Below are positions 1 to 64,000 of a DNA stretch of 64,000 nt, piece by piece. The DNA is from Gemmatimonadota bacterium (GTDB lineage Bacteria; Gemmatimonadota; Gemmatimonadetes; Longimicrobiales; Gaopeijiaceae), in NCBI GenBank assembly GCA_029879725.1, contig JAOUPR010000006.1, positions 1-64,000 on the forward strand. Direction: 5' to 3'. Numbering within the stretch: position 1 is the first letter of the stretch; each line of letters opens with the position of its first letter. Below the pieces are notes generated by a model. That model was not told where the DNA came from and ran no database searches. It saw only the letters and a program-made list of their open reading frames with translations. Position numbers and translations under genes: made by a program.

Positions 1-195
1 TTCCCTCCCACGAAGGTCGTGGGGGATCCAAGCGCTCTCTTGCGGGATCCCGGATTTCTGCAGTCCGTCGCGAGAGTCATCTCGGTGCGCCGACTCTTGA
101 TCGCGGGGTACGAGGCCAAGTTACCGGAAATCGACGACCTGCGCGCACTGACCGGAGCGCAGGCCGGTACGAGCGCTACCGACTCGATCCCCTGA
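1..195 (+). CDS. C-terminal end of an unidentified protein (partial)
   Basis: An open frame enters from the left edge in the first reading frame and stops with TGA at 193-195, giving 64 visible residues that end in ...TDSIP. It contains a basic stretch (SVRRLLIAGYEAK) and a polar tail, but no motif I recognise. It is placed as the end of a rightward gene because the next start lies 160 bases downstream and the frame is open to the edge. It could be a chance open frame in GC-rich DNA. Confidence 0.4.
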   Translation, partial: FPPTKVVGDPSALLRDPGFLQSVARVISVRRLLIAGYEAKLPEIDDLRALTGAQAGTSATDSIP

Positions 196-357
196 TCCGG
201 TCCGCGGCGGCCGCGAGTCCCACCCGCCGAAACCCCTGCCCCTCCACCCCGTAGTTTTCTCTGGCCCGCCCGGGCGGGGGCAGTCTATCTTGGGCACCCC
301 ATCGGGAACCCGAGAGAGGCCTCGCGTCCGGCATCCCAGAGACTTCGGAGTCCGTCC

Positions 358-3300
358 ATGCGCTATCGCACCCGCACCACCCTGTCCACCCTGGCGCTCC
401 TGGCGGGAGTAGCACTCCCCGCCCTGGCCCAGGACTCGTCCCCCGACCCCGACCGGGGCCTTCCCCTGGAGCCGGCTCGATGGGCCCGCTTCACGACCAG
501 CGAGGGGACCTGGATCTCCCTGGACGTGAGCCCCGACGGCTCCACCATCGTCTTCGACCTCCTGGGGGATCTCTACACCATCCCCGCCGCTGGAGGCACG
601 GCGACGCGCATCACCCAGGGGATGGCCCACGACATGCAGCCCCGCTTCTCCCCCGACGGGGCGCGCGTGGTGTTCGTGTCCGACCGGAGTGGCGACGAGA
701 ACATCTGGGTCCTCCCGGCGGCGGGAGGAGAGCCCAGGCAAATCTCGAAGGGGATCGGGAGTGCCTTCCTCTCTCCGGAGTGGACTCCCGACGGGAGCTA
801 CATCGTGGTGTCCCGCTCGCAGCTCCTCACCGGGCTGGAGAAGCTCTGGCTCTACCACGTCGACGGTGGCACGGGGCTCGAGATGGTGGGGGGGTCGGGC
901 GCCCAACGGATGATGGGCGCCGCCTTCGGGCCGGAGCCGCGGTACGTGTACTACGCCCAGCGGATGGGCGCGTGGAGCTACAACGCGGTCTTCCCGCAAT
1001 TCCAGCTCCGCCTCTACGACCGTGAGACCGGCACGCAGACGCCCATCAGCGCACGGTACGGCTCGGCCTTCCGCCCGGCGGTCTCGCCCGACGGGAAGTG
1101 GCTCGCCTACGGGACCCGCCACGACGCCGACACGGGGATCCGACTGCGTGACCTCGCCTCGGGCGAGGAACGGTGGCTGGCCTACCCGGTACAGCGCGAC
1201 GACCAGGAATCCGTCGCCAACATGGACGTCCTTCCCGGATATTCCTTCACGCCCGCGTCCGACGCCGTTGTGATGTCGTACGGCGGCGGAATCTGGAGCG
1301 TGCCGCTGGACGGCTCCGATCCCACGGAGATCCCGTTCACGGTGGAAGCCGAGGTGGCGGTGGGCCCCGAGGTCTCCTTCGAGTATCCCATCGAGGATAC
1401 GCCGACGTTCACCGTGAAGCAGATCCGTGACGCGGTCCCCTCCCCCGACGGGAGCATGGTGGCGTTCTCGGCGCTGGACCGCATCTACGTGGCGTCCGCC
1501 ACCGGCGGAGACCCCCGGCGTCTCACCAACCAGGAAGTGGGCGAGTACCAGCCCGTCTGGTCTCCCGACGGCGCCGCCGTCGCCTTCGTCACGTGGGACG
1601 ACGCCACGGGCCAGGGCCACGTCATGCGTGCCCCGGCACGAGGCGGCTCGGCGCGGCCGGTCACCCGGGCGTCGGCGTACTATCAGCAGCTCGCATGGTC
1701 TCCCGACGGCGCCCGTATCGTCGCCATGCGCTCCTCGGCGCGGAATCTGGAGGAAGCCATCGACCCCTTCGTCTTCTCCGGCCTCGACGCCGAGTTCGTG
1801 TGGTTCCCCGCGGCCGGAGGCGACGCCACGGTGATCGGGCCGGTGAACGGGCGCTCGCGCCCCCACTTCACGCAGGACGCCGAGCGGATCTACTACTACG
1901 GCAGGGCGCCCGGAGTGGCGCCCCCCGGGGCCCCCAGCGAGGGACCGCCCACGGTGGCGCTCATGTCCGCGCGCTGGGACGACACGGACCCGAAGCAGCA
2001 CCTGCGGGTCACGGCGCGCTTCCCCATCGAGGCCGGCGGATGGTCGGTATCCGAGAACTCGGACATCATCCTCCCGAAGAGCGTGGAGGAGTTGGACGAG
2101 GAGGCGCGGGAGCCGCGGGTCCCCGAGATGTCGGCGGGCCTGATCATGATGGCTCCCCGGGGCGATCTCGCCCTGGCCCACTTCGGACGGGACGTCTATG
2201 CCGTCACCGTCCCGAGAACGGGGGTCAACGCCCCCGTGGTGATGGTATCGAAGCCCGATTCCGCGGCCGTTCCGGTGTGGAAGCTCAGCGACATCGGCGG
2301 TGAGTTCCCCACCTGGGGCGGCGACGGCCGGACCGTCCACTGGTCCATCGGGAACGCCTTCGTCACGTACGACATGGACGCGGCCCGGGGGAACGACGAC
2401 TACCGGCCGGAGGAGCGGCGCATCGCCGTGTCCGCCACGCGCGACGTCCCCCAGGGGACGGTGGTGCTGCGAGGCGCCCGGGTGGTGACCATGCGCGGCG
2501 ACGAGGTCATCGAGAACGCCGACGTGGTGGTCACCAACAACCGCATCACCCGGGTCGGGGCGGGAGGCGGAGAGGTCCCGCAGGGCGCTCGCGTCCTGGA
2601 CGTGACCGGCAAGACCATCGTCCCGGGATTCGTGGATACCCACGCCCACATGTGGAACCTCTGGGGACTCCACTGGCAGCGCCCGTGGATCTACCTGGCC
2701 AACCTGGCCTACGGGGTGACCACCACACGCGATCCGCAGACCAGCACCACGGACGTCCTCACGTACGAGGACCGGGTGCGGGCCGGGCAGATGCCCGGGC
2801 CCCGCGTGTACTCCACCGGGCCGGGGGTCTTCTTCACGGACGGGATCCGGAGCCTGGACCACGCACGCACCGTCCTGCGCCGCTACAGCGAGTACTACGA
2901 CACCAAGACCTTCAAGATGTACATGTCCGGGAACCGCCGTCAGCGCCAGTGGCTCATCATGGCGTCGCGTGAGCTCGGACTCATGCCCACGACGGAGGGC
3001 GGGCTCGACTATCGCCTCAACATGACCCACGCCATGGACGGATATCCGGGGGTGGAGCACACCATGCCCATCGTCCCCGCGTACGATGACGTGGTGGAGC
3101 TGTTCAAGACGTCGGGCACCACCAACACCCCGACCCTCCTCGTGACGTACGGAGGTCCGTGGGCGGAGAACTACTTCTACACCCACGAGAACGTGGTGGG
3201 CGACGAGAAGCTCAACCACTTCACGCCCAAGGAGGAGATCGACTACAAGGCGCGCCGTCTCCAGACCACGGGCCCTGGACCGGGCGGATGGTTCATGGAG

Positions 3301-3735
3301 GAGGAGTACGCCTTCCGGCGGCACTCGGCGTGGCTCAAGGATCTGGTCGAGGAGGGAGGGAGCGTGGGCGTGGGAAGCCATGGCCAGCTCCAGGGACTGG
3401 GGTACCACTGGGAGATGTGGGCGCTCCAGAGCGGCGGGATGAGCAACCACGACGTCCTGCGCGTGGCCACCATCCTCGGCGCCGACGCCATCGGTCTGGG
3501 TGGTGACCTGGGCTCCATCGAGGCCGGGAAGTTGGCCGATCTGGTGATCCTGGACGCGAACCCCCTGGACGACATCCGCAACAGCAACACCGTCCATCAG
3601 GTCATGATGAACGGCAGACTCTACGACGGCGACACGCTGGACGAGGTGTGGCCACGACAACGGGCGGCGCCGGACGAACCCTGGCGGCACACCGCTCCCA
3701 ACACCAAAGCCGGCATCCCCGGAGGTGCACGATGA
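358..3735 (+). CDS. Secreted amidohydrolase with N-terminal PD40/TolB-like propeller (first of tandem pair)
   Basis: The product is 1125 residues. A signal peptide (cleavage near ALAQ, residues 22-25) precedes a long WD40/PD40 region with repeated 'SPDG' strands (about residues 50-690, for example LDVSPDG at 55-61). An amidohydrolase-superfamily metal hydrolase follows from about residue 700. The first metal motif is HAH at 762-764 after FVDT. Further candidate metal or catalytic histidines lie at 901 (GVEHT) and 1008 (GSHGQ), and the C-terminus has the typical EAGKLADLVILDANP. The family hydrolyses amide or imide bonds such as N-acyl amino acids or peptides; the propeller may gate or present the substrate. 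The substrate is unknown. A CGGAG Shine-Dalgarno (346-350) supports the ATG. The stop overlaps the next start as ATGA, so the pair is co-translated. Confidence 0.93.
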   Translation: MRYRTRTTLSTLALLAGVALPALAQDSSPDPDRGLPLEPARWARFTTSEGTWISLDVSPDGSTIVFDLLGDLYTIPAAGGTATRITQGMAHDMQPRFSPDGARVVFVSDRSGDENIWVLPAAGGEPRQISKGIGSAFLSPEWTPDGSYIVVSRSQLLTGLEKLWLYHVDGGTGLEMVGGSGAQRMMGAAFGPEPRYVYYAQRMGAWSYNAVFPQFQLRLYDRETGTQTPISARYGSAFRPAVSPDGKWLAYGTRHDADTGIRLRDLASGEERWLAYPVQRDDQESVANMDVLPGYSFTPASDAVVMSYGGGIWSVPLDGSDPTEIPFTVEAEVAVGPEVSFEYPIEDTPTFTVKQIRDAVPSPDGSMVAFSALDRIYVASATGGDPRRLTNQEVGEYQPVWSPDGAAVAFVTWDDATGQGHVMRAPARGGSARPVTRASAYYQQLAWSPDGARIVAMRSSARNLEEAIDPFVFSGLDAEFVWFPAAGGDATVIGPVNGRSRPHFTQDAERIYYYGRAPGVAPPGAPSEGPPTVALMSARWDDTDPKQHLRVTARFPIEAGGWSVSENSDIILPKSVEELDEEAREPRVPEMSAGLIMMAPRGDLALAHFGRDVYAVTVPRTGVNAPVVMVSKPDSAAVPVWKLSDIGGEFPTWGGDGRTVHWSIGNAFVTYDMDAARGNDDYRPEERRIAVSATRDVPQGTVVLRGARVVTMRGDEVIENADVVVTNNRITRVGAGGGEVPQGARVLDVTGKTIVPGFVDTHAHMWNLWGLHWQRPWIYLANLAYGVTTTRDPQTSTTDVLTYEDRVRAGQMPGPRVYSTGPGVFFTDGIRSLDHARTVLRRYSEYYDTKTFKMYMSGNRRQRQWLIMASRELGLMPTTEGGLDYRLNMTHAMDGYPGVEHTMPIVPAYDDVVELFKTSGTTNTPTLLVTYGGPWAENYFYTHENVVGDEKLNHFTPKEEIDYKARRLQTTGPGPGGWFMEEEYAFRRHSAWLKDLVEEGGSVGVGSHGQLQGLGYHWEMWALQSGGMSNHDVLRVATILGADAIGLGGDLGSIEAGKLADLVILDANPLDDIRNSNTVHQVMMNGRLYDGDTLDEVWPRQRAAPDEPWRHTAPNTKAGIPGGAR

Positions 3736-6700
3736 ACGCGCATATCGGAATCGTCGGCCGGACGGCCCTGGTGGCGGCCGCCCTGGCGGTGCTGGCCGCG
3801 CCCCTGACGGCCCAGATGCCCAACGGAGGCCGGGGCGGCCCCAACGCCCGGCCACTCCCGCTGAACGCGGCCCGCAAGGCGACGTTCACCGCCACCGAAG
3901 GGACGTGGATCTCGCTGGACGTGAGCCCCGACGGGGAGACCATCGTCTTCGACCTCCTCGGCGACCTGTACACCATGCCCATCACCGGCGGGAAGGCCAC
4001 TCGCCTCACCGACGGGATGGCCTACGACGCCCAGCCCCGCTTCAGCCCCGACGGGAAGCGGGTGGCGTTCGTGTCCGACCGGAGCGGCGGCGACAACCTG
4101 TGGACCATGGCGTTGGATCTCACCGACACCACGCAGATCACCAGGGGGAACACCTCGCTCTACGTGTCCCCGGAGTGGACGCCCGACGGCGAGTACATCG
4201 TGGTGAGCCGCACCGGAGGGTTGGGTGGCGCGGCCAAGCTCCAGATGTACCACACGGAGAGCCGGGCGCCCCTCGCCCTCATCCGCGCGCCCGCCCAGCT
4301 CAAGACGTTGGGCGCCGCCATGAGCCCCGACGGCCGCCACATCTGGTACGCCGGCCGCTTCGGCGACTGGCAGTACAACGCGCGCTTCCCGCAGTACCAG
4401 CTGTACCGGTACGACCGGGAGCAGGGGACTTCCACCCTCATGACCCGCCGGTACGGGTCGGGATTCCGGCCGGCCGTCTCGCCGGACGGGCGTTGGCTCG
4501 TGTACGGGAGCCGCGAGAACACGGAGACGGGGCTGCGCAGGCGTGACCTGCAGACCGGCGAAGAGGAGTGGCTCGCCTACCCCATCCAGCGGGACGAGAT
4601 GGAGTCACGAGCCCCGCTGGACGTCCTCCCCGGATACGCGTTCACCCCGGATTCCCGGTCGGTGGTCATCTCGTACGGGGGGAAGATCTGGCGTGTCCCG
4701 GTGGACGGGAGCGCGGCCACGGAGATCCCCTTCGAGGCCGAGGTCGAGGTGGGCGTGGGTCCGGAGGTGAAGTTCGCCTACCAGATCGACACCACGGCGG
4801 CGGTCACGGCGCGTCAGATCCGGAGCCCGGTGGCTTCGCCCGACGGGCGGCGCATCGCCTTCACGGCCTTCGACCGCCTCTGGGTCAAGGACATGCCCGA
4901 CGGCACACCCCGCAGGCTCACCGACGCCGACGTGGGTGAGTTCCACCCGAAGTGGTCGCCCGACGGCGCCTGGGTGGGGTACGTCACCTGGGACGACGAG
5001 GCCGGCGGACAGATCATGAAGGTGAGGGCCGACGGGGGAGCCGCCCCGGTCCAGCTCACCCGCACCGCCGCCCTGTACTACAACGTGGCGTGGGCTCCCG
5101 ACGGGACGCGGCTGGTGGCGTCCCGCGGGGCCGCGCGCGAGCTCAAGGAAGCGGCGGGATTCTTCTTCGGGCCCATGGGTGGAACCTTCGTCTGGGTTCC
5201 CGCTGCGGGAGGCGAGGCGACGGTGATCTCGCCCACGGGCACCCGCGACGTGGCCCACTTCCGCAACGACCAGCCGGAGCGCATCTACGCGTACAGCCCC
5301 AGGGAAGGACTCGTCTCCTTCCGCTGGGACGGCACCGACGTGCAGCGGCACCTCCAGGTTCGGGGGATGCCGACTCCGGGCGCCGGAACGCCCCACCCCG
5401 AGGAGTTCGAGTTCCTCCCCGGGCGGGTGTTCCCCGTGGCGAAGACGGAGACGGGGGTCACGTCCGGACCGGGCGTCCTCGACGCCGACCCCGCGGCCGA
5501 GCCGCCGGGGGCCCCACCCGCGGGGCTGGTGATGATCTCCCCGGCGGGTGACCGCGCGCTGGCCCAGCTGGGGATGGACGTCTATACGGTGGACCTCCCC
5601 TTGGTGGGAGGCCCCACCCCGACGGTCATGGTCGGGCAGCCGGGAGCCGCGCCGGTACCGGTGCGCAAGCTCACGGAGGTGGGCGCGGAATTCCCCTCGT
5701 GGAGCGCCGACGGATCCGTGATCCACTGGGCGCTGGGGAACGTCCTCTTCACGTACGACCTGGCCTCCCTGGAAGCCCAGGAGGACAGCATCGAGGCACA
5801 GGCCCACGAGATGGCGCTGCTGAGGGTACGCGCCCTGGCGGTGATGGACTCCCTGAAGACGAGCCGGGCGAAGGCGGACTCCCTGAAGAAGGCCGACGCG
5901 GAAGTCCCGGACACGCTGTCCCGCCGCATCACCCGCCTGGCCGCCGACTCGGTGCAGACCGCGGCGGACTCCCTCCTGGCCAAGGCCGACTCCATCCGCG
6001 CGGCGGCGGCGGCCATTCGGGCCCGTGCCGACTCGGTGCGGGAAGGGAACGAAGAGCTCCTGGCCGACACCGCGAAGACGTACAGGCCGCGGGAGAGGAA
6101 GATCGAGGTCACCCTCCCCCGCGACGTACCGACCGGGACGGTCGTACTCCGCGGCGGGCGGGCGGTGACGATGAAGGGAGACGAGATCGTCGAGAACGCA
6201 GACGTGGTGGTCACGAACAACCGCATCGTCGCGGTGGGCGCGCGGGACTCGGTGGAGGTTCCCGAGGGGGCACGCGTCATCGACGTATCCGGGAAGACGC
6301 TCATCCCCGGGTTCGTGGACACGCACTACCACGCCCAGTGGCTCATCCCGGAGATCCACCCCGAACAGGCGTGGCAGTATCTCACCACGCTGGCGTACGG
6401 GGTGACCACCACCCGCGATCCCCAGACCGCCACCACCGACGTCCTCAGTTACGGCGACCGCGTGGAAACCGGCGGGATGGTGGGCCCACGCATCTACTCC
6501 ACCGGACCCGGCGTCTTCCTGGGGGAGAACATCCGCGACGCCGACCACGCCAAGCAGGTCCTGGAGCGGTACGCGAAGTACTTCGACACCAAGACGCTGA
6601 AGATGTACATGACGGGGAACCGGCAGCAGCGTCAGTGGATCATCCAGGCGGCGCGTGAGGCGAAGATCATGCCCACCACGGAAGGCGGGCTGGACTTCAA

Positions 6701-7421
6701 GCTGGAGCTCACCCACGCCATGGACGGGTACCCGGGGATCGAGCACTCCCTCCCCATCGCGCCCATCTACAGCGACGTGGTGGAGCTCTTCAAGGCATCG
6801 CAGACCACCAACAGCCCCACGCTCCTGGTGTCGTACGGCGGACCTTTCGGTGAGAACTTCTTCTACGCCACGGAGAACGTCCACGACGACGCGAAGCTGC
6901 GCCACTTCTCGCCCGAGGAGAGCCTCGACGCACGGGCGCGGCGCCGCGGGCCGGGCGCCGGCGGCAGCCCGGGACAGTCCGGTTGGTTCCTCGAAGAGGA
7001 GTACGTGTTCCAGCGTCACGCGGAATTCGTGAAGGCCATGGTGGAAGACAGCGCGCGCGTGGCGGTGGGGAGCCACGGCCAGCTCCAGGGACTCGGATAC
7101 CACTGGGAGGTATGGGCCATGGGAAGCGGGGGCGCGTCCAACCACGACGTGCTCCGCATGGCCACCGTCCTGGGCGCGGAAGCCATCGGGTTCGGGAAGG
7201 AGATCGGGACGCTGGAGGCCGGGAAGTTCGCCGACATCCTCATCCTCGACGACGACCCGCTCACCGATCTGAGGAACACGTTGAGCATCCGCTACGTGAT
7301 GAAGAACGGGCGGATCTACGAAGGCGACACCCTCGACGAGGTATGGCCGCGTGAGCGGTCCCTCCCGGCCCAGCCCTGGCATTCCTTCGGGCCGGACGGG
7401 GTGCGGGCGGGAGTGCGCTGA
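3732..7421 (+). CDS. Secreted propeller-amidohydrolase, second of tandem pair, with Ala/Asp/Ser coiled-coil insert
   Basis: The start is set by ATG at 3732, which overlaps the upstream stop as ATGA and is preceded by GGAGGT at 3721-3726. The 1229-residue product has a signal peptide (…LTAQ) and the same plan as its neighbour, with long near-identical stretches, so the pair looks like a gene duplication. PD40 strands occupy about residues 50-680 and the amidohydrolase domain the C-terminal 420 residues. The metal motif is HYH (865-867) where the paralogue has HAH. Between the two domains, residues ~680-790 form an extra helical segment rich in repeated 'ADS' units, absent from the first copy. 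It probably acts at or outside the inner membrane. Divergence of motif and insert suggests different substrates or partners. Confidence 0.92.
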   Translation: MNAHIGIVGRTALVAAALAVLAAPLTAQMPNGGRGGPNARPLPLNAARKATFTATEGTWISLDVSPDGETIVFDLLGDLYTMPITGGKATRLTDGMAYDAQPRFSPDGKRVAFVSDRSGGDNLWTMALDLTDTTQITRGNTSLYVSPEWTPDGEYIVVSRTGGLGGAAKLQMYHTESRAPLALIRAPAQLKTLGAAMSPDGRHIWYAGRFGDWQYNARFPQYQLYRYDREQGTSTLMTRRYGSGFRPAVSPDGRWLVYGSRENTETGLRRRDLQTGEEEWLAYPIQRDEMESRAPLDVLPGYAFTPDSRSVVISYGGKIWRVPVDGSAATEIPFEAEVEVGVGPEVKFAYQIDTTAAVTARQIRSPVASPDGRRIAFTAFDRLWVKDMPDGTPRRLTDADVGEFHPKWSPDGAWVGYVTWDDEAGGQIMKVRADGGAAPVQLTRTAALYYNVAWAPDGTRLVASRGAARELKEAAGFFFGPMGGTFVWVPAAGGEATVISPTGTRDVAHFRNDQPERIYAYSPREGLVSFRWDGTDVQRHLQVRGMPTPGAGTPHPEEFEFLPGRVFPVAKTETGVTSGPGVLDADPAAEPPGAPPAGLVMISPAGDRALAQLGMDVYTVDLPLVGGPTPTVMVGQPGAAPVPVRKLTEVGAEFPSWSADGSVIHWALGNVLFTYDLASLEAQEDSIEAQAHEMALLRVRALAVMDSLKTSRAKADSLKKADAEVPDTLSRRITRLAADSVQTAADSLLAKADSIRAAAAAIRARADSVREGNEELLADTAKTYRPRERKIEVTLPRDVPTGTVVLRGGRAVTMKGDEIVENADVVVTNNRIVAVGARDSVEVPEGARVIDVSGKTLIPGFVDTHYHAQWLIPEIHPEQAWQYLTTLAYGVTTTRDPQTATTDVLSYGDRVETGGMVGPRIYSTGPGVFLGENIRDADHAKQVLERYAKYFDTKTLKMYMTGNRQQRQWIIQAAREAKIMPTTEGGLDFKLELTHAMDGYPGIEHSLPIAPIYSDVVELFKASQTTNSPTLLVSYGGPFGENFFYATENVHDDAKLRHFSPEESLDARARRRGPGAGGSPGQSGWFLEEEYVFQRHAEFVKAMVEDSARVAVGSHGQLQGLGYHWEVWAMGSGGASNHDVLRMATVLGAEAIGFGKEIGTLEAGKFADILILDDDPLTDLRNTLSIRYVMKNGRIYEGDTLDEVWPRERSLPAQPWHSFGPDGVRAGVR

Positions 7422-7453
7422 AGGTAGCGCGACGCACTCACCCGGGTGAACGA

Positions 7454-7487
7454 GAAGGGGGGTGGGCCCTGCGGCCCACCCCCCTTC
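7454..7487. terminator. Bidirectional hairpin terminator
   Basis: A perfect 15-bp stem (7454-7468 with 7473-7487) closes a 4-base CTGC loop. It sits 32 bases after the stop of the second amidohydrolase and 30 bases from the stop of the convergent PEP-enzyme gene, so it can serve both. There is no clear T-run, which is common in GC-rich genomes. Confidence 0.75.
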
Positions 7488-7517
7488 CTCATGCGTTCCG
7501 GATCTCCTCCAGCCCCG

Positions 7518-10031
7518 TCACTCCCCATCCATGGTGACCGTGCCCTTGCTCCCATCCACCCGCACCCTCACCCCGTCCTGGAGCGCCGCCATGGCCCCCC
7601 GCACCGCCATCACGGCGGGGATCCGCACCTCACGGGCCGTCACCGCGCCGTGGGAGAGCGGGCCGCCGCTCTCCGTCACCACGGCGGCCGCCGAGTAGAA
7701 GAGCGGCGTCCAGGCCGGATTGGTGGTGCGCGCCACCAGCACGCTCCCGGGGGTGAAGCGCGCGAAGTCGTCCGCGGAGTGCACCAGGCAGACGGGTCCC
7801 GCGGCCACGCCGGGCGCGCCGGGAAGGCCCGTGAGCCGTCCCTCGTGGTCCGCCACCTCGTTCTCCTCTCCCCAACGGAAGGCGGGCTCACCCACCTGCC
7901 GGCGGCGGTGGTCCTCCCGCGCCGCGCGGGCCTCCCGGGCAGCGTCCTCCGCGGTGATCCGCCGCTCCACCACCCCCTCCAGCGTGGCCCGGCGCAAGAA
8001 GAACACGTCTTCGGGCTCGTCCAGCGCACTCGCGCCCACCAGACGCCTCCCCATCTCCACCAGGGCCGCCCGAAAAGGTGGCGTGAGCCGGGTGGTCTGG
8101 TAGTGCTCCAGGTCGTCGAGGGCGGTGTACGTGCGCGCCAGCCGGATGATTTCTCCGGCGAAGGTACGCAGTTCATCCGGCACACGGGCGAGGAACTCCC
8201 GCTCCGTCACCTGCTGGCGCGACCGGAGTTCCTGCTCCGCGGGGCCCGGATCTTCCATCCCTTCCTGGAGCACGATGAGGCGCAGGTTCTCCAGCACGAC
8301 CCATGGCTGCCCGCTCCAGGTGGGAACGTACGCGTCGAAGTCGACCTCCCGGTGCCCGTGGACCTCCAGGAAACGACGGAAGCGCTCGGCGAAGTCGGGA
8401 AACGATGCCATCTCCCCGGATTCCACGAAGGCCCGGCGGTCCCCATCGACCAACCTCTCCCGCAACGCAGGATCCCCGCGGACCATGAGGGCGAGGTCGT
8501 ACAGGTCGCGGTTCACCAGACCGGTCTTGGTCTCGCAATGGCAGGTCAGCCCGTCGTACACGTTGGGCGCGTCTCCCGGCCCCACCACGTGGGCGACCAT
8601 CTGGAACAACAGGCGATGGAGGAGCCCCTGGGTGATGGAGATGGCGATGTTGGGGAGGAAGTACTCCCGGCCCACCCGGTCGATCTCCAGGACGTGCTCC
8701 CACAACTCTTCCAGGGACATCCCCGGAAGGTCCCGGCCGCCGAGACGGCCGAGCTCGAGGAGATACCGGTCCAGGTCCCGCGCCCACCGGACGGGAAGCT
8801 CCTGGACCCAACGGTACCCTTCACGCAACCGGGGCACCTTGGCCACGAGGTCTTCGAGGTCGTCGAAGGCCGCCTGGTGGCCGGCGGCGAACACCTCGAC
8901 CGCCGTCTGGTTGCCGTAGATGTAGCCGTCCAGGCGCGTGAACCACTCCCCGTCGAAGGGGGGCATCCCCATCATCTCCAGGGAATGCGACAGCGAGGCG
9001 TGGAACCCGGGCGTGGTGAAGTCCCACGTCAGGGGGGTGATGGGGTTGGGAAAGCGCTCGGCGGACTCCTGCCGGGTCCACCGCGCGGGGAACTCGGTGA
9101 CGGGGCGGCTCTGGAGGAGGAACACCTCTCCCCCCAGCACGGCCCACTCGAGATCCTGGGGGAAGGCGTAATGCCGCTCCACGCGCAGGATCAGTCGGGC
9201 CAGGCGGTGGAGCTCGTCTTCCGTCAGGCTGGGTGCTTCCCTCCGGTCTCCCGGAACCTCGAAGTGCTCCGTCCCCCCTCCCGGCGTCTGCCGGATGCCA
9301 CGGAGCTTCATCCCGACGTGGGACTCCACCGGGGCGAGGGTGGCTTTGTCCAGGATCCACTGGTCCACCTCGCCCTCGCCGCTCACCACCGTCTCGCCCA
9401 GACCCCACGCCCCCGTGATCAGGATCCGCCGGGCCTCTCCCGTGATGGGGTTCATGGAGAAGGCCACCCCCGCCACGTCGGCGTCCACCATCCTCTGGAC
9501 GACCACGGCCATGTCCGCCGCCGTGAGCCCGAACCCCTGCTCGTGTCTGTACCGCACGGCCCGGTCCTCCCAGAGCGAGGCCCAGCACCGCTTCACGTGC
9601 TCCATGACGTTTTCGACTCCGACCACCCCCAGGAAGGAGTCGTGCTGGCCCGCGAAGGCCGCCCCGGCCAGATCCTCCAGCGTGGCCGAGGACCGCACGC
9701 TCACCGGGCCGTGCTCCACCGCGGCGGGAAGAGCTTCGCGAAGCGCGTCCGCCACGGCCGAAGGAAACGGACGGCGAAGCAGATCGTCGCGCAACGTCGC
9801 GCAGGCCTCCCGTAACGCCTCGGGATCGGTCACGGGGAGAGCCGCGGCACGCCCCTCCAACTCCGGCCACCCCGCCGCGAAGGCACGGTAGCACGCCGCC
9901 GTCACCACCACTCCATCGGGGACGGGAAATCCGGCCCGCGCCATGCGGGAGAGGCTCGCGCCCTTTCCGCCGGTGCGGGACACCAGTTCCGCGCGAGCGT
10001 CGGAAAACTCGAGTACCAGGGGATCGGACAT
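7518..10031 (-). CDS. PEP-utilising phosphotransferase, rifampin-phosphotransferase/PEP-synthase-like
   Basis: The 837-residue product has an N-terminal ATP-binding domain of PEP synthase/PPDK type (GGKGASLSRM near residue 22, SVRSSATLEDLAGAAFAG near 110, and FSMNPITG near 180). A middle domain of about 400 residues follows. The C-terminal swivelling phosphohistidine domain carries TESGGPLSHGAVTARE, with the phosphorylated His at about residue 794. The C-terminal PEP/pyruvate barrel of true PEP synthase is missing, which is the layout of Rph rifampin phosphotransferases and related ATP-dependent dikinases acting on small molecules. The start chosen (ATG 10031) has GGAG eight bases upstream. 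An ATG at 10046 would add five residues and overlap the upstream gene. It is last in a three-gene operon with two lipid enzymes, so a phosphorylation role in envelope metabolism is as plausible as drug resistance. Confidence 0.85.
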   Translation of the reverse strand: MSDPLVLEFSDARAELVSRTGGKGASLSRMARAGFPVPDGVVVTAACYRAFAAGWPELEGRAAALPVTDPEALREACATLRDDLLRRPFPSAVADALREALPAAVEHGPVSVRSSATLEDLAGAAFAGQHDSFLGVVGVENVMEHVKRCWASLWEDRAVRYRHEQGFGLTAADMAVVVQRMVDADVAGVAFSMNPITGEARRILITGAWGLGETVVSGEGEVDQWILDKATLAPVESHVGMKLRGIRQTPGGGTEHFEVPGDRREAPSLTEDELHRLARLILRVERHYAFPQDLEWAVLGGEVFLLQSRPVTEFPARWTRQESAERFPNPITPLTWDFTTPGFHASLSHSLEMMGMPPFDGEWFTRLDGYIYGNQTAVEVFAAGHQAAFDDLEDLVAKVPRLREGYRWVQELPVRWARDLDRYLLELGRLGGRDLPGMSLEELWEHVLEIDRVGREYFLPNIAISITQGLLHRLLFQMVAHVVGPGDAPNVYDGLTCHCETKTGLVNRDLYDLALMVRGDPALRERLVDGDRRAFVESGEMASFPDFAERFRRFLEVHGHREVDFDAYVPTWSGQPWVVLENLRLIVLQEGMEDPGPAEQELRSRQQVTEREFLARVPDELRTFAGEIIRLARTYTALDDLEHYQTTRLTPPFRAALVEMGRRLVGASALDEPEDVFFLRRATLEGVVERRITAEDAAREARAAREDHRRRQVGEPAFRWGEENEVADHEGRLTGLPGAPGVAAGPVCLVHSADDFARFTPGSVLVARTTNPAWTPLFYSAAAVVTESGGPLSHGAVTAREVRIPAVMAVRGAMAALQDGVRVRVDGSKGTVTMDGE

Positions 10032-10035
10032 GGGG

Positions 10036-11490
10036 TCAGGCTCCATGGGGAGAGGACGTCACCAGCGGCTCGAGGGCCCGGATCTGCTCGTGCCAGGCGT
10101 CGAGATCGGCGGACAGGCGCTCCCGCACGTCCGGGTGCCGCCACCAGAAGAGGAAGGTGCGTACCCGCCGGACCACGCTCCCGGCCCGGTCACGGTAGCG
10201 GAGGTGGATGGCCCCGGAGAGGGGGAGGCTGAGCACGAGGAGCGCCCCCCAGCCTCCACCGGCCATCAGGAACGCGAGGGCCGCCACCACGATCCACCAG
10301 ACGAAGAAGATGGGCACGGACATGAACACCGCGTTGGACGCCGGGTGGTCCTCGTCGGTGCTCAGCGCGGCCACCAACCGGCGTGTGACGGTGAGCGGGA
10401 CCAGGTGGGCCAACCACCCCCACAGAGCCAGCGGCGCCCCGACCAGCAACACCTCCACCTCCCGCACCACGAAGAGGGCCACCCGGGCCGCGTTCATGGG
10501 GAGCCCCACCTCGAAGGCCGCCACACCCAGGCGGTCCATCTCGGTGGTGAGTGCCTCCGCCCGGTCCGCCAGGGAGCGAAAGCGCCGGGGGTCCCGCGTG
10601 CGGAGGAGGTGCGCGCCGCCCTGGAGCTTGTGGACCCGGTCCACCCGGGCCTCCGCGTCGAGACCCTCGGGGCGATCCACCGGGGGAGGGCCCCCGGGCC
10701 GATAGGCGAAGAGTCGGTCCGCCCGGAGGATCAGGTCGCGCTCCTCCGCCGAGGCGAAGTTGATGGTGAGCGCCTCCACCCATCCCTGCATCTCATGCGT
10801 CAGGGCGCGAACGTCCACGCGGGCGCCCCCGCCGCCCGCCGCCGCGGCGGATTCCACCGGCGGGAGGGGCGTCTCGACGGCGCGCACCCCAGCGTCTTCC
10901 GTCCCCGCGCCGCCGTCCGCGTGCCCACGCACCCACGCCCGCGCGCCCACGGGCTCCCCCACCAGCGCCACCGCCTCGCTCCGCCACCCGTCCTTGCGGG
11001 TGAAGTGGAGCCCCACCGGGACGATCGACAACTCCGGCGCCGTCGGATCGTCCAGGTAGTCCGCGACCATGCGGGCGGCGCCGGTCCGGAAGCGGCGCAT
11101 CCCCGGATCCGAGTGGCTCACCCCCTCGGGGAAGATGAAGAGCGCTCCTCCCTCCCGGAGCCGGCGCACGGCCTCGGACAGGGCGAACAGGTTCTCCCGG
11201 GGGTCGGACCCCTCCTCGCGGTCCCCCCGCCGGTGGAGGAGGATGGTGTCCAGCGCCCAGATCACCACTCTCAGGAGCGGGTTCTTCACCAGGGTGCTCT
11301 TGGCCGTGAGCGTCACCTTCCGTCGGACGTTGGTCAGGATCAGCAACGGATCCACGAAGGCATTGATGTGGTTGGACACGAAGAGCACCGGCCCCGTGTC
11401 GGGGATCCTCGACCGCCCCTGCACGTGGACGCGACGGAAGAACCCGTACAAACCCAGGCGCAGGAGCGCGCGACAGACGCGATAGATCAC
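10036..11490 (-). CDS. PlsC-type lysophospholipid acyltransferase with C-terminal membrane segments
   Basis: The N-terminal domain carries the acyltransferase signatures SNHINAFVDP (catalytic His41, in the HX5D variant) and IFPEGVSHSDP. It is therefore predicted to transfer an acyl chain to a lysophospholipid or glycerol-phosphate acceptor at the cytoplasmic membrane. The C-terminal half contains at least two long hydrophobic stretches (VGAPLALWGWLAHLVPL and FFVWWIVVAALAFLM), followed by a basic cytosolic tail, giving 484 residues in all. The GTG at 11490 overlaps the upstream stop as GTGA, which favours this start. An in-frame GTG at 11526 would add 12 residues but has GGAG only two bases away. 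The downstream PEP enzyme starts four bases after this stop. The middle of the protein (about 200-260) is a proline/glycine-rich low-complexity insert. Confidence 0.85.
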   Translation of the reverse strand: MIYRVCRALLRLGLYGFFRRVHVQGRSRIPDTGPVLFVSNHINAFVDPLLILTNVRRKVTLTAKSTLVKNPLLRVVIWALDTILLHRRGDREEGSDPRENLFALSEAVRRLREGGALFIFPEGVSHSDPGMRRFRTGAARMVADYLDDPTAPELSIVPVGLHFTRKDGWRSEAVALVGEPVGARAWVRGHADGGAGTEDAGVRAVETPLPPVESAAAAGGGGARVDVRALTHEMQGWVEALTINFASAEERDLILRADRLFAYRPGGPPPVDRPEGLDAEARVDRVHKLQGGAHLLRTRDPRRFRSLADRAEALTTEMDRLGVAAFEVGLPMNAARVALFVVREVEVLLVGAPLALWGWLAHLVPLTVTRRLVAALSTDEDHPASNAVFMSVPIFFVWWIVVAALAFLMAGGGWGALLVLSLPLSGAIHLRYRDRAGSVVRRVRTFLFWWRHPDVRERLSADLDAWHEQIRALEPLVTSSPHGA

Positions 11491-12398
11491 GGTGCCCGAC
11501 CCGTCTCCACGCGACGTGCCGTCCACCGCTCCGCCAGAACGAGCGCCCCGAATGCGAAGGCGGCTCCGAACACGAGGTCGACCAGGTAGTGGTACCGCAG
11601 GGCGAGGGTCGCCAGGGAGATCAGGAGCACCAGCGGCACGTAGATGAGTCCCCGGAGCCGGTCACCGTGGCGGAAGTCGAACGCCATCCCCAACACGGAC
11701 GCCCCGACGTGCAACGACGGGAACGCGCCGTGCGGACCCCCGACGCCTTCGATGCTCGTCAGGATGATGCCGTGGAAGAACCCTCCCTGGAGGGGTGAGG
11801 CGAAGGCGTCTTCCATGAACACCACCGGTCCCCGCGCGGGAACGAAGAGGTAGCCCATGAAGCTCACGCCGTAGAGGATCGCGAAGGCGAGGATGAACAC
11901 ACGGCGGGACTCCCGCGGCCGCGCCACCAGCCCCAGGAAGATGGTGAGGTAGATGTAGGGGATGAACGCCCCGTAGAAGACGGACAGCGCCTCGGTGCTC
12001 CATGCGTGGGCCGCCAACCACCGATTCACCCACAGCACCGGCTCGGCCCCGAGCCCGAGAACCCGATCCGCCGCCCTCAGCCAGGGATCTCCGATCCATG
12101 GGATGGCCGCGAACGCGACCCGACCCAGGGACGCATAGAGGAAGAACATCACACCCACCACCGTCACGGCGGTCACCAGGGTGCGAGCCTCTTCGCCGGC
12201 AATCCTCGCGGCGCCGAGCACGACCACACCGAGCAGCGCCGACACGCCGACGTGCAATACGAGGTCGCTCCCCACCGGCCGTCCCGAGAGAAACGAGGCG
12301 AGCAGGGTGAGGGTCACCACCCCCAGGGTGAACGCCACCACGGCCAGGGCGGGCGCGGTGTCGGAGAGGGGGGATGCGGAGGGGCCGGAGCGCATCAT
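11487..12398 (-). CDS. PAP2-superfamily lipid phosphatase / inositol-phosphorylceramide-synthase-like membrane protein
   Basis: The 303-residue polytopic protein contains the PAP2/IPC-synthase signature set: ARGPV (about 195), GAFPSLHVG (about 229-237) and LRYHYLVDL (about 268-276). The histidines of SLH and RYH are the expected catalytic pair and the Asp the general acid partner. Such enzymes dephosphorylate lipid phosphates or transfer a phospho-headgroup between lipids on the outer side of the membrane. It heads an operon with the PlsC-like acyltransferase (GTGA overlap) and the Rph-like PEP enzyme, which points to synthesis of a particular phospho- or sphingolipid. The start is one of two adjacent ATGs (12398 or 12395). 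Confidence 0.88.
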   Translation of the reverse strand: MMRSGPSASPLSDTAPALAVVAFTLGVVTLTLLASFLSGRPVGSDLVLHVGVSALLGVVVLGAARIAGEEARTLVTAVTVVGVMFFLYASLGRVAFAAIPWIGDPWLRAADRVLGLGAEPVLWVNRWLAAHAWSTEALSVFYGAFIPYIYLTIFLGLVARPRESRRVFILAFAILYGVSFMGYLFVPARGPVVFMEDAFASPLQGGFFHGIILTSIEGVGGPHGAFPSLHVGASVLGMAFDFRHGDRLRGLIYVPLVLLISLATLALRYHYLVDLVFGAAFAFGALVLAERWTARRVETGRAP

Positions 12399-12523
12399 GG
12401 TTCGAAAGTATGGTCTCTGCCTCCCGTCGCCAACCGATCCCGGTCTACCCCCCCCCTCCCCACCCTGCTACAATCCCCGGTCGCCCCCACCGTCGAAAAC
12501 CCCGAACGTCACAGGAATCCCCC

Positions 12524-14839
12524 ATGCGTCCAGGCCAGACCATGCGGGCCACGGCTTGCATCATCGCCGCGGGGCTGCTTCCGGCGGTCACACCGGCCCT
12601 CAGCGCCCAACGCGCCGATGCGGATCCGGCCGGCGCCGGGGAAGACGGGGCTCACCCCAACGCACCCCACGGGATCCTCGACCTGCATCGACTGTCGGGA
12701 CCCATCACGCTGGACGGGATCAGCGACGAGGCTGCGTGGGCCGAGATCGACCCCCTCCCCCTCACCATGTACGAGCCGACCTTCGGCGGCGACAGCGACC
12801 GGAAGATCGAGTTGCGGGTCGGCTACGACCAGGAAGCGATCTACGTGGCGGCGCGTTTCTTCCACGACGATCCCTCCCGGATCCGCGGGTACTCCCTGAC
12901 GCGGGATCGCTGGGTGGGCGATGACGGGTTCGCCATCCTCCTGGACACCTTCAACGACAACGAGAACTCGCTGCGCTTCGTCGGACTCCCGTTGGGCACG
13001 AAGATGGACATGAGCATCACGGGAGACGGGCAGAACGAAGGGGGCGCGGGGGGCTCCGGCCCCCGGGGAATGTCGTGGAACACGTTCTGGGACCTGGAGA
13101 CGAAGATCACCGACGAAGGATGGTTCGGCGAAATGCGCATCCCGTTCTCGTCGCTCCGCTTCGAGCCGCTGGAAGACGGTTCTGTGGTCATGGGGATGAT
13201 GGCCTACGCCTACGAGCCCGCCGACGGAAACCGCTGGACGTTCCCGGCCATCCCGCCGCGCTTTCCCTACACGCAGGTGTCCGCCATGCAGGACGTGCGC
13301 ATGACGGGAGTGGTGCCAAGGAGCCCGGTGTACGTCTCGCCGTACGGGCTCCTGGGGTCGGTCCGGAGTGCGGCGTTGGCGCCCGACAGCACGCGGTGGG
13401 ACAGGTCCACGGCAGCCGACCGGGAGGTGGGGGTGGACATCAAGATCAACCCCACCCCCAACCTCACGCTGGACCTCACGGTGAACACCGACTTCGCCGC
13501 GGTGGAGGTGGACAATCAGCAGGTCAACCTGACGCGCTTCTCCCTCTTCTTCGACGAGAAGCGGCCCTTCTTCCAGGAACGGGCGGGGATCTTCGCCTTC
13601 GAGACGGGTGCGGACCAGGGAACGCTCTTCTACTCCCGGCGCATCGGCCTGGCCAACGGCTCCCCCGTCCCGATCCTGGGCGGCGCGCGCCTCGTCGGCC
13701 GTGTGGGGAAGTGGGACGTCGGCCTCATCGAGATGCAGACCGAGGCGGTGGACTCCACGGTTGCGTCGGAGAACTTCGGCGTCCTGAGGCTCCGGCGGCG
13801 GGTATGGAACGACAACTCCTTCCTGGGCGGAATGGCCACCAGCCGGGTGGATACCGACGGCATCTTCAACGTGACCTACGGCGTGGACGGACTCTTCCGG
13901 GTGGCGGGAGACGAGTACGTCACCCTCAAGTGGATCCAGACCGTGCGGGGTGGTGACGCCTCGGTGGATACCCTCCCCTCGGGGCGCGACGCGGCCCGCG
14001 TGGTGGTGGACTGGACGCGTCGCCGGCTCCAGGGGCTCAGCTACCGGCACGCCCTCACCTGGTCCGGCGTCGGGTACGAGCCCGGAGTGGGATTCGAACC
14101 GCGAAGCGACTTCACCCGGGCCCAGAGCGACTGGGGATACCAGTGGTTCCCCGGCGGGGAGTCCATCTTCCGGCGCATGTGGCTCGGGGTGGAGAGCAAC
14201 GTCTGGGTGCGCAACGCCGACGACCGGGTGGACACGGGCCAGCTTCGCCCCTTCGTCCAACTGGAGACGAAGCCCGGGGCCACCTTCGTCCTGGCGGCGA
14301 ACACGTCGTACGAAGACGTCCCCGAGGCCTACGCGCTCCCGGACGGATCCGCCGACGTCCCCGTGGGATCGTACTGGGCCACCGAGGGATCCCTGGAACT
14401 GCGCGCGGCCCGAGGCTGGGCCGTCCGGCCGAACGTCACGTTGACGGCCGGAGAATTCTTCGACGGCACCCGCACCGGGCTCAAGTCCGACGTCCGCCTC
14501 ACGGTGAACCAGTACCTGGAGCTGGGCGGAGGATGGGAATGGAATCACATCCGCTTCGACAACCGCGGTCAGTCGTTCGACAGCCACCTGCTCCGCCTCA
14601 AGGCCGACGGCGCGCTGGACGTCCACTTCTCCGTGAACGCGTTCCTCCAGTACAACTCCCTCACGGATCAGGTCACCACCAACACCCGCCTGCGCTACAA
14701 CTTCCGTGAGGGACAGGACCTCTGGTTCGTGTGGAACACGAACCTCAACATGGAGCGGGACATCCTGGGGATGCCGCGCCTCCCGTTTGAGCAGGCCCGT
14801 ACTCTCACCATGAAGTACACCCACACCCTGGTACTGTAG
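12524..14839 (+). CDS. Secreted DUF5916 protein with N-terminal carbohydrate-binding (CBM9-like) domain
   Basis: The 771-residue exported protein has a signal peptide (MRATACIIAAGLLP… cleaved near LSAQ). A CBM9/DOMON-like beta sandwich covers residues ~40-240 (ITLDGISDEAAWAEI, LRVGYDQEAIYVAARFF, FGEMRIPFSSLRF). The DUF5916 region follows to the C-terminus (TPNLTLDLTVNTDFAAVEVDN and FSLFFDEKRPFFQERAGIF are hallmark stretches), with alternating strands at the end that suggest an outer-membrane or secreted beta fold. Its biochemical role is unknown; the binding module suggests glycan or heme-like ligand handling at the surface. ATG 12524 is supported by AGGAA seven bases upstream. A TACAAT at 12469-12474 may be its -10 element. 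Confidence 0.88.
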   Translation: MRPGQTMRATACIIAAGLLPAVTPALSAQRADADPAGAGEDGAHPNAPHGILDLHRLSGPITLDGISDEAAWAEIDPLPLTMYEPTFGGDSDRKIELRVGYDQEAIYVAARFFHDDPSRIRGYSLTRDRWVGDDGFAILLDTFNDNENSLRFVGLPLGTKMDMSITGDGQNEGGAGGSGPRGMSWNTFWDLETKITDEGWFGEMRIPFSSLRFEPLEDGSVVMGMMAYAYEPADGNRWTFPAIPPRFPYTQVSAMQDVRMTGVVPRSPVYVSPYGLLGSVRSAALAPDSTRWDRSTAADREVGVDIKINPTPNLTLDLTVNTDFAAVEVDNQQVNLTRFSLFFDEKRPFFQERAGIFAFETGADQGTLFYSRRIGLANGSPVPILGGARLVGRVGKWDVGLIEMQTEAVDSTVASENFGVLRLRRRVWNDNSFLGGMATSRVDTDGIFNVTYGVDGLFRVAGDEYVTLKWIQTVRGGDASVDTLPSGRDAARVVVDWTRRRLQGLSYRHALTWSGVGYEPGVGFEPRSDFTRAQSDWGYQWFPGGESIFRRMWLGVESNVWVRNADDRVDTGQLRPFVQLETKPGATFVLAANTSYEDVPEAYALPDGSADVPVGSYWATEGSLELRAARGWAVRPNVTLTAGEFFDGTRTGLKSDVRLTVNQYLELGGGWEWNHIRFDNRGQSFDSHLLRLKADGALDVHFSVNAFLQYNSLTDQVTTNTRLRYNFREGQDLWFVWNTNLNMERDILGMPRLPFEQARTLTMKYTHTLVL

Positions 14840-14869
14840 CGGGGCCACCGGGAGCTCCGGCGACCCCGC
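14839..14869. terminator. Hairpin between convergent genes
   Basis: GCGGGG (14839-14844) pairs with CCCCGC (14864-14869), and an inner CCGG/CCGG pair is separated by two mismatches and a wobble. It lies between the DUF5916 gene and the convergent DUF4097 gene, so it may end transcription from both sides. No T-run is present. Confidence 0.45.
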
Positions 14870-14911
14870 CCCGGCCGATATCGGCCTCTGCCCGGGGGGG
14901 CGAACCGCGCC

Positions 14912-16012
14912 TCAGTTCTTCAAGAAGCGGACGTTTCCCGACCCCGTGCTGATGCGAATGCGGCCGTCGCCGTCTCCCAGCGTCCCGACGATCCGGTCCC
15001 GGCGGAACGAGCGGACCTGAAGCGGGAGATCGAAGTCGATCCCGCCCGAGCCCGTCTCCACCTCGACGTCTCCACCCAGGGACTCGGGCGCACGGACGGT
15101 GACCGATCCCGACCCGGTGTCGACATCGAGGCGATCCACGTCCCTCAGGAGCGTCACGGTCACGTCGCCGCTCCCGGTGTCGAGCACCACCATGGGCGAA
15201 GAGACGCCACCCAGGTCGATGTCCCCGGAGCCCGTGTCGGCACGCAGCGAGGTCGCCTCGATGCCCGAAGCGTCGATATCTCCGGAGCCCGTATCCAGGT
15301 CCACCGCGCCACCCACCACGTCGCGCACCGTCACCGAGCCCGACCCCGTATCCACGGTCAGGTCGCCTCGCACCGCGGTGACATCGGCGTCACCCGATCC
15401 GGTATCCACGTCGAGGGTTCCCGTCACGCCCGCGACCACCACCGATCCCGATCCGGTGTCCACCTTCAGCGCGCCGGACACGTCCGCGCCCTGTACGGAG
15501 CCCGAACCGGTGTGGAGGTCGAAGTCACCCCGCACACCCCTGATTTCCAGGGGTCCCGCGGCCAGCCGGACCTCCACGTCCTTCCCCGCGGGGACCTCCA
15601 CCACGAGATCGGCCCACGCCTCCACCCCCCGTCCGGACCCGCGGATCTCCACGCGGTCACCCCCGTGGCCGCCCCCGAAGGTGCCGTCCGCCCGCACGTC
15701 GAGATTGGTACGGGAGCCCCTTCCCAGCGCCGGGTACACCACGGCGTCTCCGGGATAGATCACCCTGAAGGTGGCCCGTCCGCCCAGCGCCCCCGCCTCC
15801 ACCCGCAGGTCCCCCGCGTCGGATCCGCCCAGGGTGACGTGCACGACCACGTCCGACCCACTCCCCCGCACCACCTCCACATGACCGGCGAGGTTGTATA
15901 CGGCGACCTCGTCTCCCGAAAGCCGGTGACTCTGCTGACCCGCGATCGGCAGCGGCAACACCGCGCACAACGCCGCCGACACCACCCAACCACCCGCGCT
16001 CCACGTCTTCAT
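14912..16012 (-). CDS. Secreted DUF4097 beta-solenoid protein with ten TGSG repeats
   Basis: A 366-residue exported protein (signal peptide to about residue 26, …IAGQQ). Residues ~40-150 are a beta-rich adhesin-like head. From residue 168 to 359 the motif TGSG, usually DTGSG(S/D), recurs ten times, first every 18-19 residues, then 20-21, with one 36-residue gap at the end. This is the DUF4097 putative-adhesin pattern, where each repeat is one turn of a right-handed beta-solenoid. Family members are thought to sit in the periplasm or on the outer membrane; function is unknown. It is the last gene of the sigma/anti-sigma operon and 16 bases after the other DUF4097 gene, so it is a likely effector or sensor of that envelope response. 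Confidence 0.88.
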   Translation of the reverse strand: MKTWSAGGWVVSAALCAVLPLPIAGQQSHRLSGDEVAVYNLAGHVEVVRGSGSDVVVHVTLGGSDAGDLRVEAGALGGRATFRVIYPGDAVVYPALGRGSRTNLDVRADGTFGGGHGGDRVEIRGSGRGVEAWADLVVEVPAGKDVEVRLAAGPLEIRGVRGDFDLHTGSGSVQGADVSGALKVDTGSGSVVVAGVTGTLDVDTGSGDADVTAVRGDLTVDTGSGSVTVRDVVGGAVDLDTGSGDIDASGIEATSLRADTGSGDIDLGGVSSPMVVLDTGSGDVTVTLLRDVDRLDVDTGSGSVTVRAPESLGGDVEVETGSGGIDFDLPLQVRSFRRDRIVGTLGDGDGRIRISTGSGNVRFLKN

Positions 16013-16028
16013 CGTCGATTCTCCTCGA

Positions 16029-16883
16029 TCATCTTCCCGAAGTGTTGAGACGGATGTCTCCGTCGAAGGCCTTCACCTCCAGAACCGCTCCTCCGTCACC
16101 CATCACGAACTCCACGACGCCACCCCGCGCCCGCCCCTGCATCGTGAGGGGAAGGTCGGACGAGAACTCGCCGTCGAAGGTCGCCACGCTCACCGTGGCG
16201 CCGGAGCGCTCCGGGAGCACGAGGACCGCGTCTCCGTCGTGGACCGAAATCCGGTACGTGCCGCCACGGACCAGCCCTCCCCGATAGAACACGTCGCCGT
16301 CCCACGTTTCCGCCCGCAGATCACCGGTCGTGATCCCATCGAGACGGATGTTCCCGTTCCCGCTTCCGACATCGACGACCCCCTCCACGTCGGTGAGCGA
16401 TACGTCGTCGCTCCGCGACCGCGCCGACACCGCCCCCCGGGCGCGCACGACCCGGATCTTCCCGTCCATGGTGGACAGGTCCAGGACGCCGGCCGTGTCC
16501 TCGGTGTCGATGTCACCGGAGACGATCCGCGCCCGCACCCCTCCGCCGACCCCGACGACGTGGACGTCCACGGACCTCCCCTGGATCTCCACCGGCGCGG
16601 TGGAGGGGATGCGGACGACGATGTCCACGTCCGGACCGCGGTACCGTCCCCTCCGGTCCAGGGGATGCACCCGCAATTCGTTTCCGCTCCGGGAAACCGT
16701 GAGACCGCGGGGATCGCCCGCTTGCGTCGCGAGAGCGAGGAGAGGACGATCCCACACCTCGACCCGGATCTCTCCGGACACGTTGGAGATCACGACGCGA
16801 TCACCCGCACGCACCTCCGCCGTCGTGTCCCGGGGGACCACGGCGCCGGCCGTCATCACGGCGGCAAGGGTCAGCACGATCAT
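16029..16883 (-). CDS. Second DUF4097-family secreted protein
   Basis: ATG at 16883 follows the anti-sigma stop by one base, which fixes the start. The 284-residue product begins with a short hydrophobic export signal (IVLTLAAVMTAGAVV). It then shows beta-strand repeats of DUF4097 type, such as IVSGDIDTEDTAGVLDLSTM, VVDVGSGNGNIRLDGI, ETWDGDVFYRG and FDGEFSSDLPLTM. The repeats are less regular than in the downstream paralogue: single VGSGNG and several (D)GD/DGE turns instead of DTGSG. It is probably periplasmic. Together with its neighbour it is the candidate target of the ECF regulon. No enzymatic motif is visible. Confidence 0.85.
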   Translation of the reverse strand: MIVLTLAAVMTAGAVVPRDTTAEVRAGDRVVISNVSGEIRVEVWDRPLLALATQAGDPRGLTVSRSGNELRVHPLDRRGRYRGPDVDIVVRIPSTAPVEIQGRSVDVHVVGVGGGVRARIVSGDIDTEDTAGVLDLSTMDGKIRVVRARGAVSARSRSDDVSLTDVEGVVDVGSGNGNIRLDGITTGDLRAETWDGDVFYRGGLVRGGTYRISVHDGDAVLVLPERSGATVSVATFDGEFSSDLPLTMQGRARGGVVEFVMGDGGAVLEVKAFDGDIRLNTSGR

Positions 16884-16884
16884 G

Positions 16885-17577
16885 TCAGGTGGCCCATTCG
16901 GTGAGGGTGGTGACGTCACGGAGGAGTTCCAGCTTGTCCCGATAGGCGCGCTCGAGGTGATCCCGGAGGAATGCGTTGGCGGGATCGCCGGCCAGGGCGC
17001 GGCGGGACTCGTCGATGGCCCTCTCGATGACGGCCAGATTTCTCTCCAACACCTGGATCGTGCCCGCGTCGAGAAGGTCACGGCTCTCGTGAAGCGTGCG
17101 CTCGAGCGCGCCCAACTCCTCGGCGAGCGCGGGAGGGGGGTCGCCGGCCCCGACTCCCGCGAACCGCGTCGCGAGACCGTCCGCGGACCCCGGAGGAGAC
17201 GCCGAGGATGAGCGTCCGCCGAGGGCGAAGGTGCCCGCCGCCGACACGACCATCAGCGCCACCGAAGCCGCCGCGAGCTGAGGCACGCTCATGAACAGTC
17301 CCCTCCGCCGGGGATGGAGTCTCCCTTCCGCCAAGGGGATGACGTTCCGGGACGCGCCGATGGCATCGGCGATCCCGGGCCACAGGTCCCGCTCGGGTTG
17401 GACGTCGCCGAGGTCGTGCGCCGCCTCCACCACCTCCCTGAGCTCGGCCAGGACGGACCGGCAGGAGGCGCAGGTGAAGAGGTGCGCTTCGAGGCCGGAG
17501 CGATCCCCGGCGTCCAGACCGTCGTCGACGTACTCGGAAAGACGGTCCATCCATTCGTCGTGTGATCGATGGGTCAT
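16885..17577 (-). CDS. Membrane-anchored zinc-finger anti-sigma factor
   Basis: A 230-residue protein with the ZAS/zf-HC2 signature HLFTCASC (His32, Cys36, Cys39), which binds zinc and clamps the partner sigma factor. A single membrane span lies at about residues 99-120 (LAAASVALMVVSAAGTFALG), and a predicted helical C-terminal domain of about 110 residues (ELGALERTLHESRDLL… DHLERAYRDKLELL) would be periplasmic and could sense the signal. Its ATG overlaps the sigma-factor stop as ATGA, the usual layout of a cognate pair. The downstream DUF4097 gene begins one base after its stop. Confidence 0.9.
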   Translation of the reverse strand: MTHRSHDEWMDRLSEYVDDGLDAGDRSGLEAHLFTCASCRSVLAELREVVEAAHDLGDVQPERDLWPGIADAIGASRNVIPLAEGRLHPRRRGLFMSVPQLAAASVALMVVSAAGTFALGGRSSSASPPGSADGLATRFAGVGAGDPPPALAEELGALERTLHESRDLLDAGTIQVLERNLAVIERAIDESRRALAGDPANAFLRDHLERAYRDKLELLRDVTTLTEWAT

Positions 17578-18137
17578 CGGTTCAGGTACCCTCTCAGGAG
17601 CATTCGGGCGCGGTGCAGCTGGGCCTTCGACGTGCCCACCGCGATCCCCATCCGCTCGGCGATTTCATCATGTCGATATCCCTCCACGTCGTACAGGACG
17701 AACACCTCCCGGGCTCCGTCCGGAAGACGCCGCAAAGCATCGTCCAGATCCAACGCGTCCCCGGAGGAACGGCGCCGCGGGGTCGGCTCGTGGGCCAGCA
17801 CGTCGTCCCCCTGCACGGTCCGCGCCTCCCGAGCCCGCCGGGACCTCAGGCGCGTGAGCAGATGGTTCACGGCCAGACGGTGGAGCCAGGTGCCGAAGCG
17901 AGCCTCCGCCCGGAACGTCCCCAGCTTCTCCCACGCTCGGATGAAGATCTCCTGCGTGAGGTCATCGGCCCCGTCGTCTCCAGCCATCCGGCGCGCGAGG
18001 GCATACACGTGCCCCACGTGCTCCCGGTAGAGGCGTTCGAAGGCCGCATGATCTCCGGCGGCGGCACGTCGCACATCCATCGCTTCGGTTCGCACCGGCC
18101 GGGCCTGGGTCCGTGGTGACTCGAGTCGTCGTTCCAT
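17574..18137 (-). CDS. ECF-family RNA polymerase sigma factor
   Basis: A 187-residue protein with sigma region 2 (FERLYREHVGHVYALARRM and DDLTQEIFIRAWEKLGTF) and region 4 (LPDGAREVFVLYDVEGYRHDEIAERMG then VGTSKAQLHRARMLLR). It lacks region 3, the ECF layout. It directs RNA polymerase to stress or envelope promoters and is held by the coupled downstream anti-sigma factor. The start at ATG 18137 is preceded by a GGGG-rich weak ribosome site. GTG 18143 and an internal ATG at 18080 are alternatives. The operon continues into two DUF4097 genes, its likely targets. Confidence 0.92.
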   Translation of the reverse strand: MERRLESPRTQARPVRTEAMDVRRAAAGDHAAFERLYREHVGHVYALARRMAGDDGADDLTQEIFIRAWEKLGTFRAEARFGTWLHRLAVNHLLTRLRSRRAREARTVQGDDVLAHEPTPRRRSSGDALDLDDALRRLPDGAREVFVLYDVEGYRHDEIAERMGIAVGTSKAQLHRARMLLRGYLNR

Positions 18138-18240
18138 GTACACCCCGTTGGACGGACGAATCCCGGGAATGGTTGGAATCGATCCTGGACGGGTCTACCC
18201 CGCAGCCGCGAGTACCTCCCTTCGGTGACGGTCTCCCGCC

Positions 18241-20679
18241 CTACCGGGTCCAGACGAGGATCACCCCGCACTCGGCACCGGTGCCGCCGAACTCCAGGGG
18301 GATCTCCGATCCGGCTCGGTAGATCTCCACTCCGGTGATCTGCGAGGGCTCCACCAGATCGTCCAGCGTGACGACGTCGCGCGTGCCCGAACTCCGCGGC
18401 ACCACCACTCCGTCGATGTATACGGTGGGGAGACACCCGTTGCGGAGCCGGACGTACGAGCGCGGCCTACCGTCCCGTGCCGCGGCCGTCGTGCTCACCT
18501 GAACGCCGGAGAGGTTCTTGAAGAGGTCGGACGCCGTGAAGGCGTTCTTCCGCTCCAGTTCCTCCGGGGTCAGGAATACCCCCAGGCCATCGGCCATCCG
18601 GTCGAAGAAGCCCGTCATGTCCAGGCGGCGCGAACCCCTCACGACCTCCACGGTGACTCCTTCCACTTCCACGGCCTCCTCGGGAAGCCGCACGTCGATC
18701 TGCGTGCGCTCGCCGGACCGGACGGTGAAGGTGTCGACGACTTCCGCGTATCCCAGATTCCGCACGGAGATCCGGTACGGGCCGTGGTCCACCCCGTCGA
18801 AGCGGAATCGCCCACCGGTGCCCGTGGCCGCCGACACGCCCCCGTCCGCCCGGGCGTCGTCGAGGGACGTCAGGCTGATGGCCGCGCCTTCCACCGCCTC
18901 GCCCGTGCTCCACGCCGACACCTTTCCCGATACCGACGCGGGTCCCTGGAGGGAAAGCCGGACATCATGGGAGAAGACGGTGGCCCCCTCCGGAATGCCC
19001 AGTGTGTCCACCCTCTGCGTGAGGAGCCCCCACCGGGTCGTGACCCGGACCACGGTGTTCACCGGGACCACGCAGGACCGATAGAAGCCGGCCGCGTCCG
19101 TGGTGGCGAAGGCGGCGAGTCCGTCTCGATCCCTCCATTCGAGGTGAACCATGACCCCGTTCCGCCCGGTGTTGAATCTCGCCCTGCCCTCCCACTCGAT
19201 GCGAACCTCGGCTCCGGACAGTGGCACGCCCGAGCCGGCGTCGAGCACGGTACCGAGCAACACGGCCGACCCTTCGGGACGCCCCTCCTCCCCCACGTCG
19301 CACAGACCCGCGAGCGACTCCGCCCGCGACGGGAGCCGAAGCTGCACGCTTCCGATGCGACCGGCCTCCAACGTCACGGACGTGGACGGGCCACGACCCC
19401 CGAACTCCTCCAGTGCCGGATGGCTCCACGCCACCTCGTAGAGTCCTTCGAGGAGCTCGCTGAAGCGGAACGCTCCCTGGGCGTCGGTGACCGTGGAGTC
19501 CGCGGTGCCGACCAACCGCACCACCGCGCCCGCCAGCGGATCGCTTCCGAGGCTGTCGAGTACGACGCCCTCCAGCGCCGCGGTGCTCGCGGTGAGCACC
19601 ACGCCACCACCGGGCTCACGAACCCGGATGACCCGCCCCCCCTCTTCCCGGATCCCGGTCTGGTGGATCCGGGTCCGCCCGTCCCGGTCCAGTGATCGGG
19701 CCAGCCACGGCATCTTGAGCGTCCACGAGGGGATGATCCAGGTGCCGTTGGGAAGCTTCTGGAATCGGATCTCCCCACCGGCCTCGCGAAGGCTCACGTC
19801 GGTGTGGATGTTCACGTAGTCGTAGCGGAGGCTCTGGAGTTGAGCCGTGGACGGGTCCACCCACATCACGCCCTGGATGTCGGCGACCCGGCGGCCCCGG
19901 ACGGGCTCGAAGGCCAGCCCCACCATCCCGGCATCGCCTCCACTCCCGACCCTGAGCCGAAGGCAATGGGATTCGAGGAATTCGTCGGAGAGAAGCACCC
20001 TCGCGTCGGGACCGAAATAGACGTCTCCGTTCCCCCGGGGATCCGGACGCACGAACCCCTTCTCCATCAGGTCCTCGGGGGGGCGGCTCTCGTAGGGAGT
20101 GCGCATGTACGCCGTGCTGGTCCGCCTCTGCTCGTTGGAAACGCGCCGGGTGTCGAATTCCACATCGCGCACGAAGCGCTGGGTCCGGTACTCGTACATC
20201 CCCCGCTCGTCCGTCCAGCGGGCGGCCTCCAGAGCCTTGCGGACCTCGTCCCACACCTGCGCCACGCGAAGGCCTTCCGCAGGCCGCACGGTGCAACGCT
20301 CCTCTCCCTCCACGGAGAGTCCCTCCAGCTCGATGGCCCGGGTGCTCATGGCGACCTCCACCAGGGTGGTCTCGCCGGACACCACGGATACGCCCTCGCG
20401 GGTGGCCGTGGCGTGTCCGATGAGCTCAGCCGTCAGGGAGTACGCCCCGGACCTCAAGGAGGTGAAGAGGAACTGTCCCCGTGGATCGGTGAGAATGCGC
20501 TCCACGTTCCGTCCGGCCGGATCCACGAGCGTCACCAGCACGCCCTGCAGCGGCCGCGCCGTGCCGGCCTCCGAGATGCGCACCAGGAGGGCCTGGCCAC
20601 CGGCCGGAACGGCCGTGCCCAACCACAGTCCCACCATCAGGAGTAGCCGCCATCCGGCTCGCTCTCGGCGTCGCGACAT
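18241..20679 (-). CDS. Exported protein with repeated carboxypeptidase-regulatory domains and a C-terminal TonB plug without barrel
   Basis: ATG at 20679 lies two bases after the carbonic anhydrase stop, with GGGAG upstream. The 812-residue product has a signal peptide (…PAGGQ) and a carboxypeptidase-D-regulatory domain at about residues 25-110 (GVLVTLVDPAGRNV, LTDPRGQFLFTSL). A unique domain of about 230 residues follows, then three more regulatory-like domains (LEGVVLDSLGSDPLAGAVV; LLGTVLDAGSGVPLSGAEV; VSGKVSAWSTGEAVEGAAI). It ends in a TonB plug-like segment (ELERKNAFTASDLFKNLSGVQV, NGCLPTVYIDGVVV, GVEIYRAGSEIPLEFGG). There is no beta-barrel after the plug. The architecture is common in Gemmatimonadota but functionally uncharacterised. 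It may be an outer-membrane or periplasmic sensing/scaffold protein. Confidence 0.82.
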   Translation of the reverse strand: MSRRRERAGWRLLLMVGLWLGTAVPAGGQALLVRISEAGTARPLQGVLVTLVDPAGRNVERILTDPRGQFLFTSLRSGAYSLTAELIGHATATREGVSVVSGETTLVEVAMSTRAIELEGLSVEGEERCTVRPAEGLRVAQVWDEVRKALEAARWTDERGMYEYRTQRFVRDVEFDTRRVSNEQRRTSTAYMRTPYESRPPEDLMEKGFVRPDPRGNGDVYFGPDARVLLSDEFLESHCLRLRVGSGGDAGMVGLAFEPVRGRRVADIQGVMWVDPSTAQLQSLRYDYVNIHTDVSLREAGGEIRFQKLPNGTWIIPSWTLKMPWLARSLDRDGRTRIHQTGIREEGGRVIRVREPGGGVVLTASTAALEGVVLDSLGSDPLAGAVVRLVGTADSTVTDAQGAFRFSELLEGLYEVAWSHPALEEFGGRGPSTSVTLEAGRIGSVQLRLPSRAESLAGLCDVGEEGRPEGSAVLLGTVLDAGSGVPLSGAEVRIEWEGRARFNTGRNGVMVHLEWRDRDGLAAFATTDAAGFYRSCVVPVNTVVRVTTRWGLLTQRVDTLGIPEGATVFSHDVRLSLQGPASVSGKVSAWSTGEAVEGAAISLTSLDDARADGGVSAATGTGGRFRFDGVDHGPYRISVRNLGYAEVVDTFTVRSGERTQIDVRLPEEAVEVEGVTVEVVRGSRRLDMTGFFDRMADGLGVFLTPEELERKNAFTASDLFKNLSGVQVSTTAAARDGRPRSYVRLRNGCLPTVYIDGVVVPRSSGTRDVVTLDDLVEPSQITGVEIYRAGSEIPLEFGGTGAECGVILVWTR

Positions 20680-20681
20680 GT

Positions 20682-21311
20682 TCACACTCCCGGCGGCACA
20701 CCATCGAAGAATTCCACCACGCCCGTCTCCAGGGAGTACTCCGCTCCCACCACCAGGAGCCCATCGTCCTGTATGAACTCCTCCAGCACGCTGGAGCCGT
20801 GGCGGAGGTGGTCGGCGGACGCGCGGATGTTCGCCCGCACCGCCCGCCGGGCCAGAGCGTCGGGCGAGCCCCTGAGGTCGGTCTCCATCAAACCCTCCAC
20901 GGCAGGCCGGATACGGTCCACGATGGAGCGCAGATGAGGAGACCGGAGCTCCGTGGGGCGATCGAGCTCCTCCAGGGTGGCCAGGACGGCGCCGCACATG
21001 GAGTGGCCCAACACCACCACCAGCCGGGTCCCGAACCGATCCGCCGCGAACTCCACGCTCCCGATCTGTGACGGCGCCACCACGTTCCCGGCCACGCGGA
21101 TCACGAACAGATCCCCCAGCCCCTGGCCGAAGACGATCTCCGCGGGAACGCGCGAATCCGAGCAGCCGAGAATGATGGCGAACGGCTCCTGTCCACCGGC
21201 GAGCTCGGATGGATGGATCCGGGGGGTGGACGCTTCCCCGCGCCGCGTATCCTCCACGAAGCGCCGGTTGCCTTCACGAAGCCGCTGGAGTGCCTCAATT
21301 CCCGAGATCAT
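20682..21311 (-). CDS. Beta-class carbonic anhydrase
   Basis: A 209-residue enzyme that interconverts CO2 and bicarbonate. The zinc ligands and dyad are all present: Cys50 and Asp52 of CSDSR, and His103 and Cys106 of GHSMCG. The ATG start (21311) gives the expected N-terminus. It is the first gene of a leftward pair; the plug-type TonB protein begins two bases after its stop. The association is unusual because the enzyme is cytosolic and the partner exported. The helicase gene is divergent from it. Confidence 0.93.
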   Translation of the reverse strand: MISGIEALQRLREGNRRFVEDTRRGEASTPRIHPSELAGGQEPFAIILGCSDSRVPAEIVFGQGLGDLFVIRVAGNVVAPSQIGSVEFAADRFGTRLVVVLGHSMCGAVLATLEELDRPTELRSPHLRSIVDRIRPAVEGLMETDLRGSPDALARRAVRANIRASADHLRHGSSVLEEFIQDDGLLVVGAEYSLETGVVEFFDGVPPGV

Positions 21312-21592
21312 GTTTCGTTCGTCCTCTCCATCCACCGGGCATCGGACTCTCCGGAATCCTCGCCGTCCACGAGTGTGACACGTCGGTCGAAGGTAGCCGC
21401 CGGAGGCTCCGCGCTCCACCTCACCGAGCCAGGGAGGTGCGCCGACCTCGCTCTTCCGCTAGGTTACGATCTGCGGGATACCCACCTCGAGCCCTCGGTT
21501 CCGGGGGCCATCACTCGCTACAACCTCTGCGCCAGCTTATCGAGCCGGATGTTCCGGCCGGCCTGCTGTGTGCCTATACACCGGACAGATCT

Positions 21593-22906
21593 TTGGCATT
21601 TTCCGCCCTCAATTTGCACCCGACCCTCGTCAGAGGCGTCGCGGACCTGGGCTTCATTCGCCCCACTCCCATCCAGTTGGAAGCCATTCCCCACGCCCTG
21701 GAGGGCCGGGATCTCCTGGCCTGCGCGGCCACGGGAAGCGGGAAGACCGCGGCCTTCCTCCTCCCCATACTCCATCAGCTGGTGGACCGCCCCCGGGGAA
21801 CGACCCGGGCACTGGTGCTGGCCCCCACACGGGAACTGGCGCTCCAGATCCTCGACGACCTCAACGGACTGGCCCGGTATACCGGACTCAAGGCCGCCGC
21901 CGTGCACGGCGGAGTCGGGATGGGCCCCCAGGAGAAGGCGTTCCGCACCGGCGCCGACGTCATCATCGCCACGCCGGGCCGGCTACTCGATCATTTCCAG
22001 TACGGCTACGCGAGCCTGTCGGGGTTGGAGTACCTCGTACTCGACGAAGCCGACCGTATGCTGGACATGGGCTTTCTCCCGGACATCCGGCGCGTGCTTC
22101 GTCACGTTCCCAAGCCGAAGCAGACGTTCTTCTTCAGCGCCACCATGCCGGCCCCCATCGAGAAGCTGACCCACGAGATCCTGCGGGCTCCCGCGAAGGT
22201 CGCGCTCCAGCGGCGAGCCGCGCCGGCCAAGGGTGTGACGCAGGCGCTCTACCCCGTTCCCGCCGGTCTCAAGGGGACGTTGTTGGTGGAGCTCCTCAAG
22301 AAGGGGCACATGGAGGAGGCGCTGGTGTTCACGCGCACCAAGCACCGTGCGAACCGCCTCGCCAAGCTCCTCAACCAGAACGGGATCTCTGCCGAGCGGA
22401 TCCACGGCAACCGCTCCCAGGCGCAGCGCACCAAGGCCCTGGCGGGCTTCAAGGCGGGAGAATATCGGGTTCTGGTGGCCACGGACATCGCTGCCCGCGG
22501 GATCGACGTGGAGGCCCTGGGACACGTGGTGAACTTCGACGTTCCCGGCGCACCCGAAGACTACATCCACAGGGTCGGGCGCACCGCCCGGGCCGAGGCC
22601 ACGGGAGAGGCGTTCACCTTCGTGACGCCGGAAGACGAGGCGGACATCAAGCAGATCGAGAAGGTGCTGGGATCCAAGATCGACCGGGTCCTCCTGGAAG
22701 GATTCCACTACCAGGCCACGGCCGACGCGCCCCTGGAGGTACCCATCCGTGAGCGCCTGGCGGCTTCCCGGAACCGGAACCGGAAGAGCGGAGACCGGGG
22801 CCGGGGGTCGGCGGCGAAGAGCGCGACGAAAGGGGCCCAGGGAGGCGGGAACGGCGCGGAGAAGGGTGGAGCGCAGCACCGGCGATTCGGCCGGCGTCGC
22901 AAATAG
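21593..22906 (+). CDS. DEAD-box ATP-dependent RNA helicase
   Basis: A 437-residue RhlE-like helicase that unwinds structured RNA, probably in ribosome assembly or RNA decay. The ordered motifs are the Q motif (GFIRPTPIQ, 20-28), Walker A AATGSGKT (45-52), PTREL (79), DEAD (151-154), SAT (182-184), RGID (302-305) and HRVGRTAR (326-333). A basic, Gly/Arg/Lys-rich tail of about 60 residues follows, typical of RNA-binding extensions. No in-frame ATG precedes the helicase core, so the TTG at 21593 (giving MAFSALNLHP…) is the best start, with GGAC upstream. The gene is divergent from the carbonic anhydrase gene across 281 bases. Confidence 0.93.
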   Translation: MAFSALNLHPTLVRGVADLGFIRPTPIQLEAIPHALEGRDLLACAATGSGKTAAFLLPILHQLVDRPRGTTRALVLAPTRELALQILDDLNGLARYTGLKAAAVHGGVGMGPQEKAFRTGADVIIATPGRLLDHFQYGYASLSGLEYLVLDEADRMLDMGFLPDIRRVLRHVPKPKQTFFFSATMPAPIEKLTHEILRAPAKVALQRRAAPAKGVTQALYPVPAGLKGTLLVELLKKGHMEEALVFTRTKHRANRLAKLLNQNGISAERIHGNRSQAQRTKALAGFKAGEYRVLVATDIAARGIDVEALGHVVNFDVPGAPEDYIHRVGRTARAEATGEAFTFVTPEDEADIKQIEKVLGSKIDRVLLEGFHYQATADAPLEVPIRERLAASRNRNRKSGDRGRGSAAKSATKGAQGGGNGAEKGGAQHRRFGRRRK

Positions 22907-22927
22907 TCCACGCCGGGCGAAGACCCC

Positions 22928-24187
22928 CTACCACCTCAGCCTGAACCGTACCACGTATTCCGTGTGCCGGTCGTCCCGCAGCACGCCGGTGACGGATTCG
23001 TGGTCCGCGACGTGGGGCTCGAAGGCCGCCGGAAGCCGTACGGTCGCCACCGCCGCGCCCGTACGGTCGAAGACTTCCCAGGTTCGGGGGTCCGGGTCGT
23101 CCATCATCTCGCCTACGCTGAGTGTCACTTCGCGGGCCACGGGGTCTTCCGCGAGGTCGCCGCGCTCCACCCAGAGGCTCCCGTCACTGCCGGTGATCAT
23201 CCCTCCGATCACCGGCAGGTACGGAACCACGGGCTCGCGGCCCTGGGTGACCCGGCGCATCTCCTCCGTCTTCCCCGGGTAGGGAGGAATCTCTTCGAAG
23301 AAGGCCTCCACCGATGTCCGGAAGGACTCGAAGAGGTCCGGAGTCACTCCGGCACGCTCCACGTCGCGGCGGATACGCCGAACGAGCACACCGGCGTCAT
23401 CCAACACCTCGATGTCGTATCCGTCTCCCGCGGTGTAGAAGATGCGGCCGTCCACCGCGGCCTGGATCCGGGGTACCGGATCGAAGATGGGAGGTGATTC
23501 CAGGTCCATTCCCCCACGGAAGGTCAGGCTACGGCCCGGGCGCACGGCCAGGCGCTCGCCGATCGTACCGTCCCGGGGGTCCACGGCGTGGACACCCAGA
23601 GAGTACGTCATCCGGTCACCGGGCCGCAGGGTGGAGGGATCGGGAAACCGCAGGACGGTCCCCACCCAGTGGCGGTCGGACCTCCCCAGGAGAGAAACCG
23701 TCCCGGCGTCTCCCCGATTTCGCGGCCAGGACGTCAGGAACCCCCCGCCCAGATCGAAGAGGATGGTGACAGGGCGCCCGGCGGAGGAGGCGACCACGAA
23801 CACCGTGTCTCCCGCCACCCCCGCGGACTGCAGCATGTCGGTGGCGCCGCTCCCCACACCCTTCCCCCCGAACTGGCGGATGAACTCACCGTCGGCGGTG
23901 TAGACCCGCACCGTGGCCGAACCCCCGTCCGCGACCACGAGGGTGCCGTCGGAGGTGGTGGCCACCGAGCGCACCCCGTTGAGCGCGTAGGGTCCATCTC
24001 CCTCGGCCACACCGATTCGCAGCTCTTCCTTCACGCGGACCCCGGGGAGCTTTCCCGGCGCGCCGAGGACGATCTCCACACCGGCGCTGTCGGTCACGGT
24101 GGTGGGCGGCGGAGCGCCGCCCCCCCAGCAGGACCCGATGTTCCATCCACCGAAAAAGGGGAGGACCGCAACCACTTTCCAGTTCAC
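22928..24187 (-). CDS. 6-bladed beta-propeller protein, probable lipoprotein
   Basis: A 419-residue protein with the start GTG 24187, preceded by a G-rich site. The short hydrophobic N-terminus ends in IGSC (Cys20), a plausible lipobox. The family hallmark DSAGVEIV follows, then propeller blades with a YTADGEFIRQFGGKG-type strand turn. This is the large Gemmatimonadota/Bacteroidota family of short NHL/6-bladed-propeller lipoproteins with no known activity. A second member lies at 37264-38493. It stands alone between the helicase (convergent) and infA (same strand, 158 bases upstream). Confidence 0.8.
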   Translation of the reverse strand: MNWKVVAVLPFFGGWNIGSCWGGGAPPPTTVTDSAGVEIVLGAPGKLPGVRVKEELRIGVAEGDGPYALNGVRSVATTSDGTLVVADGGSATVRVYTADGEFIRQFGGKGVGSGATDMLQSAGVAGDTVFVVASSAGRPVTILFDLGGGFLTSWPRNRGDAGTVSLLGRSDRHWVGTVLRFPDPSTLRPGDRMTYSLGVHAVDPRDGTIGERLAVRPGRSLTFRGGMDLESPPIFDPVPRIQAAVDGRIFYTAGDGYDIEVLDDAGVLVRRIRRDVERAGVTPDLFESFRTSVEAFFEEIPPYPGKTEEMRRVTQGREPVVPYLPVIGGMITGSDGSLWVERGDLAEDPVAREVTLSVGEMMDDPDPRTWEVFDRTGAAVATVRLPAAFEPHVADHESVTGVLRDDRHTEYVVRFRLRW

Positions 24188-24345
24188 ACAGACCCCCGAT
24201 CAATCCGAAGACACACGACGGTTACGCGTCACCGAGGCAATTCCTGCGTCGATGCGCACCCTAGAACGTTAGGCCCTCCGGGCGGGCCGACGCCAGCATG
24301 TCGAATGGGGGGATGGCACGGCCGAGACACTCCCGGTGTCCCGCA

Positions 24346-24615
24346 CTACCGTCGCCGGTAGTTCCCGGTCCGCTGGGGAGGCGGAGAGGCGTTCGCCTCC
24401 TTGTGCCGGTAGGTGATCCGTCCGCGGGTGAGGTCGTACGGAGACAACTCCAGGGTGACGAGGTCACCCACCAACACGCGAATCCGGAACTTCGACATCT
24501 TCCCGGCGGCGTAGGCCACGACGATGTGGTCGTTCTGGAGCTTCACGCGGAACTTCTGGTCCGGAAGTACTTCCGTGACCGTTCCCTGGAGTTCGATTGC
24601 TTCCTGCTTCGCCAT
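24346..24615 (-). CDS. infA: Translation initiation factor IF-1
   Basis: An 89-residue OB-fold protein that occupies the ribosomal A site during initiation. The start [18 protein letters not shown] and the core [18 protein letters not shown]…[27 protein letters not shown] match IF-1. Most IF-1 proteins end near the YR of this core (about 72 residues); this one carries an extra proline- and arginine-rich tail of about 17 residues. It lies alone, downstream of the cold-shock gene and separated from it by a terminator, away from the ribosomal protein cluster where infA often sits. Confidence 0.95.
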
Positions 24616-24690
24616 GATACCTCGATGGCCGTGATGGCCCGGATGAGTAGCCGGCGACGTAGGGGGACTCGCCCCCGGCCGTCGCGCGAC

Positions 24691-24731
24691 AGAAAAAAGA
24701 TGGGGCCGCCCCGAGACACGGGACGGCCCCA
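24691..24731 (-). terminator. Rho-independent terminator of the cold-shock gene
   Basis: A 13-bp stem (24701-24713 with 24719-24731, one G-U pair) closes an AGACA loop. On the minus strand it is followed by TCTTTTTTCT, a proper T-run. It begins 27 bases after the cold-shock stop and insulates infA. Confidence 0.9.
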
Positions 24732-24758
24732 CTCTGGATCTAGCGGTCCTGGCTGCGG

Positions 24759-24965
24759 TCAGACTGCAACCACGTTCTCCGCCGCCGGGCCCTTCGCGCC
24801 CTGCACCACTTCGAACTCGACGACGGCTCCCTCGGCGAGGCTCTTGAAGCCCTGCGCCTGGATCGCGCTGTGATGGACGAAGCAGTCCTTGCTGCCGTCC
24901 TCAGGCGTGATGAATCCGAAGCCCTTGCTGTCGTTGAACCACTTCACTGTTCCCCTGATACGCAT
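24759..24965 (-). CDS. Cold-shock domain protein
   Basis: A 68-residue single cold-shock domain that binds single-stranded RNA/DNA and melts RNA structure. It starts [18 protein letters not shown] with RNP1 (KGFGFI). RNP2 reads CFVHHSAI where most relatives have VFVHFSAI, so one aromatic stacking position is His. The ATG at 24965 is fixed by the family N-terminus. The leader upstream is long (about 100 bases) and carries an inverted repeat (25051-25067), in keeping with post-transcriptional control of csp genes. It has its own terminator. Confidence 0.95.
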
Positions 24966-25287
24966 TATTGCGCTCCCTGGTTGTGCGAGTCGGAGTCGCG
25001 CTAACACGTACATGCCGACCTGCTGTATACGCGGATATCCCGCGCACGGTGTGACCCTCATGGTCACGTATACTCACTGATACCACAGAGCGGCGGCCTC
25101 CAAGAACGAGACCCCCGCCCTCATGCAAATGGATGCACTCAGGACCGGAGTGCTGGCTAAGGCTCGCTCAATCGGGTCTTCCCGTCAACCGGGTGGCGGG
25201 CATCGCGGCCGCGCTTCCTGAACTTTCCGGCCCGGGAAGGGTTTGACCGGGCTCATACCCCCCGTTCCTGCATCATGCGAGGATCCC
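24966..25287. other. Divergent intergenic region of csp and the PPIase gene
   Basis: These 322 bases hold no gene I can support. They contain the cold-shock leader with the inverted repeat at 25051-25067 flanked by two GTATAC palindromes (25025-25030 and 25068-25073). Near the other end is a TTGACC (25243-25248) that could be a -35 element for the rightward PPIase gene, though I see no convincing -10. Confidence 0.5.
25051..25067. promoter_or_regulatory. Inverted repeat in the cold-shock leader
   Basis: GTGACC (25051-25056) and GGTCAC (25062-25067) are perfect inverted copies around CTCAT, and a GTATAC palindrome abuts the right arm. It is either an operator or a small RNA hairpin in the 5' leader of the cold-shock transcript. 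Confidence 0.4.
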
Positions 25288-25716
25288 GTGAGCCAGGCGA
25301 AGAAAGGCGACACCGTGCACGTCCACTACACAGGCCGTCTCGAAGACGGAACCGTGTTCGACAGTTCCGACGGGCGCGACCCGCTGGAGTTCACGCTCGG
25401 AGAGGGGCGTGTGATCCAGGGCTTCGAAGACGCCGTGAGCGGGCTGTCGGTCGGTGCCACCACGGAGACCCGGATCCCGCCGGAAATGGCGTACGGGCAC
25501 CGGTCCGAAGAGATGGTCCTCACGATTCCCCGGGGCGAACTGCCCGACGACATGGATCCCGCCGTGGGTGACGTGCTGGAAATGACCACCGAGGACGGTC
25601 AGAGTGTGCCCGTCGCCGTCACGGTGGCCGCCGAGGACTCCATCGAGGTAGACGCCAACCACCCCCTGGCCGGAAAGGTGCTCATCTTCGATCTGGAGCT
25701 GGTGAAGATCCTCTGA
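25288..25716 (+). CDS. SlyD-type FKBP peptidyl-prolyl isomerase
   Basis: A 142-residue cytosolic isomerase/chaperone. An FKBP core (VHVHYTGRLEDGTVFDSS, FTLGEGRVIQGFEDAVSG) is interrupted by the 'insert-in-flap' chaperone domain (RGELPDDMDPAVGDVLEM…) and closes with NHPLAGKVLIFDLEL, the SlyD signature. The His/Cys-rich metal-binding tail of E. coli SlyD is absent. Start is GTG 25288 with CGAGGA just upstream. Its last 35 bases overlap the end of the convergent S15 peptidase gene. Confidence 0.92.
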   Translation: MSQAKKGDTVHVHYTGRLEDGTVFDSSDGRDPLEFTLGEGRVIQGFEDAVSGLSVGATTETRIPPEMAYGHRSEEMVLTIPRGELPDDMDPAVGDVLEMTTEDGQSVPVAVTVAAEDSIEVDANHPLAGKVLIFDLELVKIL

Positions 25717-27556
25717 GGGCCCGCTCCAGCGCTCCTCGTCCTCCCACCACGGGCAACTCGACGCTCGTTCCGTCCAGATCGACGGTGAGCGTGGTTCCCG
25801 GGTCGGGATGGAGGGTGAAGTCGCGATCGCTGGAGAAGATCATGAGGCCGATGCGCGAGCCCGCCGGAACGATCTGGTCGTCGGGCTGGAGAGCGAACTC
25901 GACCTCCACGAACTCCCCGGGGACCAGATCCGTCCCGGCCCGTGGTGACGAGATGTCGGGAGCGCCCGCGTTGCGGGGATCCGCCCACCCCCGCGTGATC
26001 ACGTCGTCGTTGATGGACCGGCTCCCCGTCCAGGGAAGGGACACCAGCCATACGGACAGGTTCGCCGCGGGTGCGTCGGCCGCCACCCGGATCCTCGTTC
26101 GCGCGACGCCCGAGAGGTGGACGTCCTCTCTCAGGACCGGCGTGGCGAAGAGGAGACGATGCGTCGACCACTCCGCCGCGGCCAGCGCCCCGCCGCCGAA
26201 GGAGAAGTTGTCGACCACGGTCCCGGTGCCTCGCCCCCGGCCCGAGGTCGTGGTGAGGGTCCCCGTCCAGGTCCCGTCCCCAGCCGGGTACAGGCGGACG
26301 CCGGCCGCGTCGGGGTTGGGGTAGTCGGCGTAGGGAGTGGGGTCGCTACGTTCCGCGCCCTCCCGCACGATCCACGCGCGCGGATCGCTCTCCACCCCGT
26401 TCTCCACTCCGTACAGGTAGCGCGTGAACCATCGGTTCACGAGCTCCATCGGCGGCGGTCCGCCATGGCCGGCCTGGTGGTAGAAGATCTGCACCGGCAC
26501 GCCCCGGTCCTTCAGCGCCCGGGAGATGCGGAAGGAATGCTCGGGCATGACGTTCCAGTCGTTGAACCCGTGCGACATGAGGGTCGCCGCCCGCACGCCG
26601 TCGATGTGGCTCAGGTAGTCACGGCCGGCCCAGAAATCGTTGTAGTCTCCCGTGACCCGATCCTGGTTCGCGTGCATCTCCCCTTCGCGAACCGTGGCGA
26701 TGCAGTACGCGCGCCGCTCGGGGGACCCGCTGTGGATGAAGTCGAAGAGAACGTCGATGTCCTCTCCCAGGTACCCGCCCGGTGAGCGGACCAGCCCGTT
26801 GGAGCGGTAGTAGTGGTAGTACGAGGTGTTGGGCGCCACGGGGATGATGGCTTCGAGCCCCTCCACACCGGTGGTGGCGGCGGCCAGTGGGAGCGTGCCG
26901 TTATAGGACGTCCCGGTCATCCCCACCTTTCCGGTGGACCACTCGGCACGGACCTCCTCGCTCCCGTCCACGGTGGTGAACCCGCGCGCTCGCCCGTTCA
27001 GCCAGTCGACCACCGCCTTGGGCGCCAGCGACTCGTTCTCACCCCCCACGGTGGGACACCCCTGGGACTGCCCCGTGCCCGGCGACTGGGAGTGCACGAC
27101 CGCGAAGCCCCTCGGTACCCACATCCCCACGTGCGACCTGGAGATGACGGACTGGGAGGCCCGGTGCTGAATCTCCGGCATGGGTCGGCGCGGGATGGGC
27201 TCTCCACCCACCTCCTGCCGGACGTCCCAGAAGTACGCCAGGTCGGTCCCACCGGTCCCCGAATAGTAGGGGCTCGACTCGTAGACCACCGGCACACGCA
27301 ACCCCTCGCTCTCGGTCTGGGCCGGACGCGTCACGTCGACGTGCACGCGGTCCCGCTTTCCGTCGCCGTCGGAATCGAATTCCGTCTCCACCCAGAGTTC
27401 GTGGTGGATCCACCTGGTGGAATCACTGAAGGCGGGCACGGGCTGCGCCTGTCCGTTCTCGAAGACGGGCCTGGCCTGCGCGGCCGCGAGGGTGGGAATA
27501 CCGGCCAGCGCGAGACCGGCGGTGAGGAGACGTGCGTGGCGCTGGATGGAAGTCAT
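25682..27556 (-). CDS. Secreted CocE/NonD (peptidase S15-type) hydrolase, X-Pro dipeptidyl-peptidase-like
   Basis: A 624-residue exported alpha/beta-hydrolase with a signal peptide (…LAAAQ). The catalytic triad can be read as Ser217 (GMTGTSYNGT), Asp333 (SHGFNDWNV) and His364 (HQAGHGG). It ends in the C-terminal jelly-roll domain of the family (AANLSVWLVSLPWTG, PGEFVEVEFALQPDDQIVPAGSRIGLMIFSSD). It should cleave Xaa-Pro dipeptides or acyl esters in the periplasm. The ATG at 27556 is unambiguous. The 3' end overlaps the PPIase gene by 35 bases, tail to tail. Confidence 0.92.
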   Translation of the reverse strand: MTSIQRHARLLTAGLALAGIPTLAAAQARPVFENGQAQPVPAFSDSTRWIHHELWVETEFDSDGDGKRDRVHVDVTRPAQTESEGLRVPVVYESSPYYSGTGGTDLAYFWDVRQEVGGEPIPRRPMPEIQHRASQSVISRSHVGMWVPRGFAVVHSQSPGTGQSQGCPTVGGENESLAPKAVVDWLNGRARGFTTVDGSEEVRAEWSTGKVGMTGTSYNGTLPLAAATTGVEGLEAIIPVAPNTSYYHYYRSNGLVRSPGGYLGEDIDVLFDFIHSGSPERRAYCIATVREGEMHANQDRVTGDYNDFWAGRDYLSHIDGVRAATLMSHGFNDWNVMPEHSFRISRALKDRGVPVQIFYHQAGHGGPPPMELVNRWFTRYLYGVENGVESDPRAWIVREGAERSDPTPYADYPNPDAAGVRLYPAGDGTWTGTLTTTSGRGRGTGTVVDNFSFGGGALAAAEWSTHRLLFATPVLREDVHLSGVARTRIRVAADAPAANLSVWLVSLPWTGSRSINDDVITRGWADPRNAGAPDISSPRAGTDLVPGEFVEVEFALQPDDQIVPAGSRIGLMIFSSDRDFTLHPDPGTTLTVDLDGTSVELPVVGGRGALERALRGSSPAPDRR

Positions 27557-27650
27557 GGCTCGGGATCCGTTTCTCGTGGCCGATCGGGGTGCCCCGCAAC
27601 TTCTGGGAAGGGCGGCCGCGGCCGCAAGTCCGCGCCGAGAGCGGGGGCGT

Positions 27651-27887
27651 TCACGCCCCCTCGGGCTCGTAGACCTCTCCGTCGAGGTCGTCCAGCTTCT
27701 CCTGGAGGTACCTGCGGGCGTCGTGTACGGCCTGATTGTAGACCTGCGGTCCCAGCGCCTCGAGGAAGAAGTCGAGCACCTGTGCCGCCCTGAATTCGGT
27801 GAGATCCTCGTCGAACTGATCCTGGAAGAACGTCCGCAGCTCCCTGATCAGCCGCTCCCGGCGGGCGTCGTCGATGCGGATGCCCAT
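27651..27887 (-). CDS. DUF2164 family protein
   Basis: A 78-residue soluble helical protein (RRERLIRELRTFFQDQFDEDLTEF, LDFFLEALGPQVYNQAVHDA) matching the DUF2164 pattern of a conserved small cytosolic protein of unknown function. The ribosome site GGGAGG overlaps the stop of the preceding 36-residue gene (GGAGGTGACATG), so the two are translationally coupled. It is the last member of a three-gene chain of very small proteins. Confidence 0.88.
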   Translation of the reverse strand: MGIRIDDARRERLIRELRTFFQDQFDEDLTEFRAAQVLDFFLEALGPQVYNQAVHDARRYLQEKLDDLDGEVYEPEGA

Positions 27888-27888
27888 G

Positions 27889-27999
27889 TCACCTCCCTCC
27901 GTCCGACCGGATCATCCGCACTCCGAACACCGCCGCGATCCACGGGAGGGCGCCGACACCGACGCCGAGCTTGAGGGCGTCGCGACGGGAGAAGGTCAT
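27889..27999 (-). CDS. 36-residue twin-arginine-signal micro-protein
   Basis: The peptide reads MTFSRRDALKLGVGVG… followed by a hydrophobic stretch (ALPWIAAVFGV) and a short polar tail, then stops. SRRDALKLG fits the Tat consensus (S-R-R-x-F-L-K, with Ala for Phe), but no mature domain follows. The start overlaps the preceding gene's stop as ATGA and the stop abuts the DUF2164 start by one base, with GGAGC seven bases before the ATG. The coupling on both sides argues for real translation. It may be a membrane-anchored peptide or the remnant of a longer Tat substrate. Confidence 0.6.
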   Translation of the reverse strand: MTFSRRDALKLGVGVGALPWIAAVFGVRMIRSDGGR

Positions 28000-28151
28000 G
28001 GCAGGGCTCCAGGATCCTGTGATTCGATGCGGACGGCGGCCGATCCACCCTCCTCCGGGGGGAGTCCTTCGCCGAGCACCACGGTGGTGCGTCCCGAGGC
28101 GAGGGGGACGATCCAGGCTCCCCGTTCCCTGCGCCCCGTGTCGTCGCTCAT
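27996..28151 (-). CDS. Small hypothetical protein, 51 residues
   Basis: The frame ends in a TGA that overlaps the next ATG (ATGA). The ATG at 28151 has GGAG five bases upstream; a longer frame from GTG 28277 exists but lacks support. The product (MSDDTGRRERGAWIVPLASG… GLPPEEGGSAAVRIESQDPGALP) is polar with one short hydrophobic patch and resembles nothing I know. It is accepted mainly because of its coupling to the Tat micro-protein and DUF2164. Confidence 0.45.
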   Translation of the reverse strand: MSDDTGRRERGAWIVPLASGRTTVVLGEGLPPEEGGSAAVRIESQDPGALP

Positions 28152-28353
28152 CATCGCTCCGGCTCCCCCACCGACCACCAGGTTCCGCGGGGACTTCGAG
28201 GTGGGTGGATCCAAGGTAGGGTGCGCACCGCGAGGAGCGAAACCAGGCGGCACGGACAGCGCCATGTCCAGGACCACACTTCGCGAGGACCGGGCGGAAG
28301 TCCAGCCCCCGCGGCCTTCACCCGGCCCCGGCCATCGCCCGCCTTCGCTACCG

Positions 28354-28875
28354 CTACCTCATGGTCTCCACTTCGGTGACGATCACGGCGAGCGTGCCGA
28401 TGAGCGGTGCCGCCAGATAGCCTTTTCCGCTCCCAGCGGTGAGGGCGACACTGATCAGACCGATGGCGATGTCCGCCGCGAGGCTCCCCCGCTTCCCGTT
28501 GGCGGAGTGGAGGATGGGAGCGCCGAGGAGAACCGGACCGGCGCCCCAACCCAGAAGGGCTCCGCCCAGGCCGCAATACCCGGAAGACGGCGCACATCCC
28601 GACACCATCCCGTGCAGCATGGCCCCGCCGAACGCGCCGACCAGGGCCATGGGTCCCATGATCAGGAGACCCGTCCCCAACATGTCCGAGGCATGGGTCG
28701 CGGTCGGTCCCGCCAGATCCCGCGGAAGAGGGACGGGCGTGGCCGAGCCGGGGAGGGTCATCCGGGTATCGCGGAACCATTGAACGGGATCGACCAACGG
28801 CTGGGCGCTGACCGCGGAGGCCTGGGCGAAGTCCGCGAACGCCGCCAAGGCGACAGCGATGACGAGTCGTTTCAT
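28354..28875 (-). CDS. Exported small Gly/Ala-rich membrane protein of unknown function
   Basis: A 173-residue protein with a signal peptide (MKRLVIAVALAAFADFAQASAVSAQ). Its mature part has several glycine-rich hydrophobic segments (LLIMGPMALVGAFGGAMLHG; LGGALLGWGAGPVLLG; DIAIGLISVALTAG), suggesting a small membrane-inserted or glycine-zipper-like protein. Two cysteines (GCAPSSGYCG) could form a disulfide. ATG 28875 is preceded by AGGAG. I do not recognise a family. Confidence 0.7.
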   Translation of the reverse strand: MKRLVIAVALAAFADFAQASAVSAQPLVDPVQWFRDTRMTLPGSATPVPLPRDLAGPTATHASDMLGTGLLIMGPMALVGAFGGAMLHGMVSGCAPSSGYCGLGGALLGWGAGPVLLGAPILHSANGKRGSLAADIAIGLISVALTAGSGKGYLAAPLIGTLAVIVTEVETMR

Positions 28876-28985
28876 GACACACTCCTGTGATGATGGTGCG
28901 CTTACCGATCCATCATCACGATCCGGACGCGGCGCCGGGATACGTCTTCGTACGTAGTGGCCGTGCCGGATGGATCACCTCCTCC

Positions 28986-29003
28986 GGCGGCGCTCACGCC
29001 GCC
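28986..29003 (-). terminator. Possible terminator after the metalloprotease gene
   Basis: GGCGGCG (28986-28992) pairs perfectly with CGCCGCC (28997-29003) around CTCA, 10 bases after the metalloprotease stop. There is no T-run; on the minus strand it is followed by an intact Shine-Dalgarno-like sequence. Confidence 0.35.
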
Positions 29004-29013
29004 ACACGCCGGA

Positions 29014-31509
29014 TCAGTCCTCCGTGTCGAGAATGGCGTCGATCCGCGCGATCACGTCCCCCAGGTGGTACGTGGTCGCGGTGTCGTGCCGCTGGCCGAG
29101 AGCCTGCGCCGCCTGGCGCCGGATCACGCCGAGCTCGCCCCGGACGAAGGCACGGATGTCCGACTGGCTCACGTCGACACGGGTATCGCTGAAGAAGCGC
29201 GCGAACTGGGGCGGCGGTTGGGTCTGCTCGTTCTCCATGAGCCACGCCATGCGCTCCAGGTACCCGCGCTGGAGGTTCCGCCGGAAGGTGTCCACGTTGC
29301 GTCCGTTCCCCAACTCGGTCCACACGGCCCGTCTCAGGTCCGTCATCATCTCGCCCAGCGAGTAGGCCGACGCGCCCATGCGGGCCTCACTCTCGATGAG
29401 CCGCTGCATACGGGCCGGATCGAGGACGGTGTTCACGACACCTACCTGACGCTGACGGATACGCTCCACCAACCCCGCGTGCTCGATGCGGGAGACGATC
29501 TCCTCGTCGATCATCCACGTGGGTGTGGCGAATGCCTGCTCCGCGAAGAAGCGCATTGCGTCGCGCTGTCGCGCCTCGGGGATGATCTCGTACACGGGGC
29601 CCGCCTGGTCCGACGTCTTCGGTGTCCGCTCCACGCCGCCCACCACCGCGGCGACGTGTCCCATGTAGCGATTCCACTGGCCGATGACCTGGCCGTACAG
29701 TTCTTCCAACTGGGTGTAGTCCTCACCGTCCTCCGTGGCCCAGTCCATCAGATTCGGCACGATGCGTCTGAGGTTCTCGATCCCGTACTCACTGGCCCGC
29801 ACGGGGTCGTCGCTCAGCGCCTCGCTGGGCGACGTCGGGTCGTAGGGGCGGCTGGAGCCGTAGCGGTAGAGCGGCTCGCTGTGGTCGAGCACCCACCGAT
29901 GCAGCGTGGCCCGTTCACCATCGGTGTCCTCTCCGGCCACGGGGCGATATCCCCACCGGATGGCCCACTTGTCGTAGGGTCCGATCCGCGGCATGAAGCA
30001 GACGTCGTCGCCGGGCTGGGCGACGTAGTTGAAGCGGGCGTAGTCCATGATGGACGGCGACGTCCCCATGGTGCAGGTGAACTCGCGGTCCCGGAGCGAC
30101 TCCACCGGGTAGGCGGCGCTGGACTGCATGGCGTGCTGGAGGCCGAGGGTGTGCCCCACCTCGTGGGCCGCGACGAAGCGGATGAGCTCTCCCATCACCT
30201 CGTCGTCGAACTTCGTGGCCCGTGCCTCCGGGTTGGCCGCCGCCGTCTGCACGAAATACCAGTTCCGCACCAGGTTCATCACGTTGTGGTACCAGTTGAT
30301 GTCCGTCTCCAGAATCTCGCCGGTACGCGGGTCGTGCACGTGGGGACCCGACGCGTTCTGCACGTCGGACGGGAAATAGCGGATGACGGAGTAGCGGATG
30401 TCTTCCGGCGAGTACTCCGGGTCTTCCTCCGGCGTCGGTGCGTTCCGGGCGACGATGGCGTTGCGGAACCCCGCCTCCTCGAAGGCGACTCGCCAGTCCT
30501 CCACCCCCTGCATGAGGTACGGGCGCCACTTCTCCGGGGTGGTCGCGTCGATGTAGTAGACGATGGGGTTCACCGGGTCGACGAGCTCACCCCGGGCCCA
30601 CGCCTCCGGGTCGCTGGGATCCAGACGCCACCGGGTGATGTAGGTACGGGTGGCGGCACGCTGCTCGTCGAGCCCGTAGTCGGTCTGCGTGAGCGAGAAG
30701 AAGCCCACCCGATCGTCCCAGAGCCGTGGCTGCATGGGATCCTCGGGAAGGACGATCATGGAATGCGCCATCTCCAGCGAGATCGTCCCCGTGGACCCGT
30801 TGGCCGGCACCTCGGTGGCCTCGTACGTGAGGACGCTGTGGACCTCGATGTTCTTCGGATAGCTGCGGGCCGATTCGACGAAGGACCGGTCTCCGTCCAG
30901 GCGCCGCACCCCGTACGCCTTCCGCCGACTCGCCTGGAGTCCCAACATGGGGACGTCCGACGCGTAGAGGTCCGTGACCTCGATGACCACGGCCGTGGAG
31001 TCCGGGTTGAAGGCTGCGATGTCGAACGTCTCGATGACCGGCGGGAAGTTCGACTGCTCCACCGCCCCGGCGATGGGTTGGGTCGTGTCGGCCACATTCA
31101 CGTACGAGGTCGCGCGGAAGTGGACCTTCTTCCCGTTCATCTCCCACCTCACCGTCTGGGTGTTGGCCTTCTGTCCACCGTATCCGACGTCGGTGTGGGT
31201 GCGGGCGATGCGCGACACCAGCAGCATGTCCGTGTCCAGCATGGACAGGGGGATCTCGTAGTACAGCTTGTCGTCCACCCAATGGACGGTGAACACGCCC
31301 TCGTCGGAGCGGGCCTCCCCGGTGATCACCTCGGCATAAGGCTTGATCCCGTTTCCGTTCCCCCCCCTGCGGGAGGGAGACGCGTCCTGGCCACCCGCCC
31401 GTGCCGCGGCTTGCGGGGAGGGTGACGAGGGCTCGGCCTGGGCGGAACGACACGCGGCGAGTCCCATGGCGAGGGCCGCGAGGACGAAGATGCGAAGAGA
31501 GTGGCTCAT
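29014..31509 (-). CDS. Zinc-dependent metalloprotease lipoprotein (DUF4953/DUF5117-type)
   Basis: An 831-residue exported protein. The signal peptide ends in a lipobox (MGLAAC, Cys20), so it is probably anchored to a membrane. Conserved DUF5117-like strands precede the catalytic site HEVGHTLGLQH (His449, Glu450, His453, His459), a gluzincin/metzincin-like HEXXHxxGxxH zinc site. PSIMDYARFNY follows, with the metzincin-like Met turn (SIMDYA). It should hydrolyse peptides in the periplasm or at the surface. ATG 31509 is chosen because it begins the lipoprotein signal; upstream in-frame starts lack one. It is divergent from the YitT-type gene. Confidence 0.9.
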   Translation of the reverse strand: MSHSLRIFVLAALAMGLAACRSAQAEPSSPSPQAAARAGGQDASPSRRGGNGNGIKPYAEVITGEARSDEGVFTVHWVDDKLYYEIPLSMLDTDMLLVSRIARTHTDVGYGGQKANTQTVRWEMNGKKVHFRATSYVNVADTTQPIAGAVEQSNFPPVIETFDIAAFNPDSTAVVIEVTDLYASDVPMLGLQASRRKAYGVRRLDGDRSFVESARSYPKNIEVHSVLTYEATEVPANGSTGTISLEMAHSMIVLPEDPMQPRLWDDRVGFFSLTQTDYGLDEQRAATRTYITRWRLDPSDPEAWARGELVDPVNPIVYYIDATTPEKWRPYLMQGVEDWRVAFEEAGFRNAIVARNAPTPEEDPEYSPEDIRYSVIRYFPSDVQNASGPHVHDPRTGEILETDINWYHNVMNLVRNWYFVQTAAANPEARATKFDDEVMGELIRFVAAHEVGHTLGLQHAMQSSAAYPVESLRDREFTCTMGTSPSIMDYARFNYVAQPGDDVCFMPRIGPYDKWAIRWGYRPVAGEDTDGERATLHRWVLDHSEPLYRYGSSRPYDPTSPSEALSDDPVRASEYGIENLRRIVPNLMDWATEDGEDYTQLEELYGQVIGQWNRYMGHVAAVVGGVERTPKTSDQAGPVYEIIPEARQRDAMRFFAEQAFATPTWMIDEEIVSRIEHAGLVERIRQRQVGVVNTVLDPARMQRLIESEARMGASAYSLGEMMTDLRRAVWTELGNGRNVDTFRRNLQRGYLERMAWLMENEQTQPPPQFARFFSDTRVDVSQSDIRAFVRGELGVIRRQAAQALGQRHDTATTYHLGDVIARIDAILDTED

Positions 31510-31802
31510 GGTCTTCCCGGGGGGTGTGTGGGGTGGAGCGGCAGGAAACGAGAATGGAGGACCCCGGCCGTTTCTGCAACGAGGACCACCCGGCGCCGTC
31601 CGCTCGGAACGCAGCCGGTGGGGACGAGTACGCGCACCGCGATGCCGCCGCGATCCGTGGATGCGCCGACGCACTCGACGGCCGCGCGGCAGCCCGTGTC
31701 GGGCTTGACGCTCGCACCGCCCCACCCATATACCTCTCCGCTCGCCTTCTCCGCAGCGGGAGCGGGCAATCGCGTGCCGAGCGATCGGCGGGGGGGGAAC
31801 GC

Positions 31803-32447
31803 TTGGACCAACTGATTTCGTGGACCTTCTGGCGTCACATGGCCCGCCTCCAGGTGGGGCTGTTCCTGTTCGGACTGGCCGTCGCCCTCATGCTCGAAGC
31901 ACACATCGGGCTCGACCCGTGGTCCTCCTTCCACGAGGCGCTGAGTGTCCGGTCGGGGTTGAGCTTCGGCCGGGTGTCCCAGGGAGTCGGCCTCGTCCTG
32001 ATCGTGTTCAGCGGGCTCGTGTTGTCGGTACGCCCGGGGGTCGCGACCATCTTCAACATGCTGGTGATCGGCCCCTGGGTGGACGTCCTCCGGGAGCAGG
32101 CGTGGTTCCCGGGTGCGGAGGGTGGAGCCGTGGGTACGGCCCAGTTCCTGGTGGGCATCGTGGTGATGGGACTGGCGACGGCGGTCTACATCGGAGCGCG
32201 TATGGGCGCCGGCCCACGGGACGGCCTCGCCATGGGTCTGTCCAGAAGGGTGGGCCGGAGCCTTCGTCTGACGCGGAACACCGTCGAGGTCACGGTCCTC
32301 GTCGTCGCGGCCTTCCTGGGCGGCTCCATCGGGCTCGGCACCCTCCTCTTCGCCCTCCTCATGGGTCCCACCATGCAGGGGAGCCTCAGGCTGTTCGCCG
32401 TCTCCCACGATCCGTCTCCGAGCCTGGGAGTGGCCGCCGAGGGATAG
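31803..32447 (+). CDS. YczE/YitT-type integral membrane protein
   Basis: About 214 residues with five or so membrane spans (LFLFGLAVALMLEAHIGL; GLVLIVFSGLVLSV; FLVGIVVMGLATAVYIGARMG; VTVLVVAAFLGGSIGLG). The conserved GLDPWSSFHEAL and GARMGAGPRDGLAMGL loops match the YczE/YyaS/YitT family, of unknown transport or regulatory function. The TTG at 31803 has a G-rich site upstream. ATG 31839 would also give a complete protein 12 residues shorter. Confidence 0.8.
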   Translation: MDQLISWTFWRHMARLQVGLFLFGLAVALMLEAHIGLDPWSSFHEALSVRSGLSFGRVSQGVGLVLIVFSGLVLSVRPGVATIFNMLVIGPWVDVLREQAWFPGAEGGAVGTAQFLVGIVVMGLATAVYIGARMGAGPRDGLAMGLSRRVGRSLRLTRNTVEVTVLVVAAFLGGSIGLGTLLFALLMGPTMQGSLRLFAVSHDPSPSLGVAAEG

Positions 32448-32676
32448 GACGCCATGGCCGCGGGCCGGGCCGCCACGCCGGTGGAGCCATGACGGTCCCG
32501 GCGGAGCCGCCCCCGTCGACGCCTCCATCCCGCCCGGGCACGCCACTTGCACGTAGTCACGCCGGACACCGGGAGATCTCCCACGGAGGACCACCCCGGC
32601 CCGGGATGCGTGTAAGGCATGGCACGAAGCGATGCCTCACGCGCGCCCGACACCCCCGCCGCGGGATCGTGCGCCC

Positions 32677-34176
32677 ATGCGAGTCAAGATGATCCTCCCC
32701 GCCCTGACGGAAGCCACCAGTCCACTCTTCCGTCCCATCAAATACTCGCTCTTCCCGCCGCTCGGGCTGGCCACCCTGGCGGGGTATCTCGATCCGGACG
32801 ACGAGATCACCCTGGAGGACGAGCACGTCGAGGCGTTGGAACTGAACGACGAGCCCGAGTTGGTCGTGATCCAGGCGTACATCACCTCGGCGCGGCGGGC
32901 CTACGCGCTGGCGGACCACTACCGCGGCCGCGGGGCCTACGTGGCCATGGGTGGACTCCACCCGACGTCGCTGCCCGAGGAGGCCACCCGTCACGCGGAC
33001 ACCGTATTCATCGGGCCGGGCGAAGACACCTGGCCGCGGTTCCTCGCGGACTACCGGGCGGGGCGTCCCGCGCCCCTCTATCGCTCGAGCGTGCGATCGT
33101 TGCAGGGAATGCCGCATACGCGCCGCGACCTGATCAAGAGACACCTCTATCTCGTGCCCAACTCCATCGTGGTCTCCCGCGGATGTCCCCACTCCTGCGA
33201 CTTCTGCTACAAGGAAGCCTTCTTCCAGGGCGGGAAGAGTTTCTACACGCAAACGGTGGACGCCGCCCTGGAGGAGATCGACCGCCTCCCCGGCAGGCAC
33301 CTCTACTTCCTGGACGACCACCTGTTCGGCAACGTGCCCTTCGCGTCCGCCCTCTTCGAGGGAATGCGGGGAATGGGCCGGGTGTGGCAGGCCGCGGGCA
33401 CCGTCGCCTCGGTGCTCCGGCCGGGCCTGCTCGAACGGGCGAGGGAGGCGGGCCTTCGCAGCCTGTTCGTGGGATTCGAGACGCTGGACCCGGACAACCT
33501 GCGTGAGCAGCACAAGCCCCAGAACCTGAACCGGGACTACGCGCTGGCCATCCGCCGCCTCCACGATCTTGGGATCATGGTGAACGGAAGCTTCGTGTTC
33601 GGGATGGACGGCGACGGGCCCTCGGTGTTTTCCCGCACGGTGGAGTGGGCCATCGAGCAGGGTATCGAGACGTCTACGTTCCACATACTCACGCCCTACC
33701 CGGGCACCGCGCTGTACGAGCGGATGTCCCGCGCCGGCCGCATCCTCCACTCCGACTGGGACCTGTACGACACCCGCCACGTGGTGCATCGCCCGTCCCG
33801 GATGTCGCCGGACGAACTGGAGTCGGGCTACTGGTGGGCCTATCGGGAGTTCTACCGCTGGCGCTCCATCCTGCGGGGCGCCGCGACGAAGGAGACACTC
33901 ATCGAACGGGCGCGGCACCTGGCCTACGCCGGTGCCTGGAAGAAGCTGGAGCCGCTCTGGGACCTGATGATCCGGGCGCGCCGCGTCGCCCGCGCCCGGC
34001 CGGGGCTGGAAGCCGTCCTCCTCGGGTTCGGGCGGCACACCGCAGGCGACCGAGTTCACCCCTCGGAGGAAGGTGCATGCGCGGAGAACGAAACCGGATA
34101 CGCGTCTACGTCGCCACGTCGCTGGACGGCTTCATCGCCGGACCCGACGGAGGCCTTTCGTGGCTCCCCGATGTAG
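32677..34176 (+). CDS. B12-binding-domain radical SAM protein
   Basis: A 499-residue enzyme. The N-terminal cobalamin-binding-like Rossmann domain (LVVIQAYITSARRAYALADHY, VAMGGLHPTSLPEEATRHAD) is followed by the radical SAM core with the 4Fe-4S motif CPHSCDFC (Cys170, Cys174, Cys177). The C-terminal DUF4070-like part carries FHILTPYPGTALYERM. Such enzymes methylate or rearrange unactivated carbons, often in lipid or natural-product pathways. The substrate is not readable. The last ~33 residues lie over the start of the dihydrofolate-reductase-like pseudogene in another frame and look like an unnatural extension (EEGACAENETGYAST…), so the original stop may be lost. Confidence 0.88.
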   Translation: MRVKMILPALTEATSPLFRPIKYSLFPPLGLATLAGYLDPDDEITLEDEHVEALELNDEPELVVIQAYITSARRAYALADHYRGRGAYVAMGGLHPTSLPEEATRHADTVFIGPGEDTWPRFLADYRAGRPAPLYRSSVRSLQGMPHTRRDLIKRHLYLVPNSIVVSRGCPHSCDFCYKEAFFQGGKSFYTQTVDAALEEIDRLPGRHLYFLDDHLFGNVPFASALFEGMRGMGRVWQAAGTVASVLRPGLLERAREAGLRSLFVGFETLDPDNLREQHKPQNLNRDYALAIRRLHDLGIMVNGSFVFGMDGDGPSVFSRTVEWAIEQGIETSTFHILTPYPGTALYERMSRAGRILHSDWDLYDTRHVVHRPSRMSPDELESGYWWAYREFYRWRSILRGAATKETLIERARHLAYAGAWKKLEPLWDLMIRARRVARARPGLEAVLLGFGRHTAGDRVHPSEEGACAENETGYASTSPRRWTASSPDPTEAFRGSPM

Positions 34177-34375
34177 ACGCCGGCGCACCCGGGAACCCCG
34201 GGTCGCTGGGATACGACGAGTTCATGGCCGGCGTGGGAGCGATCCTCATGGGGCGCCGGGAGCCGGCCACCCGCTCTTCGGAGGGTTGGGGAGCCGGTAC
34301 CCGCTGGAGATCGTGTCCCACCCCGCCTTCCCGGGTGGAATGGTTCGGTTGAGGGCGCAACCACGCAAGACGTGA
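34077..34375 (+). pseudogene. Dihydrofolate-reductase-family (RibD C-terminal-like) gene with internal out-of-frame deletion
   Basis: A GGAGGAAGG site precedes ATG 34077. The first ~58 residues (IRVYVATSLDGFIAGPDGG…, FMAGVGAILMGRR) are the N-terminus of the DHFR/RibD_C family. After MGRR this frame loses all similarity and stops at 34352. In the frame two bases over, from about 34250, GAGHPLFGGLGSRYPLEIVSHP and PGGMVRLR read like the C-terminus of the same family and end at TGA 34375. The family is normally about 180-200 residues, so roughly half the gene, including most of the fold, is missing. The gene should be dead. The deletion point lies near 34250. Confidence 0.75.
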
Positions 34376-34466
34376 CCGGAAGAACCGGGCGCGCGCCCGC
34401 TCCCGGCTTGACTTCCCCCCTCCCGTTCCGCACATGGAGATGTCCACACCCATCCCGGAGATGACC

Positions 34467-35930
34467 ATGATACGCCACGCACCCGTGTTCCGCGCCGCGC
34501 TCCTCCTGGCGGCGGTGTCCTATTCCGCGACGCCGCCCTCCCTCTCCGCCCAGATGTCCAAGGACGAAGTGGAGAGCTTCCTCGACGGCCAGGCAGACCA
34601 CCTCTCGGACATCGCCATGCAGATCTGGGACCTGGCCGAGCTGGGGTACATGGAGACGCGCAGCTCCGCCCTCCTCGCCGACGAGCTGGAGGCCCACGGC
34701 TTCACCGTGGAGCGTGGCGTGGCGGGAATCCCCACGGCGTTCACGGCCACGTTCGGGAGTGGCTCTCCGGTCATCGGAATCATCGGGGAGTTCGATGCCC
34801 TCCCGGGAATCAATCAGGACCGCGTCGCCGCGCGTCAGCCCATCGAGGGGAAGATCGCCGGACACGCCTGCGGACATCACCTCTTCGGGACCGCCTCCAC
34901 GGCGGCCGCCCTCGCGGCGGCGGAGTGGCTCGAACGCACGGGCAACCGGGGCACCGTGCGCATGTACGGAACGCCCGCCGAGGAGGGCGGATCCGGGAAG
35001 GTGTACATGGTGCGCGCCGGTCTCTTCGACGATGCCGACGTGGTGCTCCAGTGGCACGCCGGCGACCGGAACAGCGCGTCCCCGGGCTCCAACCTGGCGG
35101 TGAAGTCGGCCAAGTTCCGCTTCCACGGGGTGTCGGCCCACGCGGCGGGGGCGCCCGAGCGGGGTCGTTCGGCGCTGGACGGGGTGGAAGCCATGGACTT
35201 CATGACCAACCTCATGCGCGAGCACGTCCCCCAGGAGACACGCATCCACTACGTGATCACCTCCGGCGGAAGCGCGCCCAACGTGATCCCCGATTTCGCC
35301 GAGGTCTACTACTACGTTCGCCACCCCGACCCCGAAGTGGTCCGTGAGATCTTCGACCGCATCGTGGAGGCCTCCGAGGGGGCGGCACGGGGAACGGGGA
35401 CGACGGTGGAGCACGAGGTGATCGGTGGCGCGTACTCCCGGCTTCCGGTGGTCTCCCTCCAGGAGGTGGTGTACGAGAACCTGCGGCGGGTGGGCGGGGT
35501 CGAGTACACGCCCGAGGAGCGGGCCTTCGCGGAGGCCATCCAGGCATCGTATGGATACGATGCGCCTCCCATCGAGTCGGCGGCTGGGATTCGGCCGTTC
35601 GAGTGGACCCAGACCTACGCTTCCACCGACGCCGGCGACGTGAGCTGGACGGTGCCCAACAGCACGCTCTCCACCGCCACCTGGGTGCCGGGCACGCCGG
35701 CGCACTCGTGGCAGGCCATCGCGGCGGGCGGCACCACCATCGGGCCCAAGGGGATGATGGTGGCGGCCAAGACGCTGGCCCTCACCGCCGTGGACCTCTT
35801 CACCAGCCCGGAGAAGGTGGCGGCCATCCAGGCGGAGTTCGCCGAGCGCCGTGGCGCCGACTTCGAGTACCGGCCCCTCCTGGGTGACCGGGATCCGCCG
35901 CTGGACTACCGCGCCTCGGTGGCCCGATGA
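34467..35930 (+). CDS. Secreted M20-family amidohydrolase, AbgB-like
   Basis: A 487-residue exported metallopeptidase with a signal peptide (MIRHAPVFRAALLLAA… LSAQ). Metal-binding features of the M20D/aminobenzoyl-glutamate-utilisation group are present: GHACGHHLFG (His133 to His138), TPAEEGGSGK and WHAGD. It likely removes an acyl or aryl group from an amino acid, as AbgB does with p-aminobenzoyl-glutamate. ATG 34467 is preferred because GGAG sits six bases before it and the signal peptide starts there; ATGs at 34434, 34440 and 34461 are in frame. TTGACT at 34408-34413 may be a -35. It overlaps the next gene as ATGA. Confidence 0.9.
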   Translation: MIRHAPVFRAALLLAAVSYSATPPSLSAQMSKDEVESFLDGQADHLSDIAMQIWDLAELGYMETRSSALLADELEAHGFTVERGVAGIPTAFTATFGSGSPVIGIIGEFDALPGINQDRVAARQPIEGKIAGHACGHHLFGTASTAAALAAAEWLERTGNRGTVRMYGTPAEEGGSGKVYMVRAGLFDDADVVLQWHAGDRNSASPGSNLAVKSAKFRFHGVSAHAAGAPERGRSALDGVEAMDFMTNLMREHVPQETRIHYVITSGGSAPNVIPDFAEVYYYVRHPDPEVVREIFDRIVEASEGAARGTGTTVEHEVIGGAYSRLPVVSLQEVVYENLRRVGGVEYTPEERAFAEAIQASYGYDAPPIESAAGIRPFEWTQTYASTDAGDVSWTVPNSTLSTATWVPGTPAHSWQAIAAGGTTIGPKGMMVAAKTLALTAVDLFTSPEKVAAIQAEFAERRGADFEYRPLLGDRDPPLDYRASVAR

Positions 35931-37267
35931 GAGCGCGTACCTTCGCGGCCGTCGCCGCCCTGTTCCTGGGAGCCCTGGCCCCCCTCGCGGCCCAGACTCC
36001 CACCCTGGCCCTGGTGGGCGGGCGCGTCCTGGACGGATACGGAGGTCCCATCCTGGAGAACGGGACGGTGCTCATCGCGGGGGAGCGCATCGTGGCGGTG
36101 GGGCCGTCCTCGCAGGTGGACGTCCCCGCCGGGGTGCGGGTGGTGAACACCCAGGGGATGACGGTCATGCCCGGGCTCTGCGACATGCACGTCCACCTCC
36201 AGCTCCTGGGGCACGGCGACTACCAGCGCTGGGACGAGCTCTACGGCGAGCGCAACGAGGAGGTCATGGCCATGGCGGCCGGACAACTCCTCCAGGCCGG
36301 CGTGACGTGCGCCCGCGACCTGGGTGGTCCACTGGACGAGCTCGTGGCCACGAAGCGGAAGATCGCCGCCGGAGAGATCCCCGGGCCGCGCCTCTTCATC
36401 TCCGGGCCCTTCCTCCAGCACGCGCCCTACGAGCCCTGGCAGGCGGACTACCGCTGGGGCGTGAACGGCGCCCAGGACGCCGCCGCCAAGACGCGGCGTC
36501 TCATCGAGGCGGGCGTGGACGTGATCAAGCTCATCGACCAGGACCAGCTCACCCACGACGAGGTGGCGGCCATCGTGGCCACGGCCCACGCCGCCGGCCG
36601 TCCCGTGGTGGCGCACGCCCACCGCATGGAGGAGATCCGCGTGGGGCTCGAGCACGGAGTCGACAACTTCGAGCACACGGGGCTGGGGACCGCTCCGGGA
36701 TACGCCCCCGACGTGCTCCAGGCGCTGCGGGAGCGGAACACCGGCCTGTGGTGGACGCCCACCATCTCCCCGCTCTACGTGATGCAGTATACGGGCGAAG
36801 TGTTTCCGGAGCGCCTGGACGATCCTTCGTGGCGCGCGGGCATCCCCGATGGGATCGCCGACGAGATCCGGGAGTCGCTGAGCGCCATCCCGCACCTCCC
36901 CTACTACGCCCTCTTCCCCAGCCGCATCCCCCGCCTCCCCACCAAGTTCGCCCAGCTTCGCGAGACGGGCGTGCGCATGCTCATCGGCACCGACTCGGGG
37001 ATCCCCTCCATGTTCCACATCGACTCGACGTGGAGGGAGATGGCCAAGTGGGAGGATCTGGGGGTGCCGTCCATGGAGATCATCCAGTCGGCCACCCTGT
37101 GGCCGGCCCGCTTCCTGAGGCAGGACGCCGAGTTCGGGACCGTCGAGGCGGGCAAGCTCGCCGACATCATCGCGGTACGGGGCGACCCCCTCACCGACAT
37201 GGGAGCGATGCGGTACGTGGAGCTCGTGGTGAAGGGCGGCGAAGTGGTTCGGGAGGGCGCACGGTGA
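35927..37267 (+). CDS. Secreted amidohydrolase (imidazolonepropionase-like)
   Basis: A 446-residue exported enzyme with a signal peptide (…APLAAQ). The amidohydrolase fold begins LALVGGRVLDGYGG. The metal motif HVH (88-90) lies in DMHVH, further histidines in VVAHAHRMEEI, and the catalytic Asp is probably that of IGTDSGIP. The C-terminus is the usual EAGKLADIIAVRGDPL. Such proteins act as prolidase-like or N-acyl-amino-acid hydrolases. It is coupled on both sides (ATGA with the M20 gene, GTGA with the propeller lipoprotein), implying a shared pathway for amide or dipeptide breakdown in the periplasm. Confidence 0.92.
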   Translation: MRARTFAAVAALFLGALAPLAAQTPTLALVGGRVLDGYGGPILENGTVLIAGERIVAVGPSSQVDVPAGVRVVNTQGMTVMPGLCDMHVHLQLLGHGDYQRWDELYGERNEEVMAMAAGQLLQAGVTCARDLGGPLDELVATKRKIAAGEIPGPRLFISGPFLQHAPYEPWQADYRWGVNGAQDAAAKTRRLIEAGVDVIKLIDQDQLTHDEVAAIVATAHAAGRPVVAHAHRMEEIRVGLEHGVDNFEHTGLGTAPGYAPDVLQALRERNTGLWWTPTISPLYVMQYTGEVFPERLDDPSWRAGIPDGIADEIRESLSAIPHLPYYALFPSRIPRLPTKFAQLRETGVRMLIGTDSGIPSMFHIDSTWREMAKWEDLGVPSMEIIQSATLWPARFLRQDAEFGTVEAGKLADIIAVRGDPLTDMGAMRYVELVVKGGEVVREGAR

Positions 37268-38493
37268 AGCGGCGGGGTGGACTCGCCGCGTGGGCCGCGG
37301 TCGGACCCATGGCCCTCGGAGTGCTCGCGTCCGGGTGCGGAGATGGCGGCGCCGGGAGCGGGCTCCGCTCCGAGGTGCGCGACAGCGCCGGGATCGTCAT
37401 CGTGGAGAACCAGGCGCCGCCCGCGGACCTCTCGCCACTCTGGACGCTCGCCGAGGCGCCGGCGCTGGACATCGGGGTCCTGGAGGGAGAGGACACGTAT
37501 CAGCTCTTCCAGGTGCGCGACGCCCGCCGCCTCGACGACGGCAGGATCCTGGTGGCCAACGGCGGGAGTCAGGAGGTCCGGGTATTCGACGCGGCAGGGG
37601 TCTTCCTGACCGCGTTCGGGCAGGCCGGCGATGGCCCCGGCGAGTTCCGCTATGTCGCCTCCCTCGAGATCCTCCCCGGCGATTCGATCCTCGTGTGGGA
37701 CCGATCGCATTCCCGCCTGTCGGTGTTCGGGCCCGCCTTCGAGTTCGCGCGTTCCTTCTCGCTGGCGGGGACGGAGACGGCACCGCGCGCCCAGTTCCTG
37801 GACCTCCTCGGCGACGGGAGGATCGTGGGGGGCGGCACCGTCACCCCGGACATGAGCGCGCTCCCGCCCACCGGGGTCAGTCGCTTCGACGTGACCCGGA
37901 CGGTGCACGACCTTTCGGGCGCGGTCACCGCCGATCTGGGAACGCACCCGGGAGCGGAGCGGTTCATCCGCGCGGGAGGCGGGACCATCTCCGTCTGGGT
38001 GTCCCCCATGTACCGCACGGCGGTCGCGCTGGGATGGCGGGGCGACGTGGTCATCGCGACCAACGACGCCTACCGGTTCCAGGTGTACGGGCCCGACGGC
38101 ACCCTGACCCGCGTCGTGCGCATGGACCACCCACCCGTCCCCGTCACCGACGCGGACCGGAGCGCCTACGTGGAAACGCAGGTCCGTGATCTGGACGACG
38201 AACGGGCACGCGCGGTGCGGGCCGACCTGGCCGACGTGACCTGGCCCGACACCCACCCCGCGTACGGAACGGTCCTCGTCGACGCCCTGGATCGTCTCTG
38301 GGTGGAAGACTACAGGCGTCCCGGAGACGACTCCGCGCCCACGTGGACCGTGTTCGACCCCGACGGCAGGGTCCTCGGGAAGGTCGGGACTCCGGCGGGG
38401 CTGGTGATCCACGAGATCGGCGCGGACTACGTGCTGGGCCGCGCCCCCGACGACCTGGACGTGGAGCACGTCCAGTTGTGGGAGGTGCGGTAG
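37264..38493 (+). CDS. 6-bladed beta-propeller lipoprotein
   Basis: GTG 37264 overlaps the upstream TGA as GTGA and starts a 409-residue lipoprotein with Cys25 after LASG. The family marker DSAGIVIVEN follows. Blade strands such as FDAAGVFLTAFGQAGDGPGEF and YGPDGTLTRVVRM mark the NHL/6-bladed-propeller fold. It is a paralogue of the gene at 22928-24187. As the third gene of the M20-amidohydrolase operon it may bind the substrate or product at the membrane. Confidence 0.85.
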   Translation: MKRRGGLAAWAAVGPMALGVLASGCGDGGAGSGLRSEVRDSAGIVIVENQAPPADLSPLWTLAEAPALDIGVLEGEDTYQLFQVRDARRLDDGRILVANGGSQEVRVFDAAGVFLTAFGQAGDGPGEFRYVASLEILPGDSILVWDRSHSRLSVFGPAFEFARSFSLAGTETAPRAQFLDLLGDGRIVGGGTVTPDMSALPPTGVSRFDVTRTVHDLSGAVTADLGTHPGAERFIRAGGGTISVWVSPMYRTAVALGWRGDVVIATNDAYRFQVYGPDGTLTRVVRMDHPPVPVTDADRSAYVETQVRDLDDERARAVRADLADVTWPDTHPAYGTVLVDALDRLWVEDYRRPGDDSAPTWTVFDPDGRVLGKVGTPAGLVIHEIGADYVLGRAPDDLDVEHVQLWEVR

Positions 38494-38704
38494 GGGGGAT
38501 AGCGGCCTCACCCGCCCCCCGCTTCGCCACTCATCACCGAGGGCCGGACCGACGATCCCACGTCCGTCCGGCGTCCACGGTACGGCAGGGGTGTCGGTCG
38601 GAGAACGATTCCGCGTGCCCGTCGGCGCGGGCCGATGGGAAGGGGGATCGCCGCGTCCATGGGTGGATCGGTGGCGAACGTACCCTGGCCCGTACTTCCT
38701 GAGC

Positions 38705-38734
38705 CTGACACCTTGGGGGGAGCCTTCCTATACA
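38705..38734 (+). promoter_or_regulatory. Candidate sigma-70-like promoter before the DUF1579-like gene
   Basis: CTGACA (38705-38710) and TATACA (38729-38734) are 18 bases apart. A start near 38741 would leave a leader of only a few bases before TTG 38746 and would cut off the AAGGAG site, so the promoter and that site cannot both serve one transcript. Confidence 0.3.
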
Positions 38735-38745
38735 AGGAGCGTCCA

Positions 38746-39495
38746 TTGCATCCCTCTCGTGCCGTTGTCGTCGCCCTGGTCGGCGCGGGCGTCGTGACGG
38801 GCTCGGTCCCGCCCCGGATCGACGCCCGGCCGCCCGAGCCGGTGTCCGTCCATCGATGGGTACTCTCCGCCGCCCCCCCCGGCCCGACGGCCCAGGAGGC
38901 CCCACGGGCCTGCTCGGGAACGCAGTTTCGGGCTTTCGACTACTGGGTGGGGGAGTGGGTGGTCCGCGACGCCGAAGGGGCACGAGTCGGGACCAGCCGT
39001 GTCTCCGTCCGTTCGGACGGTTGCGCCCTCCTGGAGGAGTGGTCCGGGTCGAGTGGGTCCACGGGTATCAGCGTGAACTTCCATGACGAGGCCTCGGGCA
39101 GTTGGCATCAGGAGTGGGTCGGGGGGTCCGGGCTGATCCTCCACCTCGCCGGCAACCTCCGGGAAGGCGTCATGACACTGGAGGGTACGAGGGAGACCTC
39201 GCGGGGCACCGTCCGGGATCGGCTCCGGTGGATCCCCCTGGACGACGGACGAGTGGAGCAGCACTGGGAGATCTCGGTGGACGGCGGCACCGGATGGGAA
39301 ACGGTCTTCCAGGGCTTCTACGAACCCTCCGCACGACAAGGTATCCTCCCTCACTCGCCCGACCCCACCTCCCCTGCATCACGGAGTTCGATGCTCCACC
39401 CGCGGGGGTCGCGGGACGGAGGAGCCCCCCGCGATGCCGGGACACCGGTCGCGGTTGTCGCCCCCGGACAACCAGGGCGCCGGCCAGCCGCCTGA
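38746..39495 (+). CDS. Exported DUF1579-like (lipocalin-type) protein
   Basis: The TTG at 38746 is six bases after a strong AAGGAG (38734-38739) and opens a hydrophobic export signal (SRAVVVALVGAGVVTG). The 249-residue product contains FDYWVGEWVVRDAEG, a repeated pattern in which a Trp-rich beta sandwich follows (GCALLEEWSG, SWHQEWVGGSG, LEGTRETSRG, WEISVDGGTGW). This resembles the DUF1579-type beta-barrel family; function is unknown. The last ~50 residues are low-complexity Pro/Gly/Arg and may be an over-run. Confidence 0.7.
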   Translation: MHPSRAVVVALVGAGVVTGSVPPRIDARPPEPVSVHRWVLSAAPPGPTAQEAPRACSGTQFRAFDYWVGEWVVRDAEGARVGTSRVSVRSDGCALLEEWSGSSGSTGISVNFHDEASGSWHQEWVGGSGLILHLAGNLREGVMTLEGTRETSRGTVRDRLRWIPLDDGRVEQHWEISVDGGTGWETVFQGFYEPSARQGILPHSPDPTSPASRSSMLHPRGSRDGGAPRDAGTPVAVVAPGQPGRRPAA

Positions 39496-39759
39496 GAACA
39501 CCCCACGACGCCCCATCCCCGCTCCATGGCTCCACACCGTTCCCGATCCGGGGGCGGAGGGGGGAGCGACGAACCGGGTGAGATCCTGGCCCCGACGAGG
39601 CGGTGATCCCCGGGCCGTCGGCGTCGACCTTCCTGGGCCAGGCACCGTCGGTCCCCTCGACTCAAGGTACGCGACCATCGTGCCGACAATCTCCATCCTG
39701 AGGGCGCGCCGTGCGCGGGCCCCTCCCCGGCGATCCCCTTCCAGGAGAGAGAGGTCGAG

Positions 39760-40269
39760 ATGTCTCAGGTCGTTGCAGAGCCCATGGAACAGGTTCAGGT
39801 CAGGCAACGGGGGGGCAAGTACCTCAGCTTCTTCCTCGACGAGGAGGAGTACGGCATCGAGATCCTCCGGGTACGGGAGATCATCGGATTGATGCCGATC
39901 ACGCAGGTGCCTCGGACGCCTCCCTCCATCCGAGGCATCATCAACCTCAGGGGAAAGGTCATTCCCGTTCTGGACCTCCGGCGGCGTTTCCGGCTGCCCG
40001 AGGTGGAAGCGACCCAGCAGACGTGCATCATCGTGGTCCAGAGCCACGAAGACGTCGTCGGGATCGTCGTGGACAAGGTCTCCGAGGTGCTCGACATCGG
40101 GGCACAGGACATCGACGACGCACCCGCCTTCGGACGGGACGTGGAGACCGACTACATCCTGGGCATCGGCAAGTACGAGGGTCGCGTGCGGCTCCTCCTG
40201 GACATAGACCGCGTGTTGGACTTCGAGACGTTCCGTGGCCTTTCTCTTCCCGATGCCCAGGGGGCGTGA
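39760..40269 (+). CDS. cheW: Chemotaxis adaptor CheW
   Basis: A 169-residue CheW domain protein that bridges chemoreceptors and the CheA kinase. Typical segments are YLSFFLDEEEYGIEILRVREIIG, ITQVPRTPPSIRGIINLRGKVIPVLDLR, VVQSHEDVVGIVVDKVSEVL and YILGIGKYEGRVRLLLDIDRVL. AGGAGAGAGAGG before ATG 39760 supports the start. It is the first gene of a three-gene unit with an outer-membrane porin (start one base after this stop) and a chemoreceptor. No cheA, cheR or cheY is in the window. Confidence 0.95.
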   Translation: MSQVVAEPMEQVQVRQRGGKYLSFFLDEEEYGIEILRVREIIGLMPITQVPRTPPSIRGIINLRGKVIPVLDLRRRFRLPEVEATQQTCIIVVQSHEDVVGIVVDKVSEVLDIGAQDIDDAPAFGRDVETDYILGIGKYEGRVRLLLDIDRVLDFETFRGLSLPDAQGA

Positions 40270-40270
40270 G

Positions 40271-41677
40271 ATGATCCGCATCGTAGGCCGTGGGCGGCAC
40301 GCCGTCATGATCACGGCGCTTCTGGTGTTGGGGGCCACGCTCCCCGGAGGCGCGAGCGCGCAGGGGATCAGCGCGATCCTCGACCGCCTCGATCGCCTGG
40401 AAGGGCAGGTCGCACAACTGGATCGGAGTCGACCGGGTCCGGTGACGGTGCCTCCCGGGTCCCGAGCCACGGAAGCCGACGTCACGGCGATTGCCGAGCG
40501 ACTGACCCGCCTGGAGGAACGCCTGGAGACGCTGGCGGCCCCGCGTGAACGGGACGCCGCCGGAGAAGTGGCATCCCTGGAGGAGGCCGTGGCGTCTCTC
40601 GCCGCCGTCGTGCAGGGCCTGGTCGCGTGGCATGCGGGCCCGGACACCGCGGCAGGGGCACCCGAGTCCACGGAAGTCCAGGATGCCTCCGAGGTATTCC
40701 CGGACGGCGGAGAGACGGCGGCATCCGACCCCACCCAGGTGGCGACGCCGGGAGGGGTGGAGATATCCGGCTTCGTGGACGCGAGCTACTTCCATGACCG
40801 GGGGTCCGCCGCCACGAGCACCTTCGGACTGGATCAGGTTGAGGTGAACATCCGCAGGGCCATCGGCTCCGTGGGTGTCGTCCGTGCGGACGTGGAGTGG
40901 GTCAACGACGGTGCCGGCGGTTTCGCGCTGGACGTGGAGCAGGGTTTCCTCCAGTTCAACCTACCGGGCAACGGCGGTGTGACGGTGTCGTTCGGAAAGT
41001 TCAATGCCCCCATCGGATTCGAGCTCCTGGACCCCGCCGACATGTACCAGTTCTCGCATGCCCTGGTCTTCAACCACGGACTCCCCACGAACCTCACCGG
41101 CGCCATGGTGGCCTTCCCCCTCGGAGGGAGAGCCGATCTGGCCGCGTACGTGGTGAACGGATGGGACCAGAACACCGACGTCGCCGCCGGGAAGACCTAC
41201 GGGGGTCGCTTGGGGATGGCGTTGGCGGAAGGGATCGCCCTGGGCGTCTCCGCGATCGTGGACGGTGGGGATGAAGCGGTGGACGCGGTGCGCGTATTCG
41301 ACGCCGACCTCACCGTGGAGGCCGTTGAGGGATGGACGCTGGGCGCCGAGGTCAACCACGGGGTCGGACGGAACGCGGCCTACCCCCAGGCGTGGAAGGG
41401 CCTGCTCGCCATGGCCCACAAGGACTTCAGCGACCGCTACGGCTTGACGCTCCGCTATGACGCGTTCGACGACGGCGAAGGGACCCGACTGGGGACGGGC
41501 GCCCCGGAGGTCCGTCAGGCATTCGCCTTCGCGCCCACCTTCGTTCTGGGCGACGGCATGGGCGCCCTCATCGAATTGCGGACCGACTGGTCCGACCACG
41601 ACGTATTCGAGACGCGGGACGGGGCGCCTTCGCGGTCCTTGGTGACCCTCGCGTTCGAGATGACCTACACCTTTTAG
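40271..41677 (+). CDS. Outer-membrane porin-like protein with periplasmic coiled coil
   Basis: A 468-residue exported protein with a signal peptide (…GGASAQ). Residues ~35-115 form a heptad-like coiled coil ([31 protein letters not shown]). From about residue 165 alternating beta strands build a porin-type barrel ([58 protein letters not shown]), closing with the C-terminal Phe signature ([10 protein letters not shown]). It resembles the DUF1597/PorP-like family with an N-terminal trimerising coil. It begins one base after cheW and is 50 bases before the chemoreceptor. Confidence 0.85.
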
Positions 41678-41727
41678 CAGTCAGGCGCCACGGCGGCAGA
41701 ACCCGCACTACGACAGGAGAAGTGAGT

Positions 41728-44466
41728 ATGATGTCCATGAAGAACTGGAAGATGCGGCCCCGGGTGGTCGCCGCTTTCCTGGTGGCGGGGATCGTCCCCT
41801 TGGTCGTGGCGGGCTGGTTCGCCTCCAACCGGGCCTCGGCCGCCTTGGAGGACCAGGCGTTCGCCCAGCTCGAGACCGTCCGTGCCATCAAGGCCGGGCA
41901 GGTCCAGGCCTACTTCAGCGAGCGCATGGGAGACCTGGACGTCCTCGCGGCCAACCCCTTCGTGAAGATGGCCGTGGTGGAGTTGGAAGCCGCCACCGCC
42001 GCCGCCGAGGCAAGGGGCGTCCGGGAACAGGATCTCATGAGTGACGCGGGATACCGCCGCGTCCACGACGTGTACGATCCGGTGCTGAAGCACTACATGG
42101 AGGTCTACGGATACTACGACATCTTCCTCATCGGGACGCGGGTGGGACGGGTGAACTACACCGTCACCAAGGAACCGGACTTCGGTACGCACCTCGCCGA
42201 CGAGAGCCACCACCTGGCCCGGCTCTGGGAGCAGACCGTGGGCAGCGGCCGGCCCAACACCACGGACATGGAGCCCTACGCTCCCTCGGCCGGAGCTCCG
42301 GCCATGTTCATCGCGACGCCCGTGGAGGATGGCGGGAGGGTCATCGGCGTGCTGGCGATGCAGATCTCGTCCGAGCAGATCAACAAGATCATGCAGGAGC
42401 GGACGGGGATGGGAGAGACGGGCGAGAGCTATCTCATCGGCCCGGGCAAGCGCATGCGTTCCGACTCGTACCTGGACCCCCGGGGTCATTCCCTGGCCGC
42501 GTCCTTCGCCGGAACCGTGGAAGTCAACGGCGTGGACACCGAAGCCGCCACCCGCGCCCTGGGCGGAGAAACCGCGGCGGACGTCATCATCGACTACAAC
42601 GGGAACCCGGTCTATTCGGCCTTCCAGCCGGTGGACCTCCCCGGTGGGATCCGTTGGGCGTTGCTCTCGGAGATCGACGTGGCCGAGGTACGGCAACCCA
42701 TCGCGACGCTCCAGAGGGGTATCCTCCTGATGTCGATTGTCGCCGGCATCCTCGTGGGGCTGTTCGCTCTGTTCACGGCGGGCGGAATCGCCACGCCGGT
42801 GGTGAAGCTCGCCGAGGCGGCGAAGGCCATCGCCAAGGGTGACTTCAGCCAGCGAGTCACGCTGGACCGGGGCGATGAGCTCGGCGAACTGGCCGGCTCC
42901 TTCGGGGAGATGTCCGCCGCCGTGCAGGCCGTGGTGGCGGAGCTCGGCGGAACGGCGGACGCGGTGAAGGCGGGGAGGCTGTCGCACCGCGGAGACGCGA
43001 GACGGTTCCAGGGAACCTACGCGGATCTCGTGACGGGCGTGAACGGAGTGGTGGACTCTTTCGTGACGCCGATCTCGGTGACCTCTCACTACCTGGCGGA
43101 CATCAGCGCCGGGACGATCCCGGACAAGATCACGGAGAAGTACCACGGGGACTTCGATCAGATCAAGAGCGCGCTGAACCAACTCGTGGACGTCATGACG
43201 GGGCTGCTGGGCGAGACGCGGGCGCTGACGGCGTCGGCGCTGGCCGGGGACCTGTCGGCGCGGGGCGACGCGAAGCGGTACCACGGCGGCTGGCACGACC
43301 TGGTGGGCGGGATCAACGAAACGTTGGACGCCGTGATCGAGCCGGTCAAGGAAGCACAGACGGTTCTGGAGCGTGTGGCGGGCCAGGACCTGACGGCGCG
43401 GATGGTGGGGACCTACAAGGGGGACCACGCGCGGATCAAGGAAGCCCTGAACGCGGCCGTGGACAACCTGGACGAGGGGATGACGCAGGTACAGGCGGCC
43501 GCGGAACAGGTGGCGTCGGCGTCGGACGAGATCAGCAGCGGAAGCCAGTCGCTGGCCCAGAGCACTTCGGAGCAGGCGAGCACGTTGGAGGAGATCTCGA
43601 GTTCGCTCCAGGAGATGACCTCGATGACGCAGCAAAGCGCGACCAACGCCCACGAGGCGAAGGGGCTGTCGGATGCGGCGCGCCAGTACTCGGAGAAGGG
43701 GATGGAGTCCATGCGCCGCCTGGCCGGAGCGGTGGAGAAGATCAAGGCGTCGTCGGATCAGACGGCGAAGATCGTGAAGACCATCGACGAGATCGCGTTC
43801 CAGACGAATCTCCTGGCGCTGAACGCGGCCGTGGAGGCCGCCCGCGCCGGAGACGCGGGGAAGGGCTTCGCGGTGGTGGCGGAAGAAGTCCGGAACCTCG
43901 CGATGCGGTCGGCGGAAGCGGCCAAGAACACGGCGACCCTCATCGAGGAGTCGGTCGGCAACGCGGAGGGGGGCGTGGCGCTGAACGCGGAGGTGATGGG
44001 CAACCTGGAGGAGATCACGTCGCAGGTGGTGAAGGTGAGCGAGGTGATGGCGGAGATCACGGCGGCGTCGGAGCAGCAGAGCGAGGGGATCAATCAGGTG
44101 ACGACGGCCGTGGAGCAGATGAACCAGGTGACGCAGCAGACCGCCGCGAATGCCGAGGAGAGTTCGAGCGCATCGGAGGAGCTGTCGGGCCAGGCGGAGG
44201 AATTGAAGTCTCTGGTCGGCCGGTACGCCCTGACGGCGGGGCGTGCGGTCGTGGGTGCCTCGGGGACTCGCGGTGGCCAGGGTTCGTACGGGACGGCGGG
44301 CCCCGGGAACGGGCACGCCGGAAAGGCGCGGGGGTGGGGGAAGTCGCACAACGGGGGGTCACGGCGGCCGGAAGTGGCGCGTGCGATCCACCGCGGTGGA
44401 GTAGCGGGGGCCTCGGCGTCGGACCTGATCCCCTTCGACGACGACGACGTGCTGGGCGAATTCTGA
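41728..44466 (+). CDS. Methyl-accepting chemotaxis protein with dCache-like sensor and five HAMP-type units
   Basis: A 912-residue chemoreceptor. A first membrane span (~12-30) precedes a ~300-residue periplasmic double-Cache-like sensor ([53 protein letters not shown]). A second span (~331-352) leads into a HAMP ([19 protein letters not shown]) and four more HAMP-like units ([60 protein letters not shown]). The signalling domain carries the hairpin tip [20 protein letters not shown] (about 686-705). There is no C-terminal NWETF-type tether; a Gly-rich linker ends in [17 protein letters not shown] eight bases before ATG 41728 fixes the start. Confidence 0.93.
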
Positions 44467-44841
44467 AGAAGGCGTAGCGCGGTACGCTCGCGGAACCCGC
44501 CACCGGCGGGCGTGTCAGGCCACGTGTTCCGACGGCCATGGGGTACTCCCACAGGGATTGGGGGGTACCCCATGGCGCATTTGCGGACGTCGAGTGACAA
44601 CGAACCGGACTCCCACGGAGACGCGAACGTCCGGATCACCGACGTGAGCGAATGGGAGAGCCTCCCCGAGGCCAGGCGAGCCCGGCAGGCCACGGCCCGG
44701 TAGCGGCAAGCATCGCTCCCCCCCGGACGAGGCGCCCCGATGACCCGTCGTGGAGCGCGCGCAGGGTGGTGGCCCCGGAGGGGCGTGCCACGCAGAGGGC
44801 CGACGCCGGCCGGACACCCTCACACACCCTTCTCCTACCCG
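44467..44841. other. Convergent intergenic region with one hairpin
   Basis: These 375 bases lie between the chemoreceptor and the convergent lipoprotein gene. The main feature is the hairpin at 44535-44576. An ATG at 44572 opens a 43-residue frame, but it starts inside the hairpin arm and lacks a ribosome site. Otherwise I see nothing. Confidence 0.6.
44535..44576. terminator. Strong hairpin between convergent genes
   Basis: A perfect 12-bp pair (44535-44546 with 44565-44576, arms GCCATGGGGTAC/GTACCCCATGGC) extends inward by four more pairs including one wobble, leaving a 10-base loop. It lies between the convergent chemoreceptor and PqiC-like genes, so a bidirectional terminator is the simplest reading, though there is no T-run. 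Confidence 0.6.
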
Positions 44842-45435
44842 CTACGGAGAGGCAGCGCCCCCCACCACCCGCCTCACCGCCGCCGCGATCTCCCGGCTCA
44901 ACGCCGCCAGGGCGCGGCTCTGCGCGTCCACCACGGCGGCCCGGTCGGGACCGGCGGCCGACTCGTGGACCACCGTGGTGCGGCGCTCCACCACCCCCCC
45001 GTCACCGGCGTCGACGATCCACCATGCGGCGTCCAGGACCACGGCTCCAGCCACGTCGGCCTCGAAGCGGCCCACCTCCACCGTGATCCCGTAATCGGGC
45101 GCCTCGGACCGGTGCCACGGGTAGGCGACGTAGGAGCTGGACGGGAGGAGCCGGGCGAGGTTCTCGCGGAGCGTACGGGGCACGTTCTCCCTCAGCGGCT
45201 CCGCCCAGCGATCCGACTCGGCCAGCGACACTTCGTGCTCGCTCACCCGCACCACGATCTGCGGCCGGTCCAGGTATCCGGGAAGGGTGACGGGCCCCAG
45301 GCCCAGGACCACCGGAACCGGAGCACCGGCCTCGAGCCCCGGCGGCGAGCTCAGCAGGAAGAAGGCGGACAGGTCCGGCTTGGCCCCGAGGCAACCGGCC
45401 ACCACCGCGGGGACCACCCACACGAATCGTCTCAT
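44842..45435 (-). CDS. ABC-type transport auxiliary lipoprotein, PqiC/YmbA-like
   Basis: A 197-residue lipoprotein (MRRFVWVVPAVVAGC, lipid-modified Cys15) with the PqiC-type fold: LSAFFLLSS near the N-terminus, LGLGPVTLPGYLDRPQIVVR, and LAESDRWAEPLRENVPRTLRENLARLLP. It should sit at the inner leaflet of the outer membrane and receive lipid from the MCE tunnel. Its ATG overlaps the MlaD-like stop as TGATG. It is the last gene of the Mla-type operon. Confidence 0.88.
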   Translation of the reverse strand: MRRFVWVVPAVVAGCLGAKPDLSAFFLLSSPPGLEAGAPVPVVLGLGPVTLPGYLDRPQIVVRVSEHEVSLAESDRWAEPLRENVPRTLRENLARLLPSSSYVAYPWHRSEAPDYGITVEVGRFEADVAGAVVLDAAWWIVDAGDGGVVERRTTVVHESAAGPDRAAVVDAQSRALAALSREIAAAVRRVVGGAASP

Positions 45436-46391
45436 CAGGATCCTCCCGGCCGGCCCCGGATCAGGGCGCTCGGATTGCGTTCGAGGTAGTCCGCCAGGTC
45501 GCGCAGGGCCCGGCTCGCGGCGCTCAGATCCAACATGGCCCTTTCGAACTGCACCAGCGCCGGCGCCTCGGGATCGATGAGCCCGTTCATCCCCGCCAGG
45601 GTGGTCTCGAGCTCCCCCAGGGTGGCGGTGGCCTGGTCGCTGGTCCGGCGTACCCCCTCACTCATGGGAACCAGCGAGGAGTCGACCCGGACCAGGAGCG
45701 CCTGGAGATCACCGACGGCGGCGTTCAGGCCGTCGAGGGTCGCCGGAAGCCGCCGGACGGACGCCGCCAGCTCGGGCGACCCGGCCAGCTCGCCGAGCTG
45801 CCCCAACGCCTGCGTCGCCACGTTCACCAGGGAGTCGAGACGGACCTTGCCGAGATCGGCGATGATCCCGAAGGCCTCTTCCTGGATGCGCTCCAACCCG
45901 GTGTTCACCGTGGGGATCTCCGGGTAGGGCGCGCCCTCCACCAGTTCGTGCTCCACGGGATCGTCGGGGTCCAGGTCGAGGGCGATGTACTTCCGACCCG
46001 TCACCATGCTCTCCGTGGAGAGCTGGGCCCGGATCCCCAGGCCACGGAGGGTCTCGATGTCCAGCGGGTCGGCGACCCGGACCGAGGCTCCACGTGACTC
46101 CACGCGGTCGCGATCCACCTCGTAGACCACCGCGATGCGCAGGTCGCCTCCGGGACGCTGCATTTCGGGGAGATCCAGGAGGATGTCCGTCACGGCTCCC
46201 ACGTCGATGCCGCGGAATCGCACCGGCGCACCCACGTCCAGCCCCGACACCGATCCGTCGAAGAAGGACATGAACGTCCGCGTGTCGCGGAACAGCTTGC
46301 CGGAACCGAACACCACGACGGCGATCACCGAGAGGAGGACGCCGCCCAGCACGAAGCCTCCGATGAGGGTGGGATTGGCTCGACGGCTCAC
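45435..46391 (-). CDS. MlaD-type MCE protein
   Basis: A 318-residue periplasmic protein anchored by one N-terminal span (LIGGFVLGGVLLSVIAVVVFG). The MCE domain follows at about residues 40-120 (FDGSVSGLDVGAPVRFRGIDVGAV, LSTESMVTGRKYIALDL). A long helical C-terminus (about 150-310) forms the lipid tunnel in such proteins. The start is GTG 46391, one base after the ATPase stop. It works with the STAS-MlaE permease and MlaF-like ATPase to move phospholipids across the envelope. No MlaC-like shuttle gene is present. Confidence 0.9.
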   Translation of the reverse strand: MSRRANPTLIGGFVLGGVLLSVIAVVVFGSGKLFRDTRTFMSFFDGSVSGLDVGAPVRFRGIDVGAVTDILLDLPEMQRPGGDLRIAVVYEVDRDRVESRGASVRVADPLDIETLRGLGIRAQLSTESMVTGRKYIALDLDPDDPVEHELVEGAPYPEIPTVNTGLERIQEEAFGIIADLGKVRLDSLVNVATQALGQLGELAGSPELAASVRRLPATLDGLNAAVGDLQALLVRVDSSLVPMSEGVRRTSDQATATLGELETTLAGMNGLIDPEAPALVQFERAMLDLSAASRALRDLADYLERNPSALIRGRPGGS

Positions 46392-46392
46392 G

Positions 46393-47145
46393 CTAGAGTT
46401 CCCCTCTTCTCAGGAATCGACGAACCCGCTCGTGCTCGGAGTGATCGCGCAACTCGGTCGGCACGCCCATGTCGATCATGGTGCGACTCTCCGAGTCGAG
46501 AAAGACGCTGTTGGTACCGATGGCGAAGATGCTGGCGAGCTCGTGGGTCACGATGACGATGGTGGCACCCAGACTGTCACGCAACTCGATGATGAGATCG
46601 TCGAGAAGGCGGGCGCTGATGGGGTCGAGGCCGGCGCTGGGCTCGTCGAAGAAGAGGATGTCCGGATCCAGGGCCATGGCGCGGGCCAGCCCGGCCCGCT
46701 TCTGCATCCCACCGCTGATGTCGGGAGGATAGTAGTCCTCGAAGCCCGCCAACCCCACCAGGGCGAGCTTGAGCGCGGCGACCTCCCGGATCTCGTCCGC
46801 ACCCAGGTCGGTGAACTCGCCCAGGGGAAGCGCCACGTTCTCCGCCAGCGTCATGGAGCTCCACAGCGCCCCGCTCTGGTAGAGCACGCCGATGCGGCGC
46901 AGCATCTCCATGCGCCGGGCGGGCGCGGCCCGGGTGAAGCTCTCCTCGCCGTACAGGATCTCGCCCTCGAAAGGCTCGTTGAGTCCGATGAGGTGCCGTA
47001 GAAGGGTGCTCTTGCCGCATCCGCTACCGCCCATGATGACGAAGATGTCGCCCGTTCGGATGCTGAAGTTCAGGTCGCGCTGGAGCACGAAGTCTCCGTA
47101 CGCCATGGTCAGGTCGCGCACCGTGATGGCCGCCCGCCCCTCCAT
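46393..47145 (-). CDS. MlaF-type ABC transporter ATPase
   Basis: A 250-residue ATP-binding subunit with Walker A GGSGCGKST, the signature SGGMQKRAGLARAMA, Walker B DILFFDEPSAGLDP and the switch His in IVTHELAS. SGGMQKR is the MlaF-type signature, distinct from SGGQQQR importers. It powers the lipid transporter with the permease encoded upstream (TGATG overlap with its stop) and the MCE protein encoded one base downstream. Confidence 0.93.
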   Translation of the reverse strand: MEGRAAITVRDLTMAYGDFVLQRDLNFSIRTGDIFVIMGGSGCGKSTLLRHLIGLNEPFEGEILYGEESFTRAAPARRMEMLRRIGVLYQSGALWSSMTLAENVALPLGEFTDLGADEIREVAALKLALVGLAGFEDYYPPDISGGMQKRAGLARAMALDPDILFFDEPSAGLDPISARLLDDLIIELRDSLGATIVIVTHELASIFAIGTNSVFLDSESRTMIDMGVPTELRDHSEHERVRRFLRRGEL

Positions 47146-48287
47146 CAGAGACCCAGCGCGTAGAAGACGAAGGCGAAGACGCCACACGCCACGATGATGG
47201 CCACGATGCCGGTGACCACGGCGGAGGTGGCGGCGTCCCCCACGGAAGACGAGCTCTTCCCGGACTGGACACCACGCAGGCAACCCGCCGTCGCCACCAG
47301 GACTCCGTAGACGCTCCCCTTGAACACACCGCCCACCACGTGGGAGAAGCCCACCGCGTCGGCGGTCTGGAGGAGGTACTCCACGGGAGACAGGTCGAGC
47401 ATGGTCACGCCCACGAAGGCGCCGCCCAGGATCCCCATGGCGTCGCCGTACAGGGTGAGGAGGGGCATCATGAGGCAGAGCGCCACCACCCGCGGAAGCA
47501 CGAGGAACTCCATGGACGAGATGGACATGGTCTCCAGCGCGTCGATCTCCTGGGTGACCTTCATGGACCCGAGCTGGGCGGCGAAGGCGGCCCCACTGCG
47601 TCCCGCCATGATGATCCCGGTGATGAGGGCGCCCATGTCGCGCACCATGGCCACGCCCACCAGATCCGCCACGTAGATGGTGGCGCCGAAGGTCTGGAGC
47701 TGGATGGCTCCCACGAAGGCCAGGATCAGCCCCAGCAGGAACGTCACCAGCGTCACGATGGGGAGCGCCTCGAACCCACTCTGCTGCACGAGCAACGCCA
47801 GGTCCGACCCCCGGAACCGGGCCCTTCCCCGGAGAAAGCGGCCCAGGGTGAGGGCGAGCTGCCCGAGGAAGTGGAGATCGCTGCGGAACAGTTGATGCGT
47901 CTCGATGACCAGCTCGCCGATCCGATCGATGAAGGGATCGTCGGACACGGTGGACCGCGCGCCGTCCTTCTCCGGCACGGCTTCCGCGAGGGCGAGGAGG
48001 CGCCGCAGCCCCTGGGGAAGGCCGGCGGGATCGATGGTGACGTGTCGCTCCCTGGCGAGCCTGGAAGCGCTGGTCAGAAACGCCAGGATCGAGGTGTCCC
48101 ACTCCCCCAGTCCTCCGGTGTCGAAGGCGATGCGCGACACCACCGTCCCGGCGAGCTCGCGCTCGAGTTCCCCGGTGGAAGGGATCCCACCGGCGAGGCT
48201 CCACGACCCGCTCAACCGCACGACCAGCGTTCCTCCGCCCTCGTGCGCGAGGGTCGCTTCACCATTGGAGGACGCGACAGGAGGCAT
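47145..48287 (-). CDS. STAS-MlaE fusion, lipid ABC transporter permease
   Basis: A 380-residue fusion. Residues ~1-110 form a STAS domain (LVVRLSGSWSLAGG, VSRIAFDTGGLGEWDTSILAFL), which in E. coli is the separate MlaB protein. From about residue 145 comes the MlaE permease with hallmark stretches GFEALPIVTLVTFLLGLILAF, VRDMGALITGIIMAGRSGAAFAAQLG and EIDALETM. It forms the inner-membrane part of the transporter. ATG 48287 is chosen because the STAS fold starts there; an upstream in-frame start would add 30 basic residues. It is the first gene of the four-gene operon. Confidence 0.9.
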   Translation of the reverse strand: MPPVASSNGEATLAHEGGGTLVVRLSGSWSLAGGIPSTGELERELAGTVVSRIAFDTGGLGEWDTSILAFLTSASRLARERHVTIDPAGLPQGLRRLLALAEAVPEKDGARSTVSDDPFIDRIGELVIETHQLFRSDLHFLGQLALTLGRFLRGRARFRGSDLALLVQQSGFEALPIVTLVTFLLGLILAFVGAIQLQTFGATIYVADLVGVAMVRDMGALITGIIMAGRSGAAFAAQLGSMKVTQEIDALETMSISSMEFLVLPRVVALCLMMPLLTLYGDAMGILGGAFVGVTMLDLSPVEYLLQTADAVGFSHVVGGVFKGSVYGVLVATAGCLRGVQSGKSSSSVGDAATSAVVTGIVAIIVACGVFAFVFYALGL

Positions 48288-48427
48288 GGGCAAGAACCGG
48301 GACCGCGGGGAGACCCCACCGATCGGTGAGGTCTTCAGGACTCGCGGCACAGTAGGGTACGTCCGCCCCGGGGGCAATCACCGCCCCCGCGCCGCCCACC
48401 CCTCGTTCGGGACCGGCCGGAGTGGTG

Positions 48428-48865
48428 CTACCGCCCCACCTCGTCCGCCAGCGACGCCAGCGCCCGCTCCAACTCCTTCATGGCCCGTTCGAGGTCGACC
48501 TCCACCGCCTCCTCGACCTCCGCCAACTCGGCCTCCAGCGCCGCCTCCATCTCGGCGAGCGCGGCCTCCCGCCGTTCCAGCGCCCGCTCCACCTCGACGT
48601 CGATGGCCATGTCGATATCGACGCCGTGCAGCTCCATGGCCACGGAGCCGCACCCCACGTCGATTCGTTCCACCACCGTGGGCGCCACCACCACCCCGTG
48701 CGCTCCCGCGTGCACCGACACGCGCGGTGCCGACACCAGCACGGACTCCATGCAGCGCTCTTCATGGTCCATGGCACCGATCATAGCGTCCGTCACGCCC
48801 ACCCCCGCGAGCCCCGCTCCCGCGATGCACATCACCGCCAACACATCCGCCCCGAACCCGTTCAT
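48428..48865 (-). CDS. Exported acidic coiled-coil protein, function unknown
   Basis: A 145-residue protein. The N-terminus is hydrophobic (VLAVMCIAGAGLAGVGV), a likely signal or anchor, followed by a short beta-like region (VLVSAPRVSVHAGAHGVVVAPTVVERIDV). The C-terminal 60 residues are an extremely Glu/Ala/Leu-rich heptad helix (EVERALERREAALAEMEAAL…). I recognise no family. It could oligomerise in the periplasm. It lies between the Mla operon and the TonB-dependent receptor on the same strand. Confidence 0.6.
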   Translation of the reverse strand: MNGFGADVLAVMCIAGAGLAGVGVTDAMIGAMDHEERCMESVLVSAPRVSVHAGAHGVVVAPTVVERIDVGCGSVAMELHGVDIDMAIDVEVERALERREAALAEMEAALEAELAEVEEAVEVDLERAMKELERALASLADEVGR

Positions 48866-48954
48866 GACCGCCCCTCCCTCTCGCCGTCCGACACCTCACC
48901 GCATCCTGTATGAGATACGACGGAGGAATCGCCGGAAGGGTTGCAGACGACGAG

Positions 48955-48985
48955 AGCCCCGGCGGCCGTGATGGCCGCCGGGGCT
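48955..48985 (-). terminator. Hairpin terminator of the TonB-dependent receptor gene
   Basis: A perfect 13-bp stem (48955-48967 with 48973-48985) closes the 5-base loop GTGAT, 27 bases after the receptor stop. There is no T-run, but the position and strength fit a terminator. Confidence 0.7.
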
Positions 48986-49012
48986 CCGTCGGATCCCAAC
49001 CCGATCAGGCGA

Positions 49013-52000
49013 TCAGTTCAGGAAGTACTTCGCTCCGATCTGGATCTGCCAGCGGGAGAAGATGCCGGGATCCGTCACGAACGTCTCCGTGGCGCCGCTG
49101 AAGTTGAAGATGGGCTCGCCATCCACGTCCCACCCTTCGAGGAGGAGCGGAGACGTGGCCTTCGGGTCGGCGAACTTGCGCACGCCCCAGTCGCTGTTCA
49201 GCAGGTTCCCCACGTTGAGGATGTCCATGCTGATCTGGAGCGTGTTGGCGCCCTCGGAGGATCCCACCTTGATGTCCTGGAGCACCCGTAGATCGATGTT
49301 GCTGTACCACGGGTTCACGCCGCCCATGCGCTCGGCGATCTCCCCCCGATGCTGGCTCAGGTACGCGTCCTGCTCGATGAAGGCATCGAGGGCCGCCCAC
49401 TGCGCCGGATTGGCCAGACGGATGTCGCTCTGGCTGGCGGGGATGTAGATGAGGTCGTTCCCGCCCTGTCCGTCGCCGTTCACGTCACCGGCGTAGATGA
49501 AGGAGTAGCGGTTGCCCCCGGCCGCGGTGAAGCGGTTCCCCTCGGCCATCTCCATGAAGACGCCGAAGTGGGTGGAGGTGCGCTCGTTCCATCCCTTGGT
49601 GTACATGGCGGACCCGACGATGCGGTGACGCTGACCGAACTCGGACCAGGCCAGGCCGGGGTTGTTGGGGTCACCCTGCACGGGCTGGTTCTGCCAGAGC
49701 ACCGACGCGATCTCGGTGGACTTGAGCTTGTTCTTGGCGTCGGTGTAGCTGTACGACAGCATGGTGGCGAGACCGCTCTCGAACGCCTTCCGGAGCTGCG
49801 CGGTGACGTTGAAGTTGTAGCCTTCGCTGGTGTTGTCGATGACGTAGATCCCCGCGCCGCCGTCGGCGTTCAACTCGTTGGCGCCGAAGCCGCCGTAGTA
49901 CGGACGTCCATCGGCCAGCGTCCGCACCGGGCGCACCAGGTCGGCGTTACGCATGTAGATCCCGTTCAGGTCGTTCCCGTACATGACCTCCAGCGTTCCC
50001 GACATGTCCCACGGGAGTTCCTGATCCACGGCCAGGTTGGTGACCCACACCTGGGGCCACTTGAAGTCGGAGACCATGGCGTTCAGGTCGTACGACTGCT
50101 GCAGGATGGCGTCGTCCGACGTCGGAATCGGTGCCACGCCCTCGTTGAAGAACGGGGCCCAGAGATTGGGGTTGGCACCCGGGTTGGAGATGACGTTCCC
50201 CACCCACACGAAGGGAACGCGCCCGGTGAAGACCCCGGTCCCGCCGCGAAGCTGCGTGCTGCGATCGCCCTTCACGTCCCAGTTGAAGCCCACGCGGGGA
50301 GAGAGCATGGGCGTGGCGCCCGGGAGGCTGGACTGGTCCACGGTCTCGGGCTGGCCGTTCTCGTCCAGCGCCGTGAGCCCCCTGGAGAAGGGGTTGTCCA
50401 CCGGGTCGGTGAAGTACATCGGCAGGTCCACCCGCAACCCGTACGTCAGGCTCAACTTCTCGGAGGCCAGGAACTCGTCCTGGGCGTAGAAGGAGAGCTG
50501 ACCCACGTCGATGTTCTCACCCTTGTAGGGCGAGGTCGACGGCGTGACCATCCCGCGGAAGTCCTTCTGGTTCGGGTTCGCGGGATCCGTGGCGGCGAAG
50601 AAGTCGGCCAGCGACCCGAAGGTGGACCCGATGGGGATGAAGTCAGGAAGGAAGAAGACTCCGTGGCGGAAGATGTTGAACGAGTTGAAGAACCCGAAGT
50701 ACTCGAAGTTCGTCCCCACCGTGATGGTGTGGTTCCCCTTGTAGAAGGAGAGGTTGTCCGTGAGCTGGAGCACGTCCTGATCCAGGATGTTGTGGATGGA
50801 GAACGGCTCGTGTCCCAGCGTGGTGTACGTGACGCCGTCTTCCCCGATGTCGATGGTGGGGAAGTCTTCGCTCATGGGCGCCCGGTGGTCCCGGAAGCGG
50901 TTGTAGCTGGCGAAGAACCGGTTGGCGTACGAGTTCCCGCGGCTGTTCAGCTCCAACGCGAAGGAGTGCAGCTCGTTGTTGATGGTGTAGCCCGAGTTCT
51001 GGAACGGGAGGCTGGACGAATTCGGCCCGCGCCCCGTGTTGTTGAAGCTGAGCACGAAGGGGTGGGGGCCCAGGTCGCGGCTGGCGTCCAGATAGCTGTA
51101 ACGGAAGCTGAGGTTGTTGGTCTCGTTGATGTTCCAGTCCAGCTTCGCCAGGAGCTTGTTGTTGTCCGTCTCGTGGATGTACCCCTGGTAGGGGCCGGTG
51201 TCGTAGTTGTAGGCCTCCATCATGCGCTGACGGATGGCGTCCATGGTGGCCTCGGTCACGCGGGACTCCCCGAAGCCGGGCACGCCACCCTGGCTGGCCA
51301 CGAAGTCCGAACCGGGATCGTCACGGCGCTCGAGCTCGGCGTTCACGAAGAAGAAGAGCTTGTCGCGCTGGATGGGTCCGGAGAAGGTGAAACCGGACTG
51401 GTTGAAGGCGAGGTCGGGATTGGCCACCACGTCGTTGCCGGCCACCGTGTTGCCGATGAGCGACTCGTTGCGAGTGAACGTGTAGACGGAACCCTTGAAC
51501 TCGTTGGTCCCGCTCTTGGTGACGGTGTTCACGTTGGCCCCGGTGAACCCGCCCTCACGCACGTCGAAGGGCGCGATGGACACCTGCACCTGCTCGACGG
51601 CGTCGAACGGCACGGGCTCGGCGCCGGTCTGGCCGCCGGGAGACGGGTCGTCCAACCCGAAGGGATTGTTGAAGTACGATCCGTCCAGCGAGATGTTGTT
51701 GAAGAGCCAGTTCCGCCCGGCGAAGCTCATGTTCCCGTCGTTGCGCGGGTCGATGCGGATGAGGTCGCGGGTGCTCCGCTTCACGGAAGGCATCTGCGCG
51801 ACCTGCTCGGCCGTCACGAAGGTGGCGGCGCCAGTGCGATCACTGTTGAACACGTCGTCTTCCTGGACGCTCACCTCGATCCCTTCCAACTGAACCGCCT
51901 GCGCCGCGAGCTGGAAGTCCAGCCGCACCGTCTGGCCGAGCTGAACGTACACGTCGGTCTCGGTGGCCGTGGCCCGCCCGATCATCTCGACGGTGACGGT

Positions 52001-52264
52001 GTAGGGCCCGCCCACGCGCATGTTGGGGAGCATGAAGGTTCCGCCCTGGCGGACCAGAGTGGCGTAACGGGTGCCGGACGGCGTGTGCACCGCGGTGACC
52101 GTGGCGCCCACCAGGGCCTGACCGGCGTCGTCCGTGACGAATCCGTTCATGGCGCCCGTGGTCACGCCCTGGGCGGACACGGCCGACACGGTGAGCAGGG
52201 CGGCCGATACGGCCAGGAAGAGTCCGCGCAGCAGAGCGCCGGAACGGACGACCGATGTTTTCAT
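49013..52264 (-). CDS. TonB-dependent outer-membrane receptor with N-terminal carboxypeptidase-regulatory domain
   Basis: A 1083-residue receptor. ATG 52264 is preceded by GGAGG eight bases upstream and gives a signal peptide (…SAVSAQ). A carboxypeptidase-regulatory domain (GAMNGFVTDDAGQALVGATV, about residues 35-110) leads to a plug domain (TGAATFVTAEQVAQMPSVKR, NWLFNNISLDGSYF, DAVEQVQVSIAPFDVREGGF). A 22-strand-type barrel then runs to the C-terminal …IGAKYFLN. It resembles SusC/OmpA-like 'OM_channel' receptors of Gemmatimonadota and Acidobacteriota. It imports large ligands using TonB energy. The ligand is unknown. A terminator hairpin follows; it is divergent from the sortilin-like gene. 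Confidence 0.92.
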   Translation of the reverse strand: MKTSVVRSGALLRGLFLAVSAALLTVSAVSAQGVTTGAMNGFVTDDAGQALVGATVTAVHTPSGTRYATLVRQGGTFMLPNMRVGGPYTVTVEMIGRATATETDVYVQLGQTVRLDFQLAAQAVQLEGIEVSVQEDDVFNSDRTGAATFVTAEQVAQMPSVKRSTRDLIRIDPRNDGNMSFAGRNWLFNNISLDGSYFNNPFGLDDPSPGGQTGAEPVPFDAVEQVQVSIAPFDVREGGFTGANVNTVTKSGTNEFKGSVYTFTRNESLIGNTVAGNDVVANPDLAFNQSGFTFSGPIQRDKLFFFVNAELERRDDPGSDFVASQGGVPGFGESRVTEATMDAIRQRMMEAYNYDTGPYQGYIHETDNNKLLAKLDWNINETNNLSFRYSYLDASRDLGPHPFVLSFNNTGRGPNSSSLPFQNSGYTINNELHSFALELNSRGNSYANRFFASYNRFRDHRAPMSEDFPTIDIGEDGVTYTTLGHEPFSIHNILDQDVLQLTDNLSFYKGNHTITVGTNFEYFGFFNSFNIFRHGVFFLPDFIPIGSTFGSLADFFAATDPANPNQKDFRGMVTPSTSPYKGENIDVGQLSFYAQDEFLASEKLSLTYGLRVDLPMYFTDPVDNPFSRGLTALDENGQPETVDQSSLPGATPMLSPRVGFNWDVKGDRSTQLRGGTGVFTGRVPFVWVGNVISNPGANPNLWAPFFNEGVAPIPTSDDAILQQSYDLNAMVSDFKWPQVWVTNLAVDQELPWDMSGTLEVMYGNDLNGIYMRNADLVRPVRTLADGRPYYGGFGANELNADGGAGIYVIDNTSEGYNFNVTAQLRKAFESGLATMLSYSYTDAKNKLKSTEIASVLWQNQPVQGDPNNPGLAWSEFGQRHRIVGSAMYTKGWNERTSTHFGVFMEMAEGNRFTAAGGNRYSFIYAGDVNGDGQGGNDLIYIPASQSDIRLANPAQWAALDAFIEQDAYLSQHRGEIAERMGGVNPWYSNIDLRVLQDIKVGSSEGANTLQISMDILNVGNLLNSDWGVRKFADPKATSPLLLEGWDVDGEPIFNFSGATETFVTDPGIFSRWQIQIGAKYFLN

Positions 52265-52674
52265 CTCTCGGGCCTCCAATGGATCGAGGGTAGGGGAATG
52301 CGCTGTCATGATCTCGACGTTCGCCCGGGGAGATGGGCAATCGGACATCCCCCGAGCCCAATATCATGCGAGAGCCACGGTCGTTCAGCAAGCGCATGAA
52401 GCACGGTGCCCACCCCGGATCCATGGACGGGCGAGCTAGACCGGATACGGGTGGAGAAGTCCCCCGCCTTCGCCGGCGACGGGATCGGCATCCGCCTGCC
52501 CGGCAGCGACGAGACGCGGGCCGGCTCCGACGAGGACATCCCGGTCGCCGATCGCATGGCCCGACACGTTCCGCTCTCCATCTCCGCGGAGCCCCCCGCT
52601 CTTGCACCCCCGCGAGGGCATCCCCACTCTAAGCCCGAACAAAAACAGATCACGTCGAGGCAGGAGCCAAGACC
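52265..52674. other. Divergent promoter region, receptor and sortilin-like genes
   Basis: This 410-base gap between divergent genes holds no gene I support. On the minus strand GATATT near 52357 could be a -10 for the receptor. On the plus strand AGGAG (52661-52665) is the ribosome site of the sortilin-like gene. Open frames here are low-complexity read-through of GC-rich DNA. Confidence 0.5.
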
Positions 52675-55600
52675 ATGTTCGGGCAAACCCCCCGCCGCGC
52701 TGTGGGCGCGATGGCCTTCGTTGCCGTGTTGACTCCGGCGGTCGTGCACGCGCAGACCATCCCCGCGGACCAGTTGGACCCTCTCGTGTTCCGGCACATC
52801 GGCCCGGTGGGCAACCGCCTGGCCTCGGTGGCCGGTGTGGCCGGCGACCCCCTCACGTATTACGTGGGGGCGGCTTCCGGCGGGCTCTGGAAGACCGACG
52901 ACGGCGGGATCAACTGGCGGCCGCTCTTCGAAGAGATGGACGTCCACTCGGTGGGCGCCCTGGCCGTGGCGCCCTCCGACCCGCAGATCGTGTGGGCCGG
53001 AACCGGTGAGCCCCACATCCGCTCCAACGTGACCATCGGAGACGGGATCTACCGATCCGCCGACGGCGGCGAGCACTGGGAGCACATGGGGCTGGACGCC
53101 ACCGGCCGCATCAGCCGCATCGTCGTCCATCCCACCAACCCGGACATCGTGTACGCCGCTTCGGTGGGACACGCCCATGCACCCCAGCGGGAACGCGGGA
53201 TCTTCCGCACCGTGGACGGCGGCAAGACGTGGGAGCACGTCCTCTTCGTGGATGAGAACACGGGGGCCTCGTCGCTCATCATGGATCCCAACAACCCTCG
53301 CATCCTCTTCGCGGGAATGTGGCAGATCCGGGTGAACACGTGGGGACGCGAGAGCGGCGGCCCCGGCTCGGGGATCTTCATGTCGCGCGACGGTGGGAGC
53401 ACCTGGACGCGCCTGAAGGGGCACGGGCTCCCCACCCTCCCCGTGGGGAAGATCGACGTCTGCATGAGCGGCGCCGACTCGCGCATGATCTACGCCCTCA
53501 TCGAGACGGGAGACGGCGTGCCCTGGCACGGGCAGGAGACGGAGAGCGGTGAGCTGTGGCGCTCCGAAAATGGCGGATACGACTGGCGACTCGTGAACCA
53601 CAGTCGCGACCTGGGAGGGCGGACCGCCTACTACAACAACTGCCGCGTCTCCACGGCGGATCCCCACGAGGTGTACTTCCTCACGGCGGGCTTCTCGCGG
53701 ACGTTGGACGGGGGCGTCACGTACCGGAACGAGTTCGGGCTGCGCCGTCCGGGCGGGGACCATCACGACATGTGGATCGACCCCACCGACGCGGACCGCA
53801 TGATCGTGGTCCACGACCAGGGCCTCTCCATCTCCCGGAACCGGGGGGAGACCTGGCACCGGGTGGAACTCCCCGTGGGCCAGATGTACCACGTGACCGC
53901 CGACAACGCGATCCCCTACAACGTCATGGGGAACCGGCAGGACGGCCCCTCCGCGCGCGGGCCGAGCAACACGCGGGACGGGCCCTTCATCCCCCGGGGT
54001 TACTGGGAGACGGTGGGTGGCGGTGAGAGCGGATTCGCCACCCCCGATCCCGAGGACCCGGACATCGTGTGGTCGAGCGCGTCGGGCTCCGGCGCCCGCG
54101 GTGGCATCGTGGTGCGCTGGGACGCCCGCAACCGGCAGTTCCGCAACGTCGAGGTGTGGCCGGAGAGCACGGGCGGGTGGCCGGCGGAGGATCTCCGCTA
54201 CCGCTTCCAGTGGACCTTCCCGCTCCTGATCTCACCCCACGATCGCAACACCATCTTCGTGACGAGTCAGCACGTTCACCGCACCCGCAACGGCGGACAG
54301 AGCTGGGACGTCATCAGCCCCGACCTCACCACCAACGACAAGTCCCGGCAGGGGATCAGCGGCGGGCTCACGCCGGACAACATCGGCGTGGAATACTGCT
54401 GCGTGATCTACGCCTTCGACGAATCCCCGGTGCAGGAAGGCGTCTTCTACGCCGGATCCAACGACGGAAAGGTCCACGTGAGCCGCGACGGCGGAGAGGT
54501 CTGGACCGACGTCACCGCCAACTTCCCCGGCTGGCCTGAGGACGGCGTGGTCCGCGGGATCGACGCCTCGCGGTGGGACGCCGGGAAGGCGTACCTGGTC
54601 GTGGAGGCACACCAGGTGGGCGACTTCGCCCCCTACGTGTACAAGACGGAGAACTACGGCGCCGGCTGGACCCGGATCACCCACGGGATCGCCGACCATC
54701 CGCTCAGCTTCACGCGCAGCATCCAGGAAGATCCCGTCCGGCCCGGGCTGCTCTACCTGGGGACCGAGAACCGCATCTACGTCTCCTTCGACGACGGCGC
54801 GAACTGGCAGCCGCTGGTCAACAACATGCCGCCGTCTCCCATGTACGGGATCGTCGTGCAGGAGCACTTCAACGACCTGGTCATCGGGACGTACGGGCGA
54901 GGCTTCTGGATCATGGACGATCTCACACCGCTCCAGCAGTTGGACGGCGAGGTCCGGAACGCGTCGGCGTACCTCTTCCAGCCCCGCGACGCCTACCGCT
55001 TCGCCTCCACCACCGGCCGCTTCCGCCCCATGCCCGGCGACCAGACGGCGGGGACGAACCCGCCCTACGGAGCTTCCATCAACTACTGGCTCGGCGACGG
55101 AGTGGCCGGCCCGGCCACGCTGACCATCTCGAACGAGGCCGGAGACGTGGTACGGACGATGACGGGCACCACCGAGGCCGGGCTCAACCGCGTGTGGTGG
55201 GACCTGCGCGACGGTGGTACGGAAAGGATCCGAATGCGCACGACGCCCCTCTACGCGGACTGGATCGACCTGGGGTCCGAGCGGGTGATCGACCGGGGCC
55301 GGGGCCCGTCGGTGCTCCAGGCGCCCGGCAGGTACACGGTCACGCTGACGGTGGCCGGAGAGTCGTTCACGAAGACGCTGAACGTGCTCAAGGATCCCAA
55401 CTCGGAGGGGACCCTCGCCGACATCCGTGCCCAGGTCGCCGCCATGGAGGAGATCCAGAGCGACTTCGAGTCCGCGGCGGAAGCCGTGAACCGCATCGAG
55501 TGGCTCCGGCGACAGCTCCTCGACCTGAGCGCCGTCCTCGAGGACCAGGGCGGCGCCGACGACGTGGTGGGTGAGGCGGGGCGCTTGGGCGACCTCCTCA

Positions 55601-55878
55601 TCGCCATCGAGGAGCAGCTCGTGCAACTCCGCACCACGGGGACGGGCCAGGACGGCGTCCGCTATCCCGCCAGGGCGGTGGAGCAGCTCTCCCACCTGGC
55701 CAACGGCGTCGGGACCGCGGACTTCGGCCCCAGCGACCAGCAGGGTGAAGTGCGTACCCTGATCCGCACGCGCATCGACGCGGCCCGCGGCCAGCTCGAC
55801 GCGTTCATCGCCGATGAGCTGGCCCGCTTCAACCGGCTCCTCCGGGAGCAGGGGCTGAATCCGCTCATCAGCGAGTAG
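52675..55878 (+). CDS. Secreted sortilin/VPS10-like Asp-box propeller protein
   Basis: A 1067-residue exported protein with a signal peptide (…VVHAQ). Two propeller-like halves carry many Asp-box turns of the S-x-D-G-G-x-x-W kind (KTDDGGINW, SADGGEHW, TVDGGKTW, SRDGGSTW, SRNRGETW, SRDGGEVW), the fold of sortilin/BNR glycoside-hydrolase-like proteins. From about residue 770 comes a FlgD/Ig-like beta sandwich (GPATLTISNEAGDVVRTM, RVWWDLRDGGTERIRM) and a final helical segment. Members of this family in Gemmatimonadota and Bacteroidota are uncharacterised; catalytic residues of sialidases are not recognisable. The start is supported by AGGAG upstream. A perfect hairpin follows the stop. Confidence 0.88.
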   Translation: MFGQTPRRAVGAMAFVAVLTPAVVHAQTIPADQLDPLVFRHIGPVGNRLASVAGVAGDPLTYYVGAASGGLWKTDDGGINWRPLFEEMDVHSVGALAVAPSDPQIVWAGTGEPHIRSNVTIGDGIYRSADGGEHWEHMGLDATGRISRIVVHPTNPDIVYAASVGHAHAPQRERGIFRTVDGGKTWEHVLFVDENTGASSLIMDPNNPRILFAGMWQIRVNTWGRESGGPGSGIFMSRDGGSTWTRLKGHGLPTLPVGKIDVCMSGADSRMIYALIETGDGVPWHGQETESGELWRSENGGYDWRLVNHSRDLGGRTAYYNNCRVSTADPHEVYFLTAGFSRTLDGGVTYRNEFGLRRPGGDHHDMWIDPTDADRMIVVHDQGLSISRNRGETWHRVELPVGQMYHVTADNAIPYNVMGNRQDGPSARGPSNTRDGPFIPRGYWETVGGGESGFATPDPEDPDIVWSSASGSGARGGIVVRWDARNRQFRNVEVWPESTGGWPAEDLRYRFQWTFPLLISPHDRNTIFVTSQHVHRTRNGGQSWDVISPDLTTNDKSRQGISGGLTPDNIGVEYCCVIYAFDESPVQEGVFYAGSNDGKVHVSRDGGEVWTDVTANFPGWPEDGVVRGIDASRWDAGKAYLVVEAHQVGDFAPYVYKTENYGAGWTRITHGIADHPLSFTRSIQEDPVRPGLLYLGTENRIYVSFDDGANWQPLVNNMPPSPMYGIVVQEHFNDLVIGTYGRGFWIMDDLTPLQQLDGEVRNASAYLFQPRDAYRFASTTGRFRPMPGDQTAGTNPPYGASINYWLGDGVAGPATLTISNEAGDVVRTMTGTTEAGLNRVWWDLRDGGTERIRMRTTPLYADWIDLGSERVIDRGRGPSVLQAPGRYTVTLTVAGESFTKTLNVLKDPNSEGTLADIRAQVAAMEEIQSDFESAAEAVNRIEWLRRQLLDLSAVLEDQGGADDVVGEAGRLGDLLIAIEEQLVQLRTTGTGQDGVRYPARAVEQLSHLANGVGTADFGPSDQQGEVRTLIRTRIDAARGQLDAFIADELARFNRLLREQGLNPLISE

Positions 55879-55891
55879 CGGCTCGCGGGAA

Positions 55892-55930
55892 CCGCCGCCC
55901 GGGTGACGGTGTGCGTCACCCGGGCGGCGG
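55892..55930 (+). terminator. Perfect 16-bp hairpin terminator
   Basis: CCGCCGCCCGGGTGAC (55892-55907) pairs with GTCACCCGGGCGGCGG (55915-55930) without mismatch around a 7-base loop, 13 bases after the sortilin-like stop. No T-run follows, as in the other GC-rich terminators of this window. Confidence 0.8.
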
Positions 55931-55999
55931 ACCGTTCCGGAGCGCGGGACGCGCTGGCGGGACTGGCCTCGCCCCCTCCTTCGCGGCGATACTTGGCGG

Positions 56000-56434
56000 A
56001 TGAAACGTCCGCTTCCGGTGCTGGGTTGGCGGGAGTGGATCTCCCTTCCCGACCTGGGCATCGACAGGATCAAGGCCAAGGTCGATACCGGAGCGCGCAC
56101 CTCCGCTCTGCACGCCTTCGACATCCGCCCCTTCAAACGGGGGGGACGGTCGATGGTGCGCTTCAAGGTCCACCCGGTGCAGAAGGACGCGCGCACCGTG
56201 GTGGAATGCGAGGCGGCGGTGGTGGACCAGAGGAAGGTGCGGAGCTCCTCCGGCCAGGAGTCGCTGCGCTTCGTGATCTCCACGGTCATGGAGGTGGGCG
56301 GAGTCCGGCGAACGGTGGAGATCACCCTTTCCCGGCGCGATTCCATGGGATTCCGCATGCTCCTCGGACGCCGAAGCATCAAGAAGAAGTTCCTCGTGGA
56401 TCCAGCCGGATCCTTCCTCACCAGCCGACCCTGA
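56000..56434 (+). CDS. Retropepsin-like 'ATP-dependent zinc protease' (RimB-type)
   Basis: A 144-residue single-domain protein of the Zn_protease (PF05618-type) family. The DTGA signature (KVDTGARTSALHAF, near residue 28) is the retropepsin-like active site; the family name is historical, since neither ATP nor zinc use is clear. LGWREWISLPDLGIDRIKAK and MGFRMLLGRRSIKKKFLVDP are typical start and end. In Pseudomonas, RimB trims the glutamate tail added to ribosomal protein S6 by RimK. Here it sits 18 bases upstream of a rimK homologue, which supports that pairing. Confidence 0.85.
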   Translation: MKRPLPVLGWREWISLPDLGIDRIKAKVDTGARTSALHAFDIRPFKRGGRSMVRFKVHPVQKDARTVVECEAAVVDQRKVRSSSGQESLRFVISTVMEVGGVRRTVEITLSRRDSMGFRMLLGRRSIKKKFLVDPAGSFLTSRP

Positions 56435-56452
56435 CCCCCCTCCGACGACCCC

Positions 56453-57430
56453 ATGAAGATCGGCATCCTCTCCTCCAAGGCATCCCTCTACTCCACCAGC
56501 CGCCTCAGGCAGGCCGCCGAGGAGCGGGGCCACGACGTGGAGGTGGTGAATCCCCTCCAGTGCTACATGAACATCTCGGTGAAGCGGCCCAAGGTCATGC
56601 ACCGCGGTGGCGAGTTGAGCTTCGACGCCATCATCCCCCGGATCGGGGCGTCGAAGACGTTCTACGGCACCGCCGTGGTGCGCCAATTCGAGATGATGGG
56701 AGTCTTCACGGTGGCGGAGTCGCAGGCCATCTCCCGCTCCCGCGACAAGCTCCGCTCCATGCAGCTCCTTTCGCGTGAAGGAGTGGGCCTTCCGGTGACG
56801 GGGTTCGCGCGCTCCCCCAAGGACCTGGACGGCGTGATCCAGTCGGTCGGCGGCCCACCGCTCATCATCAAGCTGCTGGAGGGGACCCAGGGGATGGGCG
56901 TGGTTCTGGCGGAGACCCGCAAGGCCGCCGAATCGGTGATCGGAGCCTTCCGCCAGCTCGACGCCAACATCCTCCTGCAGGAGTACATCAAGGAAGCCAA
57001 GGGCTCCGACCTGCGGGCGCTGGTGGTGGGAGGAAGGGTGGTGGCCGCCATGGAGCGGCACGCCGCGCCCGGCGAGTTCCGCTCCAACCTCCACCGTGGG
57101 GGAACGTCCAACCCGGTGACGCTCAGCGCCAAGGAGCGCAACACGGCCATCCGGGCGGCGCGGGTCATGGGCCTGGGGCTGGCCGGCGTGGACCTCCTCC
57201 GCTCGGAGCGGGGTCCACTGGTGATCGAGGTGAACTCCTCGCCGGGACTCCAGGGGATCGAGACGACCACCGGCGTCGACGTGGCCGGGGAGATCATCGA
57301 GTACATCGAGAACCACGCCACCCACGACGACGACCAGCAAGCCACGTCGTCCGACGACCCGCGTCCGCCCCGGAACAGGGCGCGTTCCCGGAAGGCCCGG
57401 CCGGCGTCCCTCGGAGACGAGTCTGAGTAG
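56453..57430 (+). CDS. rimK: RimK-type ATP-grasp alpha-L-glutamate ligase
   Basis: A 325-residue ATP-grasp ligase that adds glutamate residues to a protein or small acceptor, classically the C-terminus of ribosomal protein S6. [55 protein letters not shown] and [28 protein letters not shown] are its ATP- and metal-binding segments. The last ~35 residues ([14 protein letters not shown]… [10 protein letters not shown]) are a disordered, charged tail not typical of RimK. It follows the RimB-like gene by 18 bases and precedes the aspartoacylase-like gene by 19 bases. Confidence 0.92.
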
Positions 57431-57449
57431 CGCCTTCCACCCCCTGGAG

Positions 57450-58394
57450 GTGGGCGGCGTTCAGGTCGCCCCGGGAACGCGCGCGCGCGCCGAGATCCCC
57501 GTGGCCCGCCGGACCACGGGCGAGTGGGCCTTCCTCCCCGTGGAGGTGGTCCACGGCTCCCGCGAGGGTCCCGCCGTGTGGCTGAGCGGGGCCATCCACG
57601 GAGACGAGCTCGACGGCGTGGAGATCATCCGTCAGGTGCTGGGGAGGCTTCGCGCCCCTTCCATGGCCGGTACGGTGCTGGCGGTTCCGGTGGTGAACGT
57701 GTTCGGGTTCAGCAACGAGAATCGGTACCTCCCCGACCGGAGGGACCTGAACCGGTCCTTCCCCGGCGGCGCCCGCGGGTCCATGGCCTCGCGCCTGGCC
57801 CATCTCTTCATGAAGGAAGTGGTGTCGCTCTGCGACGTGGGGTTGGACTTCCACTGCGGGTCCGACGGGCGCGAAAACCATCCCCAGGTGCGCTGCAACC
57901 TCGACGATCCCGAGACCCGCGAGTACGCCCGCGCCTTCGCCGCGCCCATCACCATCCACAACCGTCCCCCCGACGGGTCGCTGCGCAAGGCCGCCCTGAA
58001 GGAGGGCGCCCGTGTCCTGGTCTACGAGGCCGGAGAGGTGGGCCGCTTCACCCCCTCCGCCATCGAGACGGGCGTGGCCGGTACGTTGCGCCTCCTCCGG
58101 TCCCTGGGAATGGTGGGCGGCGACGCCGTCGACGAACCTTCCACCCTGGAGGTCCGGGAGACGTACTGGATCCGCGCCAACCGCAGCGGGGTGTTCCGGG
58201 TGAGCGTGGCGCTGGGCGAACACGTCGAGAAGGGTCAGCACCTGGGATCCATCGCCGACACGCTGGGAGACGAGGGGCGCCCGGTCCGGGCACGCACGGC
58301 CGGAATGGTCATCGGGCGGCGCGTGAACCCCCTGGTCTACCAGGGAGAGGCGGTGGTCCACGTCGCCTCCCTGGACGGATCACCCCTGGAGTAG
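57450..58394 (+). CDS. Succinylglutamate desuccinylase / aspartoacylase-family zinc carboxypeptidase
   Basis: A 314-residue M14-related zinc hydrolase. HGDELDG (His and Glu ligands) and LDFHCGSDG (third ligand) are visible, with NVFGFSNENRYLPDRRDLNRSFPG between them as substrate-binding loop. A C-terminal biotinyl-like domain follows (GVFRVSVALGEHVEKGQHLG). The family removes N-succinyl or N-acetyl groups from glutamate or aspartate. GTG 57450 is the only usable start; the frame is open upstream, and a CTG at 57423 with GGAG seven bases before it would add FHPLE-type residues. It lies next to rimK and converges on the CoA-transferase gene with a 15-base overlap. Confidence 0.88.
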   Translation: MGGVQVAPGTRARAEIPVARRTTGEWAFLPVEVVHGSREGPAVWLSGAIHGDELDGVEIIRQVLGRLRAPSMAGTVLAVPVVNVFGFSNENRYLPDRRDLNRSFPGGARGSMASRLAHLFMKEVVSLCDVGLDFHCGSDGRENHPQVRCNLDDPETREYARAFAAPITIHNRPPDGSLRKAALKEGARVLVYEAGEVGRFTPSAIETGVAGTLRLLRSLGMVGGDAVDEPSTLEVRETYWIRANRSGVFRVSVALGEHVEKGQHLGSIADTLGDEGRPVRARTAGMVIGRRVNPLVYQGEAVVHVASLDGSPLE

Positions 58395-59627
58395 CACTCC
58401 CTCCTCCAGAAGCTCCACCACCTCCGCCTCGGCCATCCCGTCGCCCAGAAGGACCTCCCGCGTGTGCTCCCCCAGGAGGGGAGCCCCTCGCCGCGGGGGC
58501 CGGGCCCCGTCGGAACGTTCCAGCTTCACCGGCGTCCCCAGGGTACGCAGCCTCCCCACCCGGGAGTGCTCCACCTCCGTGACCATCTCCCGTGCGAGCG
58601 TCTGGGGGTGCTCCAGCATCTCCCCGATGGTGGCCACGGGACCGGCCGGGACACCCGCCGCCGTGAGGCGCGCCACCCAGCCGTCGGTGGAATCACCGAG
58701 GAAGTGGGGCGCCAGCGTCTCCACCAGGTCCTCCAGGTGGCTCATCCGGTCCTGGTTGGCGCTGAAGCGGGGATCGTCCCGCAGTCCTGGGACACCCAGA
58801 ACGCCGGTGAGCCGCGACCAGGTTCCCTCGTTGCTCGCCCCCACGTTCACCCACCCGTCGGACGTGGCGAAGGCCTGGTAGGGAGCGGTGAGGGGGTGTG
58901 CCGAACCCCCGGGCCCCGGCGATACGCCCGACGCCAGCGCGATGGCGCTCTGCCAGAAGGTCTGGGTGATGCCGGCCTCCAGGAGGGACGTGTCCACCCG
59001 CTGCCCCCGTCCGCTGCGCTCCCGCTCGAAGAGCGCGGTGACCACGGCGAACGCCGCCAGGATCCCCGCCGTGATGTCGGTGACCGGCGCGCCCACCTTC
59101 ACCGGGGCCCGCCCCGGCCCTTCCCCGGTGATGCTCATGAGCCCCGAGTATCCCTGGGCGATGAGGTCGAATCCCCCCTCGTCGGCCATGGGACCCGTGC
59201 GGCCGAACCCGGTGATCTGACAGTACACCAGTCGGGGGTTGGCCGCGGCCAGCTCGTCGTACCCCATCCCCATCCCCTCCATGGTGCCGGCGCGAAAGTT
59301 CTCCACGACCACGTCGGCACCGTGGAGGAGGCGTCGCACCATCGCTCGCCCGCGGGGGTCCCTGAGGTCCACGGCCACGCCCCGCTTCCCCCGGTTCATC
59401 ATCATGAAGGCGGCGGACTCGCCGTCGGCCGAGGGTGGACCGAACCCACGGGTGGCGTCGCCTCCGGGGAGGCGTTCCACCTTGATCACGTCGGCCCCCT
59501 GGTCGGCCAGGAGGAGCCCGCACGCGGGTCCGGCCATGACGTGGGCCAGTTCCACCACCCGGATCCCGGCGAGGGGGGGCGCGCCCGATCCCACCGTCCC
59601 GCCCGGCGGGGCCGACCCACCCGCCAT
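58380..59627 (-). CDS. CaiB/BaiF-family (class III) CoA-transferase
   Basis: A 415-residue enzyme that moves CoA between acyl-CoA and a free carboxylic acid. GIRVVELAHVMAGPACGLLLADQGADVIKVE, VVENFRAGTMEGMGMGYDEL and the active-site Asp154 (GGFDLIAQGYSGLMS) are typical. VDTSLLEAGI and TSDGWVNVGASNEGTWSRL complete the fold. ATG 59627 overlaps the crotonase stop as TGATG. It is the last gene of the leftward CoA/TRAP operon and should activate or exchange the acid that the crotonase handles. Confidence 0.92.
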   Translation of the reverse strand: MAGGSAPPGGTVGSGAPPLAGIRVVELAHVMAGPACGLLLADQGADVIKVERLPGGDATRGFGPPSADGESAAFMMMNRGKRGVAVDLRDPRGRAMVRRLLHGADVVVENFRAGTMEGMGMGYDELAAANPRLVYCQITGFGRTGPMADEGGFDLIAQGYSGLMSITGEGPGRAPVKVGAPVTDITAGILAAFAVVTALFERERSGRGQRVDTSLLEAGITQTFWQSAIALASGVSPGPGGSAHPLTAPYQAFATSDGWVNVGASNEGTWSRLTGVLGVPGLRDDPRFSANQDRMSHLEDLVETLAPHFLGDSTDGWVARLTAAGVPAGPVATIGEMLEHPQTLAREMVTEVEHSRVGRLRTLGTPVKLERSDGARPPRRGAPLLGEHTREVLLGDGMAEAEVVELLEEGVLLQG

Positions 59628-60406
59628 CAGCGTCCCTCGAACCGCGGAGGGCGCTTCTCCAGGAAGGCGGCGCGGCCCTCGCGGTAGTCGCCGGTCTCGA
59701 AGGCGCGATGGACCTCCTCCTCCTCTTCCGACGTCAGGGGGCGCGGGTCGCGCAGCCGCCGTATGAAACGCTTGTGCCAGCGGTTCACCAGCGGCGCCCC
59801 GGCGGCGACACGGCCGGCCAGCGCGCCGGCCTCCTCCAGGACCGTGCCGTCGGCCACCACCCGGTTGACCAGCCCCACCTGGAGGGCGCGCTGGGCGTCC
59901 ACCAGATCTCCGGTGAGAAGGATCTCCAGGACCGGTGCCGGACCCAGGAGCGCCACCAGAGGAGCCAACTCGTCGTACGACATGGTGAGCCCCAGGCGGT
60001 TGATGGGCGCGCCGAAACGGCTCGATTCTTCACAGATCCGCAGATCGCAGGAGGCGGCGATCTCGAGCCCCCCGCCCACGCAGAGCCCCTCCACCACGGC
60101 CACGGTCGGGTGGGGACACCCCTGGATGGCCTGCAGGGCGGCGGCGATGGCCGCGCTGTAGCGGCGCACCTGCTCCGGCGTGTCGCGCTGGTCCGCGAAG
60201 GCCGCGATGTCCGATCCGGCCGAGAAGGCCCTCCCTCCCGTGCCGCGCACGAGGACGCAACCCAGGTCGTCCCGCTCGGCGAGGGCGTGGAACGCCTCGG
60301 CCAGCGCGGTCCATCCCTCCACGTCCAGGACGTTGTGCCGCTCGGGGCCGTCCAGCCGCACCGTGGCGACGCGATCCTCCACCGAGACCCGAACGCCCGC
60401 GCTCAT
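59627..60406 (-). CDS. Enoyl-CoA hydratase/isomerase family (crotonase) protein
   Basis: A 259-residue crotonase. The oxyanion and CoA-binding segments are clear (RAFSAGSDIAAF, GLCVGGGLEIAASCDLRI). The first catalytic Glu aligns with Glu115. The second Glu of hydratases, in the P-E of GxPE, is replaced: FGAPINRLGLTMS has Ile135 there. Simple hydration is thus doubtful; isomerase, lyase, decarboxylase or thioesterase chemistry is possible. ATG 60406 overlaps the DctM stop as ATGA. It lies between a TRAP transporter and a CoA-transferase, so it likely works on the imported acid as a CoA ester. Confidence 0.9.
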   Translation of the reverse strand: MSAGVRVSVEDRVATVRLDGPERHNVLDVEGWTALAEAFHALAERDDLGCVLVRGTGGRAFSAGSDIAAFADQRDTPEQVRRYSAAIAAALQAIQGCPHPTVAVVEGLCVGGGLEIAASCDLRICEESSRFGAPINRLGLTMSYDELAPLVALLGPAPVLEILLTGDLVDAQRALQVGLVNRVVADGTVLEEAGALAGRVAAGAPLVNRWHKRFIRRLRDPRPLTSEEEEEVHRAFETGDYREGRAAFLEKRPPRFEGR

Positions 60407-61686
60407 CGGTAGAACCACTCCACCAACGCCATGGGAACGACGGGGACGTAGGTGACCAGCAGGAGCATGGCCACCAGCACGGCCACGAAGAAGACGTTCA
60501 CCTTGCTCACCTCCCAGATGTCGGCCTTGGCCACCGAGCACGCCGTGACCAGGACGCTGGCCACGGGCGGGGTCTGCTGTCCGATCCCCAGGTTCAGCGT
60601 CACCACCAGCCCGAAGTGTACCGGGTCGATCCCCGCCGCCTGTACCAGCGGCATCACGATGGGCACCACCAGGATGATGGCCGCCGCCGAGTGCAGGAAG
60701 AGCCCGATGACGAGGAAGAAGACGTTGAGGAGGAGGAGGATGGCCCAACGACTCTGCGTCACGCCCAGGATGCCCGCCGCGACCTCCTGGGGAAGCCGCA
60801 CCTCCGTCAGGTAGTCTCCCAGGAGCGCGGAGGCCGCCACCAGGAGCATGACCACCGCCGTCTGGGTACCCGCCTCCACCATCGCGTGGCGAAGGTGGAG
60901 CCAGGTCAGCTCGCGGTACACCACCCCGCCGATGAAGATGGCCGCCACCACCGCGAGCCCGGCCCCCTCGGTGGCCGTGACCCACCCGCTGAAGATCCCG
61001 CCCAGGATGATGACGGGGAGGAGGAGCGCCCACCCCGCCTCGCGGAACGTCTCCCACACGCGCCGTACCCGGAAGCTCTCCTCCCTGGGGAAGTCGTTGC
61101 GCCGCGCCAGGACGTAGGCCACCAGCATCATCAGGAGGCCTCCCAGCACACCGGGCACGATCCCCGCCACGAAGAGCTCCACGATGGAACTCCCCGACAT
61201 CACCCCATAGAGGATCATGGGGATGGAGGGAGGGATGATGACCGCCAGAGTGGCCGAGGACGACGTGACCGCGGCCGCGAAGGCCCTCGAGTACCCCTTC
61301 TGGCGCATGGCCGGAATGAGGATGGAGCCCAGCGCCGCCACGTCGGCCACCGCCGATCCCGAGATCTCCGCGAAGAAGAGGGAGGCGCTGATGGTCACCA
61401 TGGAGAGCCCGCCCCGGATCCACCCCACCATGGCGGAGGCGAAGGCGATGAGGCGACGGCTGATCCCGGAGGCGTTCATCACGGCGCCGGCCAGGATGAA
61501 CAAGGGGATGGCGATGAGGGGGAAGGAAGTCGCGCCGTTGAACATCACCAGCGCGGCGTTGGGGAGGGAGCCGATCCCCCCCTGCAGAAGCATCGCCACC
61601 ACCGCGGCCACTCCCAGCGCCACCCCGATGGGGACGTTGATCAGGACGAGAGCGAGCAGGAGAAGGGCGATGGCCAGGAGCGTCAT
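60403..61686 (-). CDS. TRAP transporter large membrane subunit (DctM-type)
   Basis: A 427-residue protein with about 12 membrane spans. It has typical segments such as NGATSFPLIAIPLFILAGAVMNASGI, AEISGSAVADVAALGSILIPAM, VIIPPSIPMILYGVMSG and NLGIGQQTPPVASVLVTAC. It forms the Na+- or H+-driven channel of a TRAP carboxylate importer with the DctQ and DctP genes upstream. The start overlaps the DctQ stop as ATGA. Confidence 0.93.
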   Translation of the reverse strand: MTLLAIALLLLALVLINVPIGVALGVAAVVAMLLQGGIGSLPNAALVMFNGATSFPLIAIPLFILAGAVMNASGISRRLIAFASAMVGWIRGGLSMVTISASLFFAEISGSAVADVAALGSILIPAMRQKGYSRAFAAAVTSSSATLAVIIPPSIPMILYGVMSGSSIVELFVAGIVPGVLGGLLMMLVAYVLARRNDFPREESFRVRRVWETFREAGWALLLPVIILGGIFSGWVTATEGAGLAVVAAIFIGGVVYRELTWLHLRHAMVEAGTQTAVVMLLVAASALLGDYLTEVRLPQEVAAGILGVTQSRWAILLLLNVFFLVIGLFLHSAAAIILVVPIVMPLVQAAGIDPVHFGLVVTLNLGIGQQTPPVASVLVTACSVAKADIWEVSKVNVFFVAVLVAMLLLVTYVPVVPMALVEWFYR

Positions 61687-62210
61687 GCCGCCCCTCCGGA
61701 GTGGTCGGGGCGGGTGCCGCCCTCCACGTCCTTCTCCTCACCACCCCCGGCCAGGAGATCCGGAAGGGTCACCAACTGGGCCACCACGAAGAGCACCGCC
61801 CCCACGGGAATCACGGACTGCGCCGCGCGGGCCGGCACCCAGGGGAGGGACACCAAAGAGCTCCCGCCCAGGACCACCATGACCTCCACGCCCGCCCAGG
61901 CCAGCGCCACGAAGAACGCCACCACCACCACCTCGGCCACCAGGATGAGGACCTTCCGCATCGTCCCCCTGGACCGCGCCACCAGGGTGGGCATCCCGAT
62001 GTGCCCGCGGTGGAGCGCCGCCAGGGCGGCGCCGTAGTAGGTGAGCCAGGCCAGGAAGATGGACGCCACCTCGTCGTACCACACCAGCGACGCCCCCGCC
62101 TTGCGGAAGATCACCCCCACGACCACCACCAGGGCCAGCCCCACCATGAGGCTCAGGACCACGCCCTCCAGGAGCCGCTGCAGCCCTCGCTTCACGTCGG
62201 CACGGGTCAC
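61683..62210 (-). CDS. TRAP transporter small membrane subunit (DctQ-type)
   Basis: A 175-residue protein with four membrane spans (VVLSLMVGLALVVVVGVIF; WYDEVASIFLAWLTYYGAAL; ILVAEVVVVAFFVALAWAGV; AAQSVIPVGAVLFVVAQLV). LVWYDEVASIFLAWLTYYGA is the DctQ hallmark. The start is GTG 62210, eight bases after CGGAG. It stabilises DctM and docks the DctP binding protein. A soluble acidic tail ends the protein. Confidence 0.9.
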   Translation of the reverse strand: MTRADVKRGLQRLLEGVVLSLMVGLALVVVVGVIFRKAGASLVWYDEVASIFLAWLTYYGAALAALHRGHIGMPTLVARSRGTMRKVLILVAEVVVVAFFVALAWAGVEVMVVLGGSSLVSLPWVPARAAQSVIPVGAVLFVVAQLVTLPDLLAGGGEEKDVEGGTRPDHSGGAA

Positions 62211-62226
62211 CGGTGCGTCTCCGAGG

Positions 62227-63240
62227 TCAAGGGCGGGGATCCCGCACCGCGGCCGCCCGCTCCACCAGCCCGGCCCCTCCGGGCACCGAGCCGGCGAAGT
62301 CGGCGTATACGGCCTCGCTCCGCCCGGTGAACACCGCCGGATCCACCTCGTTCACCGCCACGCCCTCGTCCCGGACCGCTTCCACCAACCGGCGGTCCAG
62401 TTCGGCCGCGGTCTCGTACACGAACGCCTGGGTGGCCTTCGCCTCCTCTTCGAGGACGGCGCGCACCTCGGGAGGGTATCCGCTCCATCCTCTGGGGGAC
62501 ACGACGACGTACCCGGGAGTGTAGACGTGGCCCGTGAGGGAAAGGTAGTCCTGCACCTCGTAGAGCTTCGATCCCCAGATCTGGGCCAGCGGATTCTCCT
62601 GGCCGTCTATGACCCCGGTCTGGAGACCGATGAACACCTCGGACAGGGCCATGGGGGTCGGGTTGGCGCCCAGGGCCTGGAAGAGCTTCACGCGCCACAC
62701 CCCCCGGGGGGTCCGGAGCTTCACCCCGGCCAGGTCGTCGGGTCCGCGGATGGGGCGCACGTTGTTCGTCACATGGCGGAACCCGTTCTCCCACACCGCG
62801 AGGATGGGGTAACCGCGGGCTTCCGCGAGAGGAGCGAGGTCGGACCAGAAGAGCTCCGTCTCGATGCGCTTCATGTGCTCCCGGTCCGCCACGAGATAGG
62901 GCATCTCGAACAGCCCGAACTCGTCGATCTGCGACGACATCACCGAAGAGGGAAGCGCGAAGTCCACCGTCCCCAGCTTGATCTTCTGGAGAAGGAGCTC
63001 GTCTCCCCCGAGCTGGCTCGACCCGTACACCACCACCTCCCACCCTTCGGGGAGGCGGGCATTGGCCCGCCGGGCGAACTCCTCGGCCGAGCGGGCGAAG
63101 AGAGAGCCGGGCTCCCCCACGTGGCCGAACTTCAGATCCCGGGGACCCGCCTCACCGCCGCAGGCCGCGACAGCCAGCGACGCGCCCACGAGCGCTCCCG
63201 CCGCCACCCGGGTCATCGCACCTCGCGCACCCTTCCTCAT
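62227..63240 (-). CDS. TRAP transporter solute-binding protein (DctP-type)
   Basis: A 337-residue lipoprotein binding protein. The signal ends at LAVAAC (Cys27). KFGHVGEPGSLFARSAEEFA, NVRPIRGPDDLAGVKLRTP and SEVFIGLQTGVIDGQENPLAQIW are typical of DctP; the Arg of KLRTP is the usual carboxylate ligand. The ligand is likely a mono- or dicarboxylic or keto acid. ATG 63240 overlaps the aminotransferase stop as ATGA. The lipid anchor is less usual for Gram-negative TRAP binding proteins and fits a membrane-tethered protein. Confidence 0.92.
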   Translation of the reverse strand: MRKGARGAMTRVAAGALVGASLAVAACGGEAGPRDLKFGHVGEPGSLFARSAEEFARRANARLPEGWEVVVYGSSQLGGDELLLQKIKLGTVDFALPSSVMSSQIDEFGLFEMPYLVADREHMKRIETELFWSDLAPLAEARGYPILAVWENGFRHVTNNVRPIRGPDDLAGVKLRTPRGVWRVKLFQALGANPTPMALSEVFIGLQTGVIDGQENPLAQIWGSKLYEVQDYLSLTGHVYTPGYVVVSPRGWSGYPPEVRAVLEEEAKATQAFVYETAAELDRRLVEAVRDEGVAVNEVDPAVFTGRSEAVYADFAGSVPGGAGLVERAAAVRDPRP

Positions 63241-64000
63241 CTGCCACCTCCCGCGGAAGACGTCTCCTTCAGATGGTCCATGGCCGCCGCCGCCCCACCA
63301 CCCTGGTGGGGGACGTCCGCCAACGCCAGCCCCATCTCCACCCCCGCCAGCGTGCCCACCAGCGTCAGCTCGTTGATGTCGCCCAGGTGGCCGATGCGGA
63401 AGACCCGCCCTTTGAGGTCCCCCAGCCCCGTTCCCAGCGACATGTCGAAGCGGTCCAGCACCACGGCACGGAAGGCGTCGGCGTCGTGTCCTTCCGGCAT
63501 CCGCACGGCGGTGACGGCATTGCTGAAGCTCCCCGCCGACCGGGCGACCATCTCCAGCCCCCAGCCGCGCACCGCCCAGCGGGTGGCCTCGGCGAAACGG
63601 GCGTGGCGAGCGAATACGTTGGGCAGCCCCTCCTCCCTGAGCATCTCGAGCGACTCCGCCAATCCGTAGAGGAGGGTGGTGGCCGGCGTGTAGGGGAAGA
63701 ATCCGTCCCGGTTGGACTCGAGCATGTCGCCCCAGTCCCAGTACGCACAGGGGAGGCGCGAGGTCTCCCGGGCCTCCATGGCCCGGGGCGACACGGCGGT
63801 GAACGAAAGCCCGGGCGGGAGCATGAGCCCCTTCTGGGATCCGCTCACCGTCACGTCCACCCCCCACGCGTCGTGCTGCACGTCGGTGGCGGCCAGCGAC
63901 GACACCGTGTCGGCCATGAGGAGCGCCGGGTGCCCGCTGCCCCGCACGGCCGCGCCCACGGCCTCCAGGTCCGTGGTCACCCCGGTGGACGTCTCGTTGT
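63237..64000 (-). CDS. Class V PLP aminotransferase (serine-/alanine-glyoxylate type), 5' end outside window
   Basis: The last ~254 residues are visible; the frame is open at the right edge. NETSTGV, ALLMADTVSSLAATDVQHDAWGVDVTV and the PLP lysine of SGSQKGLMLPPGLSF identify a class V aminotransferase of the serine-pyruvate, serine-glyoxylate or ureidoglycine-glyoxylate group. MSLGTGLGDLKGRVFRIGHLGDIN is the conserved C-terminal arginine region that grips the substrate carboxylate. It overlaps dctP as ATGA and would convert an amino acid to its keto acid, or the reverse, in the same pathway as the TRAP transporter and CoA enzymes. Confidence 0.92.
   Translation of the reverse strand, partial: NETSTGVTTDLEAVGAAVRGSGHPALLMADTVSSLAATDVQHDAWGVDVTVSGSQKGLMLPPGLSFTAVSPRAMEARETSRLPCAYWDWGDMLESNRDGFFPYTPATTLLYGLAESLEMLREEGLPNVFARHARFAEATRWAVRGWGLEMVARSAGSFSNAVTAVRMPEGHDADAFRAVVLDRFDMSLGTGLGDLKGRVFRIGHLGDINELTLVGTLAGVEMGLALADVPHQGGGAAAAMDHLKETSSAGGGR

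Follow-up and report, generated by a model that had tools for sequence, protein, structure and literature searches.

Six adjacent genes of a Gemmatimonadota bacterium combine an aminotransferase, a transporter and two enzymes of coenzyme A chemistry, which raises the question of what compound such a set would process and by which route. They lie at the right end of the window, as we call the whole stretch of 64,000 nucleotides analysed here, which corresponds to positions 1-64000 of contig C21 of a draft genome (contig end at 69936). A sequence-only reading of this DNA had listed a class V aminotransferase, a complete TRAP system, a crotonase and a CaiB-type CoA-transferase, and had matched the set to no textbook pathway.

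The operon and its divergent neighbour

Each of the six minus-strand genes has an open reading frame and a clear family match in profile searches, so the earlier gene list was right. They are transcribed in the order aminotransferase (AT), DctP, DctQ, DctM, crotonase and CaiB-type CoA-transferase:

63237-64000, minus strand: AT, class V aminotransferase (BhcA / serine-glyoxylate aminotransferase-like), 3' part; Aminotran_5 63 bits, NCBIfam NF045640 438 bits (cut-off 650)
62227-63240, minus strand: DctP, TRAP solute-binding protein; PF03480 259 bits, TIGR00787 216 bits, above its cut-off
61683-62210, minus strand: DctQ, TRAP small permease; PF04290 73 bits
60403-61686, minus strand: DctM, TRAP large permease; PF06808 388 bits, TIGR00786 398 bits, above its cut-off
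59627-60406, minus strand: crotonase-fold enzyme without the second catalytic Glu of enoyl-CoA hydratases; PF00378 (ECH_1) 152 bits
58380-59627, minus strand: family III (CaiB) CoA-transferase; PF02515 (CoA_transf_3) 416 bits, NF052585 340 bits (cut-off 750)

Four of the five junctions overlap, through ATGA at AT/DctP, DctQ/DctM and DctM/crotonase and through TGATG at crotonase/CaiB, and a 16-base gap between DctP and DctQ is the sole exception. The TRAP system is complete, with DctP and DctM over their NCBIfam subfamily cut-offs and DctQ over the Pfam one. The AT opens the operon and is cut by the window edge; the whole gene runs from contig position 63237 to about 64424, or to 64535 if an upstream GTG is used, and its orthologs start near residue 35-43 of the long form. 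At the other end, an AstE/AspA-family gene (57450-58394) on the opposite strand converges on CaiB and overlaps its end, which closes the operon. This gene is the last of a row in 56000-58394, convergent with the operon, that also holds an ATP-dependent zinc-protease-like gene and a RimK-like ligase gene. The suggestion that the operon may continue beyond 64000 stands as far as the AT is concerned, which runs some 0.4-0.5 kb past the window, but no further operon genes follow: since the AT is the first gene and its neighbour is divergent, a rightward continuation was ruled out. Recurrence in many genomes likewise rules out a chance neighbourhood. The six-gene unit is a real, complete bacterial operon.

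Extension to the contig end, which had been proposed as a search for a dehydrogenase, ligase or regulator, brought in a dehydrogenase adjoining the AT and divergent from it, followed by a second hydroxy-acid enzyme:

Contig 64562-67579, outside the window, plus strand: FAD + Fe-S dehydrogenase, 1005 aa; domains FAD-binding, FAD-oxidase C-terminal, Fe-S and CCG
Contig 67611-68894, outside the window: FMN-dependent alpha-hydroxyacid dehydrogenase; PF01070

The first belongs to the D-2-hydroxyacid dehydrogenase family (GlcD/YdiJ/LDHD type), and its nearest models are YdiJ (NF049975, 466 bits) and GlcD (TIGR00387, 192 bits), both below their cut-offs (1350 and 567.9). The statement that no textbook pathway fits thus survived the extension: neither the flanks nor the genes conserved among relatives included any recognisable member of the methylaspartate, taurine or aromatic pathways, and these candidates were rejected. 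The bhcB, bhcC and bhcD genes of the beta-hydroxyaspartate cycle are absent from contig positions 60000-69936. The FMN-dependent enzyme, itself followed by a class II FBP aldolase, was not seen beside the dehydrogenase in the mapped relatives, and neither was the aldolase.

Recurrence of the gene set

Of the 121 genomes of the window's family, which named records place in the Gemmatimonadota, about half contain a close relative of the crotonase, and maps of 20-kb neighbourhoods repeatedly gave the arrangement of a dehydrogenase next to (AT)-DctP-DctQ-DctM-crotonase-CaiB. A species-level scan (one genome per species, with gene calls in unannotated records made within this analysis) yielded 80 loci, 46 of them with full flanks; some of these loci come from the same genomes as the family neighbourhoods, and the two counts are not independent. 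Dehydrogenase, AT, TRAP and CaiB occur together in 15 of the 46, and seven lack only the AT. The TRAP carrier is replaced by an MFS carrier in two and by a TTT carrier in one, and in 13 CaiB alone stands beside the crotonase, with no dehydrogenase. The AT, absent from about one third of the well-flanked Gemmatimonadota clusters, is a detachable part of the module.

The gene set, which the sequence-only reading had proposed to look for elsewhere, is also present in proteobacteria of the alpha, beta and gamma classes, frequently with the order unchanged, and as partial sets on short contigs of Acidobacteria MAGs. A plasmid of Limimaricola variabilis has the exact gene order plus a GntR gene, together with a more distant crotonase, and Cupriavidus metallidurans CH34 has the set with a TTT carrier and a GntR gene of FCD type. 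The regulators of glycolate operons, GlcR and GlcC, are of the GntR family, with GlcC in its FadR subfamily (PMC11323563). The module of Caballeronia uses an MFS carrier and includes a 2-keto-4-pentenoate hydratase, and that of Acidiphilium an SBF (bile-acid:Na) symporter. The carrier is therefore exchangeable, being TRAP, TTT, MFS, SBF, GntP or none.

Some family genomes carry the dehydrogenase and AT with TRAP and no crotonase or CaiB in the stretch, others carry the two with a GntP permease, and a haloarchaeon has a more distant dehydrogenase-AT pair. From these cases, dehydrogenase and AT form the most persistent pair, and crotonase and CaiB form a second arm. Given the AT-less clusters and the 13 crotonase-CaiB loci that lack the dehydrogenase, the arms may be two pathways that can be separated but are often found together. 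In 34 complete modules, sequence identities are correlated between the four enzymes (r 0.73-0.92), as is also expected from common descent.

Several variants were observed along the way. Nine of the AT-less clusters have SusD-like and TonB-receptor (SusC-like) genes between the dehydrogenase and DctP (Pfam, one example of each), a hint that a larger or complexed substrate is taken up across the outer membrane; among non-core ORFs, the search for further conserved neighbours returned this pair and local synteny only. In seven loci (Variovorax, Cupriavidus and relatives), the crotonase and CaiB genes occur in a second conserved context, accompanied by those for an iron-containing alcohol dehydrogenase, an amidohydrolase, TctC and a GcvA-type regulator, and these loci contain neither the FAD-FeS dehydrogenase nor the AT. 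In two family genomes the operon is otherwise similar, but DctP is separated from DctQ and DctM by an insertion of about 4 kb that carries small ORFs, judged by eye to resemble a toxin-antitoxin pair, and a large ORF for a membrane protein.

A candidate pathway for D-2-hydroxyacids

Around the observed gene order, families, conserved residues and recurrence as a unit, we place a reading to which we give a probability of about 0.62: the operon would form one of the two sides of a conserved, divergently transcribed module that breaks down a D-2-hydroxyacid through uptake and oxidation, with one arm for amino exchange and another for CoA. A small hydroxy acid would enter through the TRAP carrier, and its C2 hydroxyl would be oxidised by the divergent FAD + Fe-S dehydrogenase to give a 2-oxo acid, with electrons passing to the respiratory chain. 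The AT would then exchange the amino group between the 2-oxo acid, most likely glyoxylate, and an amino acid. In the CoA arm, CaiB would move CoA onto a carboxylic acid, and the crotonase would act on the resulting thioester with no need for the canonical Glu residues, through decarboxylation, C-C cleavage or hydrolysis. We infer both the reaction directions and the electron acceptor. Organic-acid uptake, amino-group exchange and CoA transfer, as predicted from the window, are consistent with everything found.

The dehydrogenase keeps the substrate-binding signature of its family. In mouse LDHD, subsite A (Arg347, His398, His405, Glu442 and His443) binds the glycolate moiety common to D-2-hydroxyacids (PMC10589216), and this Arg/His/His/Glu/His set is present in the dehydrogenase of the window's genome and in every module copy aligned. 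In the distal subsite (subsite B), the alignment reveals an invariant Arg that is common to E. coli YdiJ and absent from GlcD, and the position of D2HGDH Lys401 is not Lys.

The crotonases, 120 sequences of which were aligned with E. coli PaaF and ScpB, depart from their usual annotation. Of the two catalytic Glu of hydratases, which we take to be E144 and E164 in the numbering of the rat enzyme (positions checked on E. coli PaaF), the second is Ile or Val in all 120 and the first is lost in 30, so that hydratase activity is unlikely. Most AT-less Gemmatimonadota clusters are among those without the first Glu, as are Limimaricola, Acidiphilium and one family genome, whose crotonases are more distant; in the window copy the first Glu is present, which leaves one residue of the pair by which an enoyl-CoA hydratase is recognised. 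Judged by these residues, the enzyme is probably not a hydratase and the label 'enoyl-CoA hydratase' on this group is probably wrong. The lyase/isomerase-type cleavage foreseen for the crotonase becomes, with the Glu pair gone, one option beside decarboxylation or hydrolysis. As for CaiB, PF02515 covers residues 19-389, which identifies a family III CoA-transferase, and an Asp, presumably catalytic, aligns with the conserved Asp of Frc/YfdE. Its closest models are the succinate-glutarate (SUGCT), succinyl-CoA:mesaconate and oxalate CoA-transferases, with which it shares the family III fold, but it falls below every equivalog cut-off.

The leads on the substrate conflict, with evidence both for a glycolate-like compound and for a hydroxy-dicarboxylate. 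The narrower C2 form of the reading, a tentative one that we consider unlikely as it stands, proposes a glycolate module in which the dehydrogenase would give glyoxylate, the AT would give glycine, and the CoA arm would dispose of or supply glyoxylate, for example by aldol chemistry of malyl-CoA type with the CoA handed on by CaiB. The AT does fall in the glyoxylate aminotransferase group: its nearest NCBIfam model is BhcA of the beta-hydroxyaspartate cycle, although its score of 438 bits is below the equivalog cut-off of 650, and it scores 344 bits against the serine-glyoxylate aminotransferase 6pk1. In the tree, the ATs of the module group with GntP-linked and with purine- or hydantoin-linked ones, the last being homologs of the same clade that sit in purine and hydantoin clusters; BhcA is on a long branch and its placement is unsure. 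In Tateyamaria, where a BhcA (47% identity to the query AT) and a module AT (58%) coexist, the set of FAD-FeS dehydrogenase, AT and TRAP adjoins a full beta-hydroxyaspartate cycle and an HbpS/GlcG-like gene; this is the only relative where bhcB, bhcC and bhcD are adjacent to the module, of which they are not members. Both the Tateyamaria locus and the purine-linked ATs speak for glyoxylate. Relatives of DctP (43-50% identity) include some in clusters with PdxA, DenD and OtnK genes, a signature of tetronate catabolism that would speak for a small hydroxy-monocarboxylate. The window's own genome has no malate synthase, which would fit a glycolate module, but this enzyme is rare across the family (14 of 121 genomes) and its absence is therefore uninformative. 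Against glycolate are also the distal Arg, which is shared not with GlcD but with YdiJ, an enzyme strict for D-2-hydroxyglutarate in E. coli (PMC9504171), and the proposed aldol chemistry, which finds no support in the crotonase.

The other narrower form, possible and again with the odds against it, takes D-malate, D-2-hydroxyglutarate or a relative as the substrate; oxidation would give a 2-oxo-dicarboxylate, the AT would pair it with Asp or Glu in amino exchange, and CaiB and the crotonase would handle a dicarboxylyl-CoA. The distal Arg and the succinate-glutarate and mesaconate relatives of CaiB would speak for a dicarboxylate, and TRAP and TTT carriers typically transport dicarboxylates. 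On the other hand, the tetronate-type clusters of the DctP relatives suggest a monocarboxylate, the Lys401 of D2HGDH is not kept, and the GntP and SBF carriers of other modules are, to our knowledge, not usual for dicarboxylates.

A cycle of malonyl-type decarboxylation is a poorer prospect. CaiB would make a malonyl-type thioester (of hydroxymalonate, for example), the crotonase would decarboxylate it like ScpB, CoA would be passed on as in Frc/Oxc, and the hydroxy acid would feed the dehydrogenase. Such chemistry would not need the Glu pair, the second Glu is missing as well from ScpB, a methylmalonyl-CoA decarboxylase whose E. coli gene adjoins a CoA-transferase gene, and CaiB is related to Frc/YfdE; however, the crotonase scores 139 bits against the ScpB model (cut-off 257), the His of the ScpB motif AGHDI is Ser, Asn, Ala or Thr in the module, and hydroxymalonate is not known to occur as an abundant substrate in nature. 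Degradation of itaconate or mesaconate in the manner of human SUGCT, AUH and CLYBL, suggested by the likeness of CaiB to the succinate-glutarate and mesaconate enzymes, is very improbable and was set aside, since hydration by an AUH-type crotonase is expected to need the missing Glu pair, the conserved set showed no citramalyl-CoA lyase, and the AT and dehydrogenase would be left unexplained.

One point against the D-2-hydroxyacid module is that a route of hydroxyacid oxidation plus transamination gives the CoA arm no agreed place. A bolder version, which we put forward as a speculative one, is that of an undescribed, phylum-crossing pathway in which a CaiB-fed crotonase devoid of the Glu pair would catalyse a new thioester reaction that would be of C-C lyase, aldolase or decarboxylase type and be coupled both to the oxidation of D-2-hydroxyacids and to a transamination of the glyoxylate kind.

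Meaning and comparison with known systems

Seen together, genes that carry generic labels such as TRAP, enoyl-CoA hydratase, CoA transferase and aminotransferase make up a single unit open to testing, which many Gemmatimonadota not yet in culture share with culturable proteobacteria. Much carbon passes through hydroxy acids, glycolate among them, in soil and sea, and, as the carrier is swapped while the enzymes stay, a handful of assays in C. metallidurans or Limimaricola could pin down the substrate. No curated family in the libraries searched names the whole set, and no paper on it was found among the open-licence literature searched.

The closest known systems are the glycolate operons, glcC / glcDEFGB of E. 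coli and glcR-glcDEF with bhcABCD of P. denitrificans, which share with the module an FAD + Fe-S 2-hydroxyacid dehydrogenase, a glyoxylate-type aminotransferase and, in its proteobacterial copies, a GntR-type regulator, sometimes with a GlcG-like gene nearby. The module differs from them in its single fused FAD-FeS protein of YdiJ architecture in place of GlcDEF, in its TRAP or other carrier and its crotonase/CaiB arm, and in having no malate synthase and no BhcB/C/D. The YdiJ D-2-hydroxyglutarate dehydrogenases of E. coli and P. ananatis have the same fused FAD + Fe-S architecture and the same distal Arg, but the dehydrogenase remains far from the YdiJ cut-off (466 against 1350 bits), and in E. 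coli no carrier, AT or CoA genes share an operon with ydiJ. The module is made of known enzyme families, and what is unusual in it is their combination and the crotonase.
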